Below are positions 1 through 64,000 of a stretch of DNA of 64,000 nucleotides, piece after piece. The position numbers were made by a program, and so were the translations under genes. This DNA comes from Poseidonibacter lekithochrous. GTDB taxonomy: Bacteria; Campylobacterota; Campylobacteria; Campylobacterales; Arcobacteraceae. The notes below the pieces were generated by a model. The model saw nothing but the letters and a program-made list of their open reading frames with translations, searched no databases and was not told the DNA's origin. How positions within the stretch are numbered: position 1 is the stretch's first letter; each line of letters begins with the position of its first letter. Location: NCBI RefSeq assembly GCF_018861145.1, contig NZ_JAHKQT010000009.1:62001-126000 (forward strand), given 5' to 3'.

Positions 1-2
1 TT

Positions 3-257
3 CATGTGATAATACCTCAATCTATTAGAGTGGCCACTGCACCAACTATTGGTTTTTCAGTTCAGGTAGTAAAGGGAACTGCCTTAGCTTCTATTATTGG
101 TTTTGTGGAACTTACAAAAGCTGGAACGATGTTAAATAATGTAACATTTGAACCATTTAAAGTTTTTGCACTTGTTGCACTATTATATTTTATAATTTGT
201 TATCCTTTGACAAGGTATAGCAAATATTTAGAAAGGAAATTAAATGTCACTAGTTAA
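3..257 (+). CDS. Polar amino-acid ABC transporter permease, C-terminal fragment
   Basis: The reading frame is open from the left edge, so only about the last 84 residues of an inner-membrane permease are present; the GTG at base 6 is internal. The fragment contains IPQSIRVATAP and GFVELT-like strings typical of the HisM/GlnP family, then a final hydrophobic helix (FALVALLYFIICYPLT) and a basic cytoplasmic end. Its last 14 bases overlap the ATPase gene, which indicates one operon and translational coupling. The substrate cannot be told because the binding-protein gene is outside the window. Confidence 0.85.
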   Translation, partial: HVIIPQSIRVATAPTIGFSVQVVKGTALASIIGFVELTKAGTMLNNVTFEPFKVFALVALLYFIICYPLTRYSKYLERKLNVTS

Positions 258-972
258 TATTGAAGGTTTGCATAAATATTATGGAGAAAAACATGTATTA
301 AAAGGTGTAGACTTAAAAGTTAAAGCAGGAGAAGTTATCTCTATCATTGGTCGTTCAGGTTCAGGAAAGAGTACACTTCTTAGATGTATAAATGGCTTAG
401 AAAATCACCAAGAAGGTAATATTATTGTAGGAAACTTAGAGGTTACTACAAATGATTTGCAACTTCAAAAGATAAGTAAAGTTTGTGGAATGATTTTTCA
501 AGGTTTTAACTTATATCCGCATAAAACAACTGGTGAAAATGTTATGTTATCTCCAAAACTAGTTCTGGGTGAAAAAGATAAAGAAGCAAGAGAAATTGCT
601 TTAAAATGTCTAAAAAAAGTTGGAATGGATGAATTTTTTGATCAATATCCTGGTAGTTTATCAGGTGGACAAAAACAACGTGTTGCAATTGCAAGATCAC
701 TTGCAATGTCACCAAAAGTATTACTTTGTGATGAAATCACATCTGCTCTAGACCCTGAATTAGTTGGTGAAGTTTTAAAAGTTTTAGAAGAACTTGCAAA
801 AGAAGGAATTACCCTAATATTGGTAACACATGAAATGAATTTTGCAAGAGATATTGGAGATAGAGTAATATTTATGCATAATGGAAAAGTTTGGGAAACT
901 GGACCTAGTGATGAAGTTTTTGCTAATCCAAAAACTACTGAATTGCAAAATTTTTTATCTTCTGTTTTATAA
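244..972 (+). CDS. Polar amino-acid ABC transporter ATP-binding protein (GlnQ/PEB1c-like)
   Basis: This 242-residue cytoplasmic ATPase powers the permease encoded just upstream. Walker A (GRSGSGKS) is at residues 36-43, the Q-loop at IFQGFN, the ABC signature LSGGQKQ near 140 and Walker B near 160, followed by a D-loop SALDPE and a switch histidine in LVTHEMN. The Walker B stretch reads CDEITSALD where most relatives have DEPTSALD, a minor variation. Length and motif order are normal for the GlnQ/HisP family. The start overlaps the permease end by 14 bases. A strong hairpin terminator follows, so this is the last gene of its operon. Confidence 0.93.
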   Translation: MSLVNIEGLHKYYGEKHVLKGVDLKVKAGEVISIIGRSGSGKSTLLRCINGLENHQEGNIIVGNLEVTTNDLQLQKISKVCGMIFQGFNLYPHKTTGENVMLSPKLVLGEKDKEAREIALKCLKKVGMDEFFDQYPGSLSGGQKQRVAIARSLAMSPKVLLCDEITSALDPELVGEVLKVLEELAKEGITLILVTHEMNFARDIGDRVIFMHNGKVWETGPSDEVFANPKTTELQNFLSSVL

Positions 973-981
973 AATATTTTA

Positions 982-1020
982 TTTTTAGGGAAAAACTTTC
1001 CCTAAAAACTCTGTTTTTCT
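982..1020 (+). terminator. Rho-independent terminator after the amino-acid ABC operon
   Basis: A perfect 12-bp stem (982-993 with 997-1008) closes a 3-base loop. The right arm ends in A residues and a CTGTTTTTCT tail follows. The arms are nearly symmetrical, so the structure could also stop transcripts arriving from urtE on the other strand. The rest of the gap to 1180 shows nothing recognisable. Confidence 0.85.
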
Positions 1021-1180
1021 TTAAACTTCAACTAAGTAAAATACTAGTTCCCAATAAAAATAATATAGATACAATAGATTTATTATCTGTAACTATTTTT
1101 CCTAAATAAACATGGAATACTGATTATCCAAAAACATTGCGATTCTTACAAATCCATTCCTATACTATTAATATACTCAT

Positions 1181-1876
1181 TTATACAGATAAATGTTGTT
1201 TAACGATTTCATCACTAAGTTCTGATATTTCACCATTTGCAACAACAGCACCTCTATCAATTACATAGAAATCATCTCCATGTTTTCTAGCAAATGGTAG
1301 TTTTTGCTCTACTAGCATTACTGTCATTTGTTCTTCTTTTGTAAGATAGTCAATAACATCACCAATTTGAGCAACAATATTAGGTTGTATTCCTTCACTT
1401 GGTTCATCAAGAATTAAAAACTTTGGATCAATACAAAGTGCACGTCCAATTGCTAATTGTTGTTGTTGACCACCTGATAAATCTCCACCTTTTCTATGTG
1501 CCATATCTTTTAAAACTGGAAATAAATCATAGATTTTATCAGGAACAGTTTTGATTTTATTTCTATTTGTTAAAACACCAATTTCAAGATTTTCCTTAAC
1601 TGTAAGTTGAGAGAATATTTCTCTACCTTGTGGAACATATCCTATAGCAATTCCTGCTCTATGATGTGCAGATAATTTTGAAATATCTTTACCATCATAA
1701 ATAAGCTCTCCACTTTGAATAGGAAGTAATCCCATTATTGCTTTAGAGAGAGTTGTTTTACCAACACCATTTCTTCCCATAAGACAAGTACATCTTCCTT
1801 TTTTAATCTCTAAAGTAAGATCCCAAAGAGTGTGACTTTGTCCATAAAATTGATTTAATTTATCTATTTGTATCAT
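1181..1876 (-). CDS. urtE: Urea ABC transporter ATPase UrtE (LivF-type)
   Basis: This is the second ATPase of a branched-chain-type transporter for urea, acting on the cytoplasmic face of the UrtBC permease. At 231 residues it has Walker A GRNGVGKT at 34-41, signature LSGGQQQ near 134 and Walker B FLILDEPSEG, with the LivF-type GIQPNIV continuation. The gene is last in a five-gene minus-strand run urtA-B-C-D-E, with only 2 bases between it and urtD. Assignment to urea rather than branched-chain amino acids rests on UrtA and UrtB in the same operon. No urease or urea amidolyase genes are in the window. Confidence 0.92.
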   Translation of the reverse strand: MIQIDKLNQFYGQSHTLWDLTLEIKKGRCTCLMGRNGVGKTTLSKAIMGLLPIQSGELIYDGKDISKLSAHHRAGIAIGYVPQGREIFSQLTVKENLEIGVLTNRNKIKTVPDKIYDLFPVLKDMAHRKGGDLSGGQQQQLAIGRALCIDPKFLILDEPSEGIQPNIVAQIGDVIDYLTKEEQMTVMLVEQKLPFARKHGDDFYVIDRGAVVANGEISELSDEIVKQHLSV

Positions 1877-1878
1877 TA

Positions 1879-2667
1879 TTATTCACCTAAATATACTTTT
1901 CGTACCTTTGCATTATTTTGGATACTTTCCATATCACCTTCAGCTAAAACAGATCCTTCATGCAACACAGTAACTTTAGAAGCGATACTTCTAATAAACT
2001 CCATATCATGTTCAACTACGACAACGGCATGCTCTTTGGCAAGGTTAGTTAAAATTTCACCTGTTTTATCAACTTCTTGAGGTGTCATACCAGCAACTGG
2101 CTCATCAACTAATAAAAGTTTTGGATTTTGCATAATTAGCATACCAATCTCTAACCACTGTTTTTGTCCATGTGATAATATTCCTGCATCTTGTTTGTAA
2201 AGTTCTTTTAAACCAATAAGATCCATTGTTTGTTCAATTTTATCTTTTTGCTCAGAACTAATTTTTGAAAAAAGTGTTTTAAAAAATCTCTTATCATCTT
2301 GCATTGCAAGTTCTAGGTTCTCAAAAACTGAATGATTTTGAAATACAGTTGGTTTTTGAAATTTTCTTCCAATACCAATTTGTGCAATTGCAGGTTCATC
2401 CATTTCTAGTAAATTTACAGCTTCACCAAAAACTACACTACCTTCATCAGGTCTTGTTTTTCCTGTAACTACATCCATCATAGTTGATTTTCCAGCACCA
2501 TTTGCTCCAATAATACATCTTAGTTCTCCATAATTAATAGAAAAACTTAAATTATTTAAAGCTTTAAAACCATCAAAACTAACAGTTACACCATCAACAA
2601 GAAGTATTCTTTTACCTTTTTTTAACTCACCAATATTATGTGAATTTTCATGATCTAATATAATCAT
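1879..2667 (-). CDS. urtD: Urea ABC transporter ATPase UrtD (LivG-type)
   Basis: A 262-residue ATPase partner of UrtE. Walker A GANGAGKS is at 54-61. The signature is LSHGQKQWLEIGM, the SHGQ variant characteristic of UrtD/LivG proteins. Walker B reads LLLVDEPVAGM, followed by a switch histidine in VVVEHDM. A 20-residue N-terminal extension precedes the nucleotide-binding fold, as is usual for UrtD. The start ATG overlaps the end of urtC by 4 bases, so the two are translationally coupled. Confidence 0.92.
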   Translation of the reverse strand: MIILDHENSHNIGELKKGKRILLVDGVTVSFDGFKALNNLSFSINYGELRCIIGANGAGKSTMMDVVTGKTRPDEGSVVFGEAVNLLEMDEPAIAQIGIGRKFQKPTVFQNHSVFENLELAMQDDKRFFKTLFSKISSEQKDKIEQTMDLIGLKELYKQDAGILSHGQKQWLEIGMLIMQNPKLLLVDEPVAGMTPQEVDKTGEILTNLAKEHAVVVVEHDMEFIRSIASKVTVLHEGSVLAEGDMESIQNNAKVRKVYLGE

Positions 2668-3788
2668 ACTGCTACCTCTTTCTTAGTGTTCATTTTCTCT
2701 TTTATATTAGTGATTAACCCAACAACACCTTTTGGTAAGTAAAGTGTTACAAGTACAAATAATCCACCTAAAGCATATAACCAAACTTCTGGAAGTGCTG
2801 ATGTAAAATATGAACTTGCAAAGTTAACTATAATTGCTCCAATAATAGCTCCAAATAAAGTACCTCTTCCTCCAACAGCTACCCAAATAACCAACTCAAT
2901 AGAAAATAAAGGTGAAAAAACACCAGGATTAATAATTCCAACTTGAGGAACATATAAAGCCCCTGCAATTGCTGCTAAGACAGCAGATACTATAAAAATA
3001 AATAGTTTAAATTGCTCAACTTGATAACCTATAAATCTAACACGACTTTCTGAATCTCTAATAGATATTACAACTCGTCCTAATCTTGAGTTCATAATAA
3101 ATCTACACAATAAATATCCACCTAATAGGGCAAAATATGAAATGATTAATAAAGCTATTCTTGTTCCATCACTTTGTAAATCAAAGCCTAAAATGTCTTT
3201 AAAATCTGTAAGTCCGTTGTTTCCACCAAAGCCCATATCATTTCTAAAAAATGCTAACATTAATGCATATGTTAAAGCTTGTGTAATAATAGATAAATAA
3301 ACACCTGTTACTCTTGATTTAAAAGCTAACCAACCAAATACAAAAGCAAGTATTGCAGGAATTAACATCACCATTAAAAAAGCAAAAATTGGATTATCAA
3401 ATCCATACCAAAACCATGGCAACTCTTTTAAGTTCATAAATACCATAAAGTCTGGTAACTCCGCATTTCCATAAACACCTCTATCACCAATTTGACGCAT
3501 TAAATACATACCCATAGCATATCCACCAAGGGCAAAGAATGCACCATGACCAAGACTTAAAACTCCTAAGTATCCCCAAACTAAATCAAGAGCAAGTGCT
3601 AAAAGTGCAAATGCCAAATACTTTCCAAGAAGTGTAACTGTAAATGTTGATATATGGAAAGCTGAACTTTCTGGTACAAGTAAATTTAATATTGATACTA
3701 AAAGAACAACAAAGAAAAGAGTTGATAATACAATCTTACCACCCTTATCATTTTCTAAAATTTTTAATATAATTGATTTTCTATTCAT
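2664..3788 (-). CDS. urtC: Urea ABC transporter permease UrtC (LivM-type)
   Basis: A 374-residue multi-spanning inner-membrane permease that forms the urea channel with UrtB. Long hydrophobic stretches run through the whole length. The LivM-type cytoplasmic loop is seen in the RDSESRVRFIGYQVEQFKLF segment, and GGRGTLFGAIIGA follows near residue 305. Family members are about 350-390 residues, so it is full length. An AGAGGATTAGAAG-type ribosome site precedes the ATG. It overlaps urtD by 4 bases and lies 3 bases after urtB. Confidence 0.93.
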   Translation of the reverse strand: MNRKSIILKILENDKGGKIVLSTLFFVVLLVSILNLLVPESSAFHISTFTVTLLGKYLAFALLALALDLVWGYLGVLSLGHGAFFALGGYAMGMYLMRQIGDRGVYGNAELPDFMVFMNLKELPWFWYGFDNPIFAFLMVMLIPAILAFVFGWLAFKSRVTGVYLSIITQALTYALMLAFFRNDMGFGGNNGLTDFKDILGFDLQSDGTRIALLIISYFALLGGYLLCRFIMNSRLGRVVISIRDSESRVRFIGYQVEQFKLFIFIVSAVLAAIAGALYVPQVGIINPGVFSPLFSIELVIWVAVGGRGTLFGAIIGAIIVNFASSYFTSALPEVWLYALGGLFVLVTLYLPKGVVGLITNIKEKMNTKKEVAV

Positions 3789-3791
3789 CTT

Positions 3792-5387
3792 CTAATCCTC
3801 TGCATCCCGACCCTTTTTAGGGAACAGTCCTCTAGGTCTTTTTTGAATAAATAAAATAATAAATACTAAGATAATAACCTTAGCAAGAACTGCTCCTGAA
3901 ATTGGTTCTATAAATTTATTAATTTCACCTAATGTAAACGCTGCAATTAAAGTACCCCATAAGTTACCAACACCACCAAATACAACAACCATAAATGAAT
4001 CAACAATATAGGCTTGACCTAAGTTTGGTCCAACATTTGTAAGTTGTGATAAAGCAACACCTGCAACACCTGCAATTCCTGAACCAATACCAAAAGTAAT
4101 TGCATCAATCCATGAAGCTTTAATACCCATAGCACGAGCTATTTCTCTATTTTGTGAAACAGCACGCACCTTTAATCCTAAAGATGTTTTATTTAAAATA
4201 AACAAAACAAGTAAAAATACAATAATTGCAAAAATAATTATGTATAACCTATTGTATGTAAGAGATAAAACACTATTTATCTCTAATGCTCCACTCATCC
4301 ACTCAGGTGTTTTAACCTCTTGATTTAAAGGAGAATAAATACTTCTTACAACTTGTTGTAAGACTAAAGAAATACCAAAAGTAGCAAGTAATGTTTCTAA
4401 TGGTCTTCCATATAAGTGTCTTATTACTAATCTTTCAATTAGAATACCAACTAATCCACTTACTATAAAAGCAGCAGGAACTGCTATAATTATTGAGTAC
4501 TCAATAAGACCTGGCATAATTTGTTGGATTGTATAAGTTGTATATGCACCAATCATAATAAGCTCACCATGAGCCATATTAATCACTTTCATAACACCAA
4601 ATGTAACTGCTAATCCAATTGCAGCTAATAGTAAAACAGAACCCATACTTAAACCAAAAAATGCTTTTTCTAAAATGGAATAAAATGATTTTGATGTTTC
4701 AATTGAAGCAATTGATTTAATCGTTGCTTCTTGAATATCTTTATCTTCAGATGTTGCTTTAATCTCATTTAAAATTTCTAAAGCTTTGGGAGATAGAAAT
4801 TCCCCTAGCTTTTTTACTGCTTCAAGCTTATCATTTCCTGTTGCATATTTTGCTATTAAAACTGTACTAGCTTCTTCTAATACTTCTTTAACACCACTAT
4901 CTTTTTCATTTAATAAAGCTTCATTTATCAAAACTTTATTTTTTACATCTAGATTATTCAGAAGATTTTTAGCTGATTTATATCTAGTATCAACATTTGA
5001 TGAGAATAGATTTATTTTTGCTAAAGAACTTTTTATAACACTTCTTAATTTATTATTTATTTTAATCTTTTTAAAATCATATTTTGAAGCTACATTTAAA
5101 TCTTTATTTGTAAAAAGATTTGTAGTTAAATACTCATCATCTTTTTTATCTTTTAGATAAACTAAAGATTTATCAGCTTTTACATAATACAATTCACCAA
5201 CTAACATCTTTTGAAGTAAGTCTTCTAATCGTTTATCATCTTTATATTTTAAAGTAAGCTCTTCAATTGTAGTTTGCTTTTTCTTGAAACTTTTTGTAAG
5301 TAGTCCAGTAGAATCTTCTTCTAAACTTGCACCTAATGCAATACTTAGTATTAATAAATTAAGTAATATTATTTTTATAATTTTCAT
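3792..5387 (-). CDS. urtB: Urea ABC transporter permease UrtB with N-terminal extension
   Basis: A 531-residue UrtB. Residues 1-20 look like a signal or anchor sequence. Residues about 25-235 form a charged helical extension with repeated Leu/Ala-rich segments, possibly HEAT-like. The LivH-type permease core runs from about 240 to the end, with GLAVTFGVMKVINMAHGE near 258 as the diagnostic string. Proteobacterial UrtB proteins commonly carry such an extension, so this is not a fusion error. The start has an AAAGG site 8 bases upstream. It is separated from urtA by a perfect hairpin, suggesting a lower expression level than urtA. Confidence 0.92.
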   Translation of the reverse strand: MKIIKIILLNLLILSIALGASLEEDSTGLLTKSFKKKQTTIEELTLKYKDDKRLEDLLQKMLVGELYYVKADKSLVYLKDKKDDEYLTTNLFTNKDLNVASKYDFKKIKINNKLRSVIKSSLAKINLFSSNVDTRYKSAKNLLNNLDVKNKVLINEALLNEKDSGVKEVLEEASTVLIAKYATGNDKLEAVKKLGEFLSPKALEILNEIKATSEDKDIQEATIKSIASIETSKSFYSILEKAFFGLSMGSVLLLAAIGLAVTFGVMKVINMAHGELIMIGAYTTYTIQQIMPGLIEYSIIIAVPAAFIVSGLVGILIERLVIRHLYGRPLETLLATFGISLVLQQVVRSIYSPLNQEVKTPEWMSGALEINSVLSLTYNRLYIIIFAIIVFLLVLFILNKTSLGLKVRAVSQNREIARAMGIKASWIDAITFGIGSGIAGVAGVALSQLTNVGPNLGQAYIVDSFMVVVFGGVGNLWGTLIAAFTLGEINKFIEPISGAVLAKVIILVFIILFIQKRPRGLFPKKGRDAED

Positions 5388-5400
5388 GTTTACCTTTCTT

Positions 5401-5434
5401 TTAAAATATGAGAGTTAAAACTCTCATATTTTAA
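5401..5434 (-). terminator. Intergenic hairpin between urtA and urtB (attenuator or mRNA stabiliser)
   Basis: A perfect 16-bp inverted repeat (5401-5416 with 5419-5434) fills almost the whole 48-base gap between urtA and urtB. No T-tract follows outside the arm, so it is more likely a leaky terminator or a 3'-end stabiliser than a full stop. This arrangement is common after binding-protein genes, which need many copies per transporter. Confidence 0.7.
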
Positions 5435-5435
5435 T

Positions 5436-6713
5436 TTATTTAGCACCTACACACTTTTTAGTTACAGTGTTATAGCTTCCACAGTTCATTGGTTTTGTCC
5501 AATCAGAGATTAAATCTTTAGATCCTGGTAAGAAATCAGACCATGCATCACCTGCAATTTCTCCATCAGTTTCCCATACAGTTTCAAATTGACCATCTTC
5601 TTGAATTTCACCAATTAAAACAGGTTTAGTTAAGTGATGATTTTTAAGCATTTTTGCAGTTCCACCTGTTAAATTAGGAACAGTAATACCAATCATTGCA
5701 TCACTTACTTTATCAACATTTGTAGTACCAGCTTTTTCAACAGCTTTTACCCACATTTTAAATCCAATGTATGTAGCTTCCATTGGGTCATTAGTAACTC
5801 TTTTATCATCTTTAATATATGTTTTCCATGATTTAATAAACTCATCATTTGCTTTTGATTCAGCACTTTGGAAGTAATTCCACGCAGCTAAATGTCCAAC
5901 TAATGGTTTAGTATCAAGTCCTGATAATTCTTCTTCACCAACAGAGAAAGCAACAACAGGAATATCTGAAGATGAAATACCTTGGTTACCTAATTCTTTA
6001 TAGAAAGGAACGTTTGCATCACCATTAATAGTAGATACAACTGCTGTTTTAGCACCTGTTGAACCAAACTTTTTAATATCTGAAACAATTGATTGCCAAT
6101 CAGAATGACCAAATGGTGTATAGTTAATCATAATATTAGAAGCAGGCACTCCCTTAGCTTTTAAATAAGATTCTAAGATTTTATTTGTAGTTCTTGGATA
6201 TACATAATCAGTTCCAGCAAGAACCCATTTTTTAACACCCATTTCATTCATTAAGTAATCAACAGCAGGAATTGCTTGTTGGTTAGGTGCAGCACCTGTA
6301 TAGAATACATTTTTACTCGATTCTTCACCTTCATATTGAACAGGATAGAATAATAAACCGTTTAACTCTTCAACAACTGGTAAAACAGATTTTCTAGATA
6401 CTGATGTCCAACAACCAAATGTTACATCAACTTTATCTTTAGTTAATAATCCTCTCATTTTTTCAGCAAATAATGGCCAGTTTGATGCAGGATCAACAAC
6501 AACTGGTTCTAGTTTTTTACCTAAAACTCCACCTTTTTTATTTTGCTCTTCAATTAACATTAAAACTGTATCTTTTAATGTAGTTTCAGAAATTGCCATT
6601 GTTCCAGACAGTGAGTGTAAAACACCTACTTTAATTGTTTCAGCTGCAGTTGCTACAGATATTGTCAGACTAAGTAACGCAGAAGCGGCTAATGCTTTCG
6701 TAAATCTTTTCAT
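5436..6713 (-). CDS. urtA: Urea ABC transporter substrate-binding protein UrtA
   Basis: A 425-residue periplasmic binding protein that delivers urea to UrtBC. Residues 1-23 form a classic signal peptide (basic MKRFTK, hydrophobic core, cleavage near ATAAE). The mature part has the UrtA-specific features GVLHSLSGTMA, FGCWTSVSRK and LLFYPVQYEGEES, which separate UrtA from LivJ/amide-binding relatives. Length is normal. It is the first gene of the operon, preceded by an AAAGGAAAA ribosome site and a promoter-like region with direct repeats. Urea import would supply nitrogen, but the urea-degrading enzyme must be encoded elsewhere. Confidence 0.95.
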   Translation of the reverse strand: MKRFTKALAASALLSLTISVATAAETIKVGVLHSLSGTMAISETTLKDTVLMLIEEQNKKGGVLGKKLEPVVVDPASNWPLFAEKMRGLLTKDKVDVTFGCWTSVSRKSVLPVVEELNGLLFYPVQYEGEESSKNVFYTGAAPNQQAIPAVDYLMNEMGVKKWVLAGTDYVYPRTTNKILESYLKAKGVPASNIMINYTPFGHSDWQSIVSDIKKFGSTGAKTAVVSTINGDANVPFYKELGNQGISSSDIPVVAFSVGEEELSGLDTKPLVGHLAAWNYFQSAESKANDEFIKSWKTYIKDDKRVTNDPMEATYIGFKMWVKAVEKAGTTNVDKVSDAMIGITVPNLTGGTAKMLKNHHLTKPVLIGEIQEDGQFETVWETDGEIAGDAWSDFLPGSKDLISDWTKPMNCGSYNTVTKKCVGAK

Positions 6714-6758
6714 TTTAATTTTCCTTTCAAAATTAAGTCTTTGTGACCTATGTTTGAA

Positions 6759-6789
6759 AGTATAAAGAAGAAGTGTTGTTTAAGTGTTG
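6759..6789 (-). promoter_or_regulatory. Candidate urtA promoter with tandem activator-like repeats
   Basis: On the minus strand a TATACT -10 hexamer lies at 6764-6759, about 46 bases before the urtA start. Just upstream of it the octamer CAACACTT occurs twice in direct orientation (6789-6782 and 6778-6771), 11 bases apart, that is one helical turn. This overlaps where a -35 element should be, and no good -35 hexamer is visible. The pattern suggests an activator that replaces -35 contacts; the regulator is unknown. Confidence 0.45.
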
Positions 6790-6815
6790 CTTTGAAAATA
6801 ATTTAAGATGTTTTT

Positions 6816-6832
6816 TGTATATTAAATATACA
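6816..6832. promoter_or_regulatory. Perfect 17-base palindrome upstream of urtA
   Basis: TGTATATT-A-AATATACA is a perfect 8-1-8 inverted repeat about 103 bases upstream of the urtA ATG. It could be an operator for either divergent gene. It is entirely A/T except for one G and one C, so chance is possible in this composition. Confidence 0.3.
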
Positions 6833-7161
6833 GAAGGAAGAATAGTTTATTTTACAAGGTCATGAAAGATGTTACTTATATAATATTTAATCGATACCTT
6901 TTAGGTGTTATTTCAACATTTTTTTAAAAAATCTTGTAAATTGTAAAGCATCTTGAAAATTTAAAGATATTATTATACTATAAATTGTTTTGTCAGACTA
7001 TATAATCCCTAGTTTTGCTTTCAATGTTTCACTTATGTCAGACGAACTATTAAAATAATCAAGTAATTTTAGACTAAAACAAGATCAATATTATATAATT
7101 TTGTACGTTAATACAAATTTTACAAAGCTAAGATAGACTAAAGGTATCAAAAGGATAAGTT

Positions 7162-8466
7162 ATGAGCATTAGATTTAAATTTAGTTTTATGATATTTGTT
7201 TTATTGACATCTGTGTTTATTAATATATCATTTATCTATTTATTGGAGAAATATAGTTCAAATAAACTTCTTGCAGTAAATAATACACATGAGATTATTA
7301 TCGCTACTAATAAACTAATAAGTCACATTAATGATGCAGAAACAGGTCAAAGAGGATATTTACTTACTCAAAATTTAGAATATCTTGAACCCTATCATAT
7401 AGGTAAAAGGGATCTTTTTATAGTGCTTGAATTTTTAACAAAACAGGTTCAAGATGAGGAACAAAAAGAAAATTTAGAAAATTTAAAAAAACTTATCACA
7501 GAAAAATTTTCTGATATGCAAAAAACAATTGATTTAGGAAAAAACAATCAATTTAATGAAGCTATAAACTATGTAAAAAGAGGTATAGGTAAAAACTATA
7601 TGGATCAAGTGAAAGCTATAACAGCAAAATTTATCTATAGAGAAAATTTTTTATTACAAACACGGAAAGGGAACTACAAATCAAATAGAGTAACTATTAT
7701 GACCCTTATGTATGTAGAACTTACTTTTATTATATTGTTTAGTTTATTAGCATGGGTTATCGTCTCAAAATCATTTTTTGAACCATTAAAACTTCTTCTA
7801 AATAGTACTAAAAAAGTTGAGAGTGGAGAAAAAATAGATATTAATGAGGTCACAACACAAGATGAAATGGGATATTTAATAGCAAATTTTTATAAAATGC
7901 ATGAAAAAATCTTAGAAAGAGAAGAGCACCTATCCCATATTGCAACACATGATACTCTGACCTCTTTACTAAATAGAGAAAAACTATATGAATATTTAGA
8001 TACCTCTTTACAAAATGCAAATGACACAAATACACAAACATATGTATTATTTATGGATTTAAATAAATTTAAAATTATCAACGATACATTTGGTCATGAA
8101 GCAGGAGATCTTATGCTTCAAACTGCAGCAAAAAGATTTAAGAGTATTCTTCGAGAAGAAGATGAATTATTTAGAATTGGAGGAGATGAGTTTTTAATAG
8201 TTATTCAAAATATTATAGAACAATCCCAAATAGACGTAATCATTAAAAAGCTATTAGATACTACAATTGAACCGATAAATTATAGTACTCATAAAATGAA
8301 ACTCTCTGTAAGTATAGGTATATCTTCATATCCTGATACAGCAAATAATAAAGAGGAACTAATCAAATCAGCTGATATAGCGATGTATGAAGCGAAAAAG
8401 AATAGAAAAGAGCACTTTATATATTTTGATAAAAGTATGATGAAAAGAGAATCGGACAAAATTTAG
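7162..8466 (+). CDS. Membrane diguanylate cyclase with CHASE3 sensor (CHASE3-HAMP-GGDEF)
   Basis: A 434-residue inner-membrane protein expected to make cyclic di-GMP. A first membrane helix (about 7-28) and a second (about 176-200) bracket a periplasmic sensor of roughly 150 residues. This sensor has the CHASE3 hallmark DAETGQRGYLLT near 60. A HAMP-like linker follows, then a GGDEF domain from about 265, with the intact active-site GGDEF at about 340-344 and the DxLTxLxNR-type opening TLTSLLNRE. An AAAGGATAAG ribosome site precedes the ATG. It is alone on its strand, transcribed away from the urt operon. Its signal is unknown. Confidence 0.92.
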   Translation: MSIRFKFSFMIFVLLTSVFINISFIYLLEKYSSNKLLAVNNTHEIIIATNKLISHINDAETGQRGYLLTQNLEYLEPYHIGKRDLFIVLEFLTKQVQDEEQKENLENLKKLITEKFSDMQKTIDLGKNNQFNEAINYVKRGIGKNYMDQVKAITAKFIYRENFLLQTRKGNYKSNRVTIMTLMYVELTFIILFSLLAWVIVSKSFFEPLKLLLNSTKKVESGEKIDINEVTTQDEMGYLIANFYKMHEKILEREEHLSHIATHDTLTSLLNREKLYEYLDTSLQNANDTNTQTYVLFMDLNKFKIINDTFGHEAGDLMLQTAAKRFKSILREEDELFRIGGDEFLIVIQNIIEQSQIDVIIKKLLDTTIEPINYSTHKMKLSVSIGISSYPDTANNKEELIKSADIAMYEAKKNRKEHFIYFDKSMMKRESDKI

Positions 8467-8480
8467 TTAAAATAACAAGT

Positions 8481-8534
8481 TTCAAAAGTATGAGGTTAAG
8501 AAAGAGACTTTACAGAATATTATATCCTGTTTAG
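8481..8534 (+). repeat. Degenerate repeat copy / short coding relic at left edge of hydrogenase island
   Basis: This short frame reads ...RLRKRLYRILYPV and then stops at TAG 8532-8534. It closely parallels a second copy at 17090-17128 that reads LRKRLFKILCPIWG and stops. Matching both the protein reading frame and the stop position suggests the 3' end of the same lost gene, perhaps a mobile-element protein. I cannot name the parent gene. Confidence 0.4.
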
Positions 8535-8611
8535 GGTAAGCAGATCACTATTTTTATGTTAATTGAGATTATATATCTAATGTAACTAATAATAATTAAT
8601 TCCTAATATTG

Positions 8612-8639
8612 TATAATCTTCTTTTAGAGTATCACTCTA
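8612..8639 (+). promoter_or_regulatory. Promoter and leader hairpin of the stand-alone hydrogenase protease gene
   Basis: A TATAAT hexamer at 8612-8617 is followed at 8625-8639 by a palindrome (TAGAGT-ATC-ACTCTA). This would fall at or just after the transcription start. It could be an operator or a 5' stabilising hairpin. The -35 region is poor. Confidence 0.4.
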
Positions 8640-8672
8640 CACGTGAATTACATACAATTAAAATGGATATTT

Positions 8673-9206
8673 ATGGTTATAGTAGGAATAGGTAATATAT
8701 TACAAAAAGATGATGGTTTAGGTGTATATGCAGCAACATATTTGCATGAAAACTATACTTTTTCAGAAGAAGTTGAAATTATTAATGGTGGTGTTGAAGG
8801 AATCCATTTATACAATGTCCTTGAAGATAATGAACACATTATAATTTTAGATTGTTTGCAGCTTAATGATACCCCTGCTTCTATTTATGCTATTCCAGCA
8901 AAAGAGATTTCTGGATATGGTCTTAATAATGGAGGTGCTCATGAAATTGGTATTTTGCAGTGTATGGATATGATGGAACTTCAAGGTAAGGAACTTCCTG
9001 AAGCAATAGTAATTGGAATAATTCCAGCATCTGTTACCTTTGAGTTTGGATTAAGTCAAGAGCTTTTAGATGCATTTCAAGGATATATTTCTGTTATATT
9101 ACAATATCTTCAAAAAAATGGTATTAAAGCAACAAAGAAACCCTCTACAACAGAACTCTTACAAATTATTGATAAAGCGAAAGATCCTTCTGGAGTTATG
9201 ATCTAA
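8673..9206 (+). CDS. [NiFe] hydrogenase maturation protease (HyaD/HupD family), stand-alone copy
   Basis: Members of this family clip the C-terminal tail of a hydrogenase large subunit after nickel insertion. The N-terminal GIGNILQKDDGLG (about residues 5-17) contains the conserved GxGNxLxxDDG with a nickel-binding Asp, and GGVEGIHL plus GAHEIG supply the other conserved ligand regions. The frame also allows a GTG at 8643, but the ATG at 8673 places MVIVGIGN at the family-typical position and has a TGGA site upstream, so I chose it. It faces the end of the hyp operon. A second protease (hydD) lies at 23972-24547, and the only tailed large subunit seen here is HydB. Confidence 0.88.
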   Translation: MVIVGIGNILQKDDGLGVYAATYLHENYTFSEEVEIINGGVEGIHLYNVLEDNEHIIILDCLQLNDTPASIYAIPAKEISGYGLNNGGAHEIGILQCMDMMELQGKELPEAIVIGIIPASVTFEFGLSQELLDAFQGYISVILQYLQKNGIKATKKPSTTELLQIIDKAKDPSGVMI

Positions 9207-9218
9207 AAGTATCTACGC

Positions 9219-9986
9219 CTAAATATTTTGCTTTATTACTGATTTAACAACACTTGTTTCCCAACCATCATATTGTGCCTCATGGAATTCTGTTATTTCT
9301 ATTAAGTTAAATGTTATTTCATCTATATCATGATAAAAAGGTTTATCTAAACGATAAAATTCTAAACCTTTTATTCCATCTTCATTTTTAATCTCTTTTT
9401 TAATTTTAAAACCTTCTTTTTCTAATGCTTGAGTTAAAGAATCTTGGATTTCTTCATTTTTAAAATAAACTTTATGCTCAATAGCGCGTTTAACCTGTAA
9501 ATTATCACCTTGCTCTTTTAAATTATCACATACTTTATGATTTTGTATAATTTGCCATTCTTTTGATGTTGGATACAATAAGTTCTTATAGTAATTCCAC
9601 TCTGGATCATGTGTATGTCCATTATTTATCTCATATGAAGTATGCTCATTCAATGCATATTCTATAAAGTCTGGCCAATTATAAGTGAACTGTAAATAAT
9701 ATAAAAAGGTAACATAACCATCTGAAACAATACGTCCTACATACTTTCCTATACGGAATTTAAGCATAGATGATTCAAGTTTATCTTCCATAAAAAGTAT
9801 TTCTGGCTCTTCATTTTGAGATAGGAAGCCTTTTTCATTTGGCTCTTTTAGTTTCGCTTTAACAAAACCTACTGTTTGATGAGTATATTCTAGATCTTCC
9901 ATTTCCATAGATATCCCAGCATTAAACTGTACTAAAGCAGGATTCCCCTCTAAACTTTTCATATATAATTCCCAATATTCTTGCAT
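9219..9986 (-). CDS. DUF695 / RraB-like two-domain protein, last gene of the hyp operon
   Basis: A 255-residue soluble protein with no signal or membrane segment. The N-terminal half (about 1-135, starting MQEYWELYMKSLEGNPA) resembles DUF695. The C-terminal 90 residues (about 165-250) resemble RraB-type regulators: a paired-helix pattern, then DIDEITFNLIEITEF and YDGWETSVV. RraB in enterobacteria inhibits RNase E, but whether this relative binds an RNase is unknown. It follows hypA by 10 bases and ends 12 bases from the convergent protease gene. An AAAGGAATTAGC ribosome site supports the start. Its position suggests a role connected with hydrogenase maturation or hyp mRNA, which is inference only. 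Confidence 0.65.
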   Translation of the reverse strand: MQEYWELYMKSLEGNPALVQFNAGISMEMEDLEYTHQTVGFVKAKLKEPNEKGFLSQNEEPEILFMEDKLESSMLKFRIGKYVGRIVSDGYVTFLYYLQFTYNWPDFIEYALNEHTSYEINNGHTHDPEWNYYKNLLYPTSKEWQIIQNHKVCDNLKEQGDNLQVKRAIEHKVYFKNEEIQDSLTQALEKEGFKIKKEIKNEDGIKGLEFYRLDKPFYHDIDEITFNLIEITEFHEAQYDGWETSVVKSVIKQNI

Positions 9987-9996
9987 GCTAATTCCT

Positions 9997-10338
9997 TTAT
10001 TTCATTTCTAAACTCATGAGGTACATATCTTCCCCATCAAGTATTTTAACTCTAAGACTTTCACACTTTATACAAAAGTATCTAACTTCATCTACTTCAA
10101 AAACATTACCACATTCTTTACACTCAAGTTTAAGTTTTTGAGGGTTAATTATTAACTCAGATTCAGCACATAATGTTCCTTCTTTAAATGTATCAAAAGC
10201 AACTTTTAGAAGATGTATTTCAATACCAGCCATAACACCAATTTTGACAATTACCTTAACAACTTTAGTCGCATCATTTTGCTTAGCTACTTCTTCACAT
10301 TGGTTTAATAATGCTTGTACAACACTGTATTCATGCAT
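9997..10338 (-). CDS. hypA: Hydrogenase nickel incorporation protein HypA
   Basis: HypA is a nickel metallochaperone that works with HypB to load Ni into hydrogenase. The mature start must be MHE, because His2 is a nickel ligand. I therefore place the start at 10338, the second ATG, which has an AAAGG site 8-9 bases upstream; the ATG nine bases earlier has no spacing from that site. The zinc-binding loop is visible as CKECGNVFEV...CIKCES (two CxxC pairs, about residues 71-94). Length 113 is typical. It sits between hypX and the DUF695/RraB-like gene in the hyp operon. Confidence 0.95.
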   Translation of the reverse strand: MHEYSVVQALLNQCEEVAKQNDATKVVKVIVKIGVMAGIEIHLLKVAFDTFKEGTLCAESELIINPQKLKLECKECGNVFEVDEVRYFCIKCESLRVKILDGEDMYLMSLEMK

Positions 10339-10350
10339 TTTTGTCATCCT

Positions 10351-11979
10351 TTAGCATTTTAACTTTAACCTCAAAGGGGTATGATTTAGAGATATTTTAT
10401 AAACAAACTCATGACGTAATTTATGAAACTTACTTTCATTATCCCAAAACTCGGAATACATCACTTTGAGTTCTTTTTCTTTTAAATCTTCAATTTTTGC
10501 CTTGTTTTCTTCTAAAAATTCTTCTTTATCCCATAGAAACTCATCATCATATTTCGATAAAGCAAAACAATGGAGTGATTCTAAATATTGTGTATGAGAA
10601 AATACCTCATCAATTATTCCTAACTTTTTAGCTTTTGAAACTGATATAGGTAAACACTCTTCTAGTAATTTTTTTGCTATATTATCGCCAACTCTTTTAG
10701 GCAAAGTATATGTATGATATTCACTTCCACTTAATCCTAATGTTTTATAATGAGGATTAAGAACTACACCTTCTTTTGCAACAACATAATCACATGCTAA
10801 TCCCATAAAAACACCTCCTGCTCCTGCATTAGTTGAAAAAGAAGCAATTGTAACAACTTCATCGGCATAAATAATTGCGTTAATTACATCATTCATTGCA
10901 TTAATATTAGCCCAACCATCTTCACCTTGTTTTTGGCTATCTTCTAGAATATTTAAATGTATTCCATTTGAGAAAAAATCTTCTCCACCCATAAGTACTA
11001 ATACCTCACATTCTGTTTTAAGATACTCAATTGCATACTTAAGACGAATACACTGTGCAGTGTTCATAGCACCGTTATGAAAATCAAAATATACATAAGC
11101 AACATTCTGTTTTTTTTCCACACTCAATTCATAAAATGTATCATAACTTTTGTCAAAAATAAGTGGTAAACGTTCTTCTTTTATACCTTGAAGTCTTTCC
11201 TTAAGTACATAAGTAGAGGGTAGTTTAAATCCATCAAGCTGTTTTAAATGAGTAATCCATAAAGCTCCATCAACTGTTCCTAAACAAATAGCTCCATCCC
11301 TTTTTGCTAGAATTTCCTTAGGCTTACCTTTAAGCTTACTTTCTTTATGTGCTCCATAAAGATAACATGGTAAACCTAGAATTTCATCAAGTATTCCAGG
11401 AACAGAATCACAAAGATGTATTTTCTCTATTATTTCCTGTGTTACATCTGTTGACCAGTTTATAGTTTCGTCTTCATGACTTAATTTTTTATGAATAGGA
11501 TTAGGTATTTGTTCTACAAAGTTATCACTTTTTATATTTTCAAAAAAAGTATCCAAAGCATTAAGAGAAGCAGATACAATCTCTTGCCTATAAATAGAAG
11601 ATTTATACGTATCTCGAACATTAAAATCTTCTTGTGCATAAATATTCCCACCATCATATAGTTTATTTGCACGAAGAATTACTAAACCCCATTTCTTAGT
11701 ATGACTTTTCAAAGCATGTTCTAAAGAATGAGGACCTCTATCTCCTCGTGGACCAGGATGAAAAATAAAAACAGGATATTTATCATAAATTTTAGCACCA
11801 AGATAGTTTTCTAAAAATGGGCAAAGTATTAATTCTGGTTCAAAATATTCAATTTCATTGAGAGTTTGTTCTTCATCCGTATAAAAGCATACAGAAACTT
11901 CATGTTTTAAATCTTTTAGTTTTGTATATACAGCTTGTGTTTGTGAATTAAAAGATGTAACTAAAAGAAGAATTCTCAT
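10351..11979 (-). CDS. hypX: Hydrogenase maturation factor HypX/HoxX
   Basis: HypX produces the carbonyl ligand of the [NiFe] active site from a formyl group, allowing hydrogenase assembly when oxygen is present. The 542-residue protein has an N-terminal formyltransferase-type half (about 1-250, with IFHPGPRGDRGPHSLEHAL near 70-90). It has a C-terminal enoyl-CoA hydratase/isomerase-type half (about 265-500, with DFHNGAMNTAQ and the oxyanion-hole region GGEDFFSNGIHL). Both halves are intact. The gene lies between hypE and hypA with small gaps. Its presence implies hydrogenase use under microaerobic or oxic conditions, consistent with an Arcobacter-like host. Confidence 0.93.
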   Translation of the reverse strand: MRILLLVTSFNSQTQAVYTKLKDLKHEVSVCFYTDEEQTLNEIEYFEPELILCPFLENYLGAKIYDKYPVFIFHPGPRGDRGPHSLEHALKSHTKKWGLVILRANKLYDGGNIYAQEDFNVRDTYKSSIYRQEIVSASLNALDTFFENIKSDNFVEQIPNPIHKKLSHEDETINWSTDVTQEIIEKIHLCDSVPGILDEILGLPCYLYGAHKESKLKGKPKEILAKRDGAICLGTVDGALWITHLKQLDGFKLPSTYVLKERLQGIKEERLPLIFDKSYDTFYELSVEKKQNVAYVYFDFHNGAMNTAQCIRLKYAIEYLKTECEVLVLMGGEDFFSNGIHLNILEDSQKQGEDGWANINAMNDVINAIIYADEVVTIASFSTNAGAGGVFMGLACDYVVAKEGVVLNPHYKTLGLSGSEYHTYTLPKRVGDNIAKKLLEECLPISVSKAKKLGIIDEVFSHTQYLESLHCFALSKYDDEFLWDKEEFLEENKAKIEDLKEKELKVMYSEFWDNESKFHKLRHEFVYKISLNHTPLRLKLKC

Positions 11980-11988
11980 GCACTACAC

Positions 11989-12981
11989 TTAGCAAATACG
12001 AGGTAATAATTCACCCGTAGGTAAATCTAAAAAACGTTTTGTTCCCCATGAAGAGTTTAATAATACCCTTCCCTTATATTGAGTACTTACACTAGCTATT
12101 AGTGTTGACGTATTATGTGTTTCTTGTAGTACTTTTAAGGCTTTAGACTCATCCTCTTTTGATACTGCTAAAAGAAAAGTACCCTCATTTGCAAGGTTAA
12201 GTGCTTCAAAACCTAACATTTCACAAATACCTCGAACCTCTTCTTGAACAGGGATATTTTCTTCTTTAACTTCGATACAAACATCTGAACTTTTTGCCCA
12301 TTCATTTAAAACAGCACTAACTCCACCACGAGTTGCATCTCTCATTGCAACTATATTAATTCCTGAATCTATAAGTTTTTTTATTTCAGGATAAAGTGAT
12401 GCACAATCAGTTTGCAAAGTGCTCGTAAGTTCTATACCTTCACGTGCTGCAAAAATTGTAGCTCCATGTGTACCAATATCTCGACTTACTAAAATACTCA
12501 TATCTTCTTTTAAAGCAGAAGCGGAGATTTCTTTATGTTGAATTTCACCAATACCAGTGGTATTAATAAATAACTTATCAACACTTCCTTTTGGAACTAC
12601 TTTTGTATCACCACTTACAACAATAGCACCATTAATATCAAGTTCTTTTTTCATGGATTTAACTATTTTTTCTAATTCACGTGTAGAGAAACCTTCTTCA
12701 ATAATAACAGAACATGTCAGATACTTAGGTTTAGCACCCATCATAGCAAGATCATTACAAGTTCCACAAACTGCTAGTTTTCCAATATCCCCACCAGGGA
12801 AAAATAAAGGACTTACAGTAAAAGAATCAGTGGTAAAAGCAAGTTTTCCCTCTTCAATAATAGCGGCATCTTCACTTTTAGCTAAAATATCATTTTCAAA
12901 ATGTTTATAAAATACTTTTTTTATTAGCTCATTATTTTCTTCTCCACCATTACCGTGGGCAAGTGTAATTGTTTTTGTCAT
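11989..12981 (-). CDS. hypE: Hydrogenase maturation protein HypE (cyanide ligand synthesis)
   Basis: HypE dehydrates the thiocarbamate on its C-terminal cysteine to thiocyanate, giving the CN ligands of the [NiFe] centre. The 330-residue protein begins ITLAHGNGGEENNELI, has the ATP-binding PurM-like DAAIIEEGKLAFTTDSF and SGDTKVV segments, and ends exactly in PRIC, the swinging C-terminal cysteine. An AAAGGAACGAG ribosome site precedes the ATG. It lies 12 bases after hypD and 9 bases before hypX. Confidence 0.97.
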   Translation of the reverse strand: MTKTITLAHGNGGEENNELIKKVFYKHFENDILAKSEDAAIIEEGKLAFTTDSFTVSPLFFPGGDIGKLAVCGTCNDLAMMGAKPKYLTCSVIIEEGFSTRELEKIVKSMKKELDINGAIVVSGDTKVVPKGSVDKLFINTTGIGEIQHKEISASALKEDMSILVSRDIGTHGATIFAAREGIELTSTLQTDCASLYPEIKKLIDSGINIVAMRDATRGGVSAVLNEWAKSSDVCIEVKEENIPVQEEVRGICEMLGFEALNLANEGTFLLAVSKEDESKALKVLQETHNTSTLIASVSTQYKGRVLLNSSWGTKRFLDLPTGELLPRIC

Positions 12982-12993
12982 CTCGTTCCTTTT

Positions 12994-14154
12994 TTAAGCA
13001 CTAGTACTAAAAGTTAAATTTCCATATTTATAATATGCAGCACAAGCACCTTCACTACTTACCATACATGAACCAACAGGCTTTGTAGGTTTACAAGCTG
13101 TACCAAAAATAGTACATTCTTGAGGTTTAGCCATTCCCCTTAATATATCTCCACAAATACAAAGTTTGTGGTCTTCTATCTCAGAGATAGGAAGTACATC
13201 TTTATATACTTTTTCTGCATCATATTGTGCATAAATATCCCTCAATTTTAAACCACTATTAGGTACATTCCCAATCCCTCTCCATCTGAAAAGACTCATT
13301 TTTTCAAAGTAAGTATTAATCAAATTTTGAGCTTTAAGATTCCCTTCTGTACTTACCACTCTTTTATACTGTATCTCCAGTTCACATCTTTTTTCTATAA
13401 ATTGCTTAATTATCATACTAATACCCTGCATTGCATCTACGGGTTCAAATCCAGTTACAACAACAGGACGAGCATAATCTTTTGGAAATTTATCATAAAT
13501 CTTAGAACCTGCTATTACGCTTACATGACTTGGCCCTAAAAAAGCATCAATTTGATTATTATAAGAATCTACATGCACATCACGACTATCTATTAGTTCA
13601 ACCATTACTTCAGGAACGGTTACATGATTTATATGAAATAAGATATTTTTTAGTTTTCGGTTTATAACTTCTTGTACAAGTACTGCTGTCATAGGTGTAG
13701 TTGTCTCAAAACCTATGGCAAAAAAGATTACTGTTTTCTCAGGGTTTTCTTCCGCAATTTTAATACATTCCATAGGAGAATATACAAAACGAACATCTGC
13801 ACCTTTTGCTCTTGCATCTTGTAAACTTCCATTTGATCCTGGTATTTTTATCATATCACCTAGAGTAACTAAAATAACATTCTCTTGCATTGATAAAACA
13901 TAGGCATGATCTATTCTTTCTTTTGGCATAATACATACAGGACAACCTGGTCCATGAATAAAATTTATATTTTTAGGAAGAAGTTGAGGAAGACCATACT
14001 TCATTATAGTATGAGTATGACCCCCACATACTTCCATTATATTAATAGGTTTTTCTAATTTTTTTGCATCTTGGGCAATAATTTTAGCATATGCTTTGAT
14101 TGTCTCACTATCACGAAAATTATCATAGAGATTTTTAAGTTCAAGTTCTTCCAT
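12994..14154 (-). CDS. hypD: Hydrogenase maturation protein HypD
   Basis: HypD is the Fe-S scaffold that, with HypC, carries the Fe(CN)2CO unit. Conserved cysteines are visible in CGGHTHTIMKYG, HGPGCPVCIMP and the C-terminal cluster CICGDILRG...CTIFGTACKP...GSCMVSSEGACAAY. The frame extends upstream to 14199, but I start at the ATG at 14154. This gives the family-typical MEELELKNLYDNFRD and forms a TAATG stop-start overlap with hypC, with GGAG upstream. That makes 386 residues, near the usual length. Confidence 0.95.
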   Translation of the reverse strand: MEELELKNLYDNFRDSETIKAYAKIIAQDAKKLEKPINIMEVCGGHTHTIMKYGLPQLLPKNINFIHGPGCPVCIMPKERIDHAYVLSMQENVILVTLGDMIKIPGSNGSLQDARAKGADVRFVYSPMECIKIAEENPEKTVIFFAIGFETTTPMTAVLVQEVINRKLKNILFHINHVTVPEVMVELIDSRDVHVDSYNNQIDAFLGPSHVSVIAGSKIYDKFPKDYARPVVVTGFEPVDAMQGISMIIKQFIEKRCELEIQYKRVVSTEGNLKAQNLINTYFEKMSLFRWRGIGNVPNSGLKLRDIYAQYDAEKVYKDVLPISEIEDHKLCICGDILRGMAKPQECTIFGTACKPTKPVGSCMVSSEGACAAYYKYGNLTFSTSA

Positions 14155-14468
14155 TAGAGCGTAATCTCCTCTGCATATTTTTGTCCACGGGATTGGCATT
14201 CATCATCTTCTAATATTGCTCTTTGTCTTTCTTCATTATTCATATGTTCAAGTATTTCTTTGTAGGTATTAATAGAAGAGAGAGCTTCTTTTTCATCAAT
14301 TTTATTCATAACAAAGCCAATATGTAAAAGTACATAATCACCTAAACATACTTCACCATCTTCCATCATCATTAGATTAGCATTTCTTTGTACACCCATT
14401 GTATCAACTGTACACATAGTTTGATCATCTGAAATCTTAACAACTTTACTTGGAATTGATAAACACAT
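14154..14468 (-). CDS. hypC: Hydrogenase assembly chaperone HypC
   Basis: HypC shuttles the iron unit between HypD and the large-subunit precursor. The protein starts MCLSIPSKV, with the essential Cys2, and contains the OB-fold strings VDTMGVQRNANL and CLGDYVLLHIGFVMNKID. The C-terminus is about 20 residues longer than the shortest family members and is acidic and helical (EHMNNEERQRAILEDDE). It is one base from hypB and overlaps hypD by one base. Confidence 0.96.
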   Translation of the reverse strand: MCLSIPSKVVKISDDQTMCTVDTMGVQRNANLMMMEDGEVCLGDYVLLHIGFVMNKIDEKEALSSINTYKEILEHMNNEERQRAILEDDECQSRGQKYAEEITL

Positions 14469-14469
14469 A

Positions 14470-15294
14470 TTAAGCTCTCATTTTACGTTTAAACTCTATC
14501 CAGTTAGCAACTGCTTTAACTGAATCTAGATCATTTACATTTACTTCTAGAATATCCACACTTGGTTTTAGTTTTCTAGCTTCTGCTTTTTCTGCTTCAA
14601 TATCATATTTGAAATGTGGTAATAAATCTGTTTTAGTAATAAGAACTAAATCAGCTTGTCTGAACATCACAGGATATTTAGCAATTTTGTCTTCACCCTC
14701 AGGTACAGAAACAAGAACAATATTTAAGTGTGTTCCAACATCATACGATGCAGGACAAACAAGGTTTCCAACATTTTCTACAAAACAAATATCAATATCT
14801 TCAAGTGGCATATGGTGTAAACCTTTATGTACCATAAAAGCATCTAAATGACAGGCTGTTCCTGTTTGAATTTGTTCAGCATGTATTCCCTTAGCTCGTA
14901 AACGGTTTGCATCTCTTTCTGTTTCTAAATCACCTTCAATAACTCCAAATTTAAACGTTGCCACATCACTAAGATATTCTAAAAGTGTAGTTTTTCCAGA
15001 ACCTGGACTAGACATAAGATTAACACCTAAAATTTTATTCTCTTCCAAGTGCTTTCTATTATGGTTTGCTTCTTGATCATTTTTATCCAATATCTTTTGA
15101 ATAACAGAAATAGTTTTACTATCATTTAATTGGGGATTATGATGTAAATTCTCATGTGCTTGTTGATGACTATGAGAATTACTGTTATCTTCTGTATTAT
15201 TTTCATGAGAGTGAAATGTTTTTCCTCCATCATGACTATGTTCTCCAACGTGTTCTTCCATACCTCTTATACTACATCCACAATCTGTACACAT
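14470..15294 (-). CDS. hypB: Hydrogenase nickel incorporation GTPase HypB
   Basis: HypB is a GTP-dependent nickel insertase acting with HypA. Residues 2-8 (CTDCGCS) form the N-terminal high-affinity metal site. Residues about 15-53 are a His-rich nickel storage stretch with roughly a dozen histidines. The G-domain follows, with P-loop SSPGSGKT near 95-102, the GDLETERD switch region and ITKTDLLP as the NKxD-like element. Length 274 fits long-form HypB. A TAGGAGAGTAG ribosome site precedes the ATG. It is the second gene of the operon, 10 bases after the nickel permease-like gene. Confidence 0.96.
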   Translation of the reverse strand: MCTDCGCSIRGMEEHVGEHSHDGGKTFHSHENNTEDNSNSHSHQQAHENLHHNPQLNDSKTISVIQKILDKNDQEANHNRKHLEENKILGVNLMSSPGSGKTTLLEYLSDVATFKFGVIEGDLETERDANRLRAKGIHAEQIQTGTACHLDAFMVHKGLHHMPLEDIDICFVENVGNLVCPASYDVGTHLNIVLVSVPEGEDKIAKYPVMFRQADLVLITKTDLLPHFKYDIEAEKAEARKLKPSVDILEVNVNDLDSVKAVANWIEFKRKMRA

Positions 15295-15304
15295 ATCTAC
15301 TCTC

Positions 15305-15949
15305 CTATCCTAATAAAATATTTGTTCCTACAATAAGAGAAATAATTCCTACTGTAGTAAATGTTCGTCTTACATTTGTAAGATTACCTAAAAAATTTTG
15401 GTTTATATAAAGCATAAGCATTCCAAATGCTGCAAAAACAATTATAACTCCTAAAGTAAATGATCCAACCATTGTAAGATCAACATTACCTCCACTTACA
15501 GCACCAAGAGTAACAAGCATACCTCTTACACCACCTGCTCCCATAAGAAGACCTAAAGTAAGAGATGAAGTTTTTGAAACTGAATCATTACTATGTTCAT
15601 GTGATTTGCCAAAGTAAATATGAACATGCTCTTTATTTCCATGTGTATGCTTATTTAATTGGATACGTTTTGTAAAAACCATAAAAAGTAAATAAATACC
15701 CATAGCTATAATAACACTAGCCGAAACAATATCTCCATAAGATAATAATTCTTCTGATATTTCTACAGATTCTAATAATTTTGCAAAAATAAAAAGACTT
15801 ATACCATGTCCTAATGCAAATAAAAATGTAATAATTAATGTTTTCTTTCGATTTTTCCCAATAGAAAAATCTGCTATCGCACTTAAATGATCAGGACCAA
15901 AGGCATGAATTATTCCATACCAAAATATAACAATTAATGATAGTTCCAT
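15305..15949 (-). CDS. Nickel/cobalt permease-like membrane protein (NicO/UreH-like), first gene of the hyp operon
   Basis: A 214-residue polytopic membrane protein with about six hydrophobic segments. The first helix carries HAFGPDHLSA, the His-x4-Asp-His signature of nickel/cobalt transporters, and a cytoplasmic His-rich loop (NKHTHGNKEHVHIYF, then SHEHS) lies near 103-127. A second GxxxGG helix (MGAGGVRGMLV) is near 140. Its place at the head of the hyp operon points to nickel supply for hydrogenase, although export is possible for this superfamily. The start has a GGAGAAATAA site. A perfect TGAAT-N4-ATTCA box lies 18 bases upstream of the start codon. Confidence 0.82.
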   Translation of the reverse strand: MELSLIVIFWYGIIHAFGPDHLSAIADFSIGKNRKKTLIITFLFALGHGISLFIFAKLLESVEISEELLSYGDIVSASVIIAMGIYLLFMVFTKRIQLNKHTHGNKEHVHIYFGKSHEHSNDSVSKTSSLTLGLLMGAGGVRGMLVTLGAVSGGNVDLTMVGSFTLGVIIVFAAFGMLMLYINQNFLGNLTNVRRTFTTVGIISLIVGTNILLG

Positions 15950-15966
15950 TTATTTCTCCAGTAAAA

Positions 15967-15980
15967 TGAATATATATTCA
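15967..15980. promoter_or_regulatory. TGAAT-N4-ATTCA operator in front of the hyp operon
   Basis: TGAATATATATTCA is a perfect 14-base palindrome 18 bases before the start codon of the nickel permease-like gene. It has the same half-sites and spacing as the two tandem boxes in front of hydA (28402-28433). This links both hydrogenase operons to one regulator, most simply the TetR protein at 30693-31289. It may also affect the divergent gene at 16063. Confidence 0.6.
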
Positions 15981-16062
15981 CTATGATAGTATTAAATAAT
16001 TAAATATTTATTAAAAAATTGTTTTCTACTCTATTTTAGGAACTAAATACTATAATGTTCTT

Positions 16063-16683
16063 ATGAAATGTATTTATTGTAACAATCCTCATACTTATAT
16101 TCTTAGCAATAATCAACGTAAGTGTAGTAAATGTAAGAGAAAGTTTAGCCTAAAAAAAATACAAAGAGAAGAAAAACTTTTTGCCTATTTTAAAAAAGGT
16201 TTCACAGCAAGGCAAACAGCCTTAGATTGTAAAATGCACTTTTTAACAGTTCAAAATTATTTTGAGAAATTTAGAAAAAATATTGCTATATATGCAGATA
16301 AACTATATCAACAAAATGCACATAGAGTAACAGATTATGATGAGTATCTTTATTTACCTCGCAGTCTTAATATAAATGAAAATACAGATAAACTTCAACA
16401 TTTTCTAACCTTTTGTTATGATGATACGATTTATAATATTATGATGCCTAAAATAAAAGTTTCTTTACTTAAAAAAGAAGATGAAAAAGAGAATAAACTC
16501 TTATTAAAGTATCTAAAATTTAATACCATCTCAAAACTTTCAAAGTCCGAAAATACTATTACTAAATTTTGGGATTATTTTGAAGAATTTATTTGTCGCT
16601 ATAAAGGTATAAGTAATGAAAAATTTATCTTTTATCTTAAAGAAGCAGAGTGGAGATTTAATCTAAAGATAAAACAAATCTAA
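16063..16683 (+). CDS. Transposase-derived zinc-ribbon/HTH protein (IS1595-like ends, shortened core)
   Basis: A 206-residue protein. Residues 1-25 form a zinc ribbon (CIYC near 3-6, CSKC near 21-24). Residues about 35-75 look like a helix-turn-helix (GFTARQTALDC, FLTVQNYFEKFR). The last 20 residues (FIFYLKEAEWRFN) resemble the end of IS1595-family transposases. The middle of about 100 residues is too short for the usual DDE nuclease and shows no obvious DDE triad, so I infer a domesticated DNA-binding protein. It is divergent from the hyp operon and 17 bases before a CDGSH gene. A TATAAT at 16051-16056 ends six bases before the ATG and no ribosome site is seen, so the mRNA may be leaderless. 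Confidence 0.6.
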   Translation: MKCIYCNNPHTYILSNNQRKCSKCKRKFSLKKIQREEKLFAYFKKGFTARQTALDCKMHFLTVQNYFEKFRKNIAIYADKLYQQNAHRVTDYDEYLYLPRSLNINENTDKLQHFLTFCYDDTIYNIMMPKIKVSLLKKEDEKENKLLLKYLKFNTISKLSKSENTITKFWDYFEEFICRYKGISNEKFIFYLKEAEWRFNLKIKQI

Positions 16684-16700
16684 TAACTAAAGGAAAAGAT

Positions 16701-16949
16701 ATGAAACATCCTGTTCGAACATACCTTGAGAAAGGTAAAACTTATTACTTTTGTACTTGTGGGAAAAGTGATGATGGTGTACTTTGTAATGGAAAACATA
16801 AAGGCACAGACTTTACACCTAAAGAATTTATTGCTACACGAAATGCTGAGTTTCACCTATGTTTATGTAAAAACAGTACATGTACACCTTTTTGTGATGG
16901 TGCACATGCAAAACGAGAAAAATTAGATTTAGATTTTTTATTAGAATAA
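16701..16949 (+). CDS. CDGSH-type iron-sulfur protein (two CDGSH motifs)
   Basis: An 82-residue soluble protein with two CDGSH-type 2Fe-2S sites. The first is CTCGKSDDGVLCNGKH (about residues 16-31) and the second CLCKNSTCTPFCDGAH (about 55-70). The second matches the canonical C-x-C-x2-S/T-x3-P-x-C-D-G-x-H, whereas the first lacks the Pro-x pattern. Such proteins transfer electrons or clusters. An AAAGGAAAAG ribosome site precedes the ATG and the gene follows the transposase-derived gene closely, so the two are probably co-transcribed. A maturation or redox role for hydrogenase is a guess from position. Confidence 0.9.
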   Translation: MKHPVRTYLEKGKTYYFCTCGKSDDGVLCNGKHKGTDFTPKEFIATRNAEFHLCLCKNSTCTPFCDGAHAKREKLDLDFLLE

Positions 16950-16992
16950 ATAGGAATGTTCATAATTTTATTAGTTGTTCCATAATCCCTTA

Positions 16993-17007
16993 AGGTTTGT
17001 TGAACTT
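16993..17007 (+). repeat. Left arm of an imperfect inverted repeat around the 2-kb insertion
   Basis: AGGTTTGTTGAACTT here matches, on the opposite strand, 18915-18928 (AAGTTCAACAACCT) with one base missing. The two arms bracket the integrase remnant and the three-ORF module. They could be the ends of an inserted element, but short AT-rich matches of this kind also occur by chance. Confidence 0.3.
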
Positions 17008-17026
17008 TGCAGTTTTTACTTTTTGA

Positions 17027-17128
17027 ACACTTTGTGGAAGACGTAAAACTAATATGAGTGCTTCGCGTTCTAAAAGTAAGAGTTTGAGGAAGAGACTATT
17101 CAAAATTTTATGTCCTATTTGGGGTTGA
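17027..17128 (+). pseudogene. Relic coding tail, second copy of the 8481-8534 sequence
   Basis: A stop-bounded frame with no plausible start reads ...SKSLRKRLFKILCPIWG and then TGA. The last 13 residues match the tail at 8481-8534 (LRKRLYRILYPV). It lies directly before the integrase remnant in the same frame. It is probably the 3' end of a decayed mobile-element gene of unknown type. Confidence 0.4.
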
Positions 17129-17227
17129 CATATCAATATTCTTTGGGTCTCTCAAATGTTAGGTCATAAAGATGTATCAATTACATTAAAAGTTTATGCA
17201 AAATTAACGCATCTTTTTAATAATTAG
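17129..17227 (+). pseudogene. Tyrosine recombinase/phage integrase, C-terminal remnant
   Basis: Between two stops the frame reads LWVSQMLGHKDVSITLKVYAK and ends at TAG 17225-17227. This is the C-terminal catalytic end of a phage-type integrase, with the LGHxxxxxT box and the nucleophile Tyr in KVY. Upstream conserved Arg/His residues and all other domains are missing. It marks this spot as the edge of a past integration. The stop codon is embedded in a short tandem repeat. Confidence 0.75.
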
Positions 17228-17246
17228 TAATTAGTAATTAGTAATT
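17221..17246 (+). repeat. Tandem repeat of TAATTAG (three copies plus part of a fourth)
   Basis: TAATTAG occurs three times head to tail at 17221-17241, followed by a partial TAATT. It begins at the last codons of the integrase remnant and leads into the promoter of the next ORF. It may be replication slippage at an old junction. Confidence 0.7.
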
Positions 17247-17260
17247 TTATTATATTAATG

Positions 17261-17266
17261 TATAAT
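17261..17266 (+). promoter_or_regulatory. Candidate -10 element for the HNH / membrane / DUF6414-like module
   Basis: TATAAT lies 28 bases before the first plausible start of the module, giving a leader of about 20 bases. The -35 region falls inside the TAATTAG repeat and has no good hexamer. Confidence 0.35.
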
Positions 17267-17293
17267 AATTGAAATTCTTATAAAGATACTAAA

Positions 17294-17530
17294 TTGTCAA
17301 ATATAAAAGAAAATTTATTAAAAAATAATAATTATAAATGTTTTAATTGTGGTTGTGACGTGAGTTTTAGTAATTCTTCAATAGACCATATAATTCCTTT
17401 ATCAAAAGGTGGAACTAATAATGAAGATAATCTAGTTCTTTTATGTAATAAATGTAATATATTAAAGGCTGATAAAATACTTAATAGTATGAATATGTCA
17501 CCTTTAACTAGTTCTGCTGTTAAACTTTAG
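17294..17530 (+). CDS. Small HNH endonuclease domain ORF (possibly truncated or split)
   Basis: A 78-residue ORF that is mostly one HNH nuclease fold. It has CFNCG (about 16-20), then SIDHIIPLSKGGTNNEDNL with the catalytic His, and LLCNKCN, so two CxxC zinc pairs hold the fold. The only start in frame after the upstream stop is a TTG, with a weak ribosome site. After its TAG the same frame runs on without interruption into the membrane protein that follows, so this may be the first part of a gene broken by a single stop codon. Composition is very AT-rich. Possible roles are nicking or restriction in defence, or an element-borne nuclease. Confidence 0.6.
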   Translation: MSNIKENLLKNNNYKCFNCGCDVSFSNSSIDHIIPLSKGGTNNEDNLVLLCNKCNILKADKILNSMNMSPLTSSAVKL

Positions 17531-17554
17531 ATACATTACTTTACTAAGAAACCC

Positions 17555-17992
17555 TTGTTAACTTCTATTATTACTCTATTTATTACAATTTTAATATCAA
17601 CGCTTTTATACTTTAATTTAAATACTAAAACTTCATTAGATGAATTGGATAATAGTAAAAGTTTTAAAGAACAATTTAATGAATTATCAAATACTGAAAA
17701 GTCTTTAAATAATGTTTTGCTTTTTGTATCTAACCAGAAACAAAAAATAATTGAAACAGAAAAAACTCTAAATGACTTATATACAGAAAAAGATAAACTA
17801 GAACCTATTGTAAATTCTGATAGAAAAGCAATTAAAGCTATATTAGAATATCAAAATACAAAAATTCAAGAAAATATATTTTCTGATAGAACTATAGGCT
17901 TTATACTTGGAGTAATTGGTTCTCTTTTTGCTTCAGGGATAATTGCTATTGTAAGATTTTTTTATTATAAAAGGAAAAATAATAATGATTAA
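17555..17992 (+). CDS. Two-helix membrane protein with extracytoplasmic coiled coil
   Basis: From the TTG at 17555 this is 145 residues. Membrane helix one spans about 2-21 (SIITLFITILISTLLYF). Residues about 28-100 form a polar, heptad-like helix, probably a coiled coil. Membrane helix two spans about 112-135 (IGFILGVIGSLFASGIIAIV), and the tail is basic (YKRKNNND). The frame is open upstream to 17531, immediately after the TAG of the HNH ORF, and there is no clear ribosome site at the TTG. The end overlaps the next gene by 8 bases (ATGATTAA), which implies coupled expression. I do not recognise the family. Confidence 0.6.
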   Translation: MLTSIITLFITILISTLLYFNLNTKTSLDELDNSKSFKEQFNELSNTEKSLNNVLLFVSNQKQKIIETEKTLNDLYTEKDKLEPIVNSDRKAIKAILEYQNTKIQENIFSDRTIGFILGVIGSLFASGIIAIVRFFYYKRKNNND

Positions 17993-18878
17993 AAATTTTA
18001 TATACTTAGATGTACAGAAGTTACAATCTTTATCTTCTCAATTGTTTAATGGTGTCACAGAATATATTATAACAAAATCTGCGACTGATAAAAGTGCAAA
18101 TAGCCAAAACAAAACAAAGTCTATTACTAAAGAAACTATTATAGCAGATATTTTAAATCAAAATAATTCAGAATCAGAAAAGAAATTTTTAGATGATTAT
18201 TTATATTTACTATTTGAAGAAAAATTATTAGAGAATGATAAAATAGTTAATTTTAATGATATTGATATTGAGGAAATTAGTTATGAACAAAAATTTATAA
18301 AAGTTAAATCTAAAATTATTATTAATGATAATAAAACAATTTTAAATACTTTTGAAAATTTTAATACTACTACTAAATCACTACACAATATTACAACTTC
18401 GGAGGCTAAAAATAAATTAAAGGATTTAATTGCAAATAGTTCAAATAACAATGAAAAAAACATATTAAAAAGAGAATTATCGCAATTAACTAATAATAAA
18501 GTTAATGCATTAGATGATGAATTTATAAAGGATTTAACTTATTTAATTAAATATGGTTATAAAGAACAATTTGAAATACAAATGAATTTTAAAAATAAAT
18601 ATATATCTTCTAATTTAAAAAGAGAATATTTACGAGAAGATGAAGAATTATTAATAAGAAAATATTCAAGGTTTACGGAAATTGAATTTACTTTACTTGG
18701 CATTGTAACACAATCTAATAATAAATTTAATTTAGATGATCATGAAGAAAATTATGAGTCAATAAAAAAAGCTATATATAATATGATTAATCATATTGCT
18801 AATATTGAAAGTCAATTCACTGGTCTACTAGAAAATGAAATTGTAGTTGATCCAATTGCAGTTTATTATGAATTATAA
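17985..18878 (+). CDS. Cytosolic protein resembling DUF6414
   Basis: A 297-residue soluble protein starting MIKNFIYLDVQKLQSLSSQLF, then NGVTEYI. From memory this opening resembles the DUF6414 family of unknown function; this needs a profile search. The middle (about 30-170) is charged, low-complexity and helical, and the last 80 residues contain a regular alpha/beta segment ending EIVVDPIAVYYEL. There is no catalytic motif that I can see. The start codon sits inside the end of the membrane protein gene. Composition is far more AT-rich than the flanking hydrogenase genes: bases 18241-18300 contain only 9 G/C. Proteins of this kind next to a membrane partner suggest a sensor-effector pair, which is inference. 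Confidence 0.7.
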   Translation: MIKNFIYLDVQKLQSLSSQLFNGVTEYIITKSATDKSANSQNKTKSITKETIIADILNQNNSESEKKFLDDYLYLLFEEKLLENDKIVNFNDIDIEEISYEQKFIKVKSKIIINDNKTILNTFENFNTTTKSLHNITTSEAKNKLKDLIANSSNNNEKNILKRELSQLTNNKVNALDDEFIKDLTYLIKYGYKEQFEIQMNFKNKYISSNLKREYLREDEELLIRKYSRFTEIEFTLLGIVTQSNNKFNLDDHEENYESIKKAIYNMINHIANIESQFTGLLENEIVVDPIAVYYEL

Positions 18879-18914
18879 TAGGTAAAACTTATTACAAAGA
18901 TGACTCATAAAAAC

Positions 18915-18928
18915 AAGTTCAACAACCT
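18915..18928 (-). repeat. Right arm of the imperfect inverted repeat around the insertion
   Basis: AAGTTCAACAACCT is the reverse complement, less one base, of 16993-17007. The rest of the 154-base gap to 19032, between convergent genes, shows no good terminator. Confidence 0.3.
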
Positions 18929-19032
18929 GTACCTTTTGTAACTTTCATTAAATAAGTAGGGAAAAATACACTATCATATGATTGTAATAACTAACGGTTA
19001 CTTGTACAAAACTGTGAATAATCTATACTAAA

Positions 19033-19716
19033 CTAACTCCAAAAATTTCGTACGTCTTCTTTTTGAAATTTATATCCTAAAACATCACAAAGAACATCAG
19101 ATGAAAAAGACTTTGTTTTATTAACTTTATCACTAAAATATGTTTCTTGAAAACCAAACTTTTTACTATTTTGAGTAAATATCTCTTTTTTTGTTGCTTG
19201 AATGGGTGCTACAACATTAAATATTTTATTTTTAATATTTTGATCTATTATACTTTCAATAACTCCTATAACATCATCACGATGTACATAGTTTGTAGGG
19301 CCATCTTCTATAGTTTTGCCAGATGTAGATTCACCTGCTATTCTATCATATCCCATTAGTTCACCAAGTCTTAAAATTACTGTATTTTCATCTTTTATCT
19401 TTGCTAATTCTTCTGCATCGCTAATAATCTTATTATTATCATAAAAAGACATAGAACTTAAAAGTATCATTTGTGTATCAATAGCCTCATTTAAAGAAAC
19501 TGAAAAAAACACATCTTCAATTACATCTAAGTACTCATCTGATGGAGGAACAGCAATAATTAATGCATCACAATTGTAAAAGCCTACTAATGAATCCATG
19601 TTAATATCACGACAAAGACAATTGACTTCATCTCCTTGACTTTGCATTTTTTCTTTTAAGGCATTGCCTACCCATCCACATCCTAAAATGGCTATTTTTT
19701 TCTTCTTTCTACTCAT
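19033..19716 (-). CDS. NAD(P)-binding epimerase-like protein at the end of the hyd operon
   Basis: A 227-residue soluble protein with a Rossmann fold: GCGWVG near 13-18 as the dinucleotide-binding glycine motif, LIIAVPP after strand 4, LLSSMSFYD near 104 and VILRLGELMG near 134. It resembles short YeeZ/extended-SDR proteins. The usual catalytic YxxxK is not obvious, so the activity is uncertain. It lies one base after hypF with an AAAGGAATAAG ribosome site, so it is the last gene of the hydA-to-hypF transcript. Why a Rossmann protein is attached to this operon is unknown. Confidence 0.7.
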   Translation of the reverse strand: MSRKKKKIAILGCGWVGNALKEKMQSQGDEVNCLCRDINMDSLVGFYNCDALIIAVPPSDEYLDVIEDVFFSVSLNEAIDTQMILLSSMSFYDNNKIISDAEELAKIKDENTVILRLGELMGYDRIAGESTSGKTIEDGPTNYVHRDDVIGVIESIIDQNIKNKIFNVVAPIQATKKEIFTQNSKKFGFQETYFSDKVNKTKSFSSDVLCDVLGYKFQKEDVRNFWS

Positions 19717-19717
19717 C

Positions 19718-21946
19718 TTATTCCTTTGTATTTATTGTCGCCATAACTTGACCTAGAGCAATTCCACCGTCATTAGGAGGAATTGCATTCGAGATTATAG
19801 CCTTAGGGAATCTATCTAAGACTAGACCTAAAAGTACCCTATTTTGGAATACCCCACCACTTAAAACTAATGGTAAATCATAAGGTTCATATACTTTAAC
19901 TATTACTTCAACTAAAGTATAAAAAAACTTACTCACAGCAATTGAGATATCTTTTTCTTTTAACAGTAAGGGAAGAATAGGAAGTATATCTATTTTTTCA
20001 TTTTCATAATTAAAAGGATAGTATCCTATAACTGAACTATCAAATAACTCTTCAAGTAACATTCCACTTTCACCTTCAAAACTCATAACTTGGCAAATAC
20101 CAAGTAAGGATGCAACTGCATCAAATAATCTTCCTACTGAAGAACTTAATGGTGAATTTAATCCTTTTTCCCATGCCGTATAATACGCTCTAAGTTCTAC
20201 AGATGAGAATGCTCTTGTAGTAGGATTATCCAAGTTAAAAACATCTTTTCCATAAAGACTAAAAAGTATTGATAGAGCTACACGTCGTGGTTCTTTAATA
20301 GCTTTTGCACCACCTAGGAGTTTAAAGTATTCTAGAGAAGCAATTCTCTTATAATCTTCAAAGTCACATACCATAAACTCACCACCCCAAAGCATACCAT
20401 CATCTCCATAACCTGTACCATCAAATGCTACGCCAAAGACTTTACTCTTTATGTTTTTTTCTGCCATTACTGCTAATATGTGTGAATAATGATGTTGAAC
20501 TTTTTTAGCTATTATGTCTTTATTTGTCTTTATTATTTTATTTGCAACCTTTGTTGATTCATAATTTGGATGTTTATCATAAGCAATAACTTTTGCTTTA
20601 AAGTTGTATATACGCTCTAAAGTTTCAATATTTTTTTCATAATATTCAACAGATGAGATGCTATGTAAATCTCCAATATGAGGAGATAAGATAACTTGAT
20701 TATTAAAACCAATAGCTATAGTACTTTTTTGATTAGCCCCAAGAGCTAGAACATTATTTTTTAGAAAAAAAGGTATAGTAACACGTATGGGAGCATAACC
20801 TCGAGAACGTCGAATCGCAACTTCTTTCTCTTTTACGACCATAAATACAGAATCATCACATCCATTGATAATATCACGGTTATGATCTAACACATAGTCA
20901 TATATTTCTTGTAACTTCTCTAAACTCTCAAGATTAGTGCAAATCGGTTCATCTGTGACATTAGCAGAAGTAGCTACAATAGGAGACTTTAGCTTTTTTA
21001 ACAAAAGTAAGTGAAGTGGAGTGTATGGTAGGAAAAGTCCTATATAAGAAATATTTGGTGCAATATTATTTAAATGCTTATTCTTTTTTTTAACAATAAC
21101 AATAGGTCGTTCTTTAGAAAGTAAAAGATTTTCTTCTTGTTTAGAAATAATTGCAAGTTCTCTTGCCATTTTCATATCGCTTACCATTACTGCAAAAGGT
21201 TTAGTTTCTCTTTTCTTTCTTTTTCTCAACTCTTGTATGGAATTTTCATTACTTGCATCACATATTAAGTGGTATCCTCCTACACCTTTAAGTGCTAAAA
21301 TTTTACCTTCTTGTAATAATTTAACTGTTTTATCTACTTCATTTCTTGTATCTACTAATTTACCTAAATTATCCATTAATTTTAGTTTTGGTCCACAATC
21401 ATAACATCCAATAGGCTGGGCATGATAACGTCTATCTAAGGGGTTATTATATTCTAACTCACATGTCTTACACATCTTAAATGTTTTCATTGATGTTTGT
21501 TTTCTATCATAAGGTAAATTATAGATTATAGAGTAGCGTACACCACAGTGCGTACAGTTTATAAAAGGATATCCATATCGACGATTTTTAGGGTCTAAGA
21601 GTTCTCTTTCACATTCTTTACAAATACTTACATCAGGAGGAATATTAACAACTACATCACCCTTACTTTTAGTTTTGATAATTTCAAAACTATCAAAAGT
21701 TTTATATTCAATCTCTTTATGTTCAATAGTATCAATCTTAGATAAAAGAGGATATTCATATTCTATGGCTATTAAAAACTGTTTAAGTGTAAGGACATCA
21801 CTATTAATAATTATTTCAACACCACTACTATTATTACTCACAGTACCTGTTAATAGGTATCTTTGAGCTAAGGTGTAAATAAAAGGACGAAAACCAACAC
21901 CTTGCACAGTACCTGTAATATTTATTTTATAAGTACAAAGCTCCAT
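19718..21946 (-). CDS. hypF: Carbamoyltransferase HypF
   Basis: HypF transfers the carbamoyl group to HypE, the first step to the cyanide ligands. Domains in order: acylphosphatase (ITGTVQGVGFRPFIY, about 9-23), two zinc fingers (CKECERELL...CTHCGVRYS; CKTCELEYN...CYDCGPKL), a YrdC domain about 200-380 (LALKGVGGYHLICDA), and a Kae1-like domain with the metal-binding VQHHYSH near 489. The frame reaches 21955, but the ATG at 21946 has AGGAG at better spacing and gives the usual N-terminus. It overlaps hydE by 20 bases. Length 742 is normal. Confidence 0.96.
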   Translation of the reverse strand: MELCTYKINITGTVQGVGFRPFIYTLAQRYLLTGTVSNNSSGVEIIINSDVLTLKQFLIAIEYEYPLLSKIDTIEHKEIEYKTFDSFEIIKTKSKGDVVVNIPPDVSICKECERELLDPKNRRYGYPFINCTHCGVRYSIIYNLPYDRKQTSMKTFKMCKTCELEYNNPLDRRYHAQPIGCYDCGPKLKLMDNLGKLVDTRNEVDKTVKLLQEGKILALKGVGGYHLICDASNENSIQELRKRKKRETKPFAVMVSDMKMARELAIISKQEENLLLSKERPIVIVKKKNKHLNNIAPNISYIGLFLPYTPLHLLLLKKLKSPIVATSANVTDEPICTNLESLEKLQEIYDYVLDHNRDIINGCDDSVFMVVKEKEVAIRRSRGYAPIRVTIPFFLKNNVLALGANQKSTIAIGFNNQVILSPHIGDLHSISSVEYYEKNIETLERIYNFKAKVIAYDKHPNYESTKVANKIIKTNKDIIAKKVQHHYSHILAVMAEKNIKSKVFGVAFDGTGYGDDGMLWGGEFMVCDFEDYKRIASLEYFKLLGGAKAIKEPRRVALSILFSLYGKDVFNLDNPTTRAFSSVELRAYYTAWEKGLNSPLSSSVGRLFDAVASLLGICQVMSFEGESGMLLEELFDSSVIGYYPFNYENEKIDILPILPLLLKEKDISIAVSKFFYTLVEVIVKVYEPYDLPLVLSGGVFQNRVLLGLVLDRFPKAIISNAIPPNDGGIALGQVMATINTKE

Positions 21947-23942
21947 GTGCCGCATTCTCCTTACCTATAGGGAAATTTTTACTCATAAGAGGATTTTTTA
22001 CTCCAAGAGTTTTTTGTATTCTTCCATAGAGTGATTGATTAGCAAAAGTTTCACCTGTAAGAACTACAATATTACTTTCTACTTTATCACAAAGTTGAGG
22101 AACAAGTTCTCCAATATAATCACCAAAAGATTCATAAATACTATAACACATAAAATTATTTGCTACATCTCCCAGTTGATAAGACATAATACTTGTTAAA
22201 AATGCATAATTATCAAAACGGTTATCTTTAACTTTCGTATCTATTTGTAATCCACCTTTACCTAAAAAACTAACTGCCTCAGCTGATATTCCCTCAAAAC
22301 TTTCATTTTCAAGGCCAAGCGTAATAGCTGTTACTTCAAAGATATCCATATTTCCTTCTAAATTATCTAAACGTTCCCAAACATCAGGATAAACCTTTTT
22401 ATAATTATTGACTAATCTATCTGAGCCATCTCTAAGTGTACTTATTTTTTCCCATAAGTTATCAGATTCAAATGGTATAGCTGGCACTGCATTAATAACC
22501 TGTTTTCCATTATAATACAAAAAGTTCAACGTTCCATCAAAGTGAACACCAATAGCTTTTTTCCCAACTTTACCATGTTCTGCTAGTACAGATAACATCG
22601 AAGCTTTATATTGTTCAAATTGTTTTTCATTGGGATGTCCACTATCAAAACCTTCTGTATCTAATACATAAAGTTCTGAGGTAAATACAGAATCAAACAA
22701 GTTATATGAATCTATAATTTGTTTTTCATCAACACTTACACAAGCTAAACCATGAGCTACTGTAACTCTGTCTTTTTCACTCTCAACTAAAGAAGGATAT
22801 ATAATACGTTCACCTGAAATAAAAAACTTTTTATCTTGATTTATAAACAGTTTTGTATCTTTTTGTGTATTAATAGGCATATCAAAATCAACTAAGAAAT
22901 CAGCTTGTTCATCACTACTACATTCTATATAAGCCATATACTCTAAACCATGTTTCACCGCTTCAGCTGCTAAAAGCATAGTCATTCCATCATCTGGATA
23001 TTTAACTAAAGCAGAAGAACCATAAAGTTTTTTCATTACGTCACTTTTTGTTGCAACTCTTAACAATGGACGTTCTATACTCATTAAGGCATTAAATTCT
23101 TGTTCAACTAGCATTAAATGTTGGTTAAAACCAGAAGTACTTACCATAAGTAGTGTTGATAATCCAATACTTTCTTTTGTAGACTTATCTAAATTATGTG
23201 CTAATGTATTTAAACCTAAATCAACTTTACTAGTTCCAAATTTCATTTTTTCTATTCCATCTGAATTATGATTAGGATAAAAAAACTTTCTGTACCCATG
23301 CATTGTTTTCATAAGAACAGTTTTACCTTTGCTTATAGCACCTGCACTTACTTTAAAAAGGTTGTGATAATCACCCTTATTTAAAGCCATATATTCTGTT
23401 TCAGTATTAAGCATACGTAAACCTATACCACATTCAATACATGATATAAGAGGGTAATCTTTACGTAAAGAATTATCTGCTTTCTCCTTTTCACATGCCA
23501 AACAAGGTACTAAAAACTTCATTGTTGTATTTGCTCGAATATACGGATATTTACTTAAAAATTGATGTTGAGAACCACAACTATTACATGAAGTAAAAGG
23601 ATAATAAAAACGACGTGAACTTACATCAAACATCTCTTTTTGACAATTTGGACAAGGTGCAATATTAATAGGAAGATTCGCTTCCTCTAAAGGTAAGATA
23701 GATGGTTTATCTTCGCTAAAATAATGTTTTGCATTACCTAAAAACAATGAGGCAGGTAAAATATTTTCTATATCTAATAAAAAAGTTTCTAATTTTTCAT
23801 CGTCTTGATTGAAAATCATAACTATTTTATCTTTTGTTTGAATTATATCTACTTCAATACTTACTTTTTTTGCATATCCACGTATTAAGTTTGTTATATA
23901 ATTCTTATTGGAACTAAATTCTATCTCAAAGATAAAGTACAT
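21927..23942 (-). CDS. hydE: HydE, HypF-like accessory protein with degenerate active sites
   Basis: A 671-residue protein in the hydE position of the epsilonproteobacterial hydABCDE operon. It keeps HypF architecture: an N-terminal region in place of acylphosphatase (about 1-75, lacking the VQGVGFR motif), two zinc fingers with four CxxC pairs (CPNCQ, CNSCG, CLACE, CIECG at about 97-180), a YrdC-like middle, and a Kae1-like C-terminus. In the Kae1-like part the HypF motif HHYSH is replaced by EQYKA, although GVHFDGT matches HypF's GVAFDGT. I infer a HypF paralogue that has lost catalysis. HydE is needed for hydrogenase activity in Wolinella/Helicobacter literature as I recall, with unclear mechanism. 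Confidence 0.82.
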   Translation of the reverse strand: MYFIFEIEFSSNKNYITNLIRGYAKKVSIEVDIIQTKDKIVMIFNQDDEKLETFLLDIENILPASLFLGNAKHYFSEDKPSILPLEEANLPINIAPCPNCQKEMFDVSSRRFYYPFTSCNSCGSQHQFLSKYPYIRANTTMKFLVPCLACEKEKADNSLRKDYPLISCIECGIGLRMLNTETEYMALNKGDYHNLFKVSAGAISKGKTVLMKTMHGYRKFFYPNHNSDGIEKMKFGTSKVDLGLNTLAHNLDKSTKESIGLSTLLMVSTSGFNQHLMLVEQEFNALMSIERPLLRVATKSDVMKKLYGSSALVKYPDDGMTMLLAAEAVKHGLEYMAYIECSSDEQADFLVDFDMPINTQKDTKLFINQDKKFFISGERIIYPSLVESEKDRVTVAHGLACVSVDEKQIIDSYNLFDSVFTSELYVLDTEGFDSGHPNEKQFEQYKASMLSVLAEHGKVGKKAIGVHFDGTLNFLYYNGKQVINAVPAIPFESDNLWEKISTLRDGSDRLVNNYKKVYPDVWERLDNLEGNMDIFEVTAITLGLENESFEGISAEAVSFLGKGGLQIDTKVKDNRFDNYAFLTSIMSYQLGDVANNFMCYSIYESFGDYIGELVPQLCDKVESNIVVLTGETFANQSLYGRIQKTLGVKNPLMSKNFPIGKENAAHGALYL

Positions 23943-23971
23943 TGATTTTCCTGATTTTAAATTTTTATTTA

Positions 23972-24547
23972 CTAAATAAGTTTTGACATATCTGTAAAGT
24001 CTGCAATTTTAGGATTTGCATAGTCTTCAATTATACTTACAAAACTTACTTCAGCAGATTTTTTTCTTTTAAGTTCAATACCAGAGTTTTTTAATTCATA
24101 AAGTGTTTCTTCAACAAGTGCAGGCATATGTTCTAATGCCTCTGGAGTCATAGCATTTTTAACATCAATAATATCGTGTGGGACCATTGTAATAAGTTGT
24201 ACTTCGCCCATCTGTTCATGAAATGAACATATTTCAATCATCATTGTAATTTCTACTTCATTAGCAGTTTTACGTGTATCAGAATCATTTGCCATTACTT
24301 GCTCAGAATTTTCAGAACTAATTGTACCAACAGGACCTTCTTTAGAACCTGTTCCTACAATAATAACCTTGTCATATTCTTGATAATAAGTCATAAGAGT
24401 AAATCCTAAAGTACCACCCTCAACAATAGTTAGTTTAGGATGGTCTTCATAATTTTCTTCAATATATTTTACAAGATATGCACCTAATCCTTCATCATGA
24501 AACATTATGTTTCCAATGCCAATAAGTGCTATTCTTTCATACTCCAA
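23972..24547 (-). CDS. hydD: [NiFe] hydrogenase maturation protease HydD
   Basis: HydD is predicted to remove the C-terminal tail of HydB after nickel insertion. The 191-residue protein has GIGNIMFHDEGLG near 10-22 (HDEG in place of the more common xDDG, with the acidic nickel ligand kept), EGGTLGFTLM near 43 and the LITMVPHDI region near 128. The start read here is a TTG one base after the hydC stop, with no better ATG nearby. It precedes hydE by 29 bases. Confidence 0.92.
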   Translation of the reverse strand: MEYERIALIGIGNIMFHDEGLGAYLVKYIEENYEDHPKLTIVEGGTLGFTLMTYYQEYDKVIIVGTGSKEGPVGTISSENSEQVMANDSDTRKTANEVEITMMIEICSFHEQMGEVQLITMVPHDIIDVKNAMTPEALEHMPALVEETLYELKNSGIELKRKKSAEVSFVSIIEDYANPKIADFTDMSKLI

Positions 24548-24548
24548 T

Positions 24549-25292
24549 TTACGCTTCTTTATCAGTTTTTACAAATTTATCACCACCAATAACAATAGCA
24601 ATATCTCCTTCTTTCCAAAAGATTGTACGCCATACTTGATAGTAAACATGGAAAACTATCCATGTAATTAAAAGCCACATAGTCAAATGGTGCGAAATAC
24701 GTACATCCATTATATTTGCACCCGTAGCTGTTGTACCAACCATCCATGAACTAACAACTTGAGTCCAGTCTGTTGTTGCATGTAACATCCAAGGCCACCA
24801 TGCTCCAATACTACTTTCTCCTGATCCTAAGCCATGTACATACATTTGTAGACCTGTAAAAAGCATCCATCCTAAAAGCAAATGGAAAATCAAAAAATAA
24901 ACAGAATTGAAACTATCACTATGTGTCGAATCAAATTCCTTCCGTCGGTTAAGTGTTACTAAGTTTAAAAATACTTCAGCAAACTCTTTAATATTTTTCC
25001 ATGTAGGGATAACCTTTTTCCATGGCTTTTCAAAACGTGAAAAGAAAAAAAGATAAGCAATAATAACAGAAGTAACATCAAAAATAATAGCCACCATAAA
25101 GTGACCCCATCGATTCCAAGCCATTACATATTTGTCCACAGCATCATCAGCCATAAAAGTCTGATAATACGGTGCAGCAATATAAAGACCAGTAGCAATT
25201 GCTACTATCATAGAGAAAACATTAACCCAATGAATAATTCTCATTGCAGGAGTCATACGTCTTATACGTTTATATCCTTCTTTATTCGCCAC
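24549..25292 (-). CDS. hydC: Hydrogenase cytochrome b subunit HydC
   Basis: A 247-residue di-haem cytochrome b that anchors HydAB to the inner membrane and passes electrons to menaquinone. Four hydrophobic segments are visible (about 16-40, 62-85, 130-150, 200-225). Candidate haem histidines are in RIIHWVNV, FHLLLGW, SHHLTMW and FHVYYQVWR. The start is a GTG with AAGGAGTAAATT upstream. It lies 10 bases after hydB and one base before hydD. Confidence 0.95.
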   Translation of the reverse strand: MANKEGYKRIRRMTPAMRIIHWVNVFSMIVAIATGLYIAAPYYQTFMADDAVDKYVMAWNRWGHFMVAIIFDVTSVIIAYLFFFSRFEKPWKKVIPTWKNIKEFAEVFLNLVTLNRRKEFDSTHSDSFNSVYFLIFHLLLGWMLFTGLQMYVHGLGSGESSIGAWWPWMLHATTDWTQVVSSWMVGTTATGANIMDVRISHHLTMWLLITWIVFHVYYQVWRTIFWKEGDIAIVIGGDKFVKTDKEA

Positions 25293-25302
25293 AATTTACT
25301 CC

Positions 25303-27144
25303 TTAAAATGCACTAGTAGGGTCAACTTTATATACAGCTAACTCCTTACCATTAGTGTCCATAACATGTACAGCACAAGCGATACAAGGGTCAAAGCTAT
25401 GTATAGTCCTAATAATTTCTAGTGGTTCTTCAGGATTGGCAACTTTAGTTCCTATAAGCGATGCTTCATAGGCTCCAATTTCACCATTAGGTCCTCTTGG
25501 ACCTGCATTCCAAGTTGATGGAACAACCGCTTGAAAGTTAGATACTAATCCATCTTTAATAACAATCCAATGACCTAATGCTCCCCTAGGAGCTTCTGCC
25601 ATACCTCTACCTTTACAGTCTTTACTTACTTCATCAAAATCAAACTTTGTCCAAGTACTAAGGTCACCAGATGCAGCATTTTTTGCAAGTTCAGATGCCC
25701 AAACCTCCATACCATCAGCAATCATTTCTGTTTCAATAGCACGAGCTGCTGTTCTTCCAACAGTAGAAAAAAGTACGGTAATAGGTAAACCAGAACGTTT
25801 AAGGAAATTACCAACATACTTCTTAATATTTTTATCCCCTTTTACATATCCAATAACCATACGAGCTAAAGGTCCAACTTCTACTTTACGTCCATCATAA
25901 AGTGGAGATTTTATCCAAGAATATTTACCTTCAGTTTTTAAATAAGCATATCCATCATCTTTTTTATCAAGTCCTGTATATTCAGGAACAGTTGTTCCAA
26001 CATAAGGATGTTCTGGAGCACCAGTACCTTCAAACCACGAATGAGTAACATCTTCAGTAATTTTATCTTCGTCAAGTTCATATACTTTAGAGATATCTCC
26101 ATCAAGAACTACACCAGATGGTAAAAACAGTGCTGAGTTATAAAAACCAGTATCATCAAGTCTAAAATCACCATATGACATATAAGATAATAGTCCTCCA
26201 CCAGAACCACCAATACCTTTTCCTAGTGTACCTTTATGTTTAGTAGCGTGAAAAGATTGAGAAGAATCTGTTGCTTCTGGTGCATATGCTGTACCAGCCA
26301 TGTAAATATCAGGAAGGTATGCTCTTTTAACAAAATCTGTTGTTTCTCTTAATAACTCTTGAAAAAGTGCTATACGAGCAGGGTTTTGTATATCTTGAAC
26401 ACATGTAACTCCACCTACAACTATTGATTGAGGATGTGGTGATTTACCACCAAAAAGTGCATGCATTTTAGACATACGTCTTTGTACATCAAGTCCTTGA
26501 AGATAATGAGCCACACCAATAAGATTTTGTTCAGGTGTTAACTTATAGCCTTTATTTCCCCAATATCCATTTCCAAAGATACCTAAACGACCTTCTTTGG
26601 CAAATTTTACAATTCGGTCTTGTATATTTTTAAAGTCTGTAGCACCTGATATATAAGGTGTTGTTCCTGCTGCTTTCGCCCATTTTACAGCTTCTTTTGC
26701 AGTAGCTTCTGGATCTGCTTTAGTTGCAGATATAATATCAACAAAATCTAAAGCATGTAAATGATAAAAATGAACAAAGTGATCATGTACTTGAAGTGCA
26801 CCTTGAATAAGATTTCTTACAATACGAGCATTTTTTGGAATAGTTACATTAAATGCATCTTCAACAGCTTCAATAGATCTTTGGTAGTGAGTACCTGTAC
26901 AAACACCACAAATACGCATCGTCATTAAACCAACGTCTCTAGGATCTCTATTTTTTACAATAGTTTCAATCCCTCTAAACATTGTAGAAGAACTCCATGC
27001 ATCAGTAATAGTATTATCTTTATCGATTACTGCTTCAATTCTTAAATGCCCTTCAATTCTAGTAATTGGATCAACAATAATATGTTTATTACCGTTTACA
27101 TCTGTTTGATGGAAGTTACCATCTTTTCCATGTAATTTACTCAT
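25303..27144 (-). CDS. hydB: [NiFe] uptake hydrogenase large subunit HydB
   Basis: HydB is the catalytic subunit oxidising H2 at a Ni-Fe(CN)2CO centre. The first ligand pair is RICGVCTGTH (Cys79, Cys82). The second is DPCIACAVH (Cys587, Cys590), followed after His593 by a 20-residue tail that HydD should cut. Length 613 and the small-subunit partner fit the group 1 membrane-bound enzymes of Wolinella and Helicobacter. An AGGAGAAATAA site precedes the ATG, and the gene overlaps the end of hydA by 8 bases. Confidence 0.97.
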   Translation of the reverse strand: MSKLHGKDGNFHQTDVNGNKHIIVDPITRIEGHLRIEAVIDKDNTITDAWSSSTMFRGIETIVKNRDPRDVGLMTMRICGVCTGTHYQRSIEAVEDAFNVTIPKNARIVRNLIQGALQVHDHFVHFYHLHALDFVDIISATKADPEATAKEAVKWAKAAGTTPYISGATDFKNIQDRIVKFAKEGRLGIFGNGYWGNKGYKLTPEQNLIGVAHYLQGLDVQRRMSKMHALFGGKSPHPQSIVVGGVTCVQDIQNPARIALFQELLRETTDFVKRAYLPDIYMAGTAYAPEATDSSQSFHATKHKGTLGKGIGGSGGGLLSYMSYGDFRLDDTGFYNSALFLPSGVVLDGDISKVYELDEDKITEDVTHSWFEGTGAPEHPYVGTTVPEYTGLDKKDDGYAYLKTEGKYSWIKSPLYDGRKVEVGPLARMVIGYVKGDKNIKKYVGNFLKRSGLPITVLFSTVGRTAARAIETEMIADGMEVWASELAKNAASGDLSTWTKFDFDEVSKDCKGRGMAEAPRGALGHWIVIKDGLVSNFQAVVPSTWNAGPRGPNGEIGAYEASLIGTKVANPEEPLEIIRTIHSFDPCIACAVHVMDTNGKELAVYKVDPTSAF

Positions 27145-28378
27145 TTATTTCTCCTGCTTCTTTTTTCCCCGCAACTGCACTTGCTGCTGCATGTATAGCT
27201 ATACCAACACCAGCTGCTGTTAATAATCCAAGTCCAAATTCATCTACAGTTTTTTCAACTCCACCCGTTGGAGCTTTAATATTAGCGTTTGCCATTGGTC
27301 TTTCATACGCGTATTTATCCCAGAAATCTGGTTCAGAACATCCTATACAACCACGACCTACCCCAATTGGCCAATTGACACCTTCGTTATATCGAATAAT
27401 AGAACAGTTATTAAAAGTCATAGGACCTTTACACCCTACTTTATAAAGACAGAAGTTATTTTTAGCACCTTCATCTCCCCATTCCTCAACATACTCTCCT
27501 GCATCAAAGTGTGCACGTCTTTCACAGTTATCGTGAATTCTATATCCAAATGCAAATTTAGGACGTAAAAGTGAATCAAGTTCAGGAATTGAACCCGTAA
27601 GTACATAGTGTAAAATTACACCAACCATATTAGATGGGTTTGCAGGACAAGCTGGAATATTTATAAGTGGCTTACCTTTAACTACATCCATTACTCCAAC
27701 TGCATCAGTTGGGTTTGGTGCTGCAGCTGGAATACCACCATAAGTAGCACAAGAACCTACAGCAACAATTGCAGCTGCACCTTCTGAAGCTCTATGTAAA
27801 TGCTCAACAAAAGTTTCTCCTGTAGCACCAATAGTTCCATAATTTCCATTCATACCTAAAGGTACCGCACCTTCAACAAAAAGTAAATACTTACCTTTAA
27901 AGTGTTCCATTGCATCATTCATTTGTTTTTCAGCTTGATGACCAGAAGCAGCTTGAAGTGTTTCATGAAATTCTAAAGAAATAATATCTAAAATAATCTC
28001 ATCAATTTTTGGTCCATCAGAACGTAATAGTGCTTCTGAGTTACCTGCACAATCTTGAAGCTCTAACCAAATAACTGGCACCCTATTCATAAGTACGGCA
28101 GCTTCGGCTACAAGTGGTGTAAATGAAGCAGGAAGCATTAACATAGCTGTAGTTGCTGATGCCCATTTCAAGAAATCTCGTCGTTCAAGACCTTGTTCTT
28201 CTATACTCTCAGTAAAATCCATTCTATTATTAAGGGGAGCGAGTTTTTTTAAATCCTCAATCCTCTCTTGACAGGATGCATATAAATTTTCATAATAAGT
28301 ATCACCTTTATTTGTATCAACTTGTGCACTTTCAGCTGTAAAAAGTTTTTTGACAGATTCATCATTTGCTATATTCAT
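27137..28378 (-). CDS. hydA: [NiFe] uptake hydrogenase small subunit HydA with Tat signal
   Basis: The electron-transfer subunit carries three Fe-S clusters and the Tat signal that exports HydAB. The signal is unusual in lying inside the protein: residues 1-63 precede ERRDFLKWA (Arg66-Arg67) and its hydrophobic run to about 93. Cluster ligands are seen in LQDCAGNSE, GSCATYGG, PACPANP, NCERRAHF and RGCIGCSEPDF. A hydrophobic C-terminal helix (about 385-402) matches membrane-bound group 1 enzymes. The ribosome site AAAGGGGAAG is strong. The promoter region carries two TGAAT-N4-ATTCA boxes. It starts a transcript hydA-B-C-D-E-hypF-NAD(P)-binding gene of about 9.3 kb. Confidence 0.96.
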   Translation of the reverse strand: MNIANDESVKKLFTAESAQVDTNKGDTYYENLYASCQERIEDLKKLAPLNNRMDFTESIEEQGLERRDFLKWASATTAMLMLPASFTPLVAEAAVLMNRVPVIWLELQDCAGNSEALLRSDGPKIDEIILDIISLEFHETLQAASGHQAEKQMNDAMEHFKGKYLLFVEGAVPLGMNGNYGTIGATGETFVEHLHRASEGAAAIVAVGSCATYGGIPAAAPNPTDAVGVMDVVKGKPLINIPACPANPSNMVGVILHYVLTGSIPELDSLLRPKFAFGYRIHDNCERRAHFDAGEYVEEWGDEGAKNNFCLYKVGCKGPMTFNNCSIIRYNEGVNWPIGVGRGCIGCSEPDFWDKYAYERPMANANIKAPTGGVEKTVDEFGLGLLTAAGVGIAIHAAASAVAGKKEAGEINE

Positions 28379-28401
28379 TATCTTCCCCTTTTTTTAATCA
28401 A

Positions 28402-28433
28402 TTGAATACTCATTCAATTGAATAACCATTCAG
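28402..28433. promoter_or_regulatory. Two abutting TGAAT-N4-ATTCA operators in front of hydA
   Basis: Site one, 28402-28417, is TTGAAT-ACTC-ATTCAA, a perfect 6-4-6 inverted repeat. Site two, 28418-28433, is TTGAAT-AACC-ATTCAG and is perfect over the inner 14 bases. They sit 24-55 bases upstream of the hydA start codon, downstream of AT-rich -10 candidates (TACTAT/TATAAC on the minus strand), which fits repression. The form is typical of TetR-family operators, and a tetR gene lies 2.3 kb away. Confidence 0.65.
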
Positions 28434-28533
28434 TTATAGTATTTTATAATAACTTAAAGATACATTAATAATAATCACTTTTAATATTAAGTAATATTAC
28501 TTTAAATTATTGGGAATAATTAAGAGAAAGAGA

Positions 28534-29832
28534 TTAATGTGTTGTACATACAGAGCATACATCAAATGTACGGAAGATAAAAAGTGCTTCTTCTTTTGTA
28601 TTTCCAAGCATTGTTTTTTGAACAGGAGTTAATTTATTTTTAGAAGAACTTCCAATATTCCACTGAGTAGGAGTAATAATTTCATAATTTTTAATCATTC
28701 CTTTTTCTATAGTGATTTTATGGATTAAAGGTCCACGTGGTGCTTCAACTATACCTACTCCACTCGCAGTTATTTTTTCTATAGGCATAGGTTTATTGTA
28801 TGAATTCTCTGTAATAGAAACTGAACTCAACAGTTCATTAGCATATTTCATTAAATGTGCTAATTCATATATACGTGCAAGTACACGAGAATAAGCACTA
28901 TCTTTATATCGTCTATGAATATTTTTAATTAAAGGTATTTGTAAAGACATCATCCTAGACAAAGAACCAACTTCGTAATAATCATCTTTATACATGGCAT
29001 TTCTTGCATAAGTTTTTTCATTTGGAGAGTATGACTTTATTGTGCTTACATGCTTAACATCAACACTAAAAGGACGTGTTTGATTCATTTTAATAGGCTT
29101 AGAAAAAAGATGATTACCTAAAACTATAAATCTATCATAAGCTAATCCTTTTTCTTGCATGCCTAATTCCAGTAAATGTTCTACAATTTTGGATACATCA
29201 GCATTACCTAAAGATAGTTCTTTAGGTGTTTTATATGCTAAAAAATCATCTAAGTTAACACCCAAACTTTCTTTTTCAAAAAAATGTATAAGATCTTTAA
29301 GTAAGCCTTGTGCCTGCAAAATTTCTATATATGTTGGGTCAGAAGTGATTCCACCTGGAATCATATATGAAGAGTGAGGCCATTGTCCTCCAAGAAGTGC
29401 TATTGCCTTAGTGGCTAAACTAGCTCCATAGGCACCTTTTAAAGCACGACTTTCTTCATTAGACTTTCTTAATTTTGAAAGTTCTGGCATCAGTACCATA
29501 TATACCCATTTTAAATGGTTTTGGATAATCTCCATTACTAAAGTAAACTCTCGTATTTTTTTTGCTTTTGTACTTAATTGTACTTCATAACCAGCATTTT
29601 TATAGGCATCTTCAATAGCTCTTACACTTGCTAGTAAATGTGCATGTCCACATATTCCACATACACGAGGAGTTATTACCAATGCATCAAGAGCATCTTT
29701 TCCTTTTAAAATATTTTCAATACCACGAAAATGGGGAAATGCAATAGTAGAAAAACTAACTTTCTCATTTTTCATATCAAAATAAACAGAGGCTTCGCCT
29801 TCAATTTGATCAATCAGTTGTTTTGTAATCAA
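28534..29832 (-). CDS. Sensor-type [NiFe] hydrogenase large subunit (HupV/HoxC-like)
   Basis: A 432-residue catalytic-type subunit. Nickel ligands are intact: RVCGICGHAH (Cys58, Cys61) and FDVCSVCTTH (Cys426, Cys429). The protein ends exactly at His432, so there is no tail for a maturation protease, as in the H2-sensing HupV/HoxC proteins. Shortness (432 against about 600) also fits group 2 cytoplasmic enzymes. The start is a TTG with AAGGA upstream, overlapping the small subunit by 23 bases. It could be a true sensor or a cytoplasmic uptake enzyme of the group 2 type reported in Campylobacterota; the adjacent tetR favours sensing. Confidence 0.88.
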   Translation of the reverse strand: MITKQLIDQIEGEASVYFDMKNEKVSFSTIAFPHFRGIENILKGKDALDALVITPRVCGICGHAHLLASVRAIEDAYKNAGYEVQLSTKAKKIREFTLVMEIIQNHLKWVYMVLMPELSKLRKSNEESRALKGAYGASLATKAIALLGGQWPHSSYMIPGGITSDPTYIEILQAQGLLKDLIHFFEKESLGVNLDDFLAYKTPKELSLGNADVSKIVEHLLELGMQEKGLAYDRFIVLGNHLFSKPIKMNQTRPFSVDVKHVSTIKSYSPNEKTYARNAMYKDDYYEVGSLSRMMSLQIPLIKNIHRRYKDSAYSRVLARIYELAHLMKYANELLSSVSITENSYNKPMPIEKITASGVGIVEAPRGPLIHKITIEKGMIKNYEIITPTQWNIGSSSKNKLTPVQKTMLGNTKEEALFIFRTFDVCSVCTTH

Positions 29833-30715
29833 TAAGTTTTCCTTCTAATCTTTTAATACTAAATGTTTTTGTTATCCCTGTAACAGTTAAATATGCTCGT
29901 TTAGGTACGCCAAGAGGCACATCTTGAGGTATTGACATATTTGTTTTTGTACTGTAAAGGTTTGATCTTGGAAAATCAGGTTCTGTACAACCAAAACATG
30001 GCGTTCCAACACGTGTTTTAGAACTAACTTCATTCCAGAGAATTTTATTACAAGAAGCATGTGTCATAGGACCACGGCATCCTTGTTCGTAAAACATGCA
30101 ACCTTCTTTTTCACCAAAACTTTTTGTATCAATTTTCCATTCAAAGTATTCATTTCTTGTACATCCATGATGAGCAAGGTTACTATACAATTCTAAAGGT
30201 CTATGAAGTTCATCAAGTAGTACTTCTCTTTTACTTATAATCATATTTAATGTATAACTAAGCCATTCAGGATGAATTGGACATCCTGAGAGATTAATCA
30301 CTTTAGTTTTAGAATTAAGTAATGGTCCATATTCTTCTTCTTCATTAAATATAAGCCCACTATTACGTTCAGGAGCAGAAGCCTTAAATATTCCACCAAA
30401 ACTTGCACAACTCCCTAAAGCAATAACATATTTTGCGTTTTTTGAATAATATTTCAAAATATCTTTAACTAATACATCATTTCTTTTTAAAAGAGGATCA
30501 TATGCTCCTTCAAAAATTAGCACATCGCATGAAGTTTCTAACAAAGTAATTTCTTCAAGGGTATTGGAACATTCCAAAGAAGGATGATACACCATATCAA
30601 TATTACTAAGTAATGATGGAAGTGATGGTAAGTTTAAAAAAGAATGTATATTTGCATTACAAGTAACCCCTTGTATCCAAATAAGACGAAGTTTAGTTTC
30701 GAGATTTAAGGGCAT
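29810..30715 (-). CDS. Sensor-type [NiFe] hydrogenase small subunit (HupU/HoxB-like)
   Basis: A 301-residue Fe-S subunit with no Tat signal, hence cytoplasmic. Cluster ligand regions are GVTCNANIHS, ECSNTLEE, GSCASFGG, SGCPIHPEW, HHGCTRNEYF, GCMFYEQGCRG and TPCFGCTEPDF. It overlaps the tetR gene by 23 bases and the large subunit by 23 bases, which is tight coupling of the regulator and both hydrogenase subunits. No kinase gene of the HoxJ/HupT type accompanies it. Confidence 0.88.
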   Translation of the reverse strand: MPLNLETKLRLIWIQGVTCNANIHSFLNLPSLPSLLSNIDMVYHPSLECSNTLEEITLLETSCDVLIFEGAYDPLLKRNDVLVKDILKYYSKNAKYVIALGSCASFGGIFKASAPERNSGLIFNEEEEYGPLLNSKTKVINLSGCPIHPEWLSYTLNMIISKREVLLDELHRPLELYSNLAHHGCTRNEYFEWKIDTKSFGEKEGCMFYEQGCRGPMTHASCNKILWNEVSSKTRVGTPCFGCTEPDFPRSNLYSTKTNMSIPQDVPLGVPKRAYLTVTGITKTFSIKRLEGKLIDYKTTD

Positions 30716-31289
30716 TAAAAATGTTTTCAGAAATATTTTTTTTATATTCGTTTAAAGATTCAGGTAAAATTTCTTCGCCATGTAAAAAAGCCATACCACC
30801 TAAGTAACCCATAAAAAGTCCAAAAGCACTAAAGAAATCTTGGTTATGTAACTTACCACATTCAACTCCTTCATCAAAAAAGATCATCATTTCAGTAACA
30901 AAAGAAGAAACGCAAATCATTCCCTTACATTCTTCTCCAAAAATTTCACGATTTGATAAATAAACTCGTAGAAAATATTCTATCATTTCAGGTTTTTCTT
31001 CAACCATATCAAAATACATTGAAACAATTTTTGAAATCTTTTCTTCCGTACTTATATCTTCTTCATTGATCTTTCTAATTCGTTTACCAAGGTATTCAGA
31101 GATAAATAAAACAAGTTCTTTTGCTAGTAAATCTTTTGACGTGAAATAATTATAAAAACTTCCAACACTCATTCCAACATTTTTAGCAATATCAGGGATA
31201 GTTGTCGTATAAAAACCTTTTTGCGAAAATAATTTCAATGCAGATAAAACTATAATACTTTTTCGTTCTTCTTTTGTAATTCTTGCCAT
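30693..31289 (-). CDS. TetR-family transcriptional regulator of the hydrogenase genes
   Basis: A 198-residue regulator. The N-terminal helix-turn-helix (about 8-52) shows the TetR pattern ALKLFSQKGFYTTTIPDIA...GVSVGSFYNYFTSK; the C-terminal part is an all-helical ligand domain containing Cys119 and Cys125. The DNA motif TGAAT-N4-ATTCA upstream of hydA and hyp is a suitable TetR operator. It is the first gene of an operon with the sensor-type hydrogenase and has TATAAT on the minus strand about 50 bases upstream. How H2 status reaches it (protein contact, redox at the cysteines, or a ligand) is unknown. Confidence 0.88.
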   Translation of the reverse strand: MARITKEERKSIIVLSALKLFSQKGFYTTTIPDIAKNVGMSVGSFYNYFTSKDLLAKELVLFISEYLGKRIRKINEEDISTEEKISKIVSMYFDMVEEKPEMIEYFLRVYLSNREIFGEECKGMICVSSFVTEMMIFFDEGVECGKLHNQDFFSAFGLFMGYLGGMAFLHGEEILPESLNEYKKNISENIFNALKSRN

Positions 31290-31458
31290 ATAAACTCGTT
31301 TCTTATAATTATTTAATTTTTTTATTATAGCATATAATAGAAAAAAAATTGAATGCCTAAAGTATAAGTTTTCTAAGAAACAAATATTAAACTTAAGTTC
31401 TTTTAAATGTTATTTTTAAAGTTTAAAAAGATGAATAAAAAGATATTTTTGTAAAAAT

Positions 31459-31481
31459 CATAAAACTCTGAATAGTCTCTT
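31459..31481 (-). repeat. Inverted third copy of the AAGAGACT repeat near the right edge of the hydrogenase island
   Basis: Read on the minus strand, 31481-31459 matches 17090-17112 at 21 of 23 positions and 8502-8524 more loosely. It lies in the 224-base gap between the tetR gene and the hybrid kinase, where the kinase transcript ends. In this AT-rich sequence a match of this size could be chance, so I rate it low. Confidence 0.3.
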
Positions 31482-31513
31482 TTTTAGACAAGAGCTTTTT
31501 TTGATTACAAAAT

Positions 31514-33802
31514 TTATATATTTATTGCACTCTTACAAAGAATTATTATCTCATGATATTTAAACTCTTCTATTTTAGTTTTTATATCTTGTATAAACTC
31601 TTTTTCTAAGTTTGTATTATTTAATAGCTCATAAATCTTTTCATTATCCATGTTATTACAGTAAAGAATTAATTTTTCTAAAAGCTCTTTATCAATATTA
31701 CAGTAAATTATAGGAATATCTTTTTTTGTTTCTTTATCATATATCAAATCTGCATCTACATACTTTTGCAAAATTAGTAAAAGTTCACTCTCAACTATTG
31801 GTTTAGCCATAAAACCATCTGCACCATTATCTAAGGCATTTTTTCTATCTTCATTGAACACATTTGCAGAAACTACAACTATAGGTGTGTTTTTATCTTC
31901 TATTCTAATTCTTTTAATAGTTTCTATTCCATTTAATTTAGGCATTAAAATATCCATGAAAATCAAATCAATTTTTTCTTTTTTATAAATATCTAAGGCT
32001 TCTAAACCATCTTTAGCTTGAATAGTTTTAAAACCATAATAGTTTAATAATTCAACAAGTAGTTTTCTATTTTCATAAATATCATCCACAACTAAAATAG
32101 TTTTACTAAACTCTTTATTTTTAATTCCAAGTATTAAATTTTTATCTTTTATTGTCTGAATAAAATCTTTTGTAGCATTTTCATATGAAACACTAAAATA
32201 GAACTTACTTCCTTTTCCTTCTTGGCTTTTTGCATAAATGGTACCACCCATTAAACTAATAAGTTCACTAGTAATTGCTAAACCTAAACCTGTACCATTT
32301 TTATTGTAATCCTCTTGTTTAATTTGCTCAAAGGGTTTAAATATCTTTTTTAAATCTATATTATTTATACCAATTCCTGTATCGCTAACTTCAAAAAACA
32401 GTTTATTCATACTTTCATATATATATAAATTTATTTCACCTTTTTGTGTGAATTTTAAAGCATTACTTAAAAGATTAATTAGTATTTGTTTTAATCTTTG
32501 TCCATCTAAAGTAATATATCTAGGTAGATTTTCATCATATTTAATATTAAAACTTAAACCTTTTGATTTTGATCTAAATAAAAATAAAGCTTCTATTTCT
32601 TGTATAGTCTCATAAAGATCAATTGTTTTTGGAATAATTTCTATTTTTCCTGCTTCTATTTTTGATAACTCTAAAATCTCATTTATAATGTTTAGTAAAT
32701 AGTTTGCACTTTTTTTAACAGTTTGAAGATTGTCTTTTTCACTTGTATTAATATTGTTTGATTTAGAAAGTAGATTTGAAAAACCTAATATTGCATTTAA
32801 AGGAGTTCTTAACTCATGACTCATTCTTGCTAAAAATATTGACTTTGATTTATTTGCACTTTGGGCATCATTAATCGCAAGTTTGAGTTCTTTTTGACTG
32901 GCTATTAATTTTTGAGTGTTATCTTTAAATATTTTAACTGCTCCTATCATATCACCTACTTCATCTTGATAAGTACTTCTGTCTAAATCAACATCCATAT
33001 CATTTGATGAAAGTTTAAGCATCAAAATTCTTAATAAATCAATAGGATATACAATTCTAAAAAGAATAATAAAAGATGATAGTAAAAAGATAATTACTGA
33101 AAATAAAACAATAACATTTACATAAAACTCTAACTCTTTTACTTTTTCTTGTGATTCATCTACTGCTTTTTTAGTTCTTAATTCTAAGGCTTTGTAAAAT
33201 TTATCTAAAGGTTGCATTATTCTAATTTTTGCTTCATGATATTCATCTGAATGCATAAGTTCACGTGCTAGTTTAAAATCTGGCTTGTCTTTTATTGTAA
33301 ATTGCCCCTTTTCATCTTTGAAAATTCCTTTTACTGCATTCATTGCAATTAGTTCTAAAGAGGTTAAAGCATCAGACTCTTTTTGTGATTCAATAAGTAA
33401 AATAAGCTCTTCTTTTGAGAAGTTTGCTCTTTTCATAAGTTCACGAAGAGATACCTTTTCTCCTTCTAGTATTAGTTTTTTATCATCTAAAGTATAGAAA
33501 TCCCAGAATATCCCTTTATATCTTACAGGTCTTGGACTTACACCATTTCTAATATCAAGTACAGTGTTAAATTGCTTTTCAAACATAGGATTACCTGTAA
33601 TTACATAAGTTCGAGCCATTCTTGTTAAGTCATCACTGCTTTGTCTTAATTCTTGAACTAAAAGTAAAGAGTTATATTGCATTTGGTATGCATTTTCTAA
33701 TTTTAATGTAGCTTTTTGATATTTATTAACCACAACTGCAACAAAAATAAATGAAACTGTATTTAAAATAAACAGAAACATAAAAAGTTTCTTCAAATTC
33801 AC
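31514..33802 (-). CDS. Hybrid sensor histidine kinase with receiver domain
   Basis: A 762-residue membrane kinase. Membrane helices at about 7-28 and 226-250 enclose a periplasmic helical sensor. A HAMP-like region follows, then HisKA with MSHELRTPLNAILGF near 330. The ATPase N box is LINLLSNALKFT and G boxes are DTGIGI and GTGLGL. A receiver domain spans about 567-685 (ILVVDDIYENRK, phospho-acceptor Asp in LIFMDILMPKLNG). The last 70 residues do not look like a clear HPt domain. The start is a GTG with AAGGAAATAGC upstream. It is divergent from the two-component genes at 33877-35574 and may feed them. Confidence 0.92.
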   Translation of the reverse strand: MNLKKLFMFLFILNTVSFIFVAVVVNKYQKATLKLENAYQMQYNSLLLVQELRQSSDDLTRMARTYVITGNPMFEKQFNTVLDIRNGVSPRPVRYKGIFWDFYTLDDKKLILEGEKVSLRELMKRANFSKEELILLIESQKESDALTSLELIAMNAVKGIFKDEKGQFTIKDKPDFKLARELMHSDEYHEAKIRIMQPLDKFYKALELRTKKAVDESQEKVKELEFYVNVIVLFSVIIFLLSSFIILFRIVYPIDLLRILMLKLSSNDMDVDLDRSTYQDEVGDMIGAVKIFKDNTQKLIASQKELKLAINDAQSANKSKSIFLARMSHELRTPLNAILGFSNLLSKSNNINTSEKDNLQTVKKSANYLLNIINEILELSKIEAGKIEIIPKTIDLYETIQEIEALFLFRSKSKGLSFNIKYDENLPRYITLDGQRLKQILINLLSNALKFTQKGEINLYIYESMNKLFFEVSDTGIGINNIDLKKIFKPFEQIKQEDYNKNGTGLGLAITSELISLMGGTIYAKSQEGKGSKFYFSVSYENATKDFIQTIKDKNLILGIKNKEFSKTILVVDDIYENRKLLVELLNYYGFKTIQAKDGLEALDIYKKEKIDLIFMDILMPKLNGIETIKRIRIEDKNTPIVVVSANVFNEDRKNALDNGADGFMAKPIVESELLLILQKYVDADLIYDKETKKDIPIIYCNIDKELLEKLILYCNNMDNEKIYELLNNTNLEKEFIQDIKTKIEEFKYHEIIILCKSAINI

Positions 33803-33876
33803 GCTATTTCCTTATATCTATCTTATTAAATTTTACTTATAATTTTAACAATAAAAAACAATCAAGAGAAGTTAAA

Positions 33877-34911
33877 ATGGATAAAAAATATACAATACTA
33901 ATAATTGATGATAAAGTTGAAAACTTAAAGTATTTAAATGAAGTATTAAAAGAAGAAAACTATAAAATCAAAGCTACAATAGATGCCCAGTTTGCAATTA
34001 ATTCAATTTTAGAAAATCCAGTTGACTTAATTCTTTTAGATATTAAAATGCCTGTATTAAATGGTTTTGAAGTTTGTAAAATCTTAAAGCAAAATGATAA
34101 TTTAAAAGACATACCAATAATTTTTATTAGTGCTTTAGATGATGTTGATATCAAAGTTAAAGCTTTTGAAAATGGTGGGGTTGATTATATAACTAAACCT
34201 TTTGAGCAAAGAGAAGTAAAAGCTAGAATTAAAACCCAATTAGAATTAGCAGGAAGTAAAAAAACTATTGCAAACTTATATAAACAACAAGACTTTTTTT
34301 TAAAAAAGATTATTCATGAGATGAATACACCTCTTGGAATAATTACTTTAAATGTTAATAGTTTAGAATCGAATATAGGATTAAAAGATGAGTTTGAAGC
34401 TATTAAAGCTTCATGTAAATCTTTATCTTCAATTTATGAAGATATCTATTATTTAAGCAAAAAAGAAAAAAGAATATTAGCTTTAGAAGAAATTGATATG
34501 ATGCTTTATTTATCTAAAAGAGCCTCTTTTTTTGATGAATTAGCAAATGTTAAAAATATAGATATGGAATTACATTTAGAAGATAATTTCTCTATAAATA
34601 TGAATAAATATGAACTTGAAAGAGTAATTGATAACACCCTATCAAATGCAATAAAACACTCTTTTGAAAATACAATAATAAATATTTATTTAGAAAAAAA
34701 TAAAATACGAGTACAAAATAGTGGTCATGAAATAAAATCAAATGATGAAGTTTTTAAAGCTTTTCATCAAGATGATAATGAAAAAGGCTTAGGTTTAGGA
34801 TTAAGTATTATAAAAGAGATATGTGAAAAATATAAGATAATAATAAATTTACATACAGATAAAAAATATACAGAATTCTCATATGACTTTTCACAAATTT
34901 TGATAAGATAA
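33877..34911 (+). CDS. Soluble receiver-histidine kinase hybrid
   Basis: A 344-residue cytoplasmic protein. The receiver domain is at the N-terminus (about 5-122; LIIDDKVEN, Asp in LILLDIKMPVLNG, Lys in DYITKPF). A HisKA-like helix carries IIHEMNTPLGII near 148, and a short HATPase domain from about 225 has DNTLSNAIKHSF and GLGLGLSII. There is no membrane segment. Receiver-first kinases are usually intermediate members of a phosphorelay, so it may accept phosphate from the divergent hybrid kinase. It is followed 3 bases later by a response regulator. Confidence 0.9.
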   Translation: MDKKYTILIIDDKVENLKYLNEVLKEENYKIKATIDAQFAINSILENPVDLILLDIKMPVLNGFEVCKILKQNDNLKDIPIIFISALDDVDIKVKAFENGGVDYITKPFEQREVKARIKTQLELAGSKKTIANLYKQQDFFLKKIIHEMNTPLGIITLNVNSLESNIGLKDEFEAIKASCKSLSSIYEDIYYLSKKEKRILALEEIDMMLYLSKRASFFDELANVKNIDMELHLEDNFSINMNKYELERVIDNTLSNAIKHSFENTIINIYLEKNKIRVQNSGHEIKSNDEVFKAFHQDDNEKGLGLGLSIIKEICEKYKIIINLHTDKKYTEFSYDFSQILIR

Positions 34912-34914
34912 AAT

Positions 34915-35574
34915 ATGAAAGTATTTTTACTAGAAGATGATTTTTCATTAAATAAAATCATTACAAACTCACTTAAAAATAGAGGTTTCTTTGTTCATAA
35001 TTATCATGATGGATACAAAGCCGTTGAAATGATTTTAAATAACTCTTATGATCTTTTTATACTAGATTTAAATGTAATTGGTTTTGATGGTCATCAAATC
35101 TTAGAGATTATTAGAAAAAGTGATAAAGACATACCTGTTATAATTATAAGTGCTCAAATTGATATTGAAAACATCCAAAAATCCTATAATCTAGGATGTA
35201 ATGATTATATAAAAAAACCTTTTGATTTTGAAGAACTATTTTTAAGAATACAATATCACGTACAAAAACTAAAAGTTAGTGATAATTTTCTAACAAATCT
35301 TGATAACTCATTCACTTATGATTTATTAAAACAAGAGTTATATTATAAACAGCAAGCTATAGAATTAAGTATAAAAGAGAAACTTTTAATGACTCTTTTT
35401 GTTCAGAATTTAAATAATATTACATCAATTGAAATGATTCATGAATATGTTTGGGATTCAAAAGAAATGGAAGCTGTAAGCATGAGAAGTTTGATTCATA
35501 AGTTAAAGAAAAAACTCAAAAGTGGTATGATTATAAATGTTCGAGGAGAAGGTTATAAACTAATTAAACACTAG
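34915..35574 (+). CDS. OmpR-family response regulator
   Basis: A 219-residue DNA-binding regulator: receiver domain at about 1-115 (FLLEDDFSLN, phospho-Asp in LFILDLNVIGFDG, Lys in YIKKPFDFEE) and a winged-helix output domain at about 125-218 ending NVRGEGYKL. It is encoded 3 bases after the receiver-kinase hybrid with little ribosome site of its own, so the two are coupled. Targets are not evident in the window. Confidence 0.93.
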   Translation: MKVFLLEDDFSLNKIITNSLKNRGFFVHNYHDGYKAVEMILNNSYDLFILDLNVIGFDGHQILEIIRKSDKDIPVIIISAQIDIENIQKSYNLGCNDYIKKPFDFEELFLRIQYHVQKLKVSDNFLTNLDNSFTYDLLKQELYYKQQAIELSIKEKLLMTLFVQNLNNITSIEMIHEYVWDSKEMEAVSMRSLIHKLKKKLKSGMIINVRGEGYKLIKH

Positions 35575-35645
35575 GTCTTTTTTGTTTTATTAAAAATATT
35601 ATAAAAAAGAGGTATAATCACGTAATTATTACAATAGGAGACATA

Positions 35646-35891
35646 ATGTCGCAAGAAGAAGAAATCCAAATAGATGAAATTCAAGAAGAATCAACTGAAA
35701 TCATCCCAACTCCAGCTGTTGAAAAAAAAGAATGGGAAGTTGTAAAAAAGCCTAGAAAACCAAAAATCACAAAACTAAATAAAAAAAGAAAAGCTAAAAA
35801 AGAAGATAAAAAAGCTTTTGAAAAAAGAAAAGAAGCTAAGAAAAAGAAAGCTAAGAAAAAAGCTAAACTTAAAAAAAATCACAATAAATAA
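35646..35891 (+). CDS. Small lysine-rich protein with acidic head
   Basis: An 81-residue protein of unknown function. Residues 1-20 are acidic (EEEIQIDEIQEEST). A proline-containing linker with a WEVV segment follows, and residues 33-81 are almost entirely Lys/Arg/Ala with no acidic clusters, a pattern seen in ribosome-, RNA- or DNA-associated tails. TAGGAGACATA upstream is an excellent ribosome site, and TATAAT-like sequence lies about 35 bases upstream. A strong bidirectional terminator overlaps its end. The good signals argue for a real gene in spite of low complexity. Confidence 0.75.
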   Translation: MSQEEEIQIDEIQEESTEIIPTPAVEKKEWEVVKKPRKPKITKLNKKRKAKKEDKKAFEKRKEAKKKKAKKKAKLKKNHNK

Positions 35892-35914
35892 GCATTAATA
35901 ACATGCTTATTTAT
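35884..35914. terminator. Bidirectional terminator between convergent genes
   Basis: A perfect 12-bp stem (35884-35895 with 35903-35914) closes a 7-base loop. It overlaps the stop codons of both the Lys-rich gene and the radical SAM gene. The arms end in A/T runs in both directions. Confidence 0.8.
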
Positions 35915-36759
35915 AGATAATTTTCTATTACATAATTTACCTCATCAACTAACCTATTTTTATCTTTTGGTAATGTTCCAGCTAGTGCTAAAGAATTTGA
36001 AGCATGATTTGATCTAAATATCACTTTATTTATAGGATTTAAAAGCTCTAAAAAATACTTTTGCTCTTCAAGCATTTCTTTTGTACTTAAAAGTTCAAAC
36101 TCCCCATCAAAGTTTTTAATAAATCTTTCTTTTGTATGAGCTTCTAGCATTAGTTGTAAAGTTGAAAGATATGTAATTTTTATTTGATTTAAGATTTTTG
36201 CAGTTTCTTCTATATGAAGATTTGAGTATTTTTTGCCAGCAACTCCAAGTATAACGGTTACTGATATTTTCATACCTGCATCATAAGCTTTATTTAGACC
36301 TTCACACATTTTTTTGTTTGAAATTGGTTTTTGTATTCTTTTTAAAACTTCAAAAGAACCACTTTCAATTCCATAATAAATTAAAGTTAAGCCTTTTTCT
36401 TTTAATAAATATAGCTCTTCTAAACTCTTATCATGTAAATTAAAAGCAGAAGCATAAACAGACACTCTTCTTAGTTTAGAAAATTTACTATAAGCATATT
36501 CTAAAATCTTTACTAAATGATTTGTATCAAGAGCAAGAGCATCACCATCTGCTAAAAACATTTTATTAGCATCTGAATAAAAAGATGCCATTTTATCTAT
36601 ATCTAAAAAAACATCTTTTAGTGGTCTTATTATAAACTCTTTTGATTCATACATTGTACAAAAGGTGCATTTATTAAAACTGCAGCCTAATGTAGCTTGT
36701 ATAATTACAGAATTTGCTTCAGCAGGTGGTCGATATAAAGGTTGATTATATTCAATCAT
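35911..36759 (-). CDS. Radical SAM protein
   Basis: A 282-residue enzyme with the 4Fe-4S/SAM motif CSFNKCTFCTM near 26-36, then ADGDAL, the GIESGSFEVLKRI segment near 133 and VTVILGVAGK near 170, all typical of the Elp3-type radical SAM core. No extra domain is present, and the substrate cannot be inferred. It overlaps the PsiE-like gene by 4 bases (ATGA) and is therefore probably co-transcribed with it. Confidence 0.88.
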   Translation of the reverse strand: MIEYNQPLYRPPAEANSVIIQATLGCSFNKCTFCTMYESKEFIIRPLKDVFLDIDKMASFYSDANKMFLADGDALALDTNHLVKILEYAYSKFSKLRRVSVYASAFNLHDKSLEELYLLKEKGLTLIYYGIESGSFEVLKRIQKPISNKKMCEGLNKAYDAGMKISVTVILGVAGKKYSNLHIEETAKILNQIKITYLSTLQLMLEAHTKERFIKNFDGEFELLSTKEMLEEQKYFLELLNPINKVIFRSNHASNSLALAGTLPKDKNRLVDEVNYVIENYL

Positions 36760-37229
36760 TTTGTAGTAGTTAAATCTACTATATTTTCATGTATTACTTC
36801 ATCTTCAACTACTTCTTTTTCTTCTTTTTTTCCAAATAAGTATTTTTGTGAAGTTTTCACAGACAAGTATCTAACCCCTAATAAAAAAATAATAACTCCA
36901 GCTAAAACGAATAAGTTTAAATTTACAGCACTTGAAAATAGCTCATTTATAGTTGATAAATTTTCCTTATTAACTTTTACCACATTTACAATAAACTCTC
37001 TTAAAGCTAATATTATAAAAGCATCAACAAGTAATGATAAAGCAACTCTCTCTTCTCTAACATAGTTTACAACAGCTCGAACTATTTCTAAAAAGATAAT
37101 AAAATATAGCATATAGATAATAAAATCCATAAGCATATTTGTGGCAAGTGCAATTATAAAAAGAGCACTTGCTATTGATATTTCTATATACAATTTATCA
37201 TTAAAAAAGTTTAATATTGTTTTTTTCAT
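36756..37229 (-). CDS. PsiE-like membrane protein
   Basis: A 157-residue protein with about four membrane helices (about 12-32, 36-55, 67-82, 103-120). The cytoplasmic motif YVREERVALSLLVDAF followed by IILALREFIV is characteristic of the phosphate-starvation-inducible PsiE family. The C-terminus is acidic (KEEKEVVEDE). Function of PsiE is not known. It lies 12 bases after the ADP-ribosylglycohydrolase-like gene. Confidence 0.75.
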   Translation of the reverse strand: MKKTILNFFNDKLYIEISIASALFIIALATNMLMDFIIYMLYFIIFLEIVRAVVNYVREERVALSLLVDAFIILALREFIVNVVKVNKENLSTINELFSSAVNLNLFVLAGVIIFLLGVRYLSVKTSQKYLFGKKEEKEVVEDEVIHENIVDLTTTK

Positions 37230-37241
37230 ATTATCTCTATT

Positions 37242-38099
37242 TTATATTACTTTTTTAATTGCCAACCAACTTTGTGGTATTTGACTACTTGGTTGATTTG
37301 CCATAAAAATAATAGCAGCAATCATACCTCTAGCACTTGAATCTCCACCTGCTCTTGCATTACAAATTAACATATCTTTTAAGTTTGTATACTTACTTAA
37401 AAGGTGAATAATTCCAGAGAAACCTTCTGATACATCACAAGCGGGTCCAAATTCTCTTATTGCTTCAAAAGTATCATCTGTTTTACTTTCAAGCCCTTTT
37501 TGAACAAAAGCTTGTATTGTAGTATTTGATTCTTGTTTTATACTCTCAATTGCACTTATTACATCTTTTCCATCTAAGCACTCTAATAATACTTTAGCAA
37601 AAAATATCGCAGCATTTACAGCTTCTTCTGAATTATGAGTAAGTTTTACAAATTTTTCAACATTTTCCACAAACTCTTTTTTAGAATTAGAAACTAATAA
37701 TAAAGGTGCGATTCTTCCAACTATAGATAAATCACTTGAGTTTGAACCACTTGGAGTTACATTATTTTTAATATTTTCTAAAGTTTCTCTAGTCGCTCCA
37801 TCAATATATCCATCATATGATTTTATTCTTTCTTCCCAAAATTTTATATATTCATTTTCTTCAAAAGTTTCTTTATTTTGTAAAAATTCATAAAGCCAAT
37901 ATGTTTGGTCTCCATAATGAGTAAATTCTCCTGCACTTTTATCTTTATGCCATACAGATAAAGGATTATTTAATTCATTCCAATTTAAATCATTTTCTTT
38001 TAATTGTTTTTCATCATAAACCCAATGTGAACCTAAACAGTACGCATCTGTAACTAATGATGTTAATATTAATTCTTTTACTTTTTTTTCATCAAACAT
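37242..38099 (-). CDS. ADP-ribosylglycohydrolase-like protein (J1-crystallin branch)
   Basis: A 285-residue all-helical protein of the ADP-ribosylglycohydrolase superfamily. The opening TSLVTDAYCLGSHWVYD corresponds to the ADAxxxxxHWIYD form of J1-crystallin-like proteins. Near the end RAGGDSSARGM replaces the catalytic GGDTDT, so the second metal site is probably changed. Classical ADP-ribose hydrolysis is therefore doubtful. It sits between a secreted DUF4139-type protein and the PsiE-like gene with short gaps. Confidence 0.8.
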   Translation of the reverse strand: MFDEKKVKELILTSLVTDAYCLGSHWVYDEKQLKENDLNWNELNNPLSVWHKDKSAGEFTHYGDQTYWLYEFLQNKETFEENEYIKFWEERIKSYDGYIDGATRETLENIKNNVTPSGSNSSDLSIVGRIAPLLLVSNSKKEFVENVEKFVKLTHNSEEAVNAAIFFAKVLLECLDGKDVISAIESIKQESNTTIQAFVQKGLESKTDDTFEAIREFGPACDVSEGFSGIIHLLSKYTNLKDMLICNARAGGDSSARGMIAAIIFMANQPSSQIPQSWLAIKKVI

Positions 38100-38111
38100 A
38101 TATAAATCCTT

Positions 38112-39578
38112 TTATTTTTTATAAGGTTTTTCAATTGTATACCCAAAATCAAATGAAAATTTTTCATTTGGTTTTAATTTAATATCATAGCTAATTTTTC
38201 CATTATCTTCTTTCTTTGTATATTTAACTTTTGAAATTAATTTTACTTTTATATCTTCATGCTTACTAATAGGTAATCTTTCAACTAAAGTTATATTTTT
38301 TTCTTCTTTACTATTATTTATGATTGTGTATTTCCATAATTTTTCAGTTTTTAATTTAGACATTGAAAAGAATGGTTTTTCTTTCATATCTTTAATTAAA
38401 TCTTTTTTAACATCAATAAAACTATCAATACCTAAATAAAGTGAAGTTTCCTTATCTTTTCTAATCTCGCCTATATATGATCGTCCTATATATGTACCAT
38501 CTAGATAAAGCTTAGTATTTTGAGTACTATATAATTTATCACTTTTAAAATCAACTTTATAGAAAGCATTTGAACTTGAATAACCATCAATTTCAATTTG
38601 ATTATTTGCTTTATACTTATCATTTGAGAAAATAACTGCATTTTTAACACCACTTAATAAATTAATGTGTGAAGCTTTAAAAAATGCTTTTGTCGTAGTC
38701 TCATTATATGAAAAAGCTGGAGCTGTTGCTGATGATTTCATCATTTTTTTTGGTGCCATTTCCATAGCAATTGCATCTGCTTGTGCATATGTATTTGAAA
38801 CAACTTTTGGTTTTATGATATCTAAATATTTAGCTCTAAATATTTGTGGATTTACTGCATTTGAATAATTATATGTATACATATTTATATCAATATTTTT
38901 AAAATCATATCCTGAATTTTGTGTAATAAAAGATTTATTTTTTATCTCTACATTTTTATCTTTTGAATTTGCATTTATTTCATAAAAACTACTTTTTGAT
39001 ACATTAAAAGTAGGATATGAAACTGTTAAATTTGAACCATTTTTACAAGTGGCATTGTAATTTAACTTTGAGTATACATTTGAATTTTTTTTGTTTGTTA
39101 ATTCATTTAATTCTTGATTATATTTTGTTAATTCAAGTTGTAATTTATAGATTAAATTGTGATTTCTTTCAATCTCTTTTTGTGTATAAGAAGATACTTC
39201 TTTAATATTTTTTAAATTTACTGCATCTTTTTCAAACTTTATTGAACTTAAATTTTGTATTATATTTTTTATACTTGTTATTTCATTAGTTTTAAACGCT
39301 ATATTTTGTTTATATTCTTTTATTCTTGATGATAAGGCATCATTTGAATAATTATTTGAAATAACAGATATATTATCTATTTTACAATCTACTGTATTTA
39401 AAAACCTTATATCTTCAAAGTTAACTTTTCCTATTAAATCTACACTGTTTTTTTCAGTATCTAAGTATTGATTAATAAAAGTTCTATTTTTATAAATATC
39501 TAAACTTTTTACATCAATATTTGCATATGCACCTGTACTTAATAACGATACTATTAATAAACTATTTATTTTTTTCAT
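38112..39578 (-). CDS. Secreted DUF4139-domain protein
   Basis: A 488-residue exported protein with a signal peptide (MKKINSLLIVSLLSTGAYA). The N-terminal part is beta-rich with repeated V/F/I strands. A coiled-coil segment lies at about 85-165. From about 195 to the end is the DUF4139-type beta domain, with LYLDGTYIGRSYIGEI near 357 and LWKYTIINNSKEEKNI near 413. A conserved-looking MAPKKMMKS segment is near 275. Related proteins are annotated as mucoidy inhibitor A-like, without a known mechanism. It lies 6 bases after the DnaJ-domain gene. Confidence 0.75.
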   Translation of the reverse strand: MKKINSLLIVSLLSTGAYANIDVKSLDIYKNRTFINQYLDTEKNSVDLIGKVNFEDIRFLNTVDCKIDNISVISNNYSNDALSSRIKEYKQNIAFKTNEITSIKNIIQNLSSIKFEKDAVNLKNIKEVSSYTQKEIERNHNLIYKLQLELTKYNQELNELTNKKNSNVYSKLNYNATCKNGSNLTVSYPTFNVSKSSFYEINANSKDKNVEIKNKSFITQNSGYDFKNIDINMYTYNYSNAVNPQIFRAKYLDIIKPKVVSNTYAQADAIAMEMAPKKMMKSSATAPAFSYNETTTKAFFKASHINLLSGVKNAVIFSNDKYKANNQIEIDGYSSSNAFYKVDFKSDKLYSTQNTKLYLDGTYIGRSYIGEIRKDKETSLYLGIDSFIDVKKDLIKDMKEKPFFSMSKLKTEKLWKYTIINNSKEEKNITLVERLPISKHEDIKVKLISKVKYTKKEDNGKISYDIKLKPNEKFSFDFGYTIEKPYKK

Positions 39579-39584
39579 AACCTT

Positions 39585-39851
39585 CTACCTATTCCAATTT
39601 TTGTAATTTGTAAATGATGGAAACTGTTTAATAAACTCTTCTTTATCAAATGAAAAACAATAAGAATCCATATATTTACATAATAAGTCATAGGCTTCTT
39701 TTACTTCTAAAAACTTTTCAGCACTACCTTCTGGCATATCAGGATGGTATCTTTTTGATAGTTTTAAATACTTTTCTTTTACATCTTTTTTTGATAAACG
39801 AGATAATATCCCTAAGGTATCAACAGCTTTTTCAAATTCTTCATAATCCAT
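39585..39851 (-). CDS. Short J-domain protein
   Basis: An 88-residue protein that is nearly all J-domain: LGILSRLSKKDVKEKYLKLSKRYHPDMPEG carries the HPD tripeptide (about 36-38) needed to stimulate DnaK, followed by KFLEVKEAYDLL. There are no Gly/Phe or zinc domains. It would act as a DnaK co-chaperone with a narrow client range. AGGAAATATTAT precedes the ATG. Confidence 0.85.
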   Translation of the reverse strand: MDYEEFEKAVDTLGILSRLSKKDVKEKYLKLSKRYHPDMPEGSAEKFLEVKEAYDLLCKYMDSYCFSFDKEEFIKQFPSFTNYKNWNR

Positions 39852-39880
39852 ATAATATTTCCTATTATGATATTTTTATG

Positions 39881-39926
39881 AATAACATTCTACTATATTT
39901 TATTTAAACGAATATAGTATGTTATT
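39881..39926. repeat. Inverted repeat with bulge between divergent genes
   Basis: AATAACATTCTACTATATT (39881-39899) pairs with AATATAGTATGTTATT (39911-39926), except for three extra bases (TTC) in the left arm. It is centred between the J-domain gene and the DsbA-like gene and could be an operator or a fold in the leader RNA. Confidence 0.4.
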
Positions 39927-39977
39927 ATTGTGCAATTATTGTAAAATAAAATTTAACATTTATATTAAGGAATTTTA

Positions 39978-40601
39978 ATGATTTATACACTTTATCATGT
40001 ACATGACCCTATGTGTTCTTGGTGTTATGCTTTTAAACCTACACTTGATGAGCTTAGAAAAAATTTAAAAGATAATATCAAATTAGTTCACGTTATTGGA
40101 GGTCTTGCTAAGCATTCAAATGAAGATATGCCACAAGAACAACAAAAAATGATTAGTAATATTTGGCATGAAATAGAAGAAAAAGTTGGAACAAAATTCA
40201 ATCATGATTTTTGGAAGAAATGTAAACCAAGACGATCAACTTATCTTTCATGCCAAGCTACAATGCTTGCACGTTATGAAAATAAAGAAGATGCAATGAT
40301 TGAAGCTATTCAAGAAGCTTATTATCTAAAAACAATGAATCCAAGTGATTCTTCAACATTAGTTCATCTTGCAAAACAAATAGGAATGGATGAAGTTAAA
40401 TTTGAAAAAGACTTACATTCACAAAAAATTGAAGAAGATTTACATAATGAGTTAAATTTCAGACGTTCTCTTCATGTTAGAGGGTTTCCATCTTTAGTAT
40501 TAAAATATAAGAAAGAGACTTATCCAATAAATATAAAATTTGGAAACCATAAAGATATGCTTGCTCAAATTGAAGATATGATTGAAAATACTTATTTTTA
40601 A
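39978..40601 (+). CDS. DsbA-like thiol oxidoreductase (FrnE-type), cytoplasmic
   Basis: A 207-residue thioredoxin-fold protein with active site CSWC in HDPMCSWCYAFKP (about 10-22), a helical insertion with ARYENKEDAMIEAIQEAYY, and the cis-proline region RGFPSLVLK near 172. No signal peptide is present, so it should act in the cytoplasm, like FrnE-type proteins. AAGGAATTTTA precedes the ATG. A bidirectional terminator follows at once. Confidence 0.87.
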   Translation: MIYTLYHVHDPMCSWCYAFKPTLDELRKNLKDNIKLVHVIGGLAKHSNEDMPQEQQKMISNIWHEIEEKVGTKFNHDFWKKCKPRRSTYLSCQATMLARYENKEDAMIEAIQEAYYLKTMNPSDSSTLVHLAKQIGMDEVKFEKDLHSQKIEEDLHNELNFRRSLHVRGFPSLVLKYKKETYPINIKFGNHKDMLAQIEDMIENTYF

Positions 40602-40605
40602 AAAG

Positions 40606-40636
40606 AAAAGGAAAAGATAAAATATCTTTTCCTTTT
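40606..40636. terminator. Bidirectional terminator between the DsbA-like gene and lldP
   Basis: A perfect 14-bp stem (40606-40619 with 40623-40636) has a 3-base loop, and purine-rich and T-rich arms give T-tracts on both strands. It fills the 44-base convergent gap. Confidence 0.85.
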
Positions 40637-40645
40637 AATTCTTGA

Positions 40646-42337
40646 CTATTTCATTAATGGATCAATTAATCCTATTCCATACATACCAATTAAACCTATA
40701 ATTCCAGCAAGTAAACAATAATAAATAGTTGGGATTATTGTTCTTCTTAAAGTTTCACCCTCTTGATCAAGTAATCCAACAGTAGCAGAGGCTGCAACAA
40801 CATTATGAATTGCAATCATATTACCAGCTGCTGCTCCAACTGCTTGAAGAGCTACCATAAAAGCAGTTGAAACACCTAAAGCATCAGCTACACCAAACTG
40901 ATACTGAGATAACATCATATTTGAAACTGTATTACTTCCTGCAATAAAAGCACCCAATGCTCCAATTAGTGGTGCAAATAATGGATATATATCACCAACA
41001 GAACTTGCAACAAAATTTGCCATGGCTACTGGCATTGAGTCAAATCCTGATTCATTAACTCCTGAGTTAATTAAAATTCTAACTAGTGGAATAGTAAAAA
41101 TCAATACAAAACCAGCTCCAAGCATTACTTTTGAAGATTCACCAACAGCTGCACCAATTTCTTTTAATTTCATACCATGTAAGAAATAAGTAATTAAAAC
41201 AACAAATACTAATATTCCACCTGGTAAATATAATGGAGAAATAGAATAACCTAAACCTTCACCTAAAATATCTTTAAATGGAATAACAAAAGAATTAACA
41301 AAAGCTTTTGCTTCAGCAGATACTCTTGTTAATACTAAAATAGCTGCAACTAATACATAAGGAATCCAAGCTTTTGTTAAAGACATTGGTATTTTAGCAC
41401 TCATATCTTCTAATTTAAACTCAAATTTTGAAACCCATGAAACTGGCCATTTTTCTTTTGGAGCAAAATCCCAAGTATTTTTAGGAATTAAGAAACCTTT
41501 TTTTGCAGCAAAAGTTACAATAGGAAGACCTACAAGTGCACCAATTAATGATGGAAATTCTGCACCTAAATAAACACCTGTTAAGGCATAAGGAATTGTA
41601 AAAGCAATACCTGCAAAAACTGCAAATGGTAAAATTGATAAACCTTCACTCCATGATTTATTTTCACCAAAGAATCTTGTTAACATTACAACCATAAATA
41701 AAGGAATAAAAGTACCAACAATAGCATGAGTAATTGCAACTTGGGATGTAATAATTTGTAAGTAAGCATCCCAAGAAGAACCCATAGTTTGTAAAGTTGC
41801 TCCAATTCCATCTGAATCTAAACCTTTATTAACGCCTATTAAAATAGGAGTACCAACTGCACCAAAAGATACAGGAGTACTTTGAATCATCATACCAACC
41901 ATAACAGCTGCCATTGCAGGAAAACCAATAGCTACAAGTAAAGGAGCTGCAATTGCTGCTGGTGTTCCAAATCCTGAAGCACCTTCTATAAATGAACCAA
42001 ATAACCAAGCAATAATAATTACTTGTACTCTTCTATCTGCACTAATATTATTAAATCCTTGTCTAATTACTGCAATTGCACCTGAATGTTTTAATGTATT
42101 TAAAAGCAAAATTGCTCCAAATATAATCCACAGAACTGCAACTGTAATAAGTAGACCTTGTATTGATGAAGCCAATACTCTATTAAAAGAAACTTCCCAT
42201 ACTACAAAAGCAACAGCTACTGTAGCAATGTAAACTAAAGGCATTGCCTTTTTTGCAGAAACTCGAAGTCCTACTAGTAATATACCTGCTAATATAATTG
42301 GTAATGAAGCAAAAAAAGCTTGTAAACCTATATCCAT
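40646..42337 (-). CDS. lldP: L-lactate permease LldP
   Basis: A 563-residue inner-membrane transporter with about 13-14 hydrophobic segments, proton-coupled lactate/glycolate uptake in characterised relatives. Family markers include [22 protein letters not shown] near 110-135, [13 protein letters not shown] near 155 and [14 protein letters not shown] near 465-480. AAGGAGAATCTA precedes the ATG. The gene is monocistronic, with no lactate dehydrogenase next to it. Its upstream region carries TAGCATT twice (42410 and 42421), of unknown meaning. Confidence 0.95.
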
Positions 42338-42532
42338 TAGATTCTCCTTGATTTTATTTCAAAGCGAAGAATAATCCTAAGATATGATATTTTTATGATA
42401 AAAACTAAATAGCATTAAAATAGCATTTATTTACATTTCAAATGATTACTTTTGTAACATAGACATGTTTAATTTAATTCTAGAGTAAACAATACTATAA
42501 TACTTACTATTTTTTTAAAGGACTTATTTTAT

Positions 42533-43003
42533 ATGCCAAATTATACAATTATATATATTTTTAACAGAATTATTCGTGTAGCAATTTTATTTTTTATTTT
42601 ATACTTAATTTTTACAAACTTTGGAACTTTCCTAATGATCATAGGAGTGTTATTAATACTTGGATTTATGTTTATTTATAATCTAAAAAAGAAGATGAAA
42701 ACAAGTGGTTTTAATTTTCAATTTAAACAAGGTGCAAATTTTAACCCAAATGACTTTGCTAACTTTAACAATGCAAATTTTAATAACTCAAATTTCAATG
42801 GTTTTTCAAATGCTCCAAGAGTGGATGAAGTTCAAAAAGCTAAAGAGTTCTTTGGATTAACAGGAAGCCCAACAAAAGAAGAGATTAAAAAAAGATACAA
42901 AGAATTAGCTAGAAAATATCATCCAGATATAAACGACCATGATGACACTATGATGAAAGATTTAAATCATTATAAAGATGTTTTAATGAGTACTGTTGAA
43001 TAA
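42533..43003 (+). CDS. Membrane-anchored J-domain protein (DjlA/TerB-like end)
   Basis: A 156-residue protein. Residues 9-50 form one or two membrane helices. An Asn/Phe-rich linker (FNPNDFANFNNANFNNSNFN) covers about 70-95. The C-terminal 55 residues are a J-domain with KYHPDINDH (HPD near 137). The linker is low complexity and may be flexible. AAAGGACTTATTTTAT precedes the start. It is followed 3 bases later by a SprT-like metallopeptidase gene, suggesting joint function in protein quality control. Confidence 0.85.
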   Translation: MPNYTIIYIFNRIIRVAILFFILYLIFTNFGTFLMIIGVLLILGFMFIYNLKKKMKTSGFNFQFKQGANFNPNDFANFNNANFNNSNFNGFSNAPRVDEVQKAKEFFGLTGSPTKEEIKKRYKELARKYHPDINDHDDTMMKDLNHYKDVLMSTVE

Positions 43004-43006
43004 CTA

Positions 43007-43507
43007 ATGTTTATTCAACAGCTTAGAAATTTTTTCTTAGTAGTTGTTATTTTTGCTTCTATTTTACTTTCATACCTTTGGTATGACGATTACTCTTTTG
43101 CTTCAAATCCTCTATCAAAAAACATACAAGTAAAAATATATAAAAAGCATCAAGAATTACAATACTTAACATCAAAATATTTTAAAATTAAAAGAGTTTT
43201 TCCTATTATAGTCTCAGATGAATTACCTTCTAGTAGATTTGGAATGGCAGTTTTTTCAAAAGATTCTAAAATAACAATTTATTTAAATAAAAAAAGATTC
43301 AAAGAAAATGAAGATTATATGATAAATGATGTAATGCCTCACGAATATGCACATGCAATTATGTTTGAAATAAGAGATTTTTCTGATGAAAATAAAGGTC
43401 ATTCAAAAAAATGGCAAAATATTTGCAAAAAACTTAATGGATTAAGATGTGATAGATTTGTTAATCATCAAGATATTTTGATTGAAAAAACAAATCTATT
43501 TAAGTAA
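43007..43507 (+). CDS. SprT-like zinc metallopeptidase with membrane anchor
   Basis: A 166-residue protein with an N-terminal hydrophobic segment (about 8-25). The zinc motif HEYAH is at about 112-116 in DVMPHEYAHAIMFE, followed by GHSKKWQNICKKL, the third-ligand region of SprT-like proteases. The fold fits a small SprT-type peptidase facing the periplasm or membrane surface. It is coupled with the J-domain gene in front and ends at a bidirectional terminator. Confidence 0.8.
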   Translation: MFIQQLRNFFLVVVIFASILLSYLWYDDYSFASNPLSKNIQVKIYKKHQELQYLTSKYFKIKRVFPIIVSDELPSSRFGMAVFSKDSKITIYLNKKRFKENEDYMINDVMPHEYAHAIMFEIRDFSDENKGHSKKWQNICKKLNGLRCDRFVNHQDILIEKTNLFK

Positions 43508-43518
43508 AAAATATTAAA

Positions 43519-43551
43519 GAATTTTAAAAGAGATAATCTCTTTTAAAATTC
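43519..43551. terminator. Bidirectional terminator between the SprT-like and TonB receptor genes
   Basis: A perfect 16-bp inverted repeat (43519-43534 with 43536-43551) around a single central base; the end of the TonB receptor gene lies inside the right arm. Confidence 0.85.
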
Positions 43552-45555
43552 ATATTTTACACTAAATTTAAAATCTCTACCTATATCTCTTCTATAATCA
43601 TCATCACTAGAACCTGATAATGTTGTATGAGGAGCATAATATTTATTTGTTAAGTTAGTCACAGCTGCATAATATGTCCATTTTTTACCTACTTGATATT
43701 TTGTACTAATATCATGTGTTGTATATCCACCTCTTGTAACTTGATCAGCATTATCAATACCTGCAACAGCTGTTAAAGTATAATCCATACTCAATCCATC
43801 TAAAAGTTCTGCTCCAAGATTTAATACAACTTTTTTACTATCCCATCCACCAACTCTTCTTATTGCCAATGGTTCACCAGATTGTCCAGCATCTTTTTCA
43901 TCATAAACATTTGTATCAACTTGAGAAAAAGAAAGTGATGCAAAATAGTTATCTATAAAATATGACCCTTTTATCTCAAAACCTTTTAAAACATATTCAT
44001 AATCAGAATTATAAATATCAGTTAATGCTAATCCTGCTTCACCTGAATAACTAAATTTACCACTTGCGTTTGTAAGACCTGAGTATGAAGTTATTAAATC
44101 ATTAACTTCTGTTCTAAAGATATTTGCATTAAAAATAAAACCATCAGTATTAGTAAAAAGTTCCTCACCTCTTAGTTCATATCCAATTTCATATCTAGTT
44201 GATTTTTCAGCTTCTAAATCTTTTGAGTATGTAGTATCATCTCTAATATTCATTGCCCATGTAAAAGGAATTGTTCCACTCATTCTTGATGATTGTCCAT
44301 AGTTTGCATATACATTTGAGTTTTCATTTATTTTATAATCAAGTCCAAAATTTGGAGAAGTTGTAGTATCACTTACTTCTCCTAAACCTGTTTCAAATTC
44401 ATACTTATCAAATCGTACTCCATAATTAATATCAAGATTATTTATAGTTGTTTTGTTTTGAATAAATACTGCTTTGTTATTTGAACTAATTGGAGCATAA
44501 TGTGATGGAGTAGCAGCAATACTTGTAACAGATGCATTTGAAGTTGATTCCTCATCTTCTACTTGTACACCTAAAGAGATTTTATTTTTTATAGACTCAG
44601 TATCTAAATAAAAGTGGTTTTGTAGTTTTACGCCTACTGTATCATTATCATATTGATAATCGTATTTTTCTCTATCCACTTCTATATTAGTAAAGTACAT
44701 ATTTGTATCAAGATTAAGTAAATTTCCATTACTATAGTTATGTTGAAGGGTATAATTTGTAGTTGTTGATAGTACGTTTTCTAATAATGTTGGGTCTACA
44801 TTTAGTCCTTTATCACTTCCTGTTTTACCCCATTGCATATCTCCACTATTTGAGTTTTGATTAAAAGATAGTTTTAAATCATGATTATTAAGATCATTAA
44901 GAGTCAATTTTAAAAGATAGTTTCTATCTTTGTACGCAGTTGCTAACATTTCATCATTATTTCCATCTTCATAATTATCACTATTTACACCTGAAACTGA
45001 TGCTAAAATCCCATAATGTTTATCATAAACACCATAAGCAGTTAAACTTCCACTTTTTGAATTAGTATTTGTACTATACCCAGCCTTTACAATACCACCA
45101 ACATTTTTTCCATTTTTTACAAAATCTTGTGCATCTTTAGTCGTCATCTCAACAGAACCACCAAGTGAACCGCCTTTTGATACATCAGGAGAAGTTTTTA
45201 CTTTTACAACTTTTAATATATCAGGATTTATTCCTAATTCATTACCTCTATGTTGAAAAATATTTGTTCCTTGCGTAGCACCATCAAGACTTATATTTAA
45301 AGTTGAACTTTCAATTCCTCTTACATAAACTCTTTTTGCATTTGAAGAACCACCTCCACCAAGTTCTACTGATGCTTCTTTTTTAAAAAGATCAAAAACT
45401 GAATTTGCTTGATTTTGTTCTTCTTTTTCTAAATCAATTGAAACAGAATTTGTTTGTCTTTGACTTTGTTCTTCAATTCTTATTTCATCTAATACTATTG
45501 CACTTTGTGCTACTAAATAGCATGGTAATATTATTGATAAACCAATGTATTTCAT
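43543..45555 (-). CDS. TonB-dependent outer-membrane receptor
   Basis: A 670-residue receptor with a signal peptide (about 1-16). The plug domain spans about 35-150 (SVFDLFKKEASVELGGGGS, RVYVRGIESSTLNISLDGA). The 22-strand barrel ends in Phe (FKFSVKYEF), the usual outer-membrane assembly signal. Several barrel strings, such as NVYANYGQSSRMSG, match siderophore/haem-type receptors, but the ligand cannot be assigned. No tonB, exbBD or ABC genes adjoin. Two palindromes lie upstream and probably control it. Confidence 0.93.
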   Translation of the reverse strand: MKYIGLSIILPCYLVAQSAIVLDEIRIEEQSQRQTNSVSIDLEKEEQNQANSVFDLFKKEASVELGGGGSSNAKRVYVRGIESSTLNISLDGATQGTNIFQHRGNELGINPDILKVVKVKTSPDVSKGGSLGGSVEMTTKDAQDFVKNGKNVGGIVKAGYSTNTNSKSGSLTAYGVYDKHYGILASVSGVNSDNYEDGNNDEMLATAYKDRNYLLKLTLNDLNNHDLKLSFNQNSNSGDMQWGKTGSDKGLNVDPTLLENVLSTTTNYTLQHNYSNGNLLNLDTNMYFTNIEVDREKYDYQYDNDTVGVKLQNHFYLDTESIKNKISLGVQVEDEESTSNASVTSIAATPSHYAPISSNNKAVFIQNKTTINNLDINYGVRFDKYEFETGLGEVSDTTTSPNFGLDYKINENSNVYANYGQSSRMSGTIPFTWAMNIRDDTTYSKDLEAEKSTRYEIGYELRGEELFTNTDGFIFNANIFRTEVNDLITSYSGLTNASGKFSYSGEAGLALTDIYNSDYEYVLKGFEIKGSYFIDNYFASLSFSQVDTNVYDEKDAGQSGEPLAIRRVGGWDSKKVVLNLGAELLDGLSMDYTLTAVAGIDNADQVTRGGYTTHDISTKYQVGKKWTYYAAVTNLTNKYYAPHTTLSGSSDDDYRRDIGRDFKFSVKYEF

Positions 45556-45579
45556 TTATTTCCTTTATTTACAATCTAG

Positions 45580-45596
45580 ATGCAACCTAGTCGTAT
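45580..45596. promoter_or_regulatory. Operator-like palindrome, proximal copy, TonB receptor promoter
   Basis: ATGCAACCTAGTCGTAT is an imperfect copy (three of 17 bases differ) of the perfect palindrome at 45629-45645. It lies 25 bases upstream of the receptor start, downstream of a TTATAC-like -10 on the minus strand, a place suited to repression. Confidence 0.5.
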
Positions 45597-45628
45597 AATT
45601 TGTGAAATAATATAGTTTTAATTATTAA

Positions 45629-45645
45629 ATGCAACTTAGTTGCAT
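45629..45645. promoter_or_regulatory. Operator-like palindrome, distal copy, TonB receptor promoter
   Basis: ATGCAACT-T-AGTTGCAT is a perfect 8-1-8 palindrome, 49 bases centre to centre from the proximal copy, so the two bracket the promoter. The sequence does not look like the usual Fur or Zur box that I know. The regulator is unknown. Confidence 0.55.
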
Positions 45646-45760
45646 ATAAGTTTTTATAATATAAATACTTAAAAGTAAAAAGTATTAATTCATCTCTTAC
45701 TTTGATTTTTCACAATGATTCTACTTTTTAGATATACTATTACTTTTTTAAAGGAACAAA

Positions 45761-46231
45761 ATGAAATTTTTATTAATACTACTCATATTTACTAACTTTG
45801 TATTTGCAAGTTATACTATAAAATACCAAGGTTTAACACTTGGAAATATTGAAAACTTTGATACACTAAAAGACAATTATCTAGAAGCAAGTGTAACAAA
45901 TAAAATTGCACGGTTTTTATTAGGAAAAGATAAGTTTGTATTTTATAATGAAGATTATAAAGGTAAAAAAGATGATGAAAATACAAAATACAAAAAAGAT
46001 AACTATGCAATAGTTTATATACTAAATAAAGCTTTTTCAAACAATACAGAAGATGAGAGAATAGAAGTAAAAAAAGATAAGTTTATTGATGTAAAATTTG
46101 ATAAAAATTTTAAATTTATTTATAACTCTAGAAATAGAATAAAAAGTAAAGGTTATTTTGAGATGAAAGATGGAGAATTAGAGTCTTTGATTGAAGATGT
46201 AAACTCAATAAAAATAATAAAAAATAAATAA
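45761..46231 (+). CDS. Small exported protein of unknown function
   Basis: A 156-residue protein with a clear signal peptide (MKFLLILLIFTNFVFA, cut before SYT). The mature part begins YTIKYQGLTLGNIENFD and is rich in Lys/Asp with alternating beta-like segments. An AAAGGAACAAA ribosome site supports the start. It lies between the TonB receptor promoter and a tRNA gene. I do not recognise the family; a lipid- or periplasm-associated protein similar to DUF3108 types is possible but not shown. Confidence 0.7.
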   Translation: MKFLLILLIFTNFVFASYTIKYQGLTLGNIENFDTLKDNYLEASVTNKIARFLLGKDKFVFYNEDYKGKKDDENTKYKKDNYAIVYILNKAFSNNTEDERIEVKKDKFIDVKFDKNFKFIYNSRNRIKSKGYFEMKDGELESLIEDVNSIKIIKNK

Positions 46232-46256
46232 ATTTAAAGAAATTTTATAAATACCC

Positions 46257-46285
46257 TTGACAAAAAGTAAAAATAATACTACAAT
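46257..46285 (+). promoter_or_regulatory. Sigma-70 promoter of tRNA-Pro
   Basis: TTGACA (46257-46262), a 17-base spacer and TACAAT (46280-46285) stand 18 bases before the tRNA. This is the best -35/-10 pair seen in the window. Confidence 0.75.
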
Positions 46286-46302
46286 TCCGTCCTATTAATC
46301 GT

Positions 46303-46379
46303 CGGAGTGTAGCGCAGCCTGGTAGCGCACCTGGTTTGGGACCAGGGGGTCGAAGGTTCGAGTCCTTTCACTCCGACCA
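46303..46379 (+). tRNA. tRNA-Pro (anticodon TGG)
   Basis: A 77-base cloverleaf. The acceptor arms are CGGAGTG and CACTCCG, with A then an encoded CCA at 46377-46379. The D arm contains AGCGCAGCCTGGTAGCGC. The anticodon stem CCTGG/CCAGG has loop TTTGGGA, anticodon TGG. The T arm contains GGTTCGAGTCC. No mobile element adjoins its 3' end. Confidence 0.97.
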
Positions 46380-46505
46380 TTTAAACTAACTTTTTTAGAA
46401 ACTACTTTTTTACTAAATATAAACAATACTAATCTATCAAACTATTACACAAACTATACAAATTAACAATAATTTAGGCTAAAATACTAAAAAAAGGAAT
46501 TTAAT

Positions 46506-47054
46506 ATGATTCAAAGAATTTTTTTAATATTTATTCTTTCATTTTCAATTTTAATAGCAAAGGAAAATAAAATGTCAATTTATGACTATAATGTAAAAGA
46601 TATAAAAGACAATGAAATTTCAATGTCAAAATACAAAAATAAAGTTTTACTAATTGTAAATGTAGCAAGTAAATGTGGCTTTACTGGTCAATATGAAGGA
46701 TTAGAAAACTTATATAAAAAGTATAAAGATGAAGATTTCATGGTTTTAGGTTTCCCTTCAAATCAATTTTCAAATCAAGAACCAGGTTCGAATAAAGAAA
46801 TTCAAGAATTTTGTCGTTTAACATATGGAGTTGAGTTTGATATGTTTGCAAAAGTTGATGTAAATGGAGAAAATGAAATTCCATTGTATACATATTTAAA
46901 AAAAGAAGCTTCTGGAATTTTAGGAACTGAAAGTATTAAATGGAATTTTACAAAATTTTTAGTTGATAAAGATGGAAAAGTTATTGATAGATTTGGTTCA
47001 ACTACAAAACCTGAAGATATAGAAGATGATATAAAAAAACTTTTAAGCAAGTAG
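46506..47054 (+). CDS. Glutathione peroxidase family protein, probably exported
   Basis: A 182-residue thioredoxin-fold peroxidase reducing hydroperoxides. The catalytic region is VASKCGFTGQYEGL (Cys near 55), followed by LGFPSNQFSNQEPG and the WNFTKFLVD segment near 142. The bacterial Cys form is used rather than Sec. The first 18 residues (IFLIFILSFSILIA) look like a signal or anchor, and a second ATG at residue 23 would give a cytoplasmic form. The AAAGGAATTTAAT site favours the first ATG, hence export. Confidence 0.9.
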   Translation: MIQRIFLIFILSFSILIAKENKMSIYDYNVKDIKDNEISMSKYKNKVLLIVNVASKCGFTGQYEGLENLYKKYKDEDFMVLGFPSNQFSNQEPGSNKEIQEFCRLTYGVEFDMFAKVDVNGENEIPLYTYLKKEASGILGTESIKWNFTKFLVDKDGKVIDRFGSTTKPEDIEDDIKKLLSK

Positions 47055-47067
47055 ATTAATAATATAG

Positions 47068-47829
47068 ATGCAAATAGACGAACTAAAAAAATACAATTTA
47101 TTAAAAAAAACTAAAAAACTAAAACTTGAAAAACTTGAAAATCAAGGAGTTTGTAATATTTTATATAAAATACAAACTCCTGAAAAAAACTATATTCTAA
47201 GAGTTTTTAAATATGCTCATACAAATGAGCAATCAAGAAAAAATGAAATTAGAATCCAAAATAAAGCATTTGAAAAAAATATAGCTGCAAAAGTTTATGT
47301 TCATGATGAAAAAAATTCTTTGATGATTTGTGATTTTTTACAAGGTCATCATAAAGAAAAATTAAAGAAAAAAGATATAAAAGATTTAGTAAAAAGTCTT
47401 AAAAAACTTCATAAAATAAAAATAAAAGATACTCCATATAAGATAGAAGATGATTTTAAAAACTATAAAAAAATACTAAAAGATAAGAAATCAAAACAGA
47501 TTATTAAAGCATCTGTAAAAGAATTAAAAAAAATAAAAAAATATAAGTTTGAAAAAGTTTTATGTCATCATGATTTAAATCAGAACAATATTTTGTTTAA
47601 TAAAAACATAGTAAAGTTTATTGATTGGGAATTTGCATGTGTAAATGATAGATTTTTTGATATTGCAAATATTTGCTTTGAATTTAAATTAGATAAAAAT
47701 GAAGAAAAAATACTTTTAAAAAAGTATTTAAAAAAAGTTAAAAACAAAGATATTAAAAAACTTGCTTCCTATAAAATAGTATATAAAAACCTTTGGAGTT
47801 TGTGGTTTAAAGCCTTAAAACAAAGTTAG
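47068..47829 (+). CDS. Choline kinase/APH-like phosphotransferase
   Basis: A 253-residue Lys-rich protein with the kinase catalytic loop CHHDLNQNNILFN (about 165-177) and the metal motif FIDWEFACVND (about 184-194), as in LicA-type choline kinases and aminoglycoside phosphotransferases. The N-lobe glycine-rich segment is weak (NQGVCNILYKI). LicA-like enzymes act in surface phosphocholine decoration, but substrate assignment is uncertain. It overlaps the convergent SRAP gene by 15 bases. Confidence 0.8.
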   Translation: MQIDELKKYNLLKKTKKLKLEKLENQGVCNILYKIQTPEKNYILRVFKYAHTNEQSRKNEIRIQNKAFEKNIAAKVYVHDEKNSLMICDFLQGHHKEKLKKKDIKDLVKSLKKLHKIKIKDTPYKIEDDFKNYKKILKDKKSKQIIKASVKELKKIKKYKFEKVLCHHDLNQNNILFNKNIVKFIDWEFACVNDRFFDIANICFEFKLDKNEEKILLKKYLKKVKNKDIKKLASYKIVYKNLWSLWFKALKQS

Positions 47830-48522
47830 TTGCCCTACTTCTTTTAACCCCTCTTTTACTTTCTTTTCTTCAACTTTTTTAATACAAATCACCTCATCAA
47901 ATAAAACTTTATTTACTTCATTCGTAACTTCATAAATATCTATCTTTTCATTTGGATATATTTTAAATAAACTATTTACTTCTTTTATATCTTCACTTTT
48001 TAACCAAGTAGTAAAATCTTTCTTTTCTAAGACTATAGGCATGCGATGATGTATTTCCCCTAGTTTTTCATTTGCATCACAAGTTATTAATGCAATTGTA
48101 ACAATCTTCATATTTAACTGCTCATCAAAATACTCATCCCAAATACCAGCAAGTGCTAAATAGTTATTTTTTAAATCACTTACAAGATACGGTATTTTTT
48201 CTTTATCATCTTTTTCCCACTCATAAAAACCATTTATAGGAATGATACAGCGTCTGTATTTAAATGACTCTCTAAAAGTTTTCTTTTCATAAATACTTTC
48301 ACTACGTGCATTTATATTCATAGAAGTCTTTGAACTAGCCCAAGAAGGCAAGTAACCAAAGTGCGCATATAAATAGTTACCATTGTTTAAAAGTGCAGGA
48401 ATTGGAGTTGTAGGGGGAATATTATATCTAGGGTTTAATTCTCCAATCATATCATTTTTGATTAATTCTATTGCATCGTCTTTGAATGCTTTGTCTTTGT
48501 ATATACTTAATCGTCCTGGCAT
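47815..48522 (-). CDS. SRAP (YedK/HMCES-like) protein lacking the catalytic Cys2
   Basis: A 235-residue SOS-response-associated domain protein. YedK and HMCES cap abasic sites in single-stranded DNA through Cys2 of MCGR. Here the N-terminus is MPGRLSIY, with Pro in place of Cys, while other conserved parts remain: PRYNIPPTTP, NARSES near 70, the glutamate in INGFYEWEK near 99 and the histidine in IHHRMPIVL near 160. GGA lies 9 bases before the ATG and no other start restores a cysteine. The C-terminus GQLTLF resembles the beta-clamp binding pentapeptide QL-x-LF, which would recruit it to the replisome. Confidence 0.88.
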   Translation of the reverse strand: MPGRLSIYKDKAFKDDAIELIKNDMIGELNPRYNIPPTTPIPALLNNGNYLYAHFGYLPSWASSKTSMNINARSESIYEKKTFRESFKYRRCIIPINGFYEWEKDDKEKIPYLVSDLKNNYLALAGIWDEYFDEQLNMKIVTIALITCDANEKLGEIHHRMPIVLEKKDFTTWLKSEDIKEVNSLFKIYPNEKIDIYEVTNEVNKVLFDEVICIKKVEEKKVKEGLKEVGQLTLF

Positions 48523-48591
48523 AAATTAAAATCCATATATAAAAAATAAAAACCTATAAAAATGAGATTCGACTTTACCATTTCTTTACCT

Positions 48592-50331
48592 TTAAATTGA
48601 TTCTTCTATTGTTTCAACTTTATTACGTCCACGATCCTTGGCTACATAAAGTGCTTGATCTGCTCTAGCTATCATACTATCTAAAGTTTCCCCTTTTTTA
48701 TAAATGGATACTCCAAAACTTGCAGTTTTATGCTTCACAATTGAGAAATTATAAGTTTCTATTTTTTCTCGAAGTTTATTTGCTAAGACAAGCATATTTT
48801 CTAAACTTGTTTCTGAACAAACAATCATAAATTCTTCTCCACCCCATCTTCCAATAAAGTCTGTTTTTCTAATATATTTCTTCATAAGTGATGAGAATTC
48901 AACTAAAATTGTATCTCCTACTTGATGTCCATATGTATCATTTACACTTTTGAAAAAGTCAATATCAACAATTATAACTCCGAATATTGTATTATAGCGA
49001 TTAAATTGTTCCACTGCATAATCTAATGCAGTATCTAATTTAATACGATTATAAAGTCCTGTTAATTTATCTGTAATTGAGAGTTGTTTTAATTGTTTAT
49101 TTTTCTCTCTAAGTTGGATTGTTCTATCTTCTACTTTTTGTTCTAAGTCTGTTTGATATTCAGATATAGATTCTGACATATCAGTAAGGGAAGTAGATAG
49201 TTGATCAATCTCTAAAACTTTACTCTTTATCTTCTTTACCTTGGAAAAATCTCTATTTTTTACTTTTTTACTCTCTTCCATAAGTAAAGAAATAGGTTTT
49301 ACTATAATAGAAGAGAAATAGAATATGATAGGTATAATTAACAACATCAGAACCAGCATAACAAAAATCATAGTTTTTATTTTTTCATTATAAGGTTGTG
49401 TAATCGCATCAACTTCACTATAACTATAAAGGAAATCTTCATTTATAGGAACAATAGAATAAATATATTCTTTATTATCTATTTCAATTTCTTCCAACAG
49501 ATGTTTTTTTGTAATATCTTTAATAAACAAAGTTTTAATTTTCTTGATAACAATATTATTTGTAATTCCTGAAGAACTTGCTATAACATATCCTTTTTCA
49601 TCTATTAGGTAAGAATTTGTTAACGCATCACCTCCATTTTGTTTTAAAATAGTATTAAGATTACTAATAAGCAGATCTAATGCAAATACATTCTGCGTAT
49701 TTGGGATTTTTTTACCATATGTTACTCCCTTTGAATCAATATTTGAGAATTCATATGGCTTAGTTTTAATTACATTTTTATCAACTATAGCTTTTTTATA
49801 CCAAGGTCTAGTAGTAGATAAATAACTGTTTTTTGATTCTGAGGATGATGTTTTTTGTAAATTTTTATCCAGAAGCGTTATCGTTCCCTTCCCTTTTTGA
49901 ATTACTATGAGTAACCATCTATCAGAGAGTTTCGCATTATATTCTTTACGAAGATTATTATCAATATTTAAATTGATAATTTCAAAAAAGCTATCATCCT
50001 CAAAACCAACATAAGCAGCATACATATTCTTATTATTGATAAGAATATCAGAAAATATTGTAAGGTAAAGTTGTTGATTAGCAAGAATTTCATCAAATGA
50101 TTTTTCTTGTAAAAAATTACTAATATTGATTGTATTATTTGAATTTACTTTATTCATATTATTTATACTATCTTCTACTTTTGAGATTAAAAGATTCATT
50201 TGATTATTAATTGAACGTTGAAGAAGCTCTTTACCAAAGCTATATTGTATATAAAACATAGATAAAATTATCAATGCAGATAAAAAAAGAAAAAGGGAAA
50301 CGACAGTAAATTTAATTGAGATTTTATTCAT
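48592..50331 (-). CDS. Membrane diguanylate cyclase (dCache-HAMP-GGDEF)
   Basis: A 579-residue inner-membrane enzyme. Membrane helices at about 9-30 and 318-342 enclose a periplasmic dCache sensor (STTRPWYKKAI near 172, GYVIASSSGI near 245). A HAMP region and a coiled coil (EYQTDLEQKVEDRTIQLREK near 392) follow. The GGDEF domain starts near 420 with LTGLYNRIKLD; its active site is GGEEF at about 496-500, a functional variant in many cyclases. AAGGAAAAAATTTT precedes the ATG. Confidence 0.93.
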   Translation of the reverse strand: MNKISIKFTVVSLFLFLSALIILSMFYIQYSFGKELLQRSINNQMNLLISKVEDSINNMNKVNSNNTINISNFLQEKSFDEILANQQLYLTIFSDILINNKNMYAAYVGFEDDSFFEIINLNIDNNLRKEYNAKLSDRWLLIVIQKGKGTITLLDKNLQKTSSSESKNSYLSTTRPWYKKAIVDKNVIKTKPYEFSNIDSKGVTYGKKIPNTQNVFALDLLISNLNTILKQNGGDALTNSYLIDEKGYVIASSSGITNNIVIKKIKTLFIKDITKKHLLEEIEIDNKEYIYSIVPINEDFLYSYSEVDAITQPYNEKIKTMIFVMLVLMLLIIPIIFYFSSIIVKPISLLMEESKKVKNRDFSKVKKIKSKVLEIDQLSTSLTDMSESISEYQTDLEQKVEDRTIQLREKNKQLKQLSITDKLTGLYNRIKLDTALDYAVEQFNRYNTIFGVIIVDIDFFKSVNDTYGHQVGDTILVEFSSLMKKYIRKTDFIGRWGGEEFMIVCSETSLENMLVLANKLREKIETYNFSIVKHKTASFGVSIYKKGETLDSMIARADQALYVAKDRGRNKVETIEESI

Positions 50332-50502
50332 AAAATTTTTTCCTTAAAACTTGATAATTAAGTATTATAATATTTTATTATTTTTTAATATAACTACTCA
50401 TTAAATATAATAAAATATCAAGAGAAATAAACAAAAAACTTACAACAGTATCTTTTCTTACATCTTCACAAGTAAAAAGCTTAATTTAGATATCATTCCA
50501 CA

Positions 50503-52362
50503 ATGCAATTAGAAGAGAAATTAAAACAATTACCAAACGATGCTGGCGTTTATCAATACTTTGATAAAGATGGAAGATTATTATATATTGGAAAAGCTAA
50601 GGTATTAAAAAATAGAGTTAAATCTTATTTTAAATTTACTCCAAAACTACTTCCTTCTGATAAACTAGGTCCTAGAATTTATAGGATGATTAGTCAAACA
50701 ACTTGGATTGAATGGATTGTGGTTCCAAATGAACATGATGCTTTGATTTTAGAAAATTCTCTTATTAAACAACTAAAACCAAAATATAATATTTTACTTC
50801 GTGATGATAAAACCTATCCATATATTTATATAGATTACGCAGAGTTATTTCCTAGACTTGAAATCACAAGAAAGGTTTATAAGAATAAAAATATAAAATA
50901 CTTTGGTCCCTACTCTACAGGTGCAAGAGATATGCTTGATAGTATTTATGAAATAGTTCCACTTGTTCAAAAAAAATCCTGTATTAAAGGAAAAGAAGCT
51001 TGTCTATTTCATCAAATAAAAAGATGTCATGCTCCATGTGAGGATAAAATTTCAACAGTAGAATATTCAAAGATTGTAGATACGGCTATTGATTATATTT
51101 ATAATAAATCAAAACTAATTTCAAAATTAAATGAAAAGATGATGGAATACTCTGAAGATTTTAGATTCGAAGAAGCTATGAAGTTAAGAGATAGAATAAA
51201 AACTATTGAGAAATCTCAAATAAAATCAGGAATGGATTTAGCAACAAACGAAAATCTAGATGTTTTTGCAATAAAAGCTTCAAATAAAAAAGCTGTTGTT
51301 GTAAGAATGTTTATACGTGATGGAAAACTAACTTCTTCTTCTTATGATTTTATAAAAATCAATTTCTTAGATGAAGAATTAAATATAGATTTAAATGAAG
51401 CATATCAAAGAGCTATTATAAACTACTATGATAATGAAATTCCTGTATTACCAAAAGAAGTCTTAACAGGGATAGAAATAGAAGAGAAAGAAGATATTGA
51501 AGAGTTTTTATATAATAAATTCTCTAAAAAAATCAAACTTATAAATCCTAAGAAAGATAAGAAAAAAGACTTAGTTCAAATAGCTTTAAATAACTGTGAT
51601 GAACTTCTTAGAATTGACTCATCAAAAAATCAAAGTACTATATATACAGAGCTTCAAAAACTTTTTTCATTACAAACAACTCCATCAAGAATTGAGTCTT
51701 ATGATAACTCTCATATGATGGGACAAGCAACTGTTGGAGCTATGGTTGTATGGAATGAAGAGCTAAATGCCTTTGATAAAAAGGACTTTAGACATTATAA
51801 TCTTGAATCAAAAGATGAATACTCACAAATGAGAGAAATGCTAATGCGAAGAGTTGATAGCTTTGAAAAGAATCCAGCTCCTGATCTTTGGATACTTGAT
51901 GGTGGGTCAACTCTTTTAAAATTAGCCTATGATATTGTAAATTCAACTGGAGTAAATCTTGATGTTATTGCGATTGCAAAAGAAAAAGTAGATGCAAAAG
52001 CACATAGAGCTAAGGGTGCTGCTAAAGATATAGTTCACTATAAAGATGATAAAGGTGAGTATCGAGCTTTAAAATTAGAAACTAGTGATCAAAGATTACA
52101 ATTTGTACAAAGACAAAGAGATGAAGCTCATAGATTTGTAATAAACTTTCATAAGAAACAAAAACGAAAAGAAGATAAGCAAATTTCACTACTTCAAATC
52201 AAAGGAATTGGAGAAGCTAAAGTGAAAAAACTTCTTTTATATTTTGGTGAATTTGAAAAAATCAAAAGTGCTACAGAACAAGAGTTAACTGAAGTGCTAA
52301 ATAAAAAAGATGCTCTTGTTATTATTGATTATTTTAAAGGTGAAAAAAATCAAAATGAATAG
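50503..52362 (+). CDS. uvrC: Excinuclease ABC subunit C (UvrC)
   Basis: UvrC makes the two incisions around DNA lesions during nucleotide excision repair. The 619-residue protein has the GIY-YIG nuclease at the N-terminus (GVYQYFDKDGRLLYIGKAK, about 15-33), the ACLFHQIKRCHAPC cysteine region near 170, a UVR helix pair near 208-240 (RFEEAMKLRDRIK), the RNase H-like nuclease with ESYDNSHMMG near 402 and WILDGG near 469, and a helix-hairpin-helix end (LLQIKGIGEAKVKKL). All parts are intact. The ribosome site is weak. Confidence 0.97.
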   Translation: MQLEEKLKQLPNDAGVYQYFDKDGRLLYIGKAKVLKNRVKSYFKFTPKLLPSDKLGPRIYRMISQTTWIEWIVVPNEHDALILENSLIKQLKPKYNILLRDDKTYPYIYIDYAELFPRLEITRKVYKNKNIKYFGPYSTGARDMLDSIYEIVPLVQKKSCIKGKEACLFHQIKRCHAPCEDKISTVEYSKIVDTAIDYIYNKSKLISKLNEKMMEYSEDFRFEEAMKLRDRIKTIEKSQIKSGMDLATNENLDVFAIKASNKKAVVVRMFIRDGKLTSSSYDFIKINFLDEELNIDLNEAYQRAIINYYDNEIPVLPKEVLTGIEIEEKEDIEEFLYNKFSKKIKLINPKKDKKKDLVQIALNNCDELLRIDSSKNQSTIYTELQKLFSLQTTPSRIESYDNSHMMGQATVGAMVVWNEELNAFDKKDFRHYNLESKDEYSQMREMLMRRVDSFEKNPAPDLWILDGGSTLLKLAYDIVNSTGVNLDVIAIAKEKVDAKAHRAKGAAKDIVHYKDDKGEYRALKLETSDQRLQFVQRQRDEAHRFVINFHKKQKRKEDKQISLLQIKGIGEAKVKKLLLYFGEFEKIKSATEQELTEVLNKKDALVIIDYFKGEKNQNE

Positions 52363-52678
52363 AAATTTGATAATTACAAAAAGTTATTCACATACTTTTC
52401 ACATAGTTTTAAATTTTATTCATCAAATAAATAACATCTTATATAAAACTGAGTTTTATATTGAACTAAGTAAAAAAACTTACATTTTCCTAACTTCAAT
52501 AAAAACAATAAGAATCCCTATAAATAGGTATTGTAAGACAATTTATATAATAAATAATTTCTTTTTCTATCTTATTAATATATATAATTTATATAATAAT
52601 TTATTTATACAAACTTCTATTTTATGGGCTCTAAAAGAAAATGTGAAAAAGCCATGTGAAAAACTTTTATCTCTATAA
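52355..52678 (+). CDS. Doubtful small ORF after uvrC
   Basis: An open frame of 107 codons from an ATG that overlaps the uvrC stop (ATGAATAG). The product would be rich in Ile, Asn, Tyr and Phe, with a hydrophobic stretch near 70-90 (IYIINNFFFYLINIYNLY), and I recognise no domain. The next gene starts 13 bases after its end. An open frame this long is unlikely by chance in such AT-rich DNA if nothing codes on the other strand, but the amino-acid content looks like untranslated AT-rich sequence. If it is not a gene, 52363-52691 is an intergenic stretch with nothing else recognised. Confidence 0.3.
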   Translation: MNRNLIITKSYSHTFHIVLNFIHQINNILYKTEFYIELSKKTYIFLTSIKTIRIPINRYCKTIYIINNFFFYLINIYNLYNNLFIQTSILWALKENVKKPCEKLLSL

Positions 52679-52691
52679 GGACTAGATAATA

Positions 52692-53186
52692 ATGAAAAAA
52701 ACTATTCTAAAATTTATTCTTATTTCAACTTTTATTACTAATCTAAGTTCTGATACATTAAATACTTTAGATATAAGATATGAACTTGCTAAAAAATACT
52801 CATCAAAAAAAAATAAAGAGTATGATATAAAAAAAGCATATAATCTTTTAGTAGATAATGTAAATGAAAATCATGCAAAATCACAAATCTTGATTGGTAG
52901 ATTCTTTTTGATTGGTCTAGCAGTTGAAAAAGATTATGAAAAAGCTTTATATTATTTTAAAGAAGCCTCAAAACAAAAAGAATATACAGCAAACTGTTAT
53001 ATTGCATATATGTATGCAAGTGGAAAAGGTGTTTTTCCAAACTTCGGAAGAGCACATGTTTTTGCTAAAAGTGAATATAAACAGGGAAATAAAGTATGTA
53101 AAAAGGTTTGGAAAGATTACAATTTAGGGAAATATAAAGAAGATAAAGGTTGGAATATAGGAGATTATAATAAGCCCGTAAAATAA
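52692..53186 (+). CDS. Exported Sel1-repeat protein
   Basis: A 164-residue protein with a signal peptide (about 1-19, ILKFILISTFITNLSS). Two to three Sel1-like helical repeats follow: KAYNLLVDNVNENHAKSQIL, GLAVEKDYEKALYYFKEASK, and YMYASGKGVFPNFGRAHVFAK. Cysteines at about 98 and 137 could pair, as in Helicobacter cysteine-rich Sel1 proteins. Sel1 proteins act as protein-interaction scaffolds. TAAGGACTAGATA precedes the ATG. A terminator overlaps its stop codon. Confidence 0.85.
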   Translation: MKKTILKFILISTFITNLSSDTLNTLDIRYELAKKYSSKKNKEYDIKKAYNLLVDNVNENHAKSQILIGRFFLIGLAVEKDYEKALYYFKEASKQKEYTANCYIAYMYASGKGVFPNFGRAHVFAKSEYKQGNKVCKKVWKDYNLGKYKEDKGWNIGDYNKPVK

Positions 53187-53194
53187 GGCTTATT
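53169..53194 (+). terminator. Terminator of the Sel1 gene
   Basis: AATAAGCC (53169-53176) pairs with GGCTTATT (53187-53194) across a 10-base loop that contains the stop codon, followed by AATTATTTTTAAT. It serves the plus strand and perhaps also the convergent chemoreceptor gene. Confidence 0.65.
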
Positions 53195-53202
53195 AATTAT
53201 TT

Positions 53203-56169
53203 TTAATCTTTCATAGTTAAGTTACAATTTTCAACTAGAACATTATCTAAGCCATTAAATACTTCTTTTGTAGCTTTCTCAATATCTATTGATAATCTTG
53301 ATAATTCAGTATTCTCTTCTTTATTCGCATTTGCATTAATATAATTTTGAACACCTTGATGAACATTTTCATGTGCAATTTTTAGTTGATTCCAAACAGT
53401 ACCACTTGCAAATACTTTTGAATTATTTTCACAAGAATCAATCCATTTACCTAAATTACACGAATGACAATCTACTACTGTCCAAGATTCAAAGGTATCT
53501 AATTTTTTAAAGTTGTTATCTTTAAAGTTAATATGATCATTTTTATATTTAGCAATATCGGCTATAAGCTCAACATCACAAACTTGCTTTAATGTTTCAT
53601 CATTAATTTTAGTACTTTTTGTGATTTCTAAAAGTCTTCTTGATAAATCAGTTACTTCTACAGATAAAGTATCTATAGAACTTGCAGTTTGAGAATTCTC
53701 TTGTGTAACTTTATCTAATTCATTAATTGCAGAATTAATTTGAACCATTCCACTTTCTTGTTCTTTACTTGAATTTGATACCTCATCAATAATATTTTTT
53801 GTTTGTATGATTTTTTCATTAAGTTCAATATAACCTTCAATCATCTTAGATGATATTTCTTTACCATTTTTAGATTTTAAACTTGCATCTTCAACTAAAG
53901 TTTTAATATCTTTTGCAGCTTCAGCAGATCTTCCTGCAAGATTTCGTACTTCAGCAGCAACAACTGCAAAGCCTTTTCCTGCTTCGCCTGCAGTTGCAGC
54001 TTCTACTGCTGCATTTAAAGAAAGAATATTTGTTTGGAATGCAATTTGATCAATTACTTCAATAGCATCATTAATAGCAGTTACTTTATCATTAATCTCT
54101 TCCATTGATGAAGAAGTTAAAGAAGCTAATTCTTTTCCTGTTGTTGAAGATACATTTAATTCATCAGATAAAGAAGCCATTAAAACAATGTTCTCATTAT
54201 TTGATTGAATTGTAGAAGTGATTTCATCGATTGATGCTGCTGTTTCTTCTAATGAAGCCGCTTGTTTTGTAGATAAGTTAGCTAATTTTTGTGCACCATC
54301 TGACAAAATATTTGTCGAGTTTGATAGCTCAGTTCCAGAATTAGTAATCATTGCAACTAACTGAGATATGTTAGTACCTAGTAAAATTGTTGAAGTAACT
54401 AAAGAACCCATATCTCCACCCATTTCAGTTAAGTCTTTCTCTGAAATACTATATTCGTAATCACCACTTGCATATGCATCAAGAAGTTTATTAATAAAAT
54501 CAAATTTAACTTTAGTATCCATAAGCATTTCATTAATATTAGTTCTTAAAGCTTCAACCTCATCTGTAGCACCATGTGATTTAATAGTATAACAGAAGAA
54601 ACCATTTTTAACCTTCTTCATTACATCATCAATTTGAGCAACAACCATCCTATCTTGTTCTATTACATTAGATGATTTTTCGATTTGACTATTTATCTCA
54701 TTTGACATTTGTCCAAACTCATCATCACTTTTAATTTTCATAGAAGTAAAAGTCTCTTTTTCTCTTAGTGTATATTTAAAGAAATCAGATAAACCTATTT
54801 TAAATATCTCTAATGAATTTACAATATTTTTTGTAATATATGCTGCCATTAAAAATACTATTAATAATGCCATTACTGTAAGAATAAGTGTCGTTATAAA
54901 AGTTGTATAAAGTGAGTTTTTTAATTCTGTTACATCATCTAACATTTCTAAAGATAAATGATCATCAACTTTTTTTAATAAATTGATTTTTTTTGTAATT
55001 TCTTTAAACCAATATGATGGTTCATCACTAAATAAATTTATACTTAATCTGTATAAAGCAACCATTGCAGGGTTATTACTAACTTTTACAATTTTATCTA
55101 ACTCACGAACATCAATATTATTTACTGCAGCTTCAGCAATTTTTTCTAAACCATTATTATATTTAGCAAAAGTATTTTCTACAATATCAAGTAGTTCTAA
55201 CTCTTTTGGTTTAAGATTTGGGAATTCTCTATATTTATTTATTAGCTTTATTAATTCTGCATACTGTACATCTACATTATCTCGATATTTTTTATCACCT
55301 CTAATTACAAAGTTCTTAAAATTATGAATAATACCACCATAACCAATATACTCTCCAATAGATGCAATTAACTTATGTTTATCAGTTGAATTAATTAATG
55401 TGTTTCTAATTCTATTTACTTCATCTATTGATTTACCTTTTATAGTATTATTAAAGAATTCTATAGAATCTTTTGTCGCATAATGTTTAAAAGTATCAAT
55501 ATATGAGTTTTGTTCTGATACAAGTTTATTTAATTTTTCTCTCATTCCAGGAGCAAATGAATCTCTACTTAAAGTATTAGTTCCAACAGCTCGTTCTATC
55601 CCAGCTCTCTCTTTTGATAATAAAAAACTTGCAAAAGCATTCATTTGTTGAGATAATCCCGCATTATCAGTAAGTTTTGAAAGAATAACAACAGAATCTA
55701 ATAGTAACGAATTTGTATCTGTATAATAAGAAATTGCTTTTCCAACACTTATTGATTGTTTATCTACTTTATTTCTTATTTCATTTATACTTTTTATTCT
55801 TTTTATTGAAACACTAATCTCTTTTTCAAGTAATTTAGAATTAAAAGAATTATTCATATCTTCTTTAGCTTTTAAAAATAAGGTAAATTTTTCATTTGTC
55901 AGTTTTCTTTGTTCCAGTAATTCTTTTCCAAATATTTCACCTTCACTTCCAATAAACCCAGCAGTCATACCTCTTTCTTTTTGTGTTTCATGCAAGAGCT
56001 CAGAAATAGATTTGGCAAAATTGACTGCTATTTCTATTTTTTCTATTTTACTTATTTCTTTATATATTGAAACATTTTGAGAAATAGCAAAGAACAATAG
56101 TCCTACTAATGGCAAAGAAACAAGTAATAGTAACTTTTTCTTAATGGCTAAATTGTTAATAAAATTCAT
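53203..56169 (-). CDS. Methyl-accepting chemoreceptor with NIT sensor and CZB domain
   Basis: A 988-residue transmembrane receptor. Helices at about 10-30 and 420-445 flank a large periplasmic NIT-type domain, recognisable from [17 protein letters not shown] near 58 and a second [17 protein letters not shown] near 190; NIT is a proposed nitrate/nitrite sensor. A HAMP-like segment follows, then a methyl-accepting domain with the hairpin tip [14 protein letters not shown] near 715. The C-terminus carries a zinc-binding CZB domain: [10 protein letters not shown] near 905, with a downstream His in [21 protein letters not shown] precedes the ATG. Confidence 0.92.
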
Positions 56170-56205
56170 AGTTATCCTTCTTTTATTTAAAATATAATTA
56201 TTGTT

Positions 56206-56964
56206 TTATAGACTAATATCTTTTAGTATATATTCAATTTCATTTATGATAAGATAGTTTGTAAATAACTCAAAATTCTTATCAACAAGATTCTTGTCAA
56301 ATCCACTCAAAGAAATAACTGCTTTTCTTTTATTATCTTTAAATCTAGGTAAGACAGATAAATCTAAATCTTTTGATACTTTTAACATAATATCAATTAA
56401 ATCATTTTCACTACATGATGCAGTTAAAACTACTCTATATTTTGGTCTTGTAATTGGGTAATATTTATTTAATGCTTCTAAAACCATTGACTGACTCATA
56501 GAAGGAAATCCAGGAGTAAAGAAAAATCTATTTTCTAAATAAAATCCAGGTACATTATTTACTACATTTTTTAAAAGTTTTGCATTAATAGGAAGATATG
56601 ACATATGTATTCTGTGAGGGTAAGCTTCTTCTTTAAATTGATTTAATATTAACTCTTTCGCCTCATCATGAAATTCCATTTTATAGTTTGTAAAAGCTTT
56701 TGCTGCAGCTACTCTTGTATAATCATCAGGAGTAGAACCAATTCCACCAAAACAAAACATTACAGAATTTTTATCAGCTTTTATAAGATTAAAAATACTA
56801 TCCATTAAACTTGGATCATCTTCTATTACAAAAGAGGCTTTATGCTCCCATCCTCGTTTTAGAAGTTCATTATTTAAAAAAGAGAAATGAGCATCTTTTC
56901 TACGCCCATTTAAAAGTTCGGTTCCAATAATAACACTATAAAAGTTGATTTTTTTTTCTATCAT
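56206..56964 (-). CDS. CinA/MoaB-type molybdopterin-binding domain protein
   Basis: A 252-residue soluble protein with the molybdopterin-binding fold of the CinA N-terminus: IIGTELLNGRRKDAH near 11-25, VIEDDPSLM, and CFGGIGSTPDDYTRVAAAKAF near 73-93. CinA's C-terminal deamidase domain is absent. A GTG start at 56976 is possible, but the ATG at 56964 has GGGGA six bases upstream, so I use it. It lies downstream of adk and may be co-transcribed. The biochemical role is not established for such stand-alone domains. Confidence 0.85.
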   Translation of the reverse strand: MIEKKINFYSVIIGTELLNGRRKDAHFSFLNNELLKRGWEHKASFVIEDDPSLMDSIFNLIKADKNSVMFCFGGIGSTPDDYTRVAAAKAFTNYKMEFHDEAKELILNQFKEEAYPHRIHMSYLPINAKLLKNVVNNVPGFYLENRFFFTPGFPSMSQSMVLEALNKYYPITRPKYRVVLTASCSENDLIDIMLKVSKDLDLSVLPRFKDNKRKAVISLSGFDKNLVDKNFELFTNYLIINEIEYILKDISL

Positions 56965-56991
56965 TATTTTCCCCACTTTAAAATCAAAAAT

Positions 56992-57576
56992 CTAGACTTT
57001 TGATTGAATAAATTCATCCATTTCATTAACAATAATTTCAATAGTTCTTTCACCATTAACTTGAGTTAATAAATTTTTGCTCGAATAAAAATCTTGAATT
57101 ATAGATAATGGATCTGTGTATAATTTCATTCTATTATTAAATATTTCTACATTATCATCATCTCTAGCAACATCAGCATCAGCAGCACGTCCTAGTACTC
57201 TTTGACATGCAACTTCTTTTGAAACTGTAACTTCAATAACATTTACTAAAGAAACTTCAGGTTCTTCTTTTAAATATGTATCTAAAGCATTCATTTGTTC
57301 AGCAGATCTTGGATATCCATCAATAATAACAACATCACTTGGAGCATTTTTAATAGCTGTAACAATTGTTTCAATTGCAATTTCAATTGGTACTAAGTTC
57401 CCTTTAGAAACAAAAGAGTCAATTAATGCCCCACGTTGGCTACCACTTGCTATTTCAGCTCTAAACATATCACCAGTTGAATAATGTGTGATTGAAGCAT
57501 GTCTAGTTGCTATTAACTCGGCATCAGTTGTTTTACCTGAACCTGGTGCTCCAATTATTAAAAATAGTTTTTTCAT
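56992..57576 (-). CDS. adk: Adenylate kinase
   Basis: Interconverts ATP, ADP and AMP. The 194-residue short-form enzyme has P-loop GAPGSGKTT at 8-16, the AMP-binding HYSTGDMFRAEIASGS region, DGYPRSAEQMNAL near 86 and the lid RVLGRAADADVARDD near 127-141. The zinc-binding LID insertion is absent. AGGGAAAATAA precedes the ATG. Confidence 0.96.
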   Translation of the reverse strand: MKKLFLIIGAPGSGKTTDAELIATRHASITHYSTGDMFRAEIASGSQRGALIDSFVSKGNLVPIEIAIETIVTAIKNAPSDVVIIDGYPRSAEQMNALDTYLKEEPEVSLVNVIEVTVSKEVACQRVLGRAADADVARDDDNVEIFNNRMKLYTDPLSIIQDFYSSKNLLTQVNGERTIEIIVNEMDEFIQSKV

Positions 57577-57618
57577 TTATTTTCCCTTAATATATATTCA
57601 ATTTTATTTATTTAATTT

Positions 57619-59388
57619 TTAGCCTTGCATTCCTGCAGTACTCATTCTTTTAGCTCTTGCAACATTATGATTTGTACGAGGAACAACAATTTCTTTTTGC
57701 TTTTCTTTTCTTCTTGGATCTTTTTCAACAAAGATTTTTTTCTTTGTAAAAGGATCCATTTCTGTATAATACATAACAGCTGAATAAGTTCCTGGCGTTG
57801 GGATAAATACTTGTGCTTGTTCAGGATTCATTTTTAATTCATGAGTAGTGAACTGTTTTAAATCATGCATATGTTTATCTTCACAGCCAGGATGTGCTGC
57901 AATTAAATAATACGTTAAAAACTGTTTTTTCCCTGATTCTTTATTTAACTGGTCATACATCTTTTTAAAATCAATTAAAGTTTGTTTCCCAGGTTTCCCC
58001 ATATGATGTAAAACTTCATCATTTGTATGTTCAGGTGCAACTTTCATTTGTCCAGAAATATGATGATCAACCATCTCTTTTAAATAATCATAACCATGTT
58101 TCTTATCAGCAGTAATTAAATCATACCTAACACCAGAAGCAACAAAGGCTTTTTTAATTCCTGGAATTTCTCTAATATCTTTTAATAATTGTATATTTCT
58201 ACTATGGTCAACTTTCATAGTCCTACAAAGTCTATGAGCATCTACACATCTTTTATTTTCTACACAAGTTCCAAGTTTTTCTTTTTTCTTACACTCATAA
58301 CCATACATATTAGCAGTTGGCCCTCCAACATCAGAAATGATTCCTTTAAAATCTTTTAATGTTGTAAAATGCTTAGCTTCTTTTAAAATATTTTCTTCAC
58401 TTCTTGTTCTTATTGTTCTACCTTGGTGAGCAGCAATAGCACAGAAGTTACATTCACCCCAACATCCATGATGTGTCATAATGGAAAATTTAATTGTTTC
58501 TAAACACTTAACTTTTCCATGTTTCCCATCAAAAGGATGAACATCTCTTTGATAAGGATATGAAGCAATCTTATCCATATCCTCCTCTTTCATATGGTCA
58601 CTTGGTGGATTTTGGATTAAATATCTAGAATCAACGCCTTGACATAATCCTTTTGAATATACAGGGTCATTATTGTCATAGAAAGTTTTGAAAAGATCTA
58701 TATACTTCTCTTTTTCATCTAAACACTCTTGATGAGTAGGTATTTGAATATACTCTTCAACTGGTTCTTTTGAGATATAACAAAGTCCATTAATATTTCT
58801 TGGATCTCCACCATTTCTTAAAGTATTCCCTAAATCAATAATAGCTTGTTCACCCATACCGTAAATCATATAATCAGCTTTAGTATCAAATAAAATAGGT
58901 TTTCTTAGTTTATTAGACCAATAATCATAATGTGTAAGTCTTCGTAAAGAGGCTTCGATTCCACCTAATACAATAGGAACAGTATTTTTAAAATACCTTC
59001 TAATCATATTTGTATAAACCATAGTAGCTCTATCTGGTCTTCTTTCATTTTTTCCACCGGGAGTATAATCATCAGAATTTCTGAACTTCTTAGTTGAAGT
59101 ATAGTTTGAAACCATTGAATCAATACTTCCACCACTTACACCCCAAAAAAGTTTTGGTTCACCCATTCTTTTAATATCAATATCAGAATTAACATCTGGT
59201 TGACCTATGATTCCTACACGAAGGCCTATATCTTCAAGGATTCTTCCTACAACAGCTATACCCATAAAAGGAGAGTCAATATAGGCATCTCCTGTTATTA
59301 GTACAACATCTAGTTCATACCAACCTCTTTCATGCATTTCTTCAAGAGTTGTTGGTAAGAATTTATTTGGTTTATTTATTTTGCTCAT
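57619..59388 (-). CDS. YgiQ-family radical SAM protein
   Basis: A 589-residue protein with an N-terminal cobalamin-type half (YELDVVLITGDAYIDSP; VGIIGQPD near 60). The radical SAM cluster motif is HHGCWGECNFCAIAAHQGR near 305-323. The C-terminus has VFIPTPGTYSAVMYYTEMDP and a basic tail. The family (UPF0313/YgiQ) is widespread but of unknown substrate. Length is full, and it is 42 bases upstream of adk in the same direction. Confidence 0.93.
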   Translation of the reverse strand: MSKINKPNKFLPTTLEEMHERGWYELDVVLITGDAYIDSPFMGIAVVGRILEDIGLRVGIIGQPDVNSDIDIKRMGEPKLFWGVSGGSIDSMVSNYTSTKKFRNSDDYTPGGKNERRPDRATMVYTNMIRRYFKNTVPIVLGGIEASLRRLTHYDYWSNKLRKPILFDTKADYMIYGMGEQAIIDLGNTLRNGGDPRNINGLCYISKEPVEEYIQIPTHQECLDEKEKYIDLFKTFYDNNDPVYSKGLCQGVDSRYLIQNPPSDHMKEEDMDKIASYPYQRDVHPFDGKHGKVKCLETIKFSIMTHHGCWGECNFCAIAAHQGRTIRTRSEENILKEAKHFTTLKDFKGIISDVGGPTANMYGYECKKKEKLGTCVENKRCVDAHRLCRTMKVDHSRNIQLLKDIREIPGIKKAFVASGVRYDLITADKKHGYDYLKEMVDHHISGQMKVAPEHTNDEVLHHMGKPGKQTLIDFKKMYDQLNKESGKKQFLTYYLIAAHPGCEDKHMHDLKQFTTHELKMNPEQAQVFIPTPGTYSAVMYYTEMDPFTKKKIFVEKDPRRKEKQKEIVVPRTNHNVARAKRMSTAGMQG

Positions 59389-59468
59389 TATAATTTCTTT
59401 ATATTTAGATAGTATTTATCTTTGTATTGTGCCACAATACCTTTTAATATTACACAATAAAGTTTAAT

Positions 59469-62063
59469 TTACACTACTTTTTCAGTTAAATTATCATCTA
59501 TTTTTTTAATATCTAATATCATTGCAACTTTTGAATCTATACCATCTTTAATATCTACTAAACTTTGAATCAATGTACCTGCTCCTAGGAAATGATTTTC
59601 AATATGTTGAATTGAGTCTTTTTTGGCAATAGAAATACTCTCTAAAGATGAAACTAAAATACCAATACAATGTTCAATATTGTCTTTATCATATTCAAAA
59701 AGTATAATATTACTTAACTCATTATCCGAAACTGGTTCATTTACAAAACTTCTAATATCTAAAACTGAAATTAATTTATTTTTATATAAGACCATACCTT
59801 TAAAAGGATTATTAACATTCATATCAATTGATTCTTCTAGTTCATCAATTATGAGAGATTCAATAACATTCTTTGCATCAACAGCTAAAAACTTATTTCC
59901 TATATAAAAAGTAGCTAATTCTACACAGTCTTCATCAAATACAACGCTAGTATTTTGACTAGTAAATTTATATTCTCTTTTAGGAATTAACTTATTAGAT
60001 ATATCGATATCTCCTATTTTAATAAATACAAAAGATAAAATATCATTTTTATAATCGTCTATTCTACTTTTATATTCTCTATACCCTTGAGAACATCTAA
60101 CACCTACTGCATAATAGCAATCTCTAAACTCTATTATTTGGCTATATTTATGTCCATTTTTAATATCAAAAAATTTATCTTCAAGATTTAAAAAATCCCC
60201 TATTCTAAAATCTTCATCCGTAGAAGAAATTATTTCCTTAGATCTATTCGTGAAAAAAGCAAAAACCCCTTCAATTTTTTTCTGATTATTATCTCTTGGA
60301 AGTGTTTCTTCTAACATTGAATAAAATTGAGGTTTAGAGTCAAAAACGATTGCAATACCACCGTTTATTTGTTTGTCATTTTTTAAAGATCTAATGGCAC
60401 TACTGTAAACATATGTAGATTCATTATTGTAAAGATTTGAATCTTCAAATTTTGAAACACAATATTTTGAAGTATTAGATAATGTAAGCGTTTTTTCTAT
60501 CCAGTCTTGTGTTAAAACTTTTCCTAATAAATAATCATCTTTAGGGTTCGAAAGTGCAATAACTTTTCCATTTTTATCAAAAACTAAAATATTAGTATAA
60601 ACAGTATATAAATCATTTATATACTTTAATATTGAAGATATTTTTCCATTTTTATGATGTATTGAACCTAAATCATCAAAGGCTTCTCTAAAATATGATG
60701 TAAGTGCCCACCACCTACAATCATTGGCTCTTTCATATAAGTTCCTATCCATTATATCAATAGCAAGAGAAGATAAAAACTCACTATCTTTTAAAATAGA
60801 ACTTATAATTGTTTGATTTAAATTTGATAAAGATGCGTTTGCTTTTACTCCTGTACTTCCAATTTCATTAAGTAATGATTTTGAAAACTCTCTATTTGAA
60901 GAATTTAATTTACTTTGAGAAATATTTCCATTCCAAATAACACGGCTTAAATTATCTTGAATAGTTTTACTATTAGTAAAAACATCTCTTAAATCAGAAG
61001 AAAAATGTTGTTCATTTTGCATCATTGATTCAATTATATTAGCATCGATATCTAAAGAGTTTAATTCATCACTTAAAAATGCATATTCTAAAGGTATCAT
61101 AATATGTCCATACCACTTAAGACCATTAAAACCTTGATAACCACTTGTTTTACAGCTCTTTGCTATATAATCTCGTCCGGCAAATGTTATCATTCTATAT
61201 TCTTCATCTAAAACAATAGGAAGTTTAGATCCCAAAGGAATATACTCTTTGTCACTTGAAGCAATTACAATACCATCTTCATCTAGAATTGTTAAAGACT
61301 CTTTATTTCTAATTTCAATTAAGTTATCAAATATTCCATTCATTTCATCAGTAAATTTAAAACATAGACATAAAACTCCTAAATCTTCAGAATTTGCTTG
61401 ATTTGTTTGAGTAACTTTATATGAATAAACTAAACTCTTTTTATGTTGAGGAATAAAATTATGATATTTATATGTTTCAACATATTCATCACTTGTATTT
61501 AAAACTTTTTGAATAAAACTATTCTCAATTTTATCAACTTTAATATCATCATTTAAACTAGCTAGAACTCTTCCATTTTTATTTGCTAAGACAATATCAA
61601 AATAAACTGAATACTTAGCTACATACTCTTTAAATCTATTTTGTATCTGTTTTCGTGCAACTATTCCTTCTTCATTATAATCTGATACATAAGAATTAAT
61701 AAATTCTCTAATATCATCATCTGTCGCCAAAAATCCTATATCAGCTGTTCTTTCAAAAAGATTTCTATTTAATATATCAGTAGCTACTTGTGATTTAAAT
61801 TTCATTTCTTGTGTAACTTTTTTAATTGTTTGCTCACTTAAATGATTTAATAATGTTGATGTAAGATTTAAAAAATTGTCTTTTGTTTTACCAATATCAA
61901 TATTAATATCCCCTAATTGACCAAGCAGAGCAAACATATCCCAAGAAGAGCTTAATCTTCCCAGTTCTTCACGATATTTTTCAACATCTTCAATATGCTT
62001 TATGATGGGATAAATCTCTTTTTTTACATTTATCCCTTTATAGTTTACAAGTTCCATTGGCAT
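59469..62063 (-). CDS. Soluble double-Cache sensor fused to CheW
   Basis: An 864-residue protein without signal peptide or membrane helix. Two tandem sensor units repeat the same opening (DILNRNLFERTADIGFLA near 95; DIMDRNLYERANDCRWWA near 435), each followed by a Cache-like domain (YFDIVLANKNGRVLASLND; YTNILVFDKNGKVIALSNP). The C-terminal 150 residues are a CheW domain (VELATFYIGNKFLAVDA near 707, GMVLYKNKLISVLDIR near 750). It should dock with the CheA/receptor array and bring a cytoplasmic signal to chemotaxis. CTAGGAGATAATT is a strong ribosome site. It is monocistronic. Confidence 0.88.
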   Translation of the reverse strand: MPMELVNYKGINVKKEIYPIIKHIEDVEKYREELGRLSSSWDMFALLGQLGDINIDIGKTKDNFLNLTSTLLNHLSEQTIKKVTQEMKFKSQVATDILNRNLFERTADIGFLATDDDIREFINSYVSDYNEEGIVARKQIQNRFKEYVAKYSVYFDIVLANKNGRVLASLNDDIKVDKIENSFIQKVLNTSDEYVETYKYHNFIPQHKKSLVYSYKVTQTNQANSEDLGVLCLCFKFTDEMNGIFDNLIEIRNKESLTILDEDGIVIASSDKEYIPLGSKLPIVLDEEYRMITFAGRDYIAKSCKTSGYQGFNGLKWYGHIMIPLEYAFLSDELNSLDIDANIIESMMQNEQHFSSDLRDVFTNSKTIQDNLSRVIWNGNISQSKLNSSNREFSKSLLNEIGSTGVKANASLSNLNQTIISSILKDSEFLSSLAIDIMDRNLYERANDCRWWALTSYFREAFDDLGSIHHKNGKISSILKYINDLYTVYTNILVFDKNGKVIALSNPKDDYLLGKVLTQDWIEKTLTLSNTSKYCVSKFEDSNLYNNESTYVYSSAIRSLKNDKQINGGIAIVFDSKPQFYSMLEETLPRDNNQKKIEGVFAFFTNRSKEIISSTDEDFRIGDFLNLEDKFFDIKNGHKYSQIIEFRDCYYAVGVRCSQGYREYKSRIDDYKNDILSFVFIKIGDIDISNKLIPKREYKFTSQNTSVVFDEDCVELATFYIGNKFLAVDAKNVIESLIIDELEESIDMNVNNPFKGMVLYKNKLISVLDIRSFVNEPVSDNELSNIILFEYDKDNIEHCIGILVSSLESISIAKKDSIQHIENHFLGAGTLIQSLVDIKDGIDSKVAMILDIKKIDDNLTEKVV

Positions 62064-62177
62064 AATTATCTCCTAGTATATATATGAAATTATACATTTT
62101 AAGAATAAATAATTTTTTTATTTCTGTATAAATAGTAACCAGTATGCCTAAATAATATACTTATTTATTTACTTACT

Positions 62178-62960
62178 TTAAAATTCTTGTGAAATTTTGG
62201 AGAGATTAAAAAATAAAAGTTCTTCATAAAGATTGTAAGTTTTAATTAAAATATGAGAGTTACCCGATAAAGATTTTGCATAAGATATATTTTGCCTATC
62301 TTGAGTGAAAACTGCCTTAATTTCATTTCTTTGAACTTCTTCTATTAAAGGTTTAATTTCTGAAGCACTTAAAATTCTTTTTTCCTTTTTATAAACATTG
62401 ATCTTAAATCTTTTAGCAAAATAATCAAAAGACTCATCAAAAACAAAAATATTATATATTTCACTATTAGATAATTTTTCTTTTGTTTTTAAAAAAGATT
62501 CATCTAGTTCTTGTAAAAACTTCTCATAATTTGTTTGATAATCTTTTTTATTAAAAGAATCGATTTCAACTAAAGTTTCATAAATATTTCTTGCAACTTC
62601 TCTTAATAATATAGGATCAAGCCAAATATAGGGATTATCTTTTCCATTGTATTTTAATTTCTTGATATCTTTTGACATATTAACCCTATTAAATTTGTCA
62701 TTTGCTTCTAAAAATAGTTTTTCATATTGTTTTTCTATTTCTAGTGAAAAATTAAAATATACTTTTGTTTTTGCAAGAGATGATATTTCTGTAGGAGTTA
62801 AATCTAGGATTTTATTGGAAAAATTATTTGAAATAGTTTTTATTCGAATATGATTTTGACCAATTTTTTTAATAATATGAGCTTCAAAAGGAAAACTCGT
62901 AGTTACTTGAAACTTTGAAAAAAGTAGTATTGGAAGTAGTAATAATAAAAGTTTATACAC
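62178..62960 (-). CDS. ZnuA-like substrate-binding protein lacking the metal ligands
   Basis: A 260-residue exported protein with a signal peptide (about 1-15) and the cluster A-I fold of zinc/manganese-binding proteins: LTPTEISSLAKTKVYF near 54, IWLDPILLREVARNIYETL near 112, and FDESFDYFAKRF near 173. The ligands expected from ZnuA are changed: the DPHxYEPTP region reads NKILDLTPTE, DPHxWLDP reads NPYIWLDP, and the HxAFxYF histidine is Asp. No permease or ATPase gene adjoins. The start is a GTG with AGGGAG seven bases upstream. It probably binds something else or senses rather than transports zinc. Confidence 0.8.
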   Translation of the reverse strand: MYKLLLLLLPILLFSKFQVTTSFPFEAHIIKKIGQNHIRIKTISNNFSNKILDLTPTEISSLAKTKVYFNFSLEIEKQYEKLFLEANDKFNRVNMSKDIKKLKYNGKDNPYIWLDPILLREVARNIYETLVEIDSFNKKDYQTNYEKFLQELDESFLKTKEKLSNSEIYNIFVFDESFDYFAKRFKINVYKKEKRILSASEIKPLIEEVQRNEIKAVFTQDRQNISYAKSLSGNSHILIKTYNLYEELLFFNLSKISQEF

Positions 62961-62978
62961 TACTACTCCCTAATATGT

Positions 62979-64000
62979 CTATGATAATTGTTCTGTTTTT
63001 CTAATTCTTAAACTTAAATCTTTTAATTGTTCTGCATCAACTGGTGATGGAGCGCCTGTTAATAGACATTGAGCTTTTTGAGTTTTAGGGAAGGCAATAA
63101 CATCTCTAATTGAATCTGTTCCAACAAGAAGCATTACAAGTCTATCTAGACCCATTGCAAAACCACCATGTGATGGAGCTCCATATTGAAGTGCGTCAAG
63201 TAAGAAGCCAAATTTTTCTCTTTGTTCTTCTTCTCCTATTCCCATAAGTTCAAATACTTTAGCCTGAATATCTTCTTTATGAATTCTAATAGATCCACCA
63301 CCTAATTCCATACCATTTAAAACGATATCATATGCAATTGATTCAATAGCTTCTAAATCTGAAGTATCTTCTAATGATTTAGGCATTGTAAATGGATGGT
63401 GAAGTGCCTTTGTTTTACCATCTTCTGTTTCAAACATTGGGAAATCAACAACCCATAAGAACTCATAAGCATCTTCAGGTATAACATTTGTTTGTTCTGC
63501 TAGGAAAAGTCTAAATCTTCCCATATAATCCCATACAGTCTTCTTATCACCTGCTCCAAAGAATACAACATCACCAACTTCAAGTTCTGTTATTTTAACA
63601 ATAGCTTCTAAATCAGCTTCAGAGAAGAATTTAGTTAAAGGACCTTTTAAACCATCTTCTTTCATTTGGAAGTAACCTAAACCTTTAGCTCCAAATTTTC
63701 TAACGTAATCTTCAAAACCTTTCATTTGTCTTTTCGAGAATAAATTATCTCCATTTGGACATTTTAAAGCTTTGATTCTATTATTCTTTTTATCTTTTGC
63801 AATATCAGCAAAGATTTCATTTGTAGAGTTTGCAAAAATATCAAGAACGTCAACTAATGGCATATCAAATCTGATATCAGGTTTATCTGAACCATATTTT
63901 TCCATTGCATCCCAATATCTCATTCTTGGGAAAGTAGAAGGTACAGGTTTACCACATTTTGTAAAAACATCAGTAATTACTTTTTCAGCTACTTTTATTA
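62979..64000 (-). CDS. aspS: Aspartyl-tRNA synthetase, C-terminal part (cut by window edge)
   Basis: The frame is open to the right edge, so the N-terminal anticodon-binding domain and part of the catalytic core are missing. Visible parts are [21 protein letters not shown] (class II motif 2 to insertion junction), the GAD insertion, FPMFETEDG and HHPFTMP, and the motif 3 region [18 protein letters not shown] near the end. These are diagnostic of bacterial AspRS. The GYLDTD-like N-terminus cannot be checked. It lies 18 bases upstream of the ZnuA-like gene on the same strand. Confidence 0.95.

Follow-up and report, generated by a model that had tools for sequence, protein, structure and literature searches.

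The literature on SRAP proteins, among them E. coli YedK and human HMCES, presents a long-lived protein-DNA crosslink as the job of the family and Cys2 as its fixed feature, termed 'absolutely conserved' (PMC3765255) or 'invariant' (PMC9436759). In YedK the first nucleophilic attack comes from the alpha-amino group of residue 2 and not from the thiol. Opening of the ring is catalysed by Glu105 and His160, formation of the imine (Schiff base) again by Glu105, and the thiol of Cys2 then closes a stable thiazolidine, although the resulting crosslink is itself reversible (PMC9436759). The C2A and C2S mutants of YedK still make a borohydride-trappable Schiff base; in C2A, from which the thiol is gone, no stable crosslink is formed and the DNA strand is cut, and the E105Q exchange slows strand cleavage by thiol-less YedK 25-fold (PMC9436759). 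A different residue serves at the N-terminus of the Nei/Fpg enzymes, where Pro2 is the AP-lyase nucleophile; in mycobacterial Nei2, which is active on ssDNA, Pro2 is essential for AP-lyase activity, and a P2C exchange abolishes it (PMC11323726).

We describe here an SRAP homologue that stands outside the Cys2 crosslinking class and that may work as an Fpg/Nei-like lyase. It shares with YedK and HMCES the fold, the Asn/Arg/Glu/Thr/His active site and the position of residue 2 at the N-terminus, but carries Pro2 instead of Cys2 and, having no N-terminal thiol, could not chemically form a thiazolidine crosslink. The Cys2 that marks YedK/HMCES-type crosslinkers is found neither in this protein nor anywhere else in the clade to which it belongs. 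Such a proline-fixed clade separates amine chemistry (Schiff base, lyase) from thiol chemistry (stable crosslink), which makes it directly testable which of the two serves cells. The literature searched, outside which most subscription papers lay, yielded no account of a naturally occurring Pro2 SRAP lineage, of a link between SRAP proteins and the sliding clamp or of an Arcobacter SRAP protein.

An SRAP protein that begins with Met-Pro

The gene lies at 47815..48522 (-) of the window, by which we mean the whole 64,000-nucleotide stretch of Poseidonibacter lekithochrous DNA that was analysed, and encodes 235 amino acids plus stop; the reading frame, strand, coordinates and proline at residue 2 of the original prediction were all correct. 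Its product starts with M-P-G-R (MPGRLSIY; ATG CCA GGA CGA) and ends with E-V-G-Q-L-T-L-F, and the second codon, CCA, occupies 48517..48519 (-), the Cys2 position of the family. SRAP (PF02586) is the only Pfam match of the protein (E=1.8e-55; score 188 bits, cut-off 27; profile positions 1-214 of 214 covered), and PF01149, the N-terminal domain of Fpg/Nei, is not among its matches.

The modelled protein has the SRAP fold. Our AlphaFold2 model, computed from 69 sequences (pLDDT 92), replaced an earlier one from 28 sequences that was weak around residues 61-80, and superposes on BT_1218, HMCES and YedK with Z values of 24-28. For 2f20, HMCES and YedK-DNA structures Z is 25-28, and VIA-align gives about 25-26 for the fold shared with YedK and HMCES. 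Residue 2 falls on residue 2 in nearly all of these superpositions, including those on the YedK crosslink (6nua) and on the YedK C2A Schiff base (8d2m).

The original prediction that the active-site Asn, Glu and His are kept holds throughout the 27 full-length Pro2 proteins of our alignment. Asn71 (48310..48312 (-); YedK Asn75) is invariant in the Pro2 and Cys2 groups alike, Glu101 (48220..48222 (-); YedK Glu105) is present in 27/27 Pro2 and 75/75 Cys2 proteins, and His158 (48049..48051 (-); YedK His160) in 27/27 and 74/75, respectively. R4, P37, R73 and T147 are likewise invariant among the Pro2 proteins, the last three corresponding to P40, R77 and T149 of YedK. Other residues go with Pro2 and are specific to its clade, namely L5, H54, F55, C148 and K205, which distinguish the window protein further from YedK and HMCES; H54 stands where most Cys2 SRAP proteins have Arg or Lys.

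Distribution and origin of Pro2

SRAP genes are patchily distributed in the Arcobacteraceae (30 of 104 genomes), and residue 2 is proline in all 30 of the genomes that carry one, the gene start being readable in every case. This start was set by alignment to the MCGR of homologues; the start codons (ATG, TTG or GTG) are found at the same place, and proline is encoded by CCT in 17 genomes, by CCA in 10 and by CCC in three. A sequencing error or a wrongly chosen start is ruled out by this agreement among 30 genomes, and the same genomes with their three proline codons rule out that the Pro2 form is limited to one strain. Each genome, including that of the window, has one SRAP gene, and the only double match is a single gene split across contigs in genome G006. 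The Pro2 form has therefore taken the place of the normal Cys2 protein instead of accompanying it as a paralogue.

Outside the Arcobacteraceae, cysteine occupies position 2 in all 75 distinct full-length SRAP proteins, a set drawn from other Campylobacterota, Bacteroidota, Bacillota, Chloroflexota, Cloacimonadota, viral contigs and others. No Pro2 was seen among the non-Arcobacteraceae members of 80 genome-contig loci, on 12 viral contigs or in further Campylobacterota SRAP proteins, such as L184 and L185, which also have Cys2; 1953 plasmid and 62 phage matches were set aside in this survey. Within the Campylobacterota, where an examination of position 2 had been proposed together with the original prediction, Pro2 is thus found in the Arcobacteraceae only, the other sampled families having Cys2. 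A search of viral contigs with the single window protein gave no match.

Pro2 is fixed across the clade and arose once, from Cys2 ancestors, on a quick tree that we computed by maximum likelihood from 102 proteins and in which a long branch leads to the clade. A branch with a support of 99 sets the 27 full-length Pro2 proteins apart from the rest of the tree; they adjoin the Cys2 proteins of Sulfurimonadaceae and Sulfurovaceae and are nested inside the Cys2 proteins of Campylobacterota, so that a single change from Cys2 to Pro2 suffices.

Probable abasic-site chemistry at an N-terminal proline

We consider it probable, though well short of assured, that the Pro2 protein is an AP lyase with an N-terminal proline of the Fpg/Nei kind, or else a short-lived Schiff-base crosslinker, built on an SRAP scaffold and tethered to the clamp. 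For its chemistry, the removal of Met1, clamp binding and physiology, we infer the following sequence of events. Methionine aminopeptidase would take off Met1, as expected for a Met-Pro start. In ssDNA, the SRAP pocket would, by analogy with YedK, open the abasic sugar with the help of Glu101 and His158, and attack of the secondary amine of Pro2 on C1' would yield an iminium (Schiff base). Without a thiol, no thiazolidine ring could close and no long-lived adduct of the YedK/HMCES kind would result; the adduct would be resolved either hydrolytically or by beta-elimination, the AP-lyase reaction of Fpg/Nei and mycobacterial Nei2. Tethered to DnaN by its QLxLF tail, the enzyme would work on abasic sites where forks or gaps expose them.

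Two described systems lend themselves to comparison. The YedK C2A mutant (PDB 8d2m) likewise has no thiol at residue 2, and its alpha-amine still forms the Schiff base, with cleavage of the strand as the outcome; it is, however, artificial and presents the primary amine of alanine, whereas the window protein is natural and would present the secondary amine of a clade-fixed proline. With Fpg/Nei, including mycobacterial Nei2, it shares an encoded Pro2 that is expected to be the N-terminal nucleophile, abasic sites as probable targets and, in the case of Nei2, a predicted action on ssDNA. The Fpg/Nei fold is unrelated, so that any likeness would be convergent, an analogy and not a homology.

The original prediction had proposed a non-covalent shield or sensor, in which Pro2 fills the pocket without attacking and the protein, carried by the clamp, binds AP-ssDNA. 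Loss of the thiol does take away the stable thiazolidine, and both the DNA-contact residues and a clamp motif are retained. But the first nucleophile, the alpha-amine, is still there, just as C2A and C2S of YedK can still be trapped, and Glu101 and His158, whose counterparts are chemical and not merely binding residues (PMC9436759), do not vary among the 27 full-length members. A purely binding role would not need a strict proline either, yet Ala, Ser or Gly are never seen at position 2. We therefore regard a non-covalent role as unlikely. Since the proline N-terminus keeps a nucleophilic amine next to an invariant Glu and His, covalent but transient chemistry appears more likely, and the strictness of Pro2 together with these two residues points to a transient covalent Schiff base that is then resolved by elimination or hydrolysis.

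Hydrolysis could even be the main outcome. A Pro2 iminium or aminal might guard the AP site for minutes and be released with little strand cleavage, as a short-lived counterpart of the crosslink made by YedK and HMCES. The same retained active-site residues would serve this purpose, the step from an already reversible YedK crosslink (PMC9436759) to faster reversal by loss of ring closure would be small, and a clamp-bound shield would presumably be useful at forks. Against such a reversible crosslinker, which we also hold to be improbable, speak the cutting of DNA by thiol-less YedK and the use of N-terminal proline by lyases in nature.

A degenerating or repurposed SRAP protein that has given up abasic-site chemistry could explain the patchy occurrence of the gene as well as the Arcobacteraceae locus L022:1501-2073 (genome G333), where an in-frame loss of about 45 residues includes His158, and Pro2 and a QQSLF tail are still present. 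We judge this to be very unlikely: the gene is under purifying selection (median dN/dS ~0.20), the catalytic residues of the full-length proteins are invariant, and position 2 is always proline despite synonymous codon change. That another thiol stands in for Cys2, for example the clade-specific Cys148 beside Thr147 (26/27 Pro2 proteins, with Thr there in 66/75 Cys2 proteins), is the least probable of all, as the deepest Pro2 branch (L035) has Ile at this position and the five-membered ring of the Cys2 adduct could not be closed by a side-chain thiol that does not adjoin the attacking amine.

The N-terminal-proline lyase has points counting against it as well. A pocket built for a primary amine might not fit a pyrrolidine, and cutting of ssDNA at forks is hazardous, for which reason hydrolytic release may outweigh cleavage. 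An AP lyase could also be redundant in a genome that encodes other repair proteins, here two HhH-GPD proteins, a PF01261 (endonuclease IV-type) protein and PF03372 proteins. Fpg/Nei (PF01149) was detected in none of the 104 Arcobacteraceae genomes, that of the window included. As this absence is family-wide and extends to the relatives without SRAP, there is no specific co-occurrence, and the finding is compatible with a lyase without lending it specific support. The LexA that would be expected of an SOS-regulated SRAP gene was found above the PF01726 cut-off in 0/104 Arcobacteraceae genomes.

Taken further, an SRAP lineage may have swapped its crosslinking nucleophile Cys2 for an N-terminal proline and become an AP lyase that is tethered to the clamp, specific for single strands and, in bacteria without Fpg/Nei, convergent on the mechanism of that family; we put this scenario forward tentatively, as a serious possibility that falls short of being probable. 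If true, it would be a convergence with Fpg/Nei on an unrelated fold, and an abasic-site 'suicide shield' would have become an enzyme capable of turnover, the key step being the change of residue 2.

The C-terminal tail and the genomic neighbourhood

The protein ends in Q-L-T-L-F (47818..47832 (-)), a motif of the beta-clamp-binding type in an accessible tail, at the extreme C-terminus behind a variable linker that is modelled with low confidence (low pLDDT from about residue 221 on). The likeness to the clamp motif noted in the original prediction is borne out by the consensus QL[S/D]LF (PMC3716654) and by the relatives: 25/27 full-length Pro2 proteins have Q-[LQK]-x-[LF]-F at or no more than three residues from the C-terminus, and the remaining two have SLFDL ends. 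The stretch from VNKV to the C-terminus varies in length between 22 and 32 residues among the Pro2 proteins. The pattern Q-[LF]-x-[LF]-F-stop matches the DNA of the whole genome 48 times, and only the match in the Pro2 SRAP gene ends an ORF of at least 60 aa, which rules out a chance origin of the tail. The same pentapeptide QLxLF, again preceded by a variable linker and placed at the very C-terminus, is found in the clamp binders Pol II (QLGLF) and UmuC (QLNLF) of E. coli; unlike these, the window protein is no polymerase, and its binding to the clamp is predicted from the motif. Attachment of the Pro2 protein to the replisome via DnaN is plausible on these grounds. HMCES is reported to bind PCNA through a PIP motif. 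The clamp motif suggests a route by which bacterial SRAP proteins may reach the fork.

The tail is not an invention of the Pro2 clade, an idea ruled out by LF tails on 23/75 Cys2 SRAP proteins, notably in Bacteroidota and Sulfurimonadaceae, where QQxLF, QGSLF or TLF-type ends occur (L064, L081, L091, L105, L051, L052). The clamp link may consequently be older and wider than Pro2, and docking on the clamp may be common to bacterial SRAP proteins in general, though little described.

On the upstream side of the SRAP gene, uvrC is encoded divergently at 50503..52362 (+) (TIGR00194, E=4.8e-153). This arrangement is conserved in 13/14 Arcobacteraceae loci (L037-L049 and the window), the deepest branch included; uvrC is the immediate neighbour of the SRAP gene in seven or eight of them, and in the window a GGDEF gene lies in between. 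Beside the Cys2 SRAP genes of Sulfurovum and Sulfurimonadaceae (L050-L052), no uvrC was seen. SPRTN clears HMCES crosslinks in animals, and a gene for a SprT-like protease (PF10263) with an N-terminal hydrophobic segment is located at 43007-43504 (+), about 4.3 kb from the SRAP gene, and recurs near SRAP in several relatives. A link between the two proteins is doubtful because the protease looks exported. Finally, a 122-aa frame at 52310-52678 (+) represents a decayed remnant of alr and shares 33% identity over 95 aa with the alr gene that adjoins uvrC in relatives; another alanine racemase, of 391 aa, is encoded on a different contig of the same genome.
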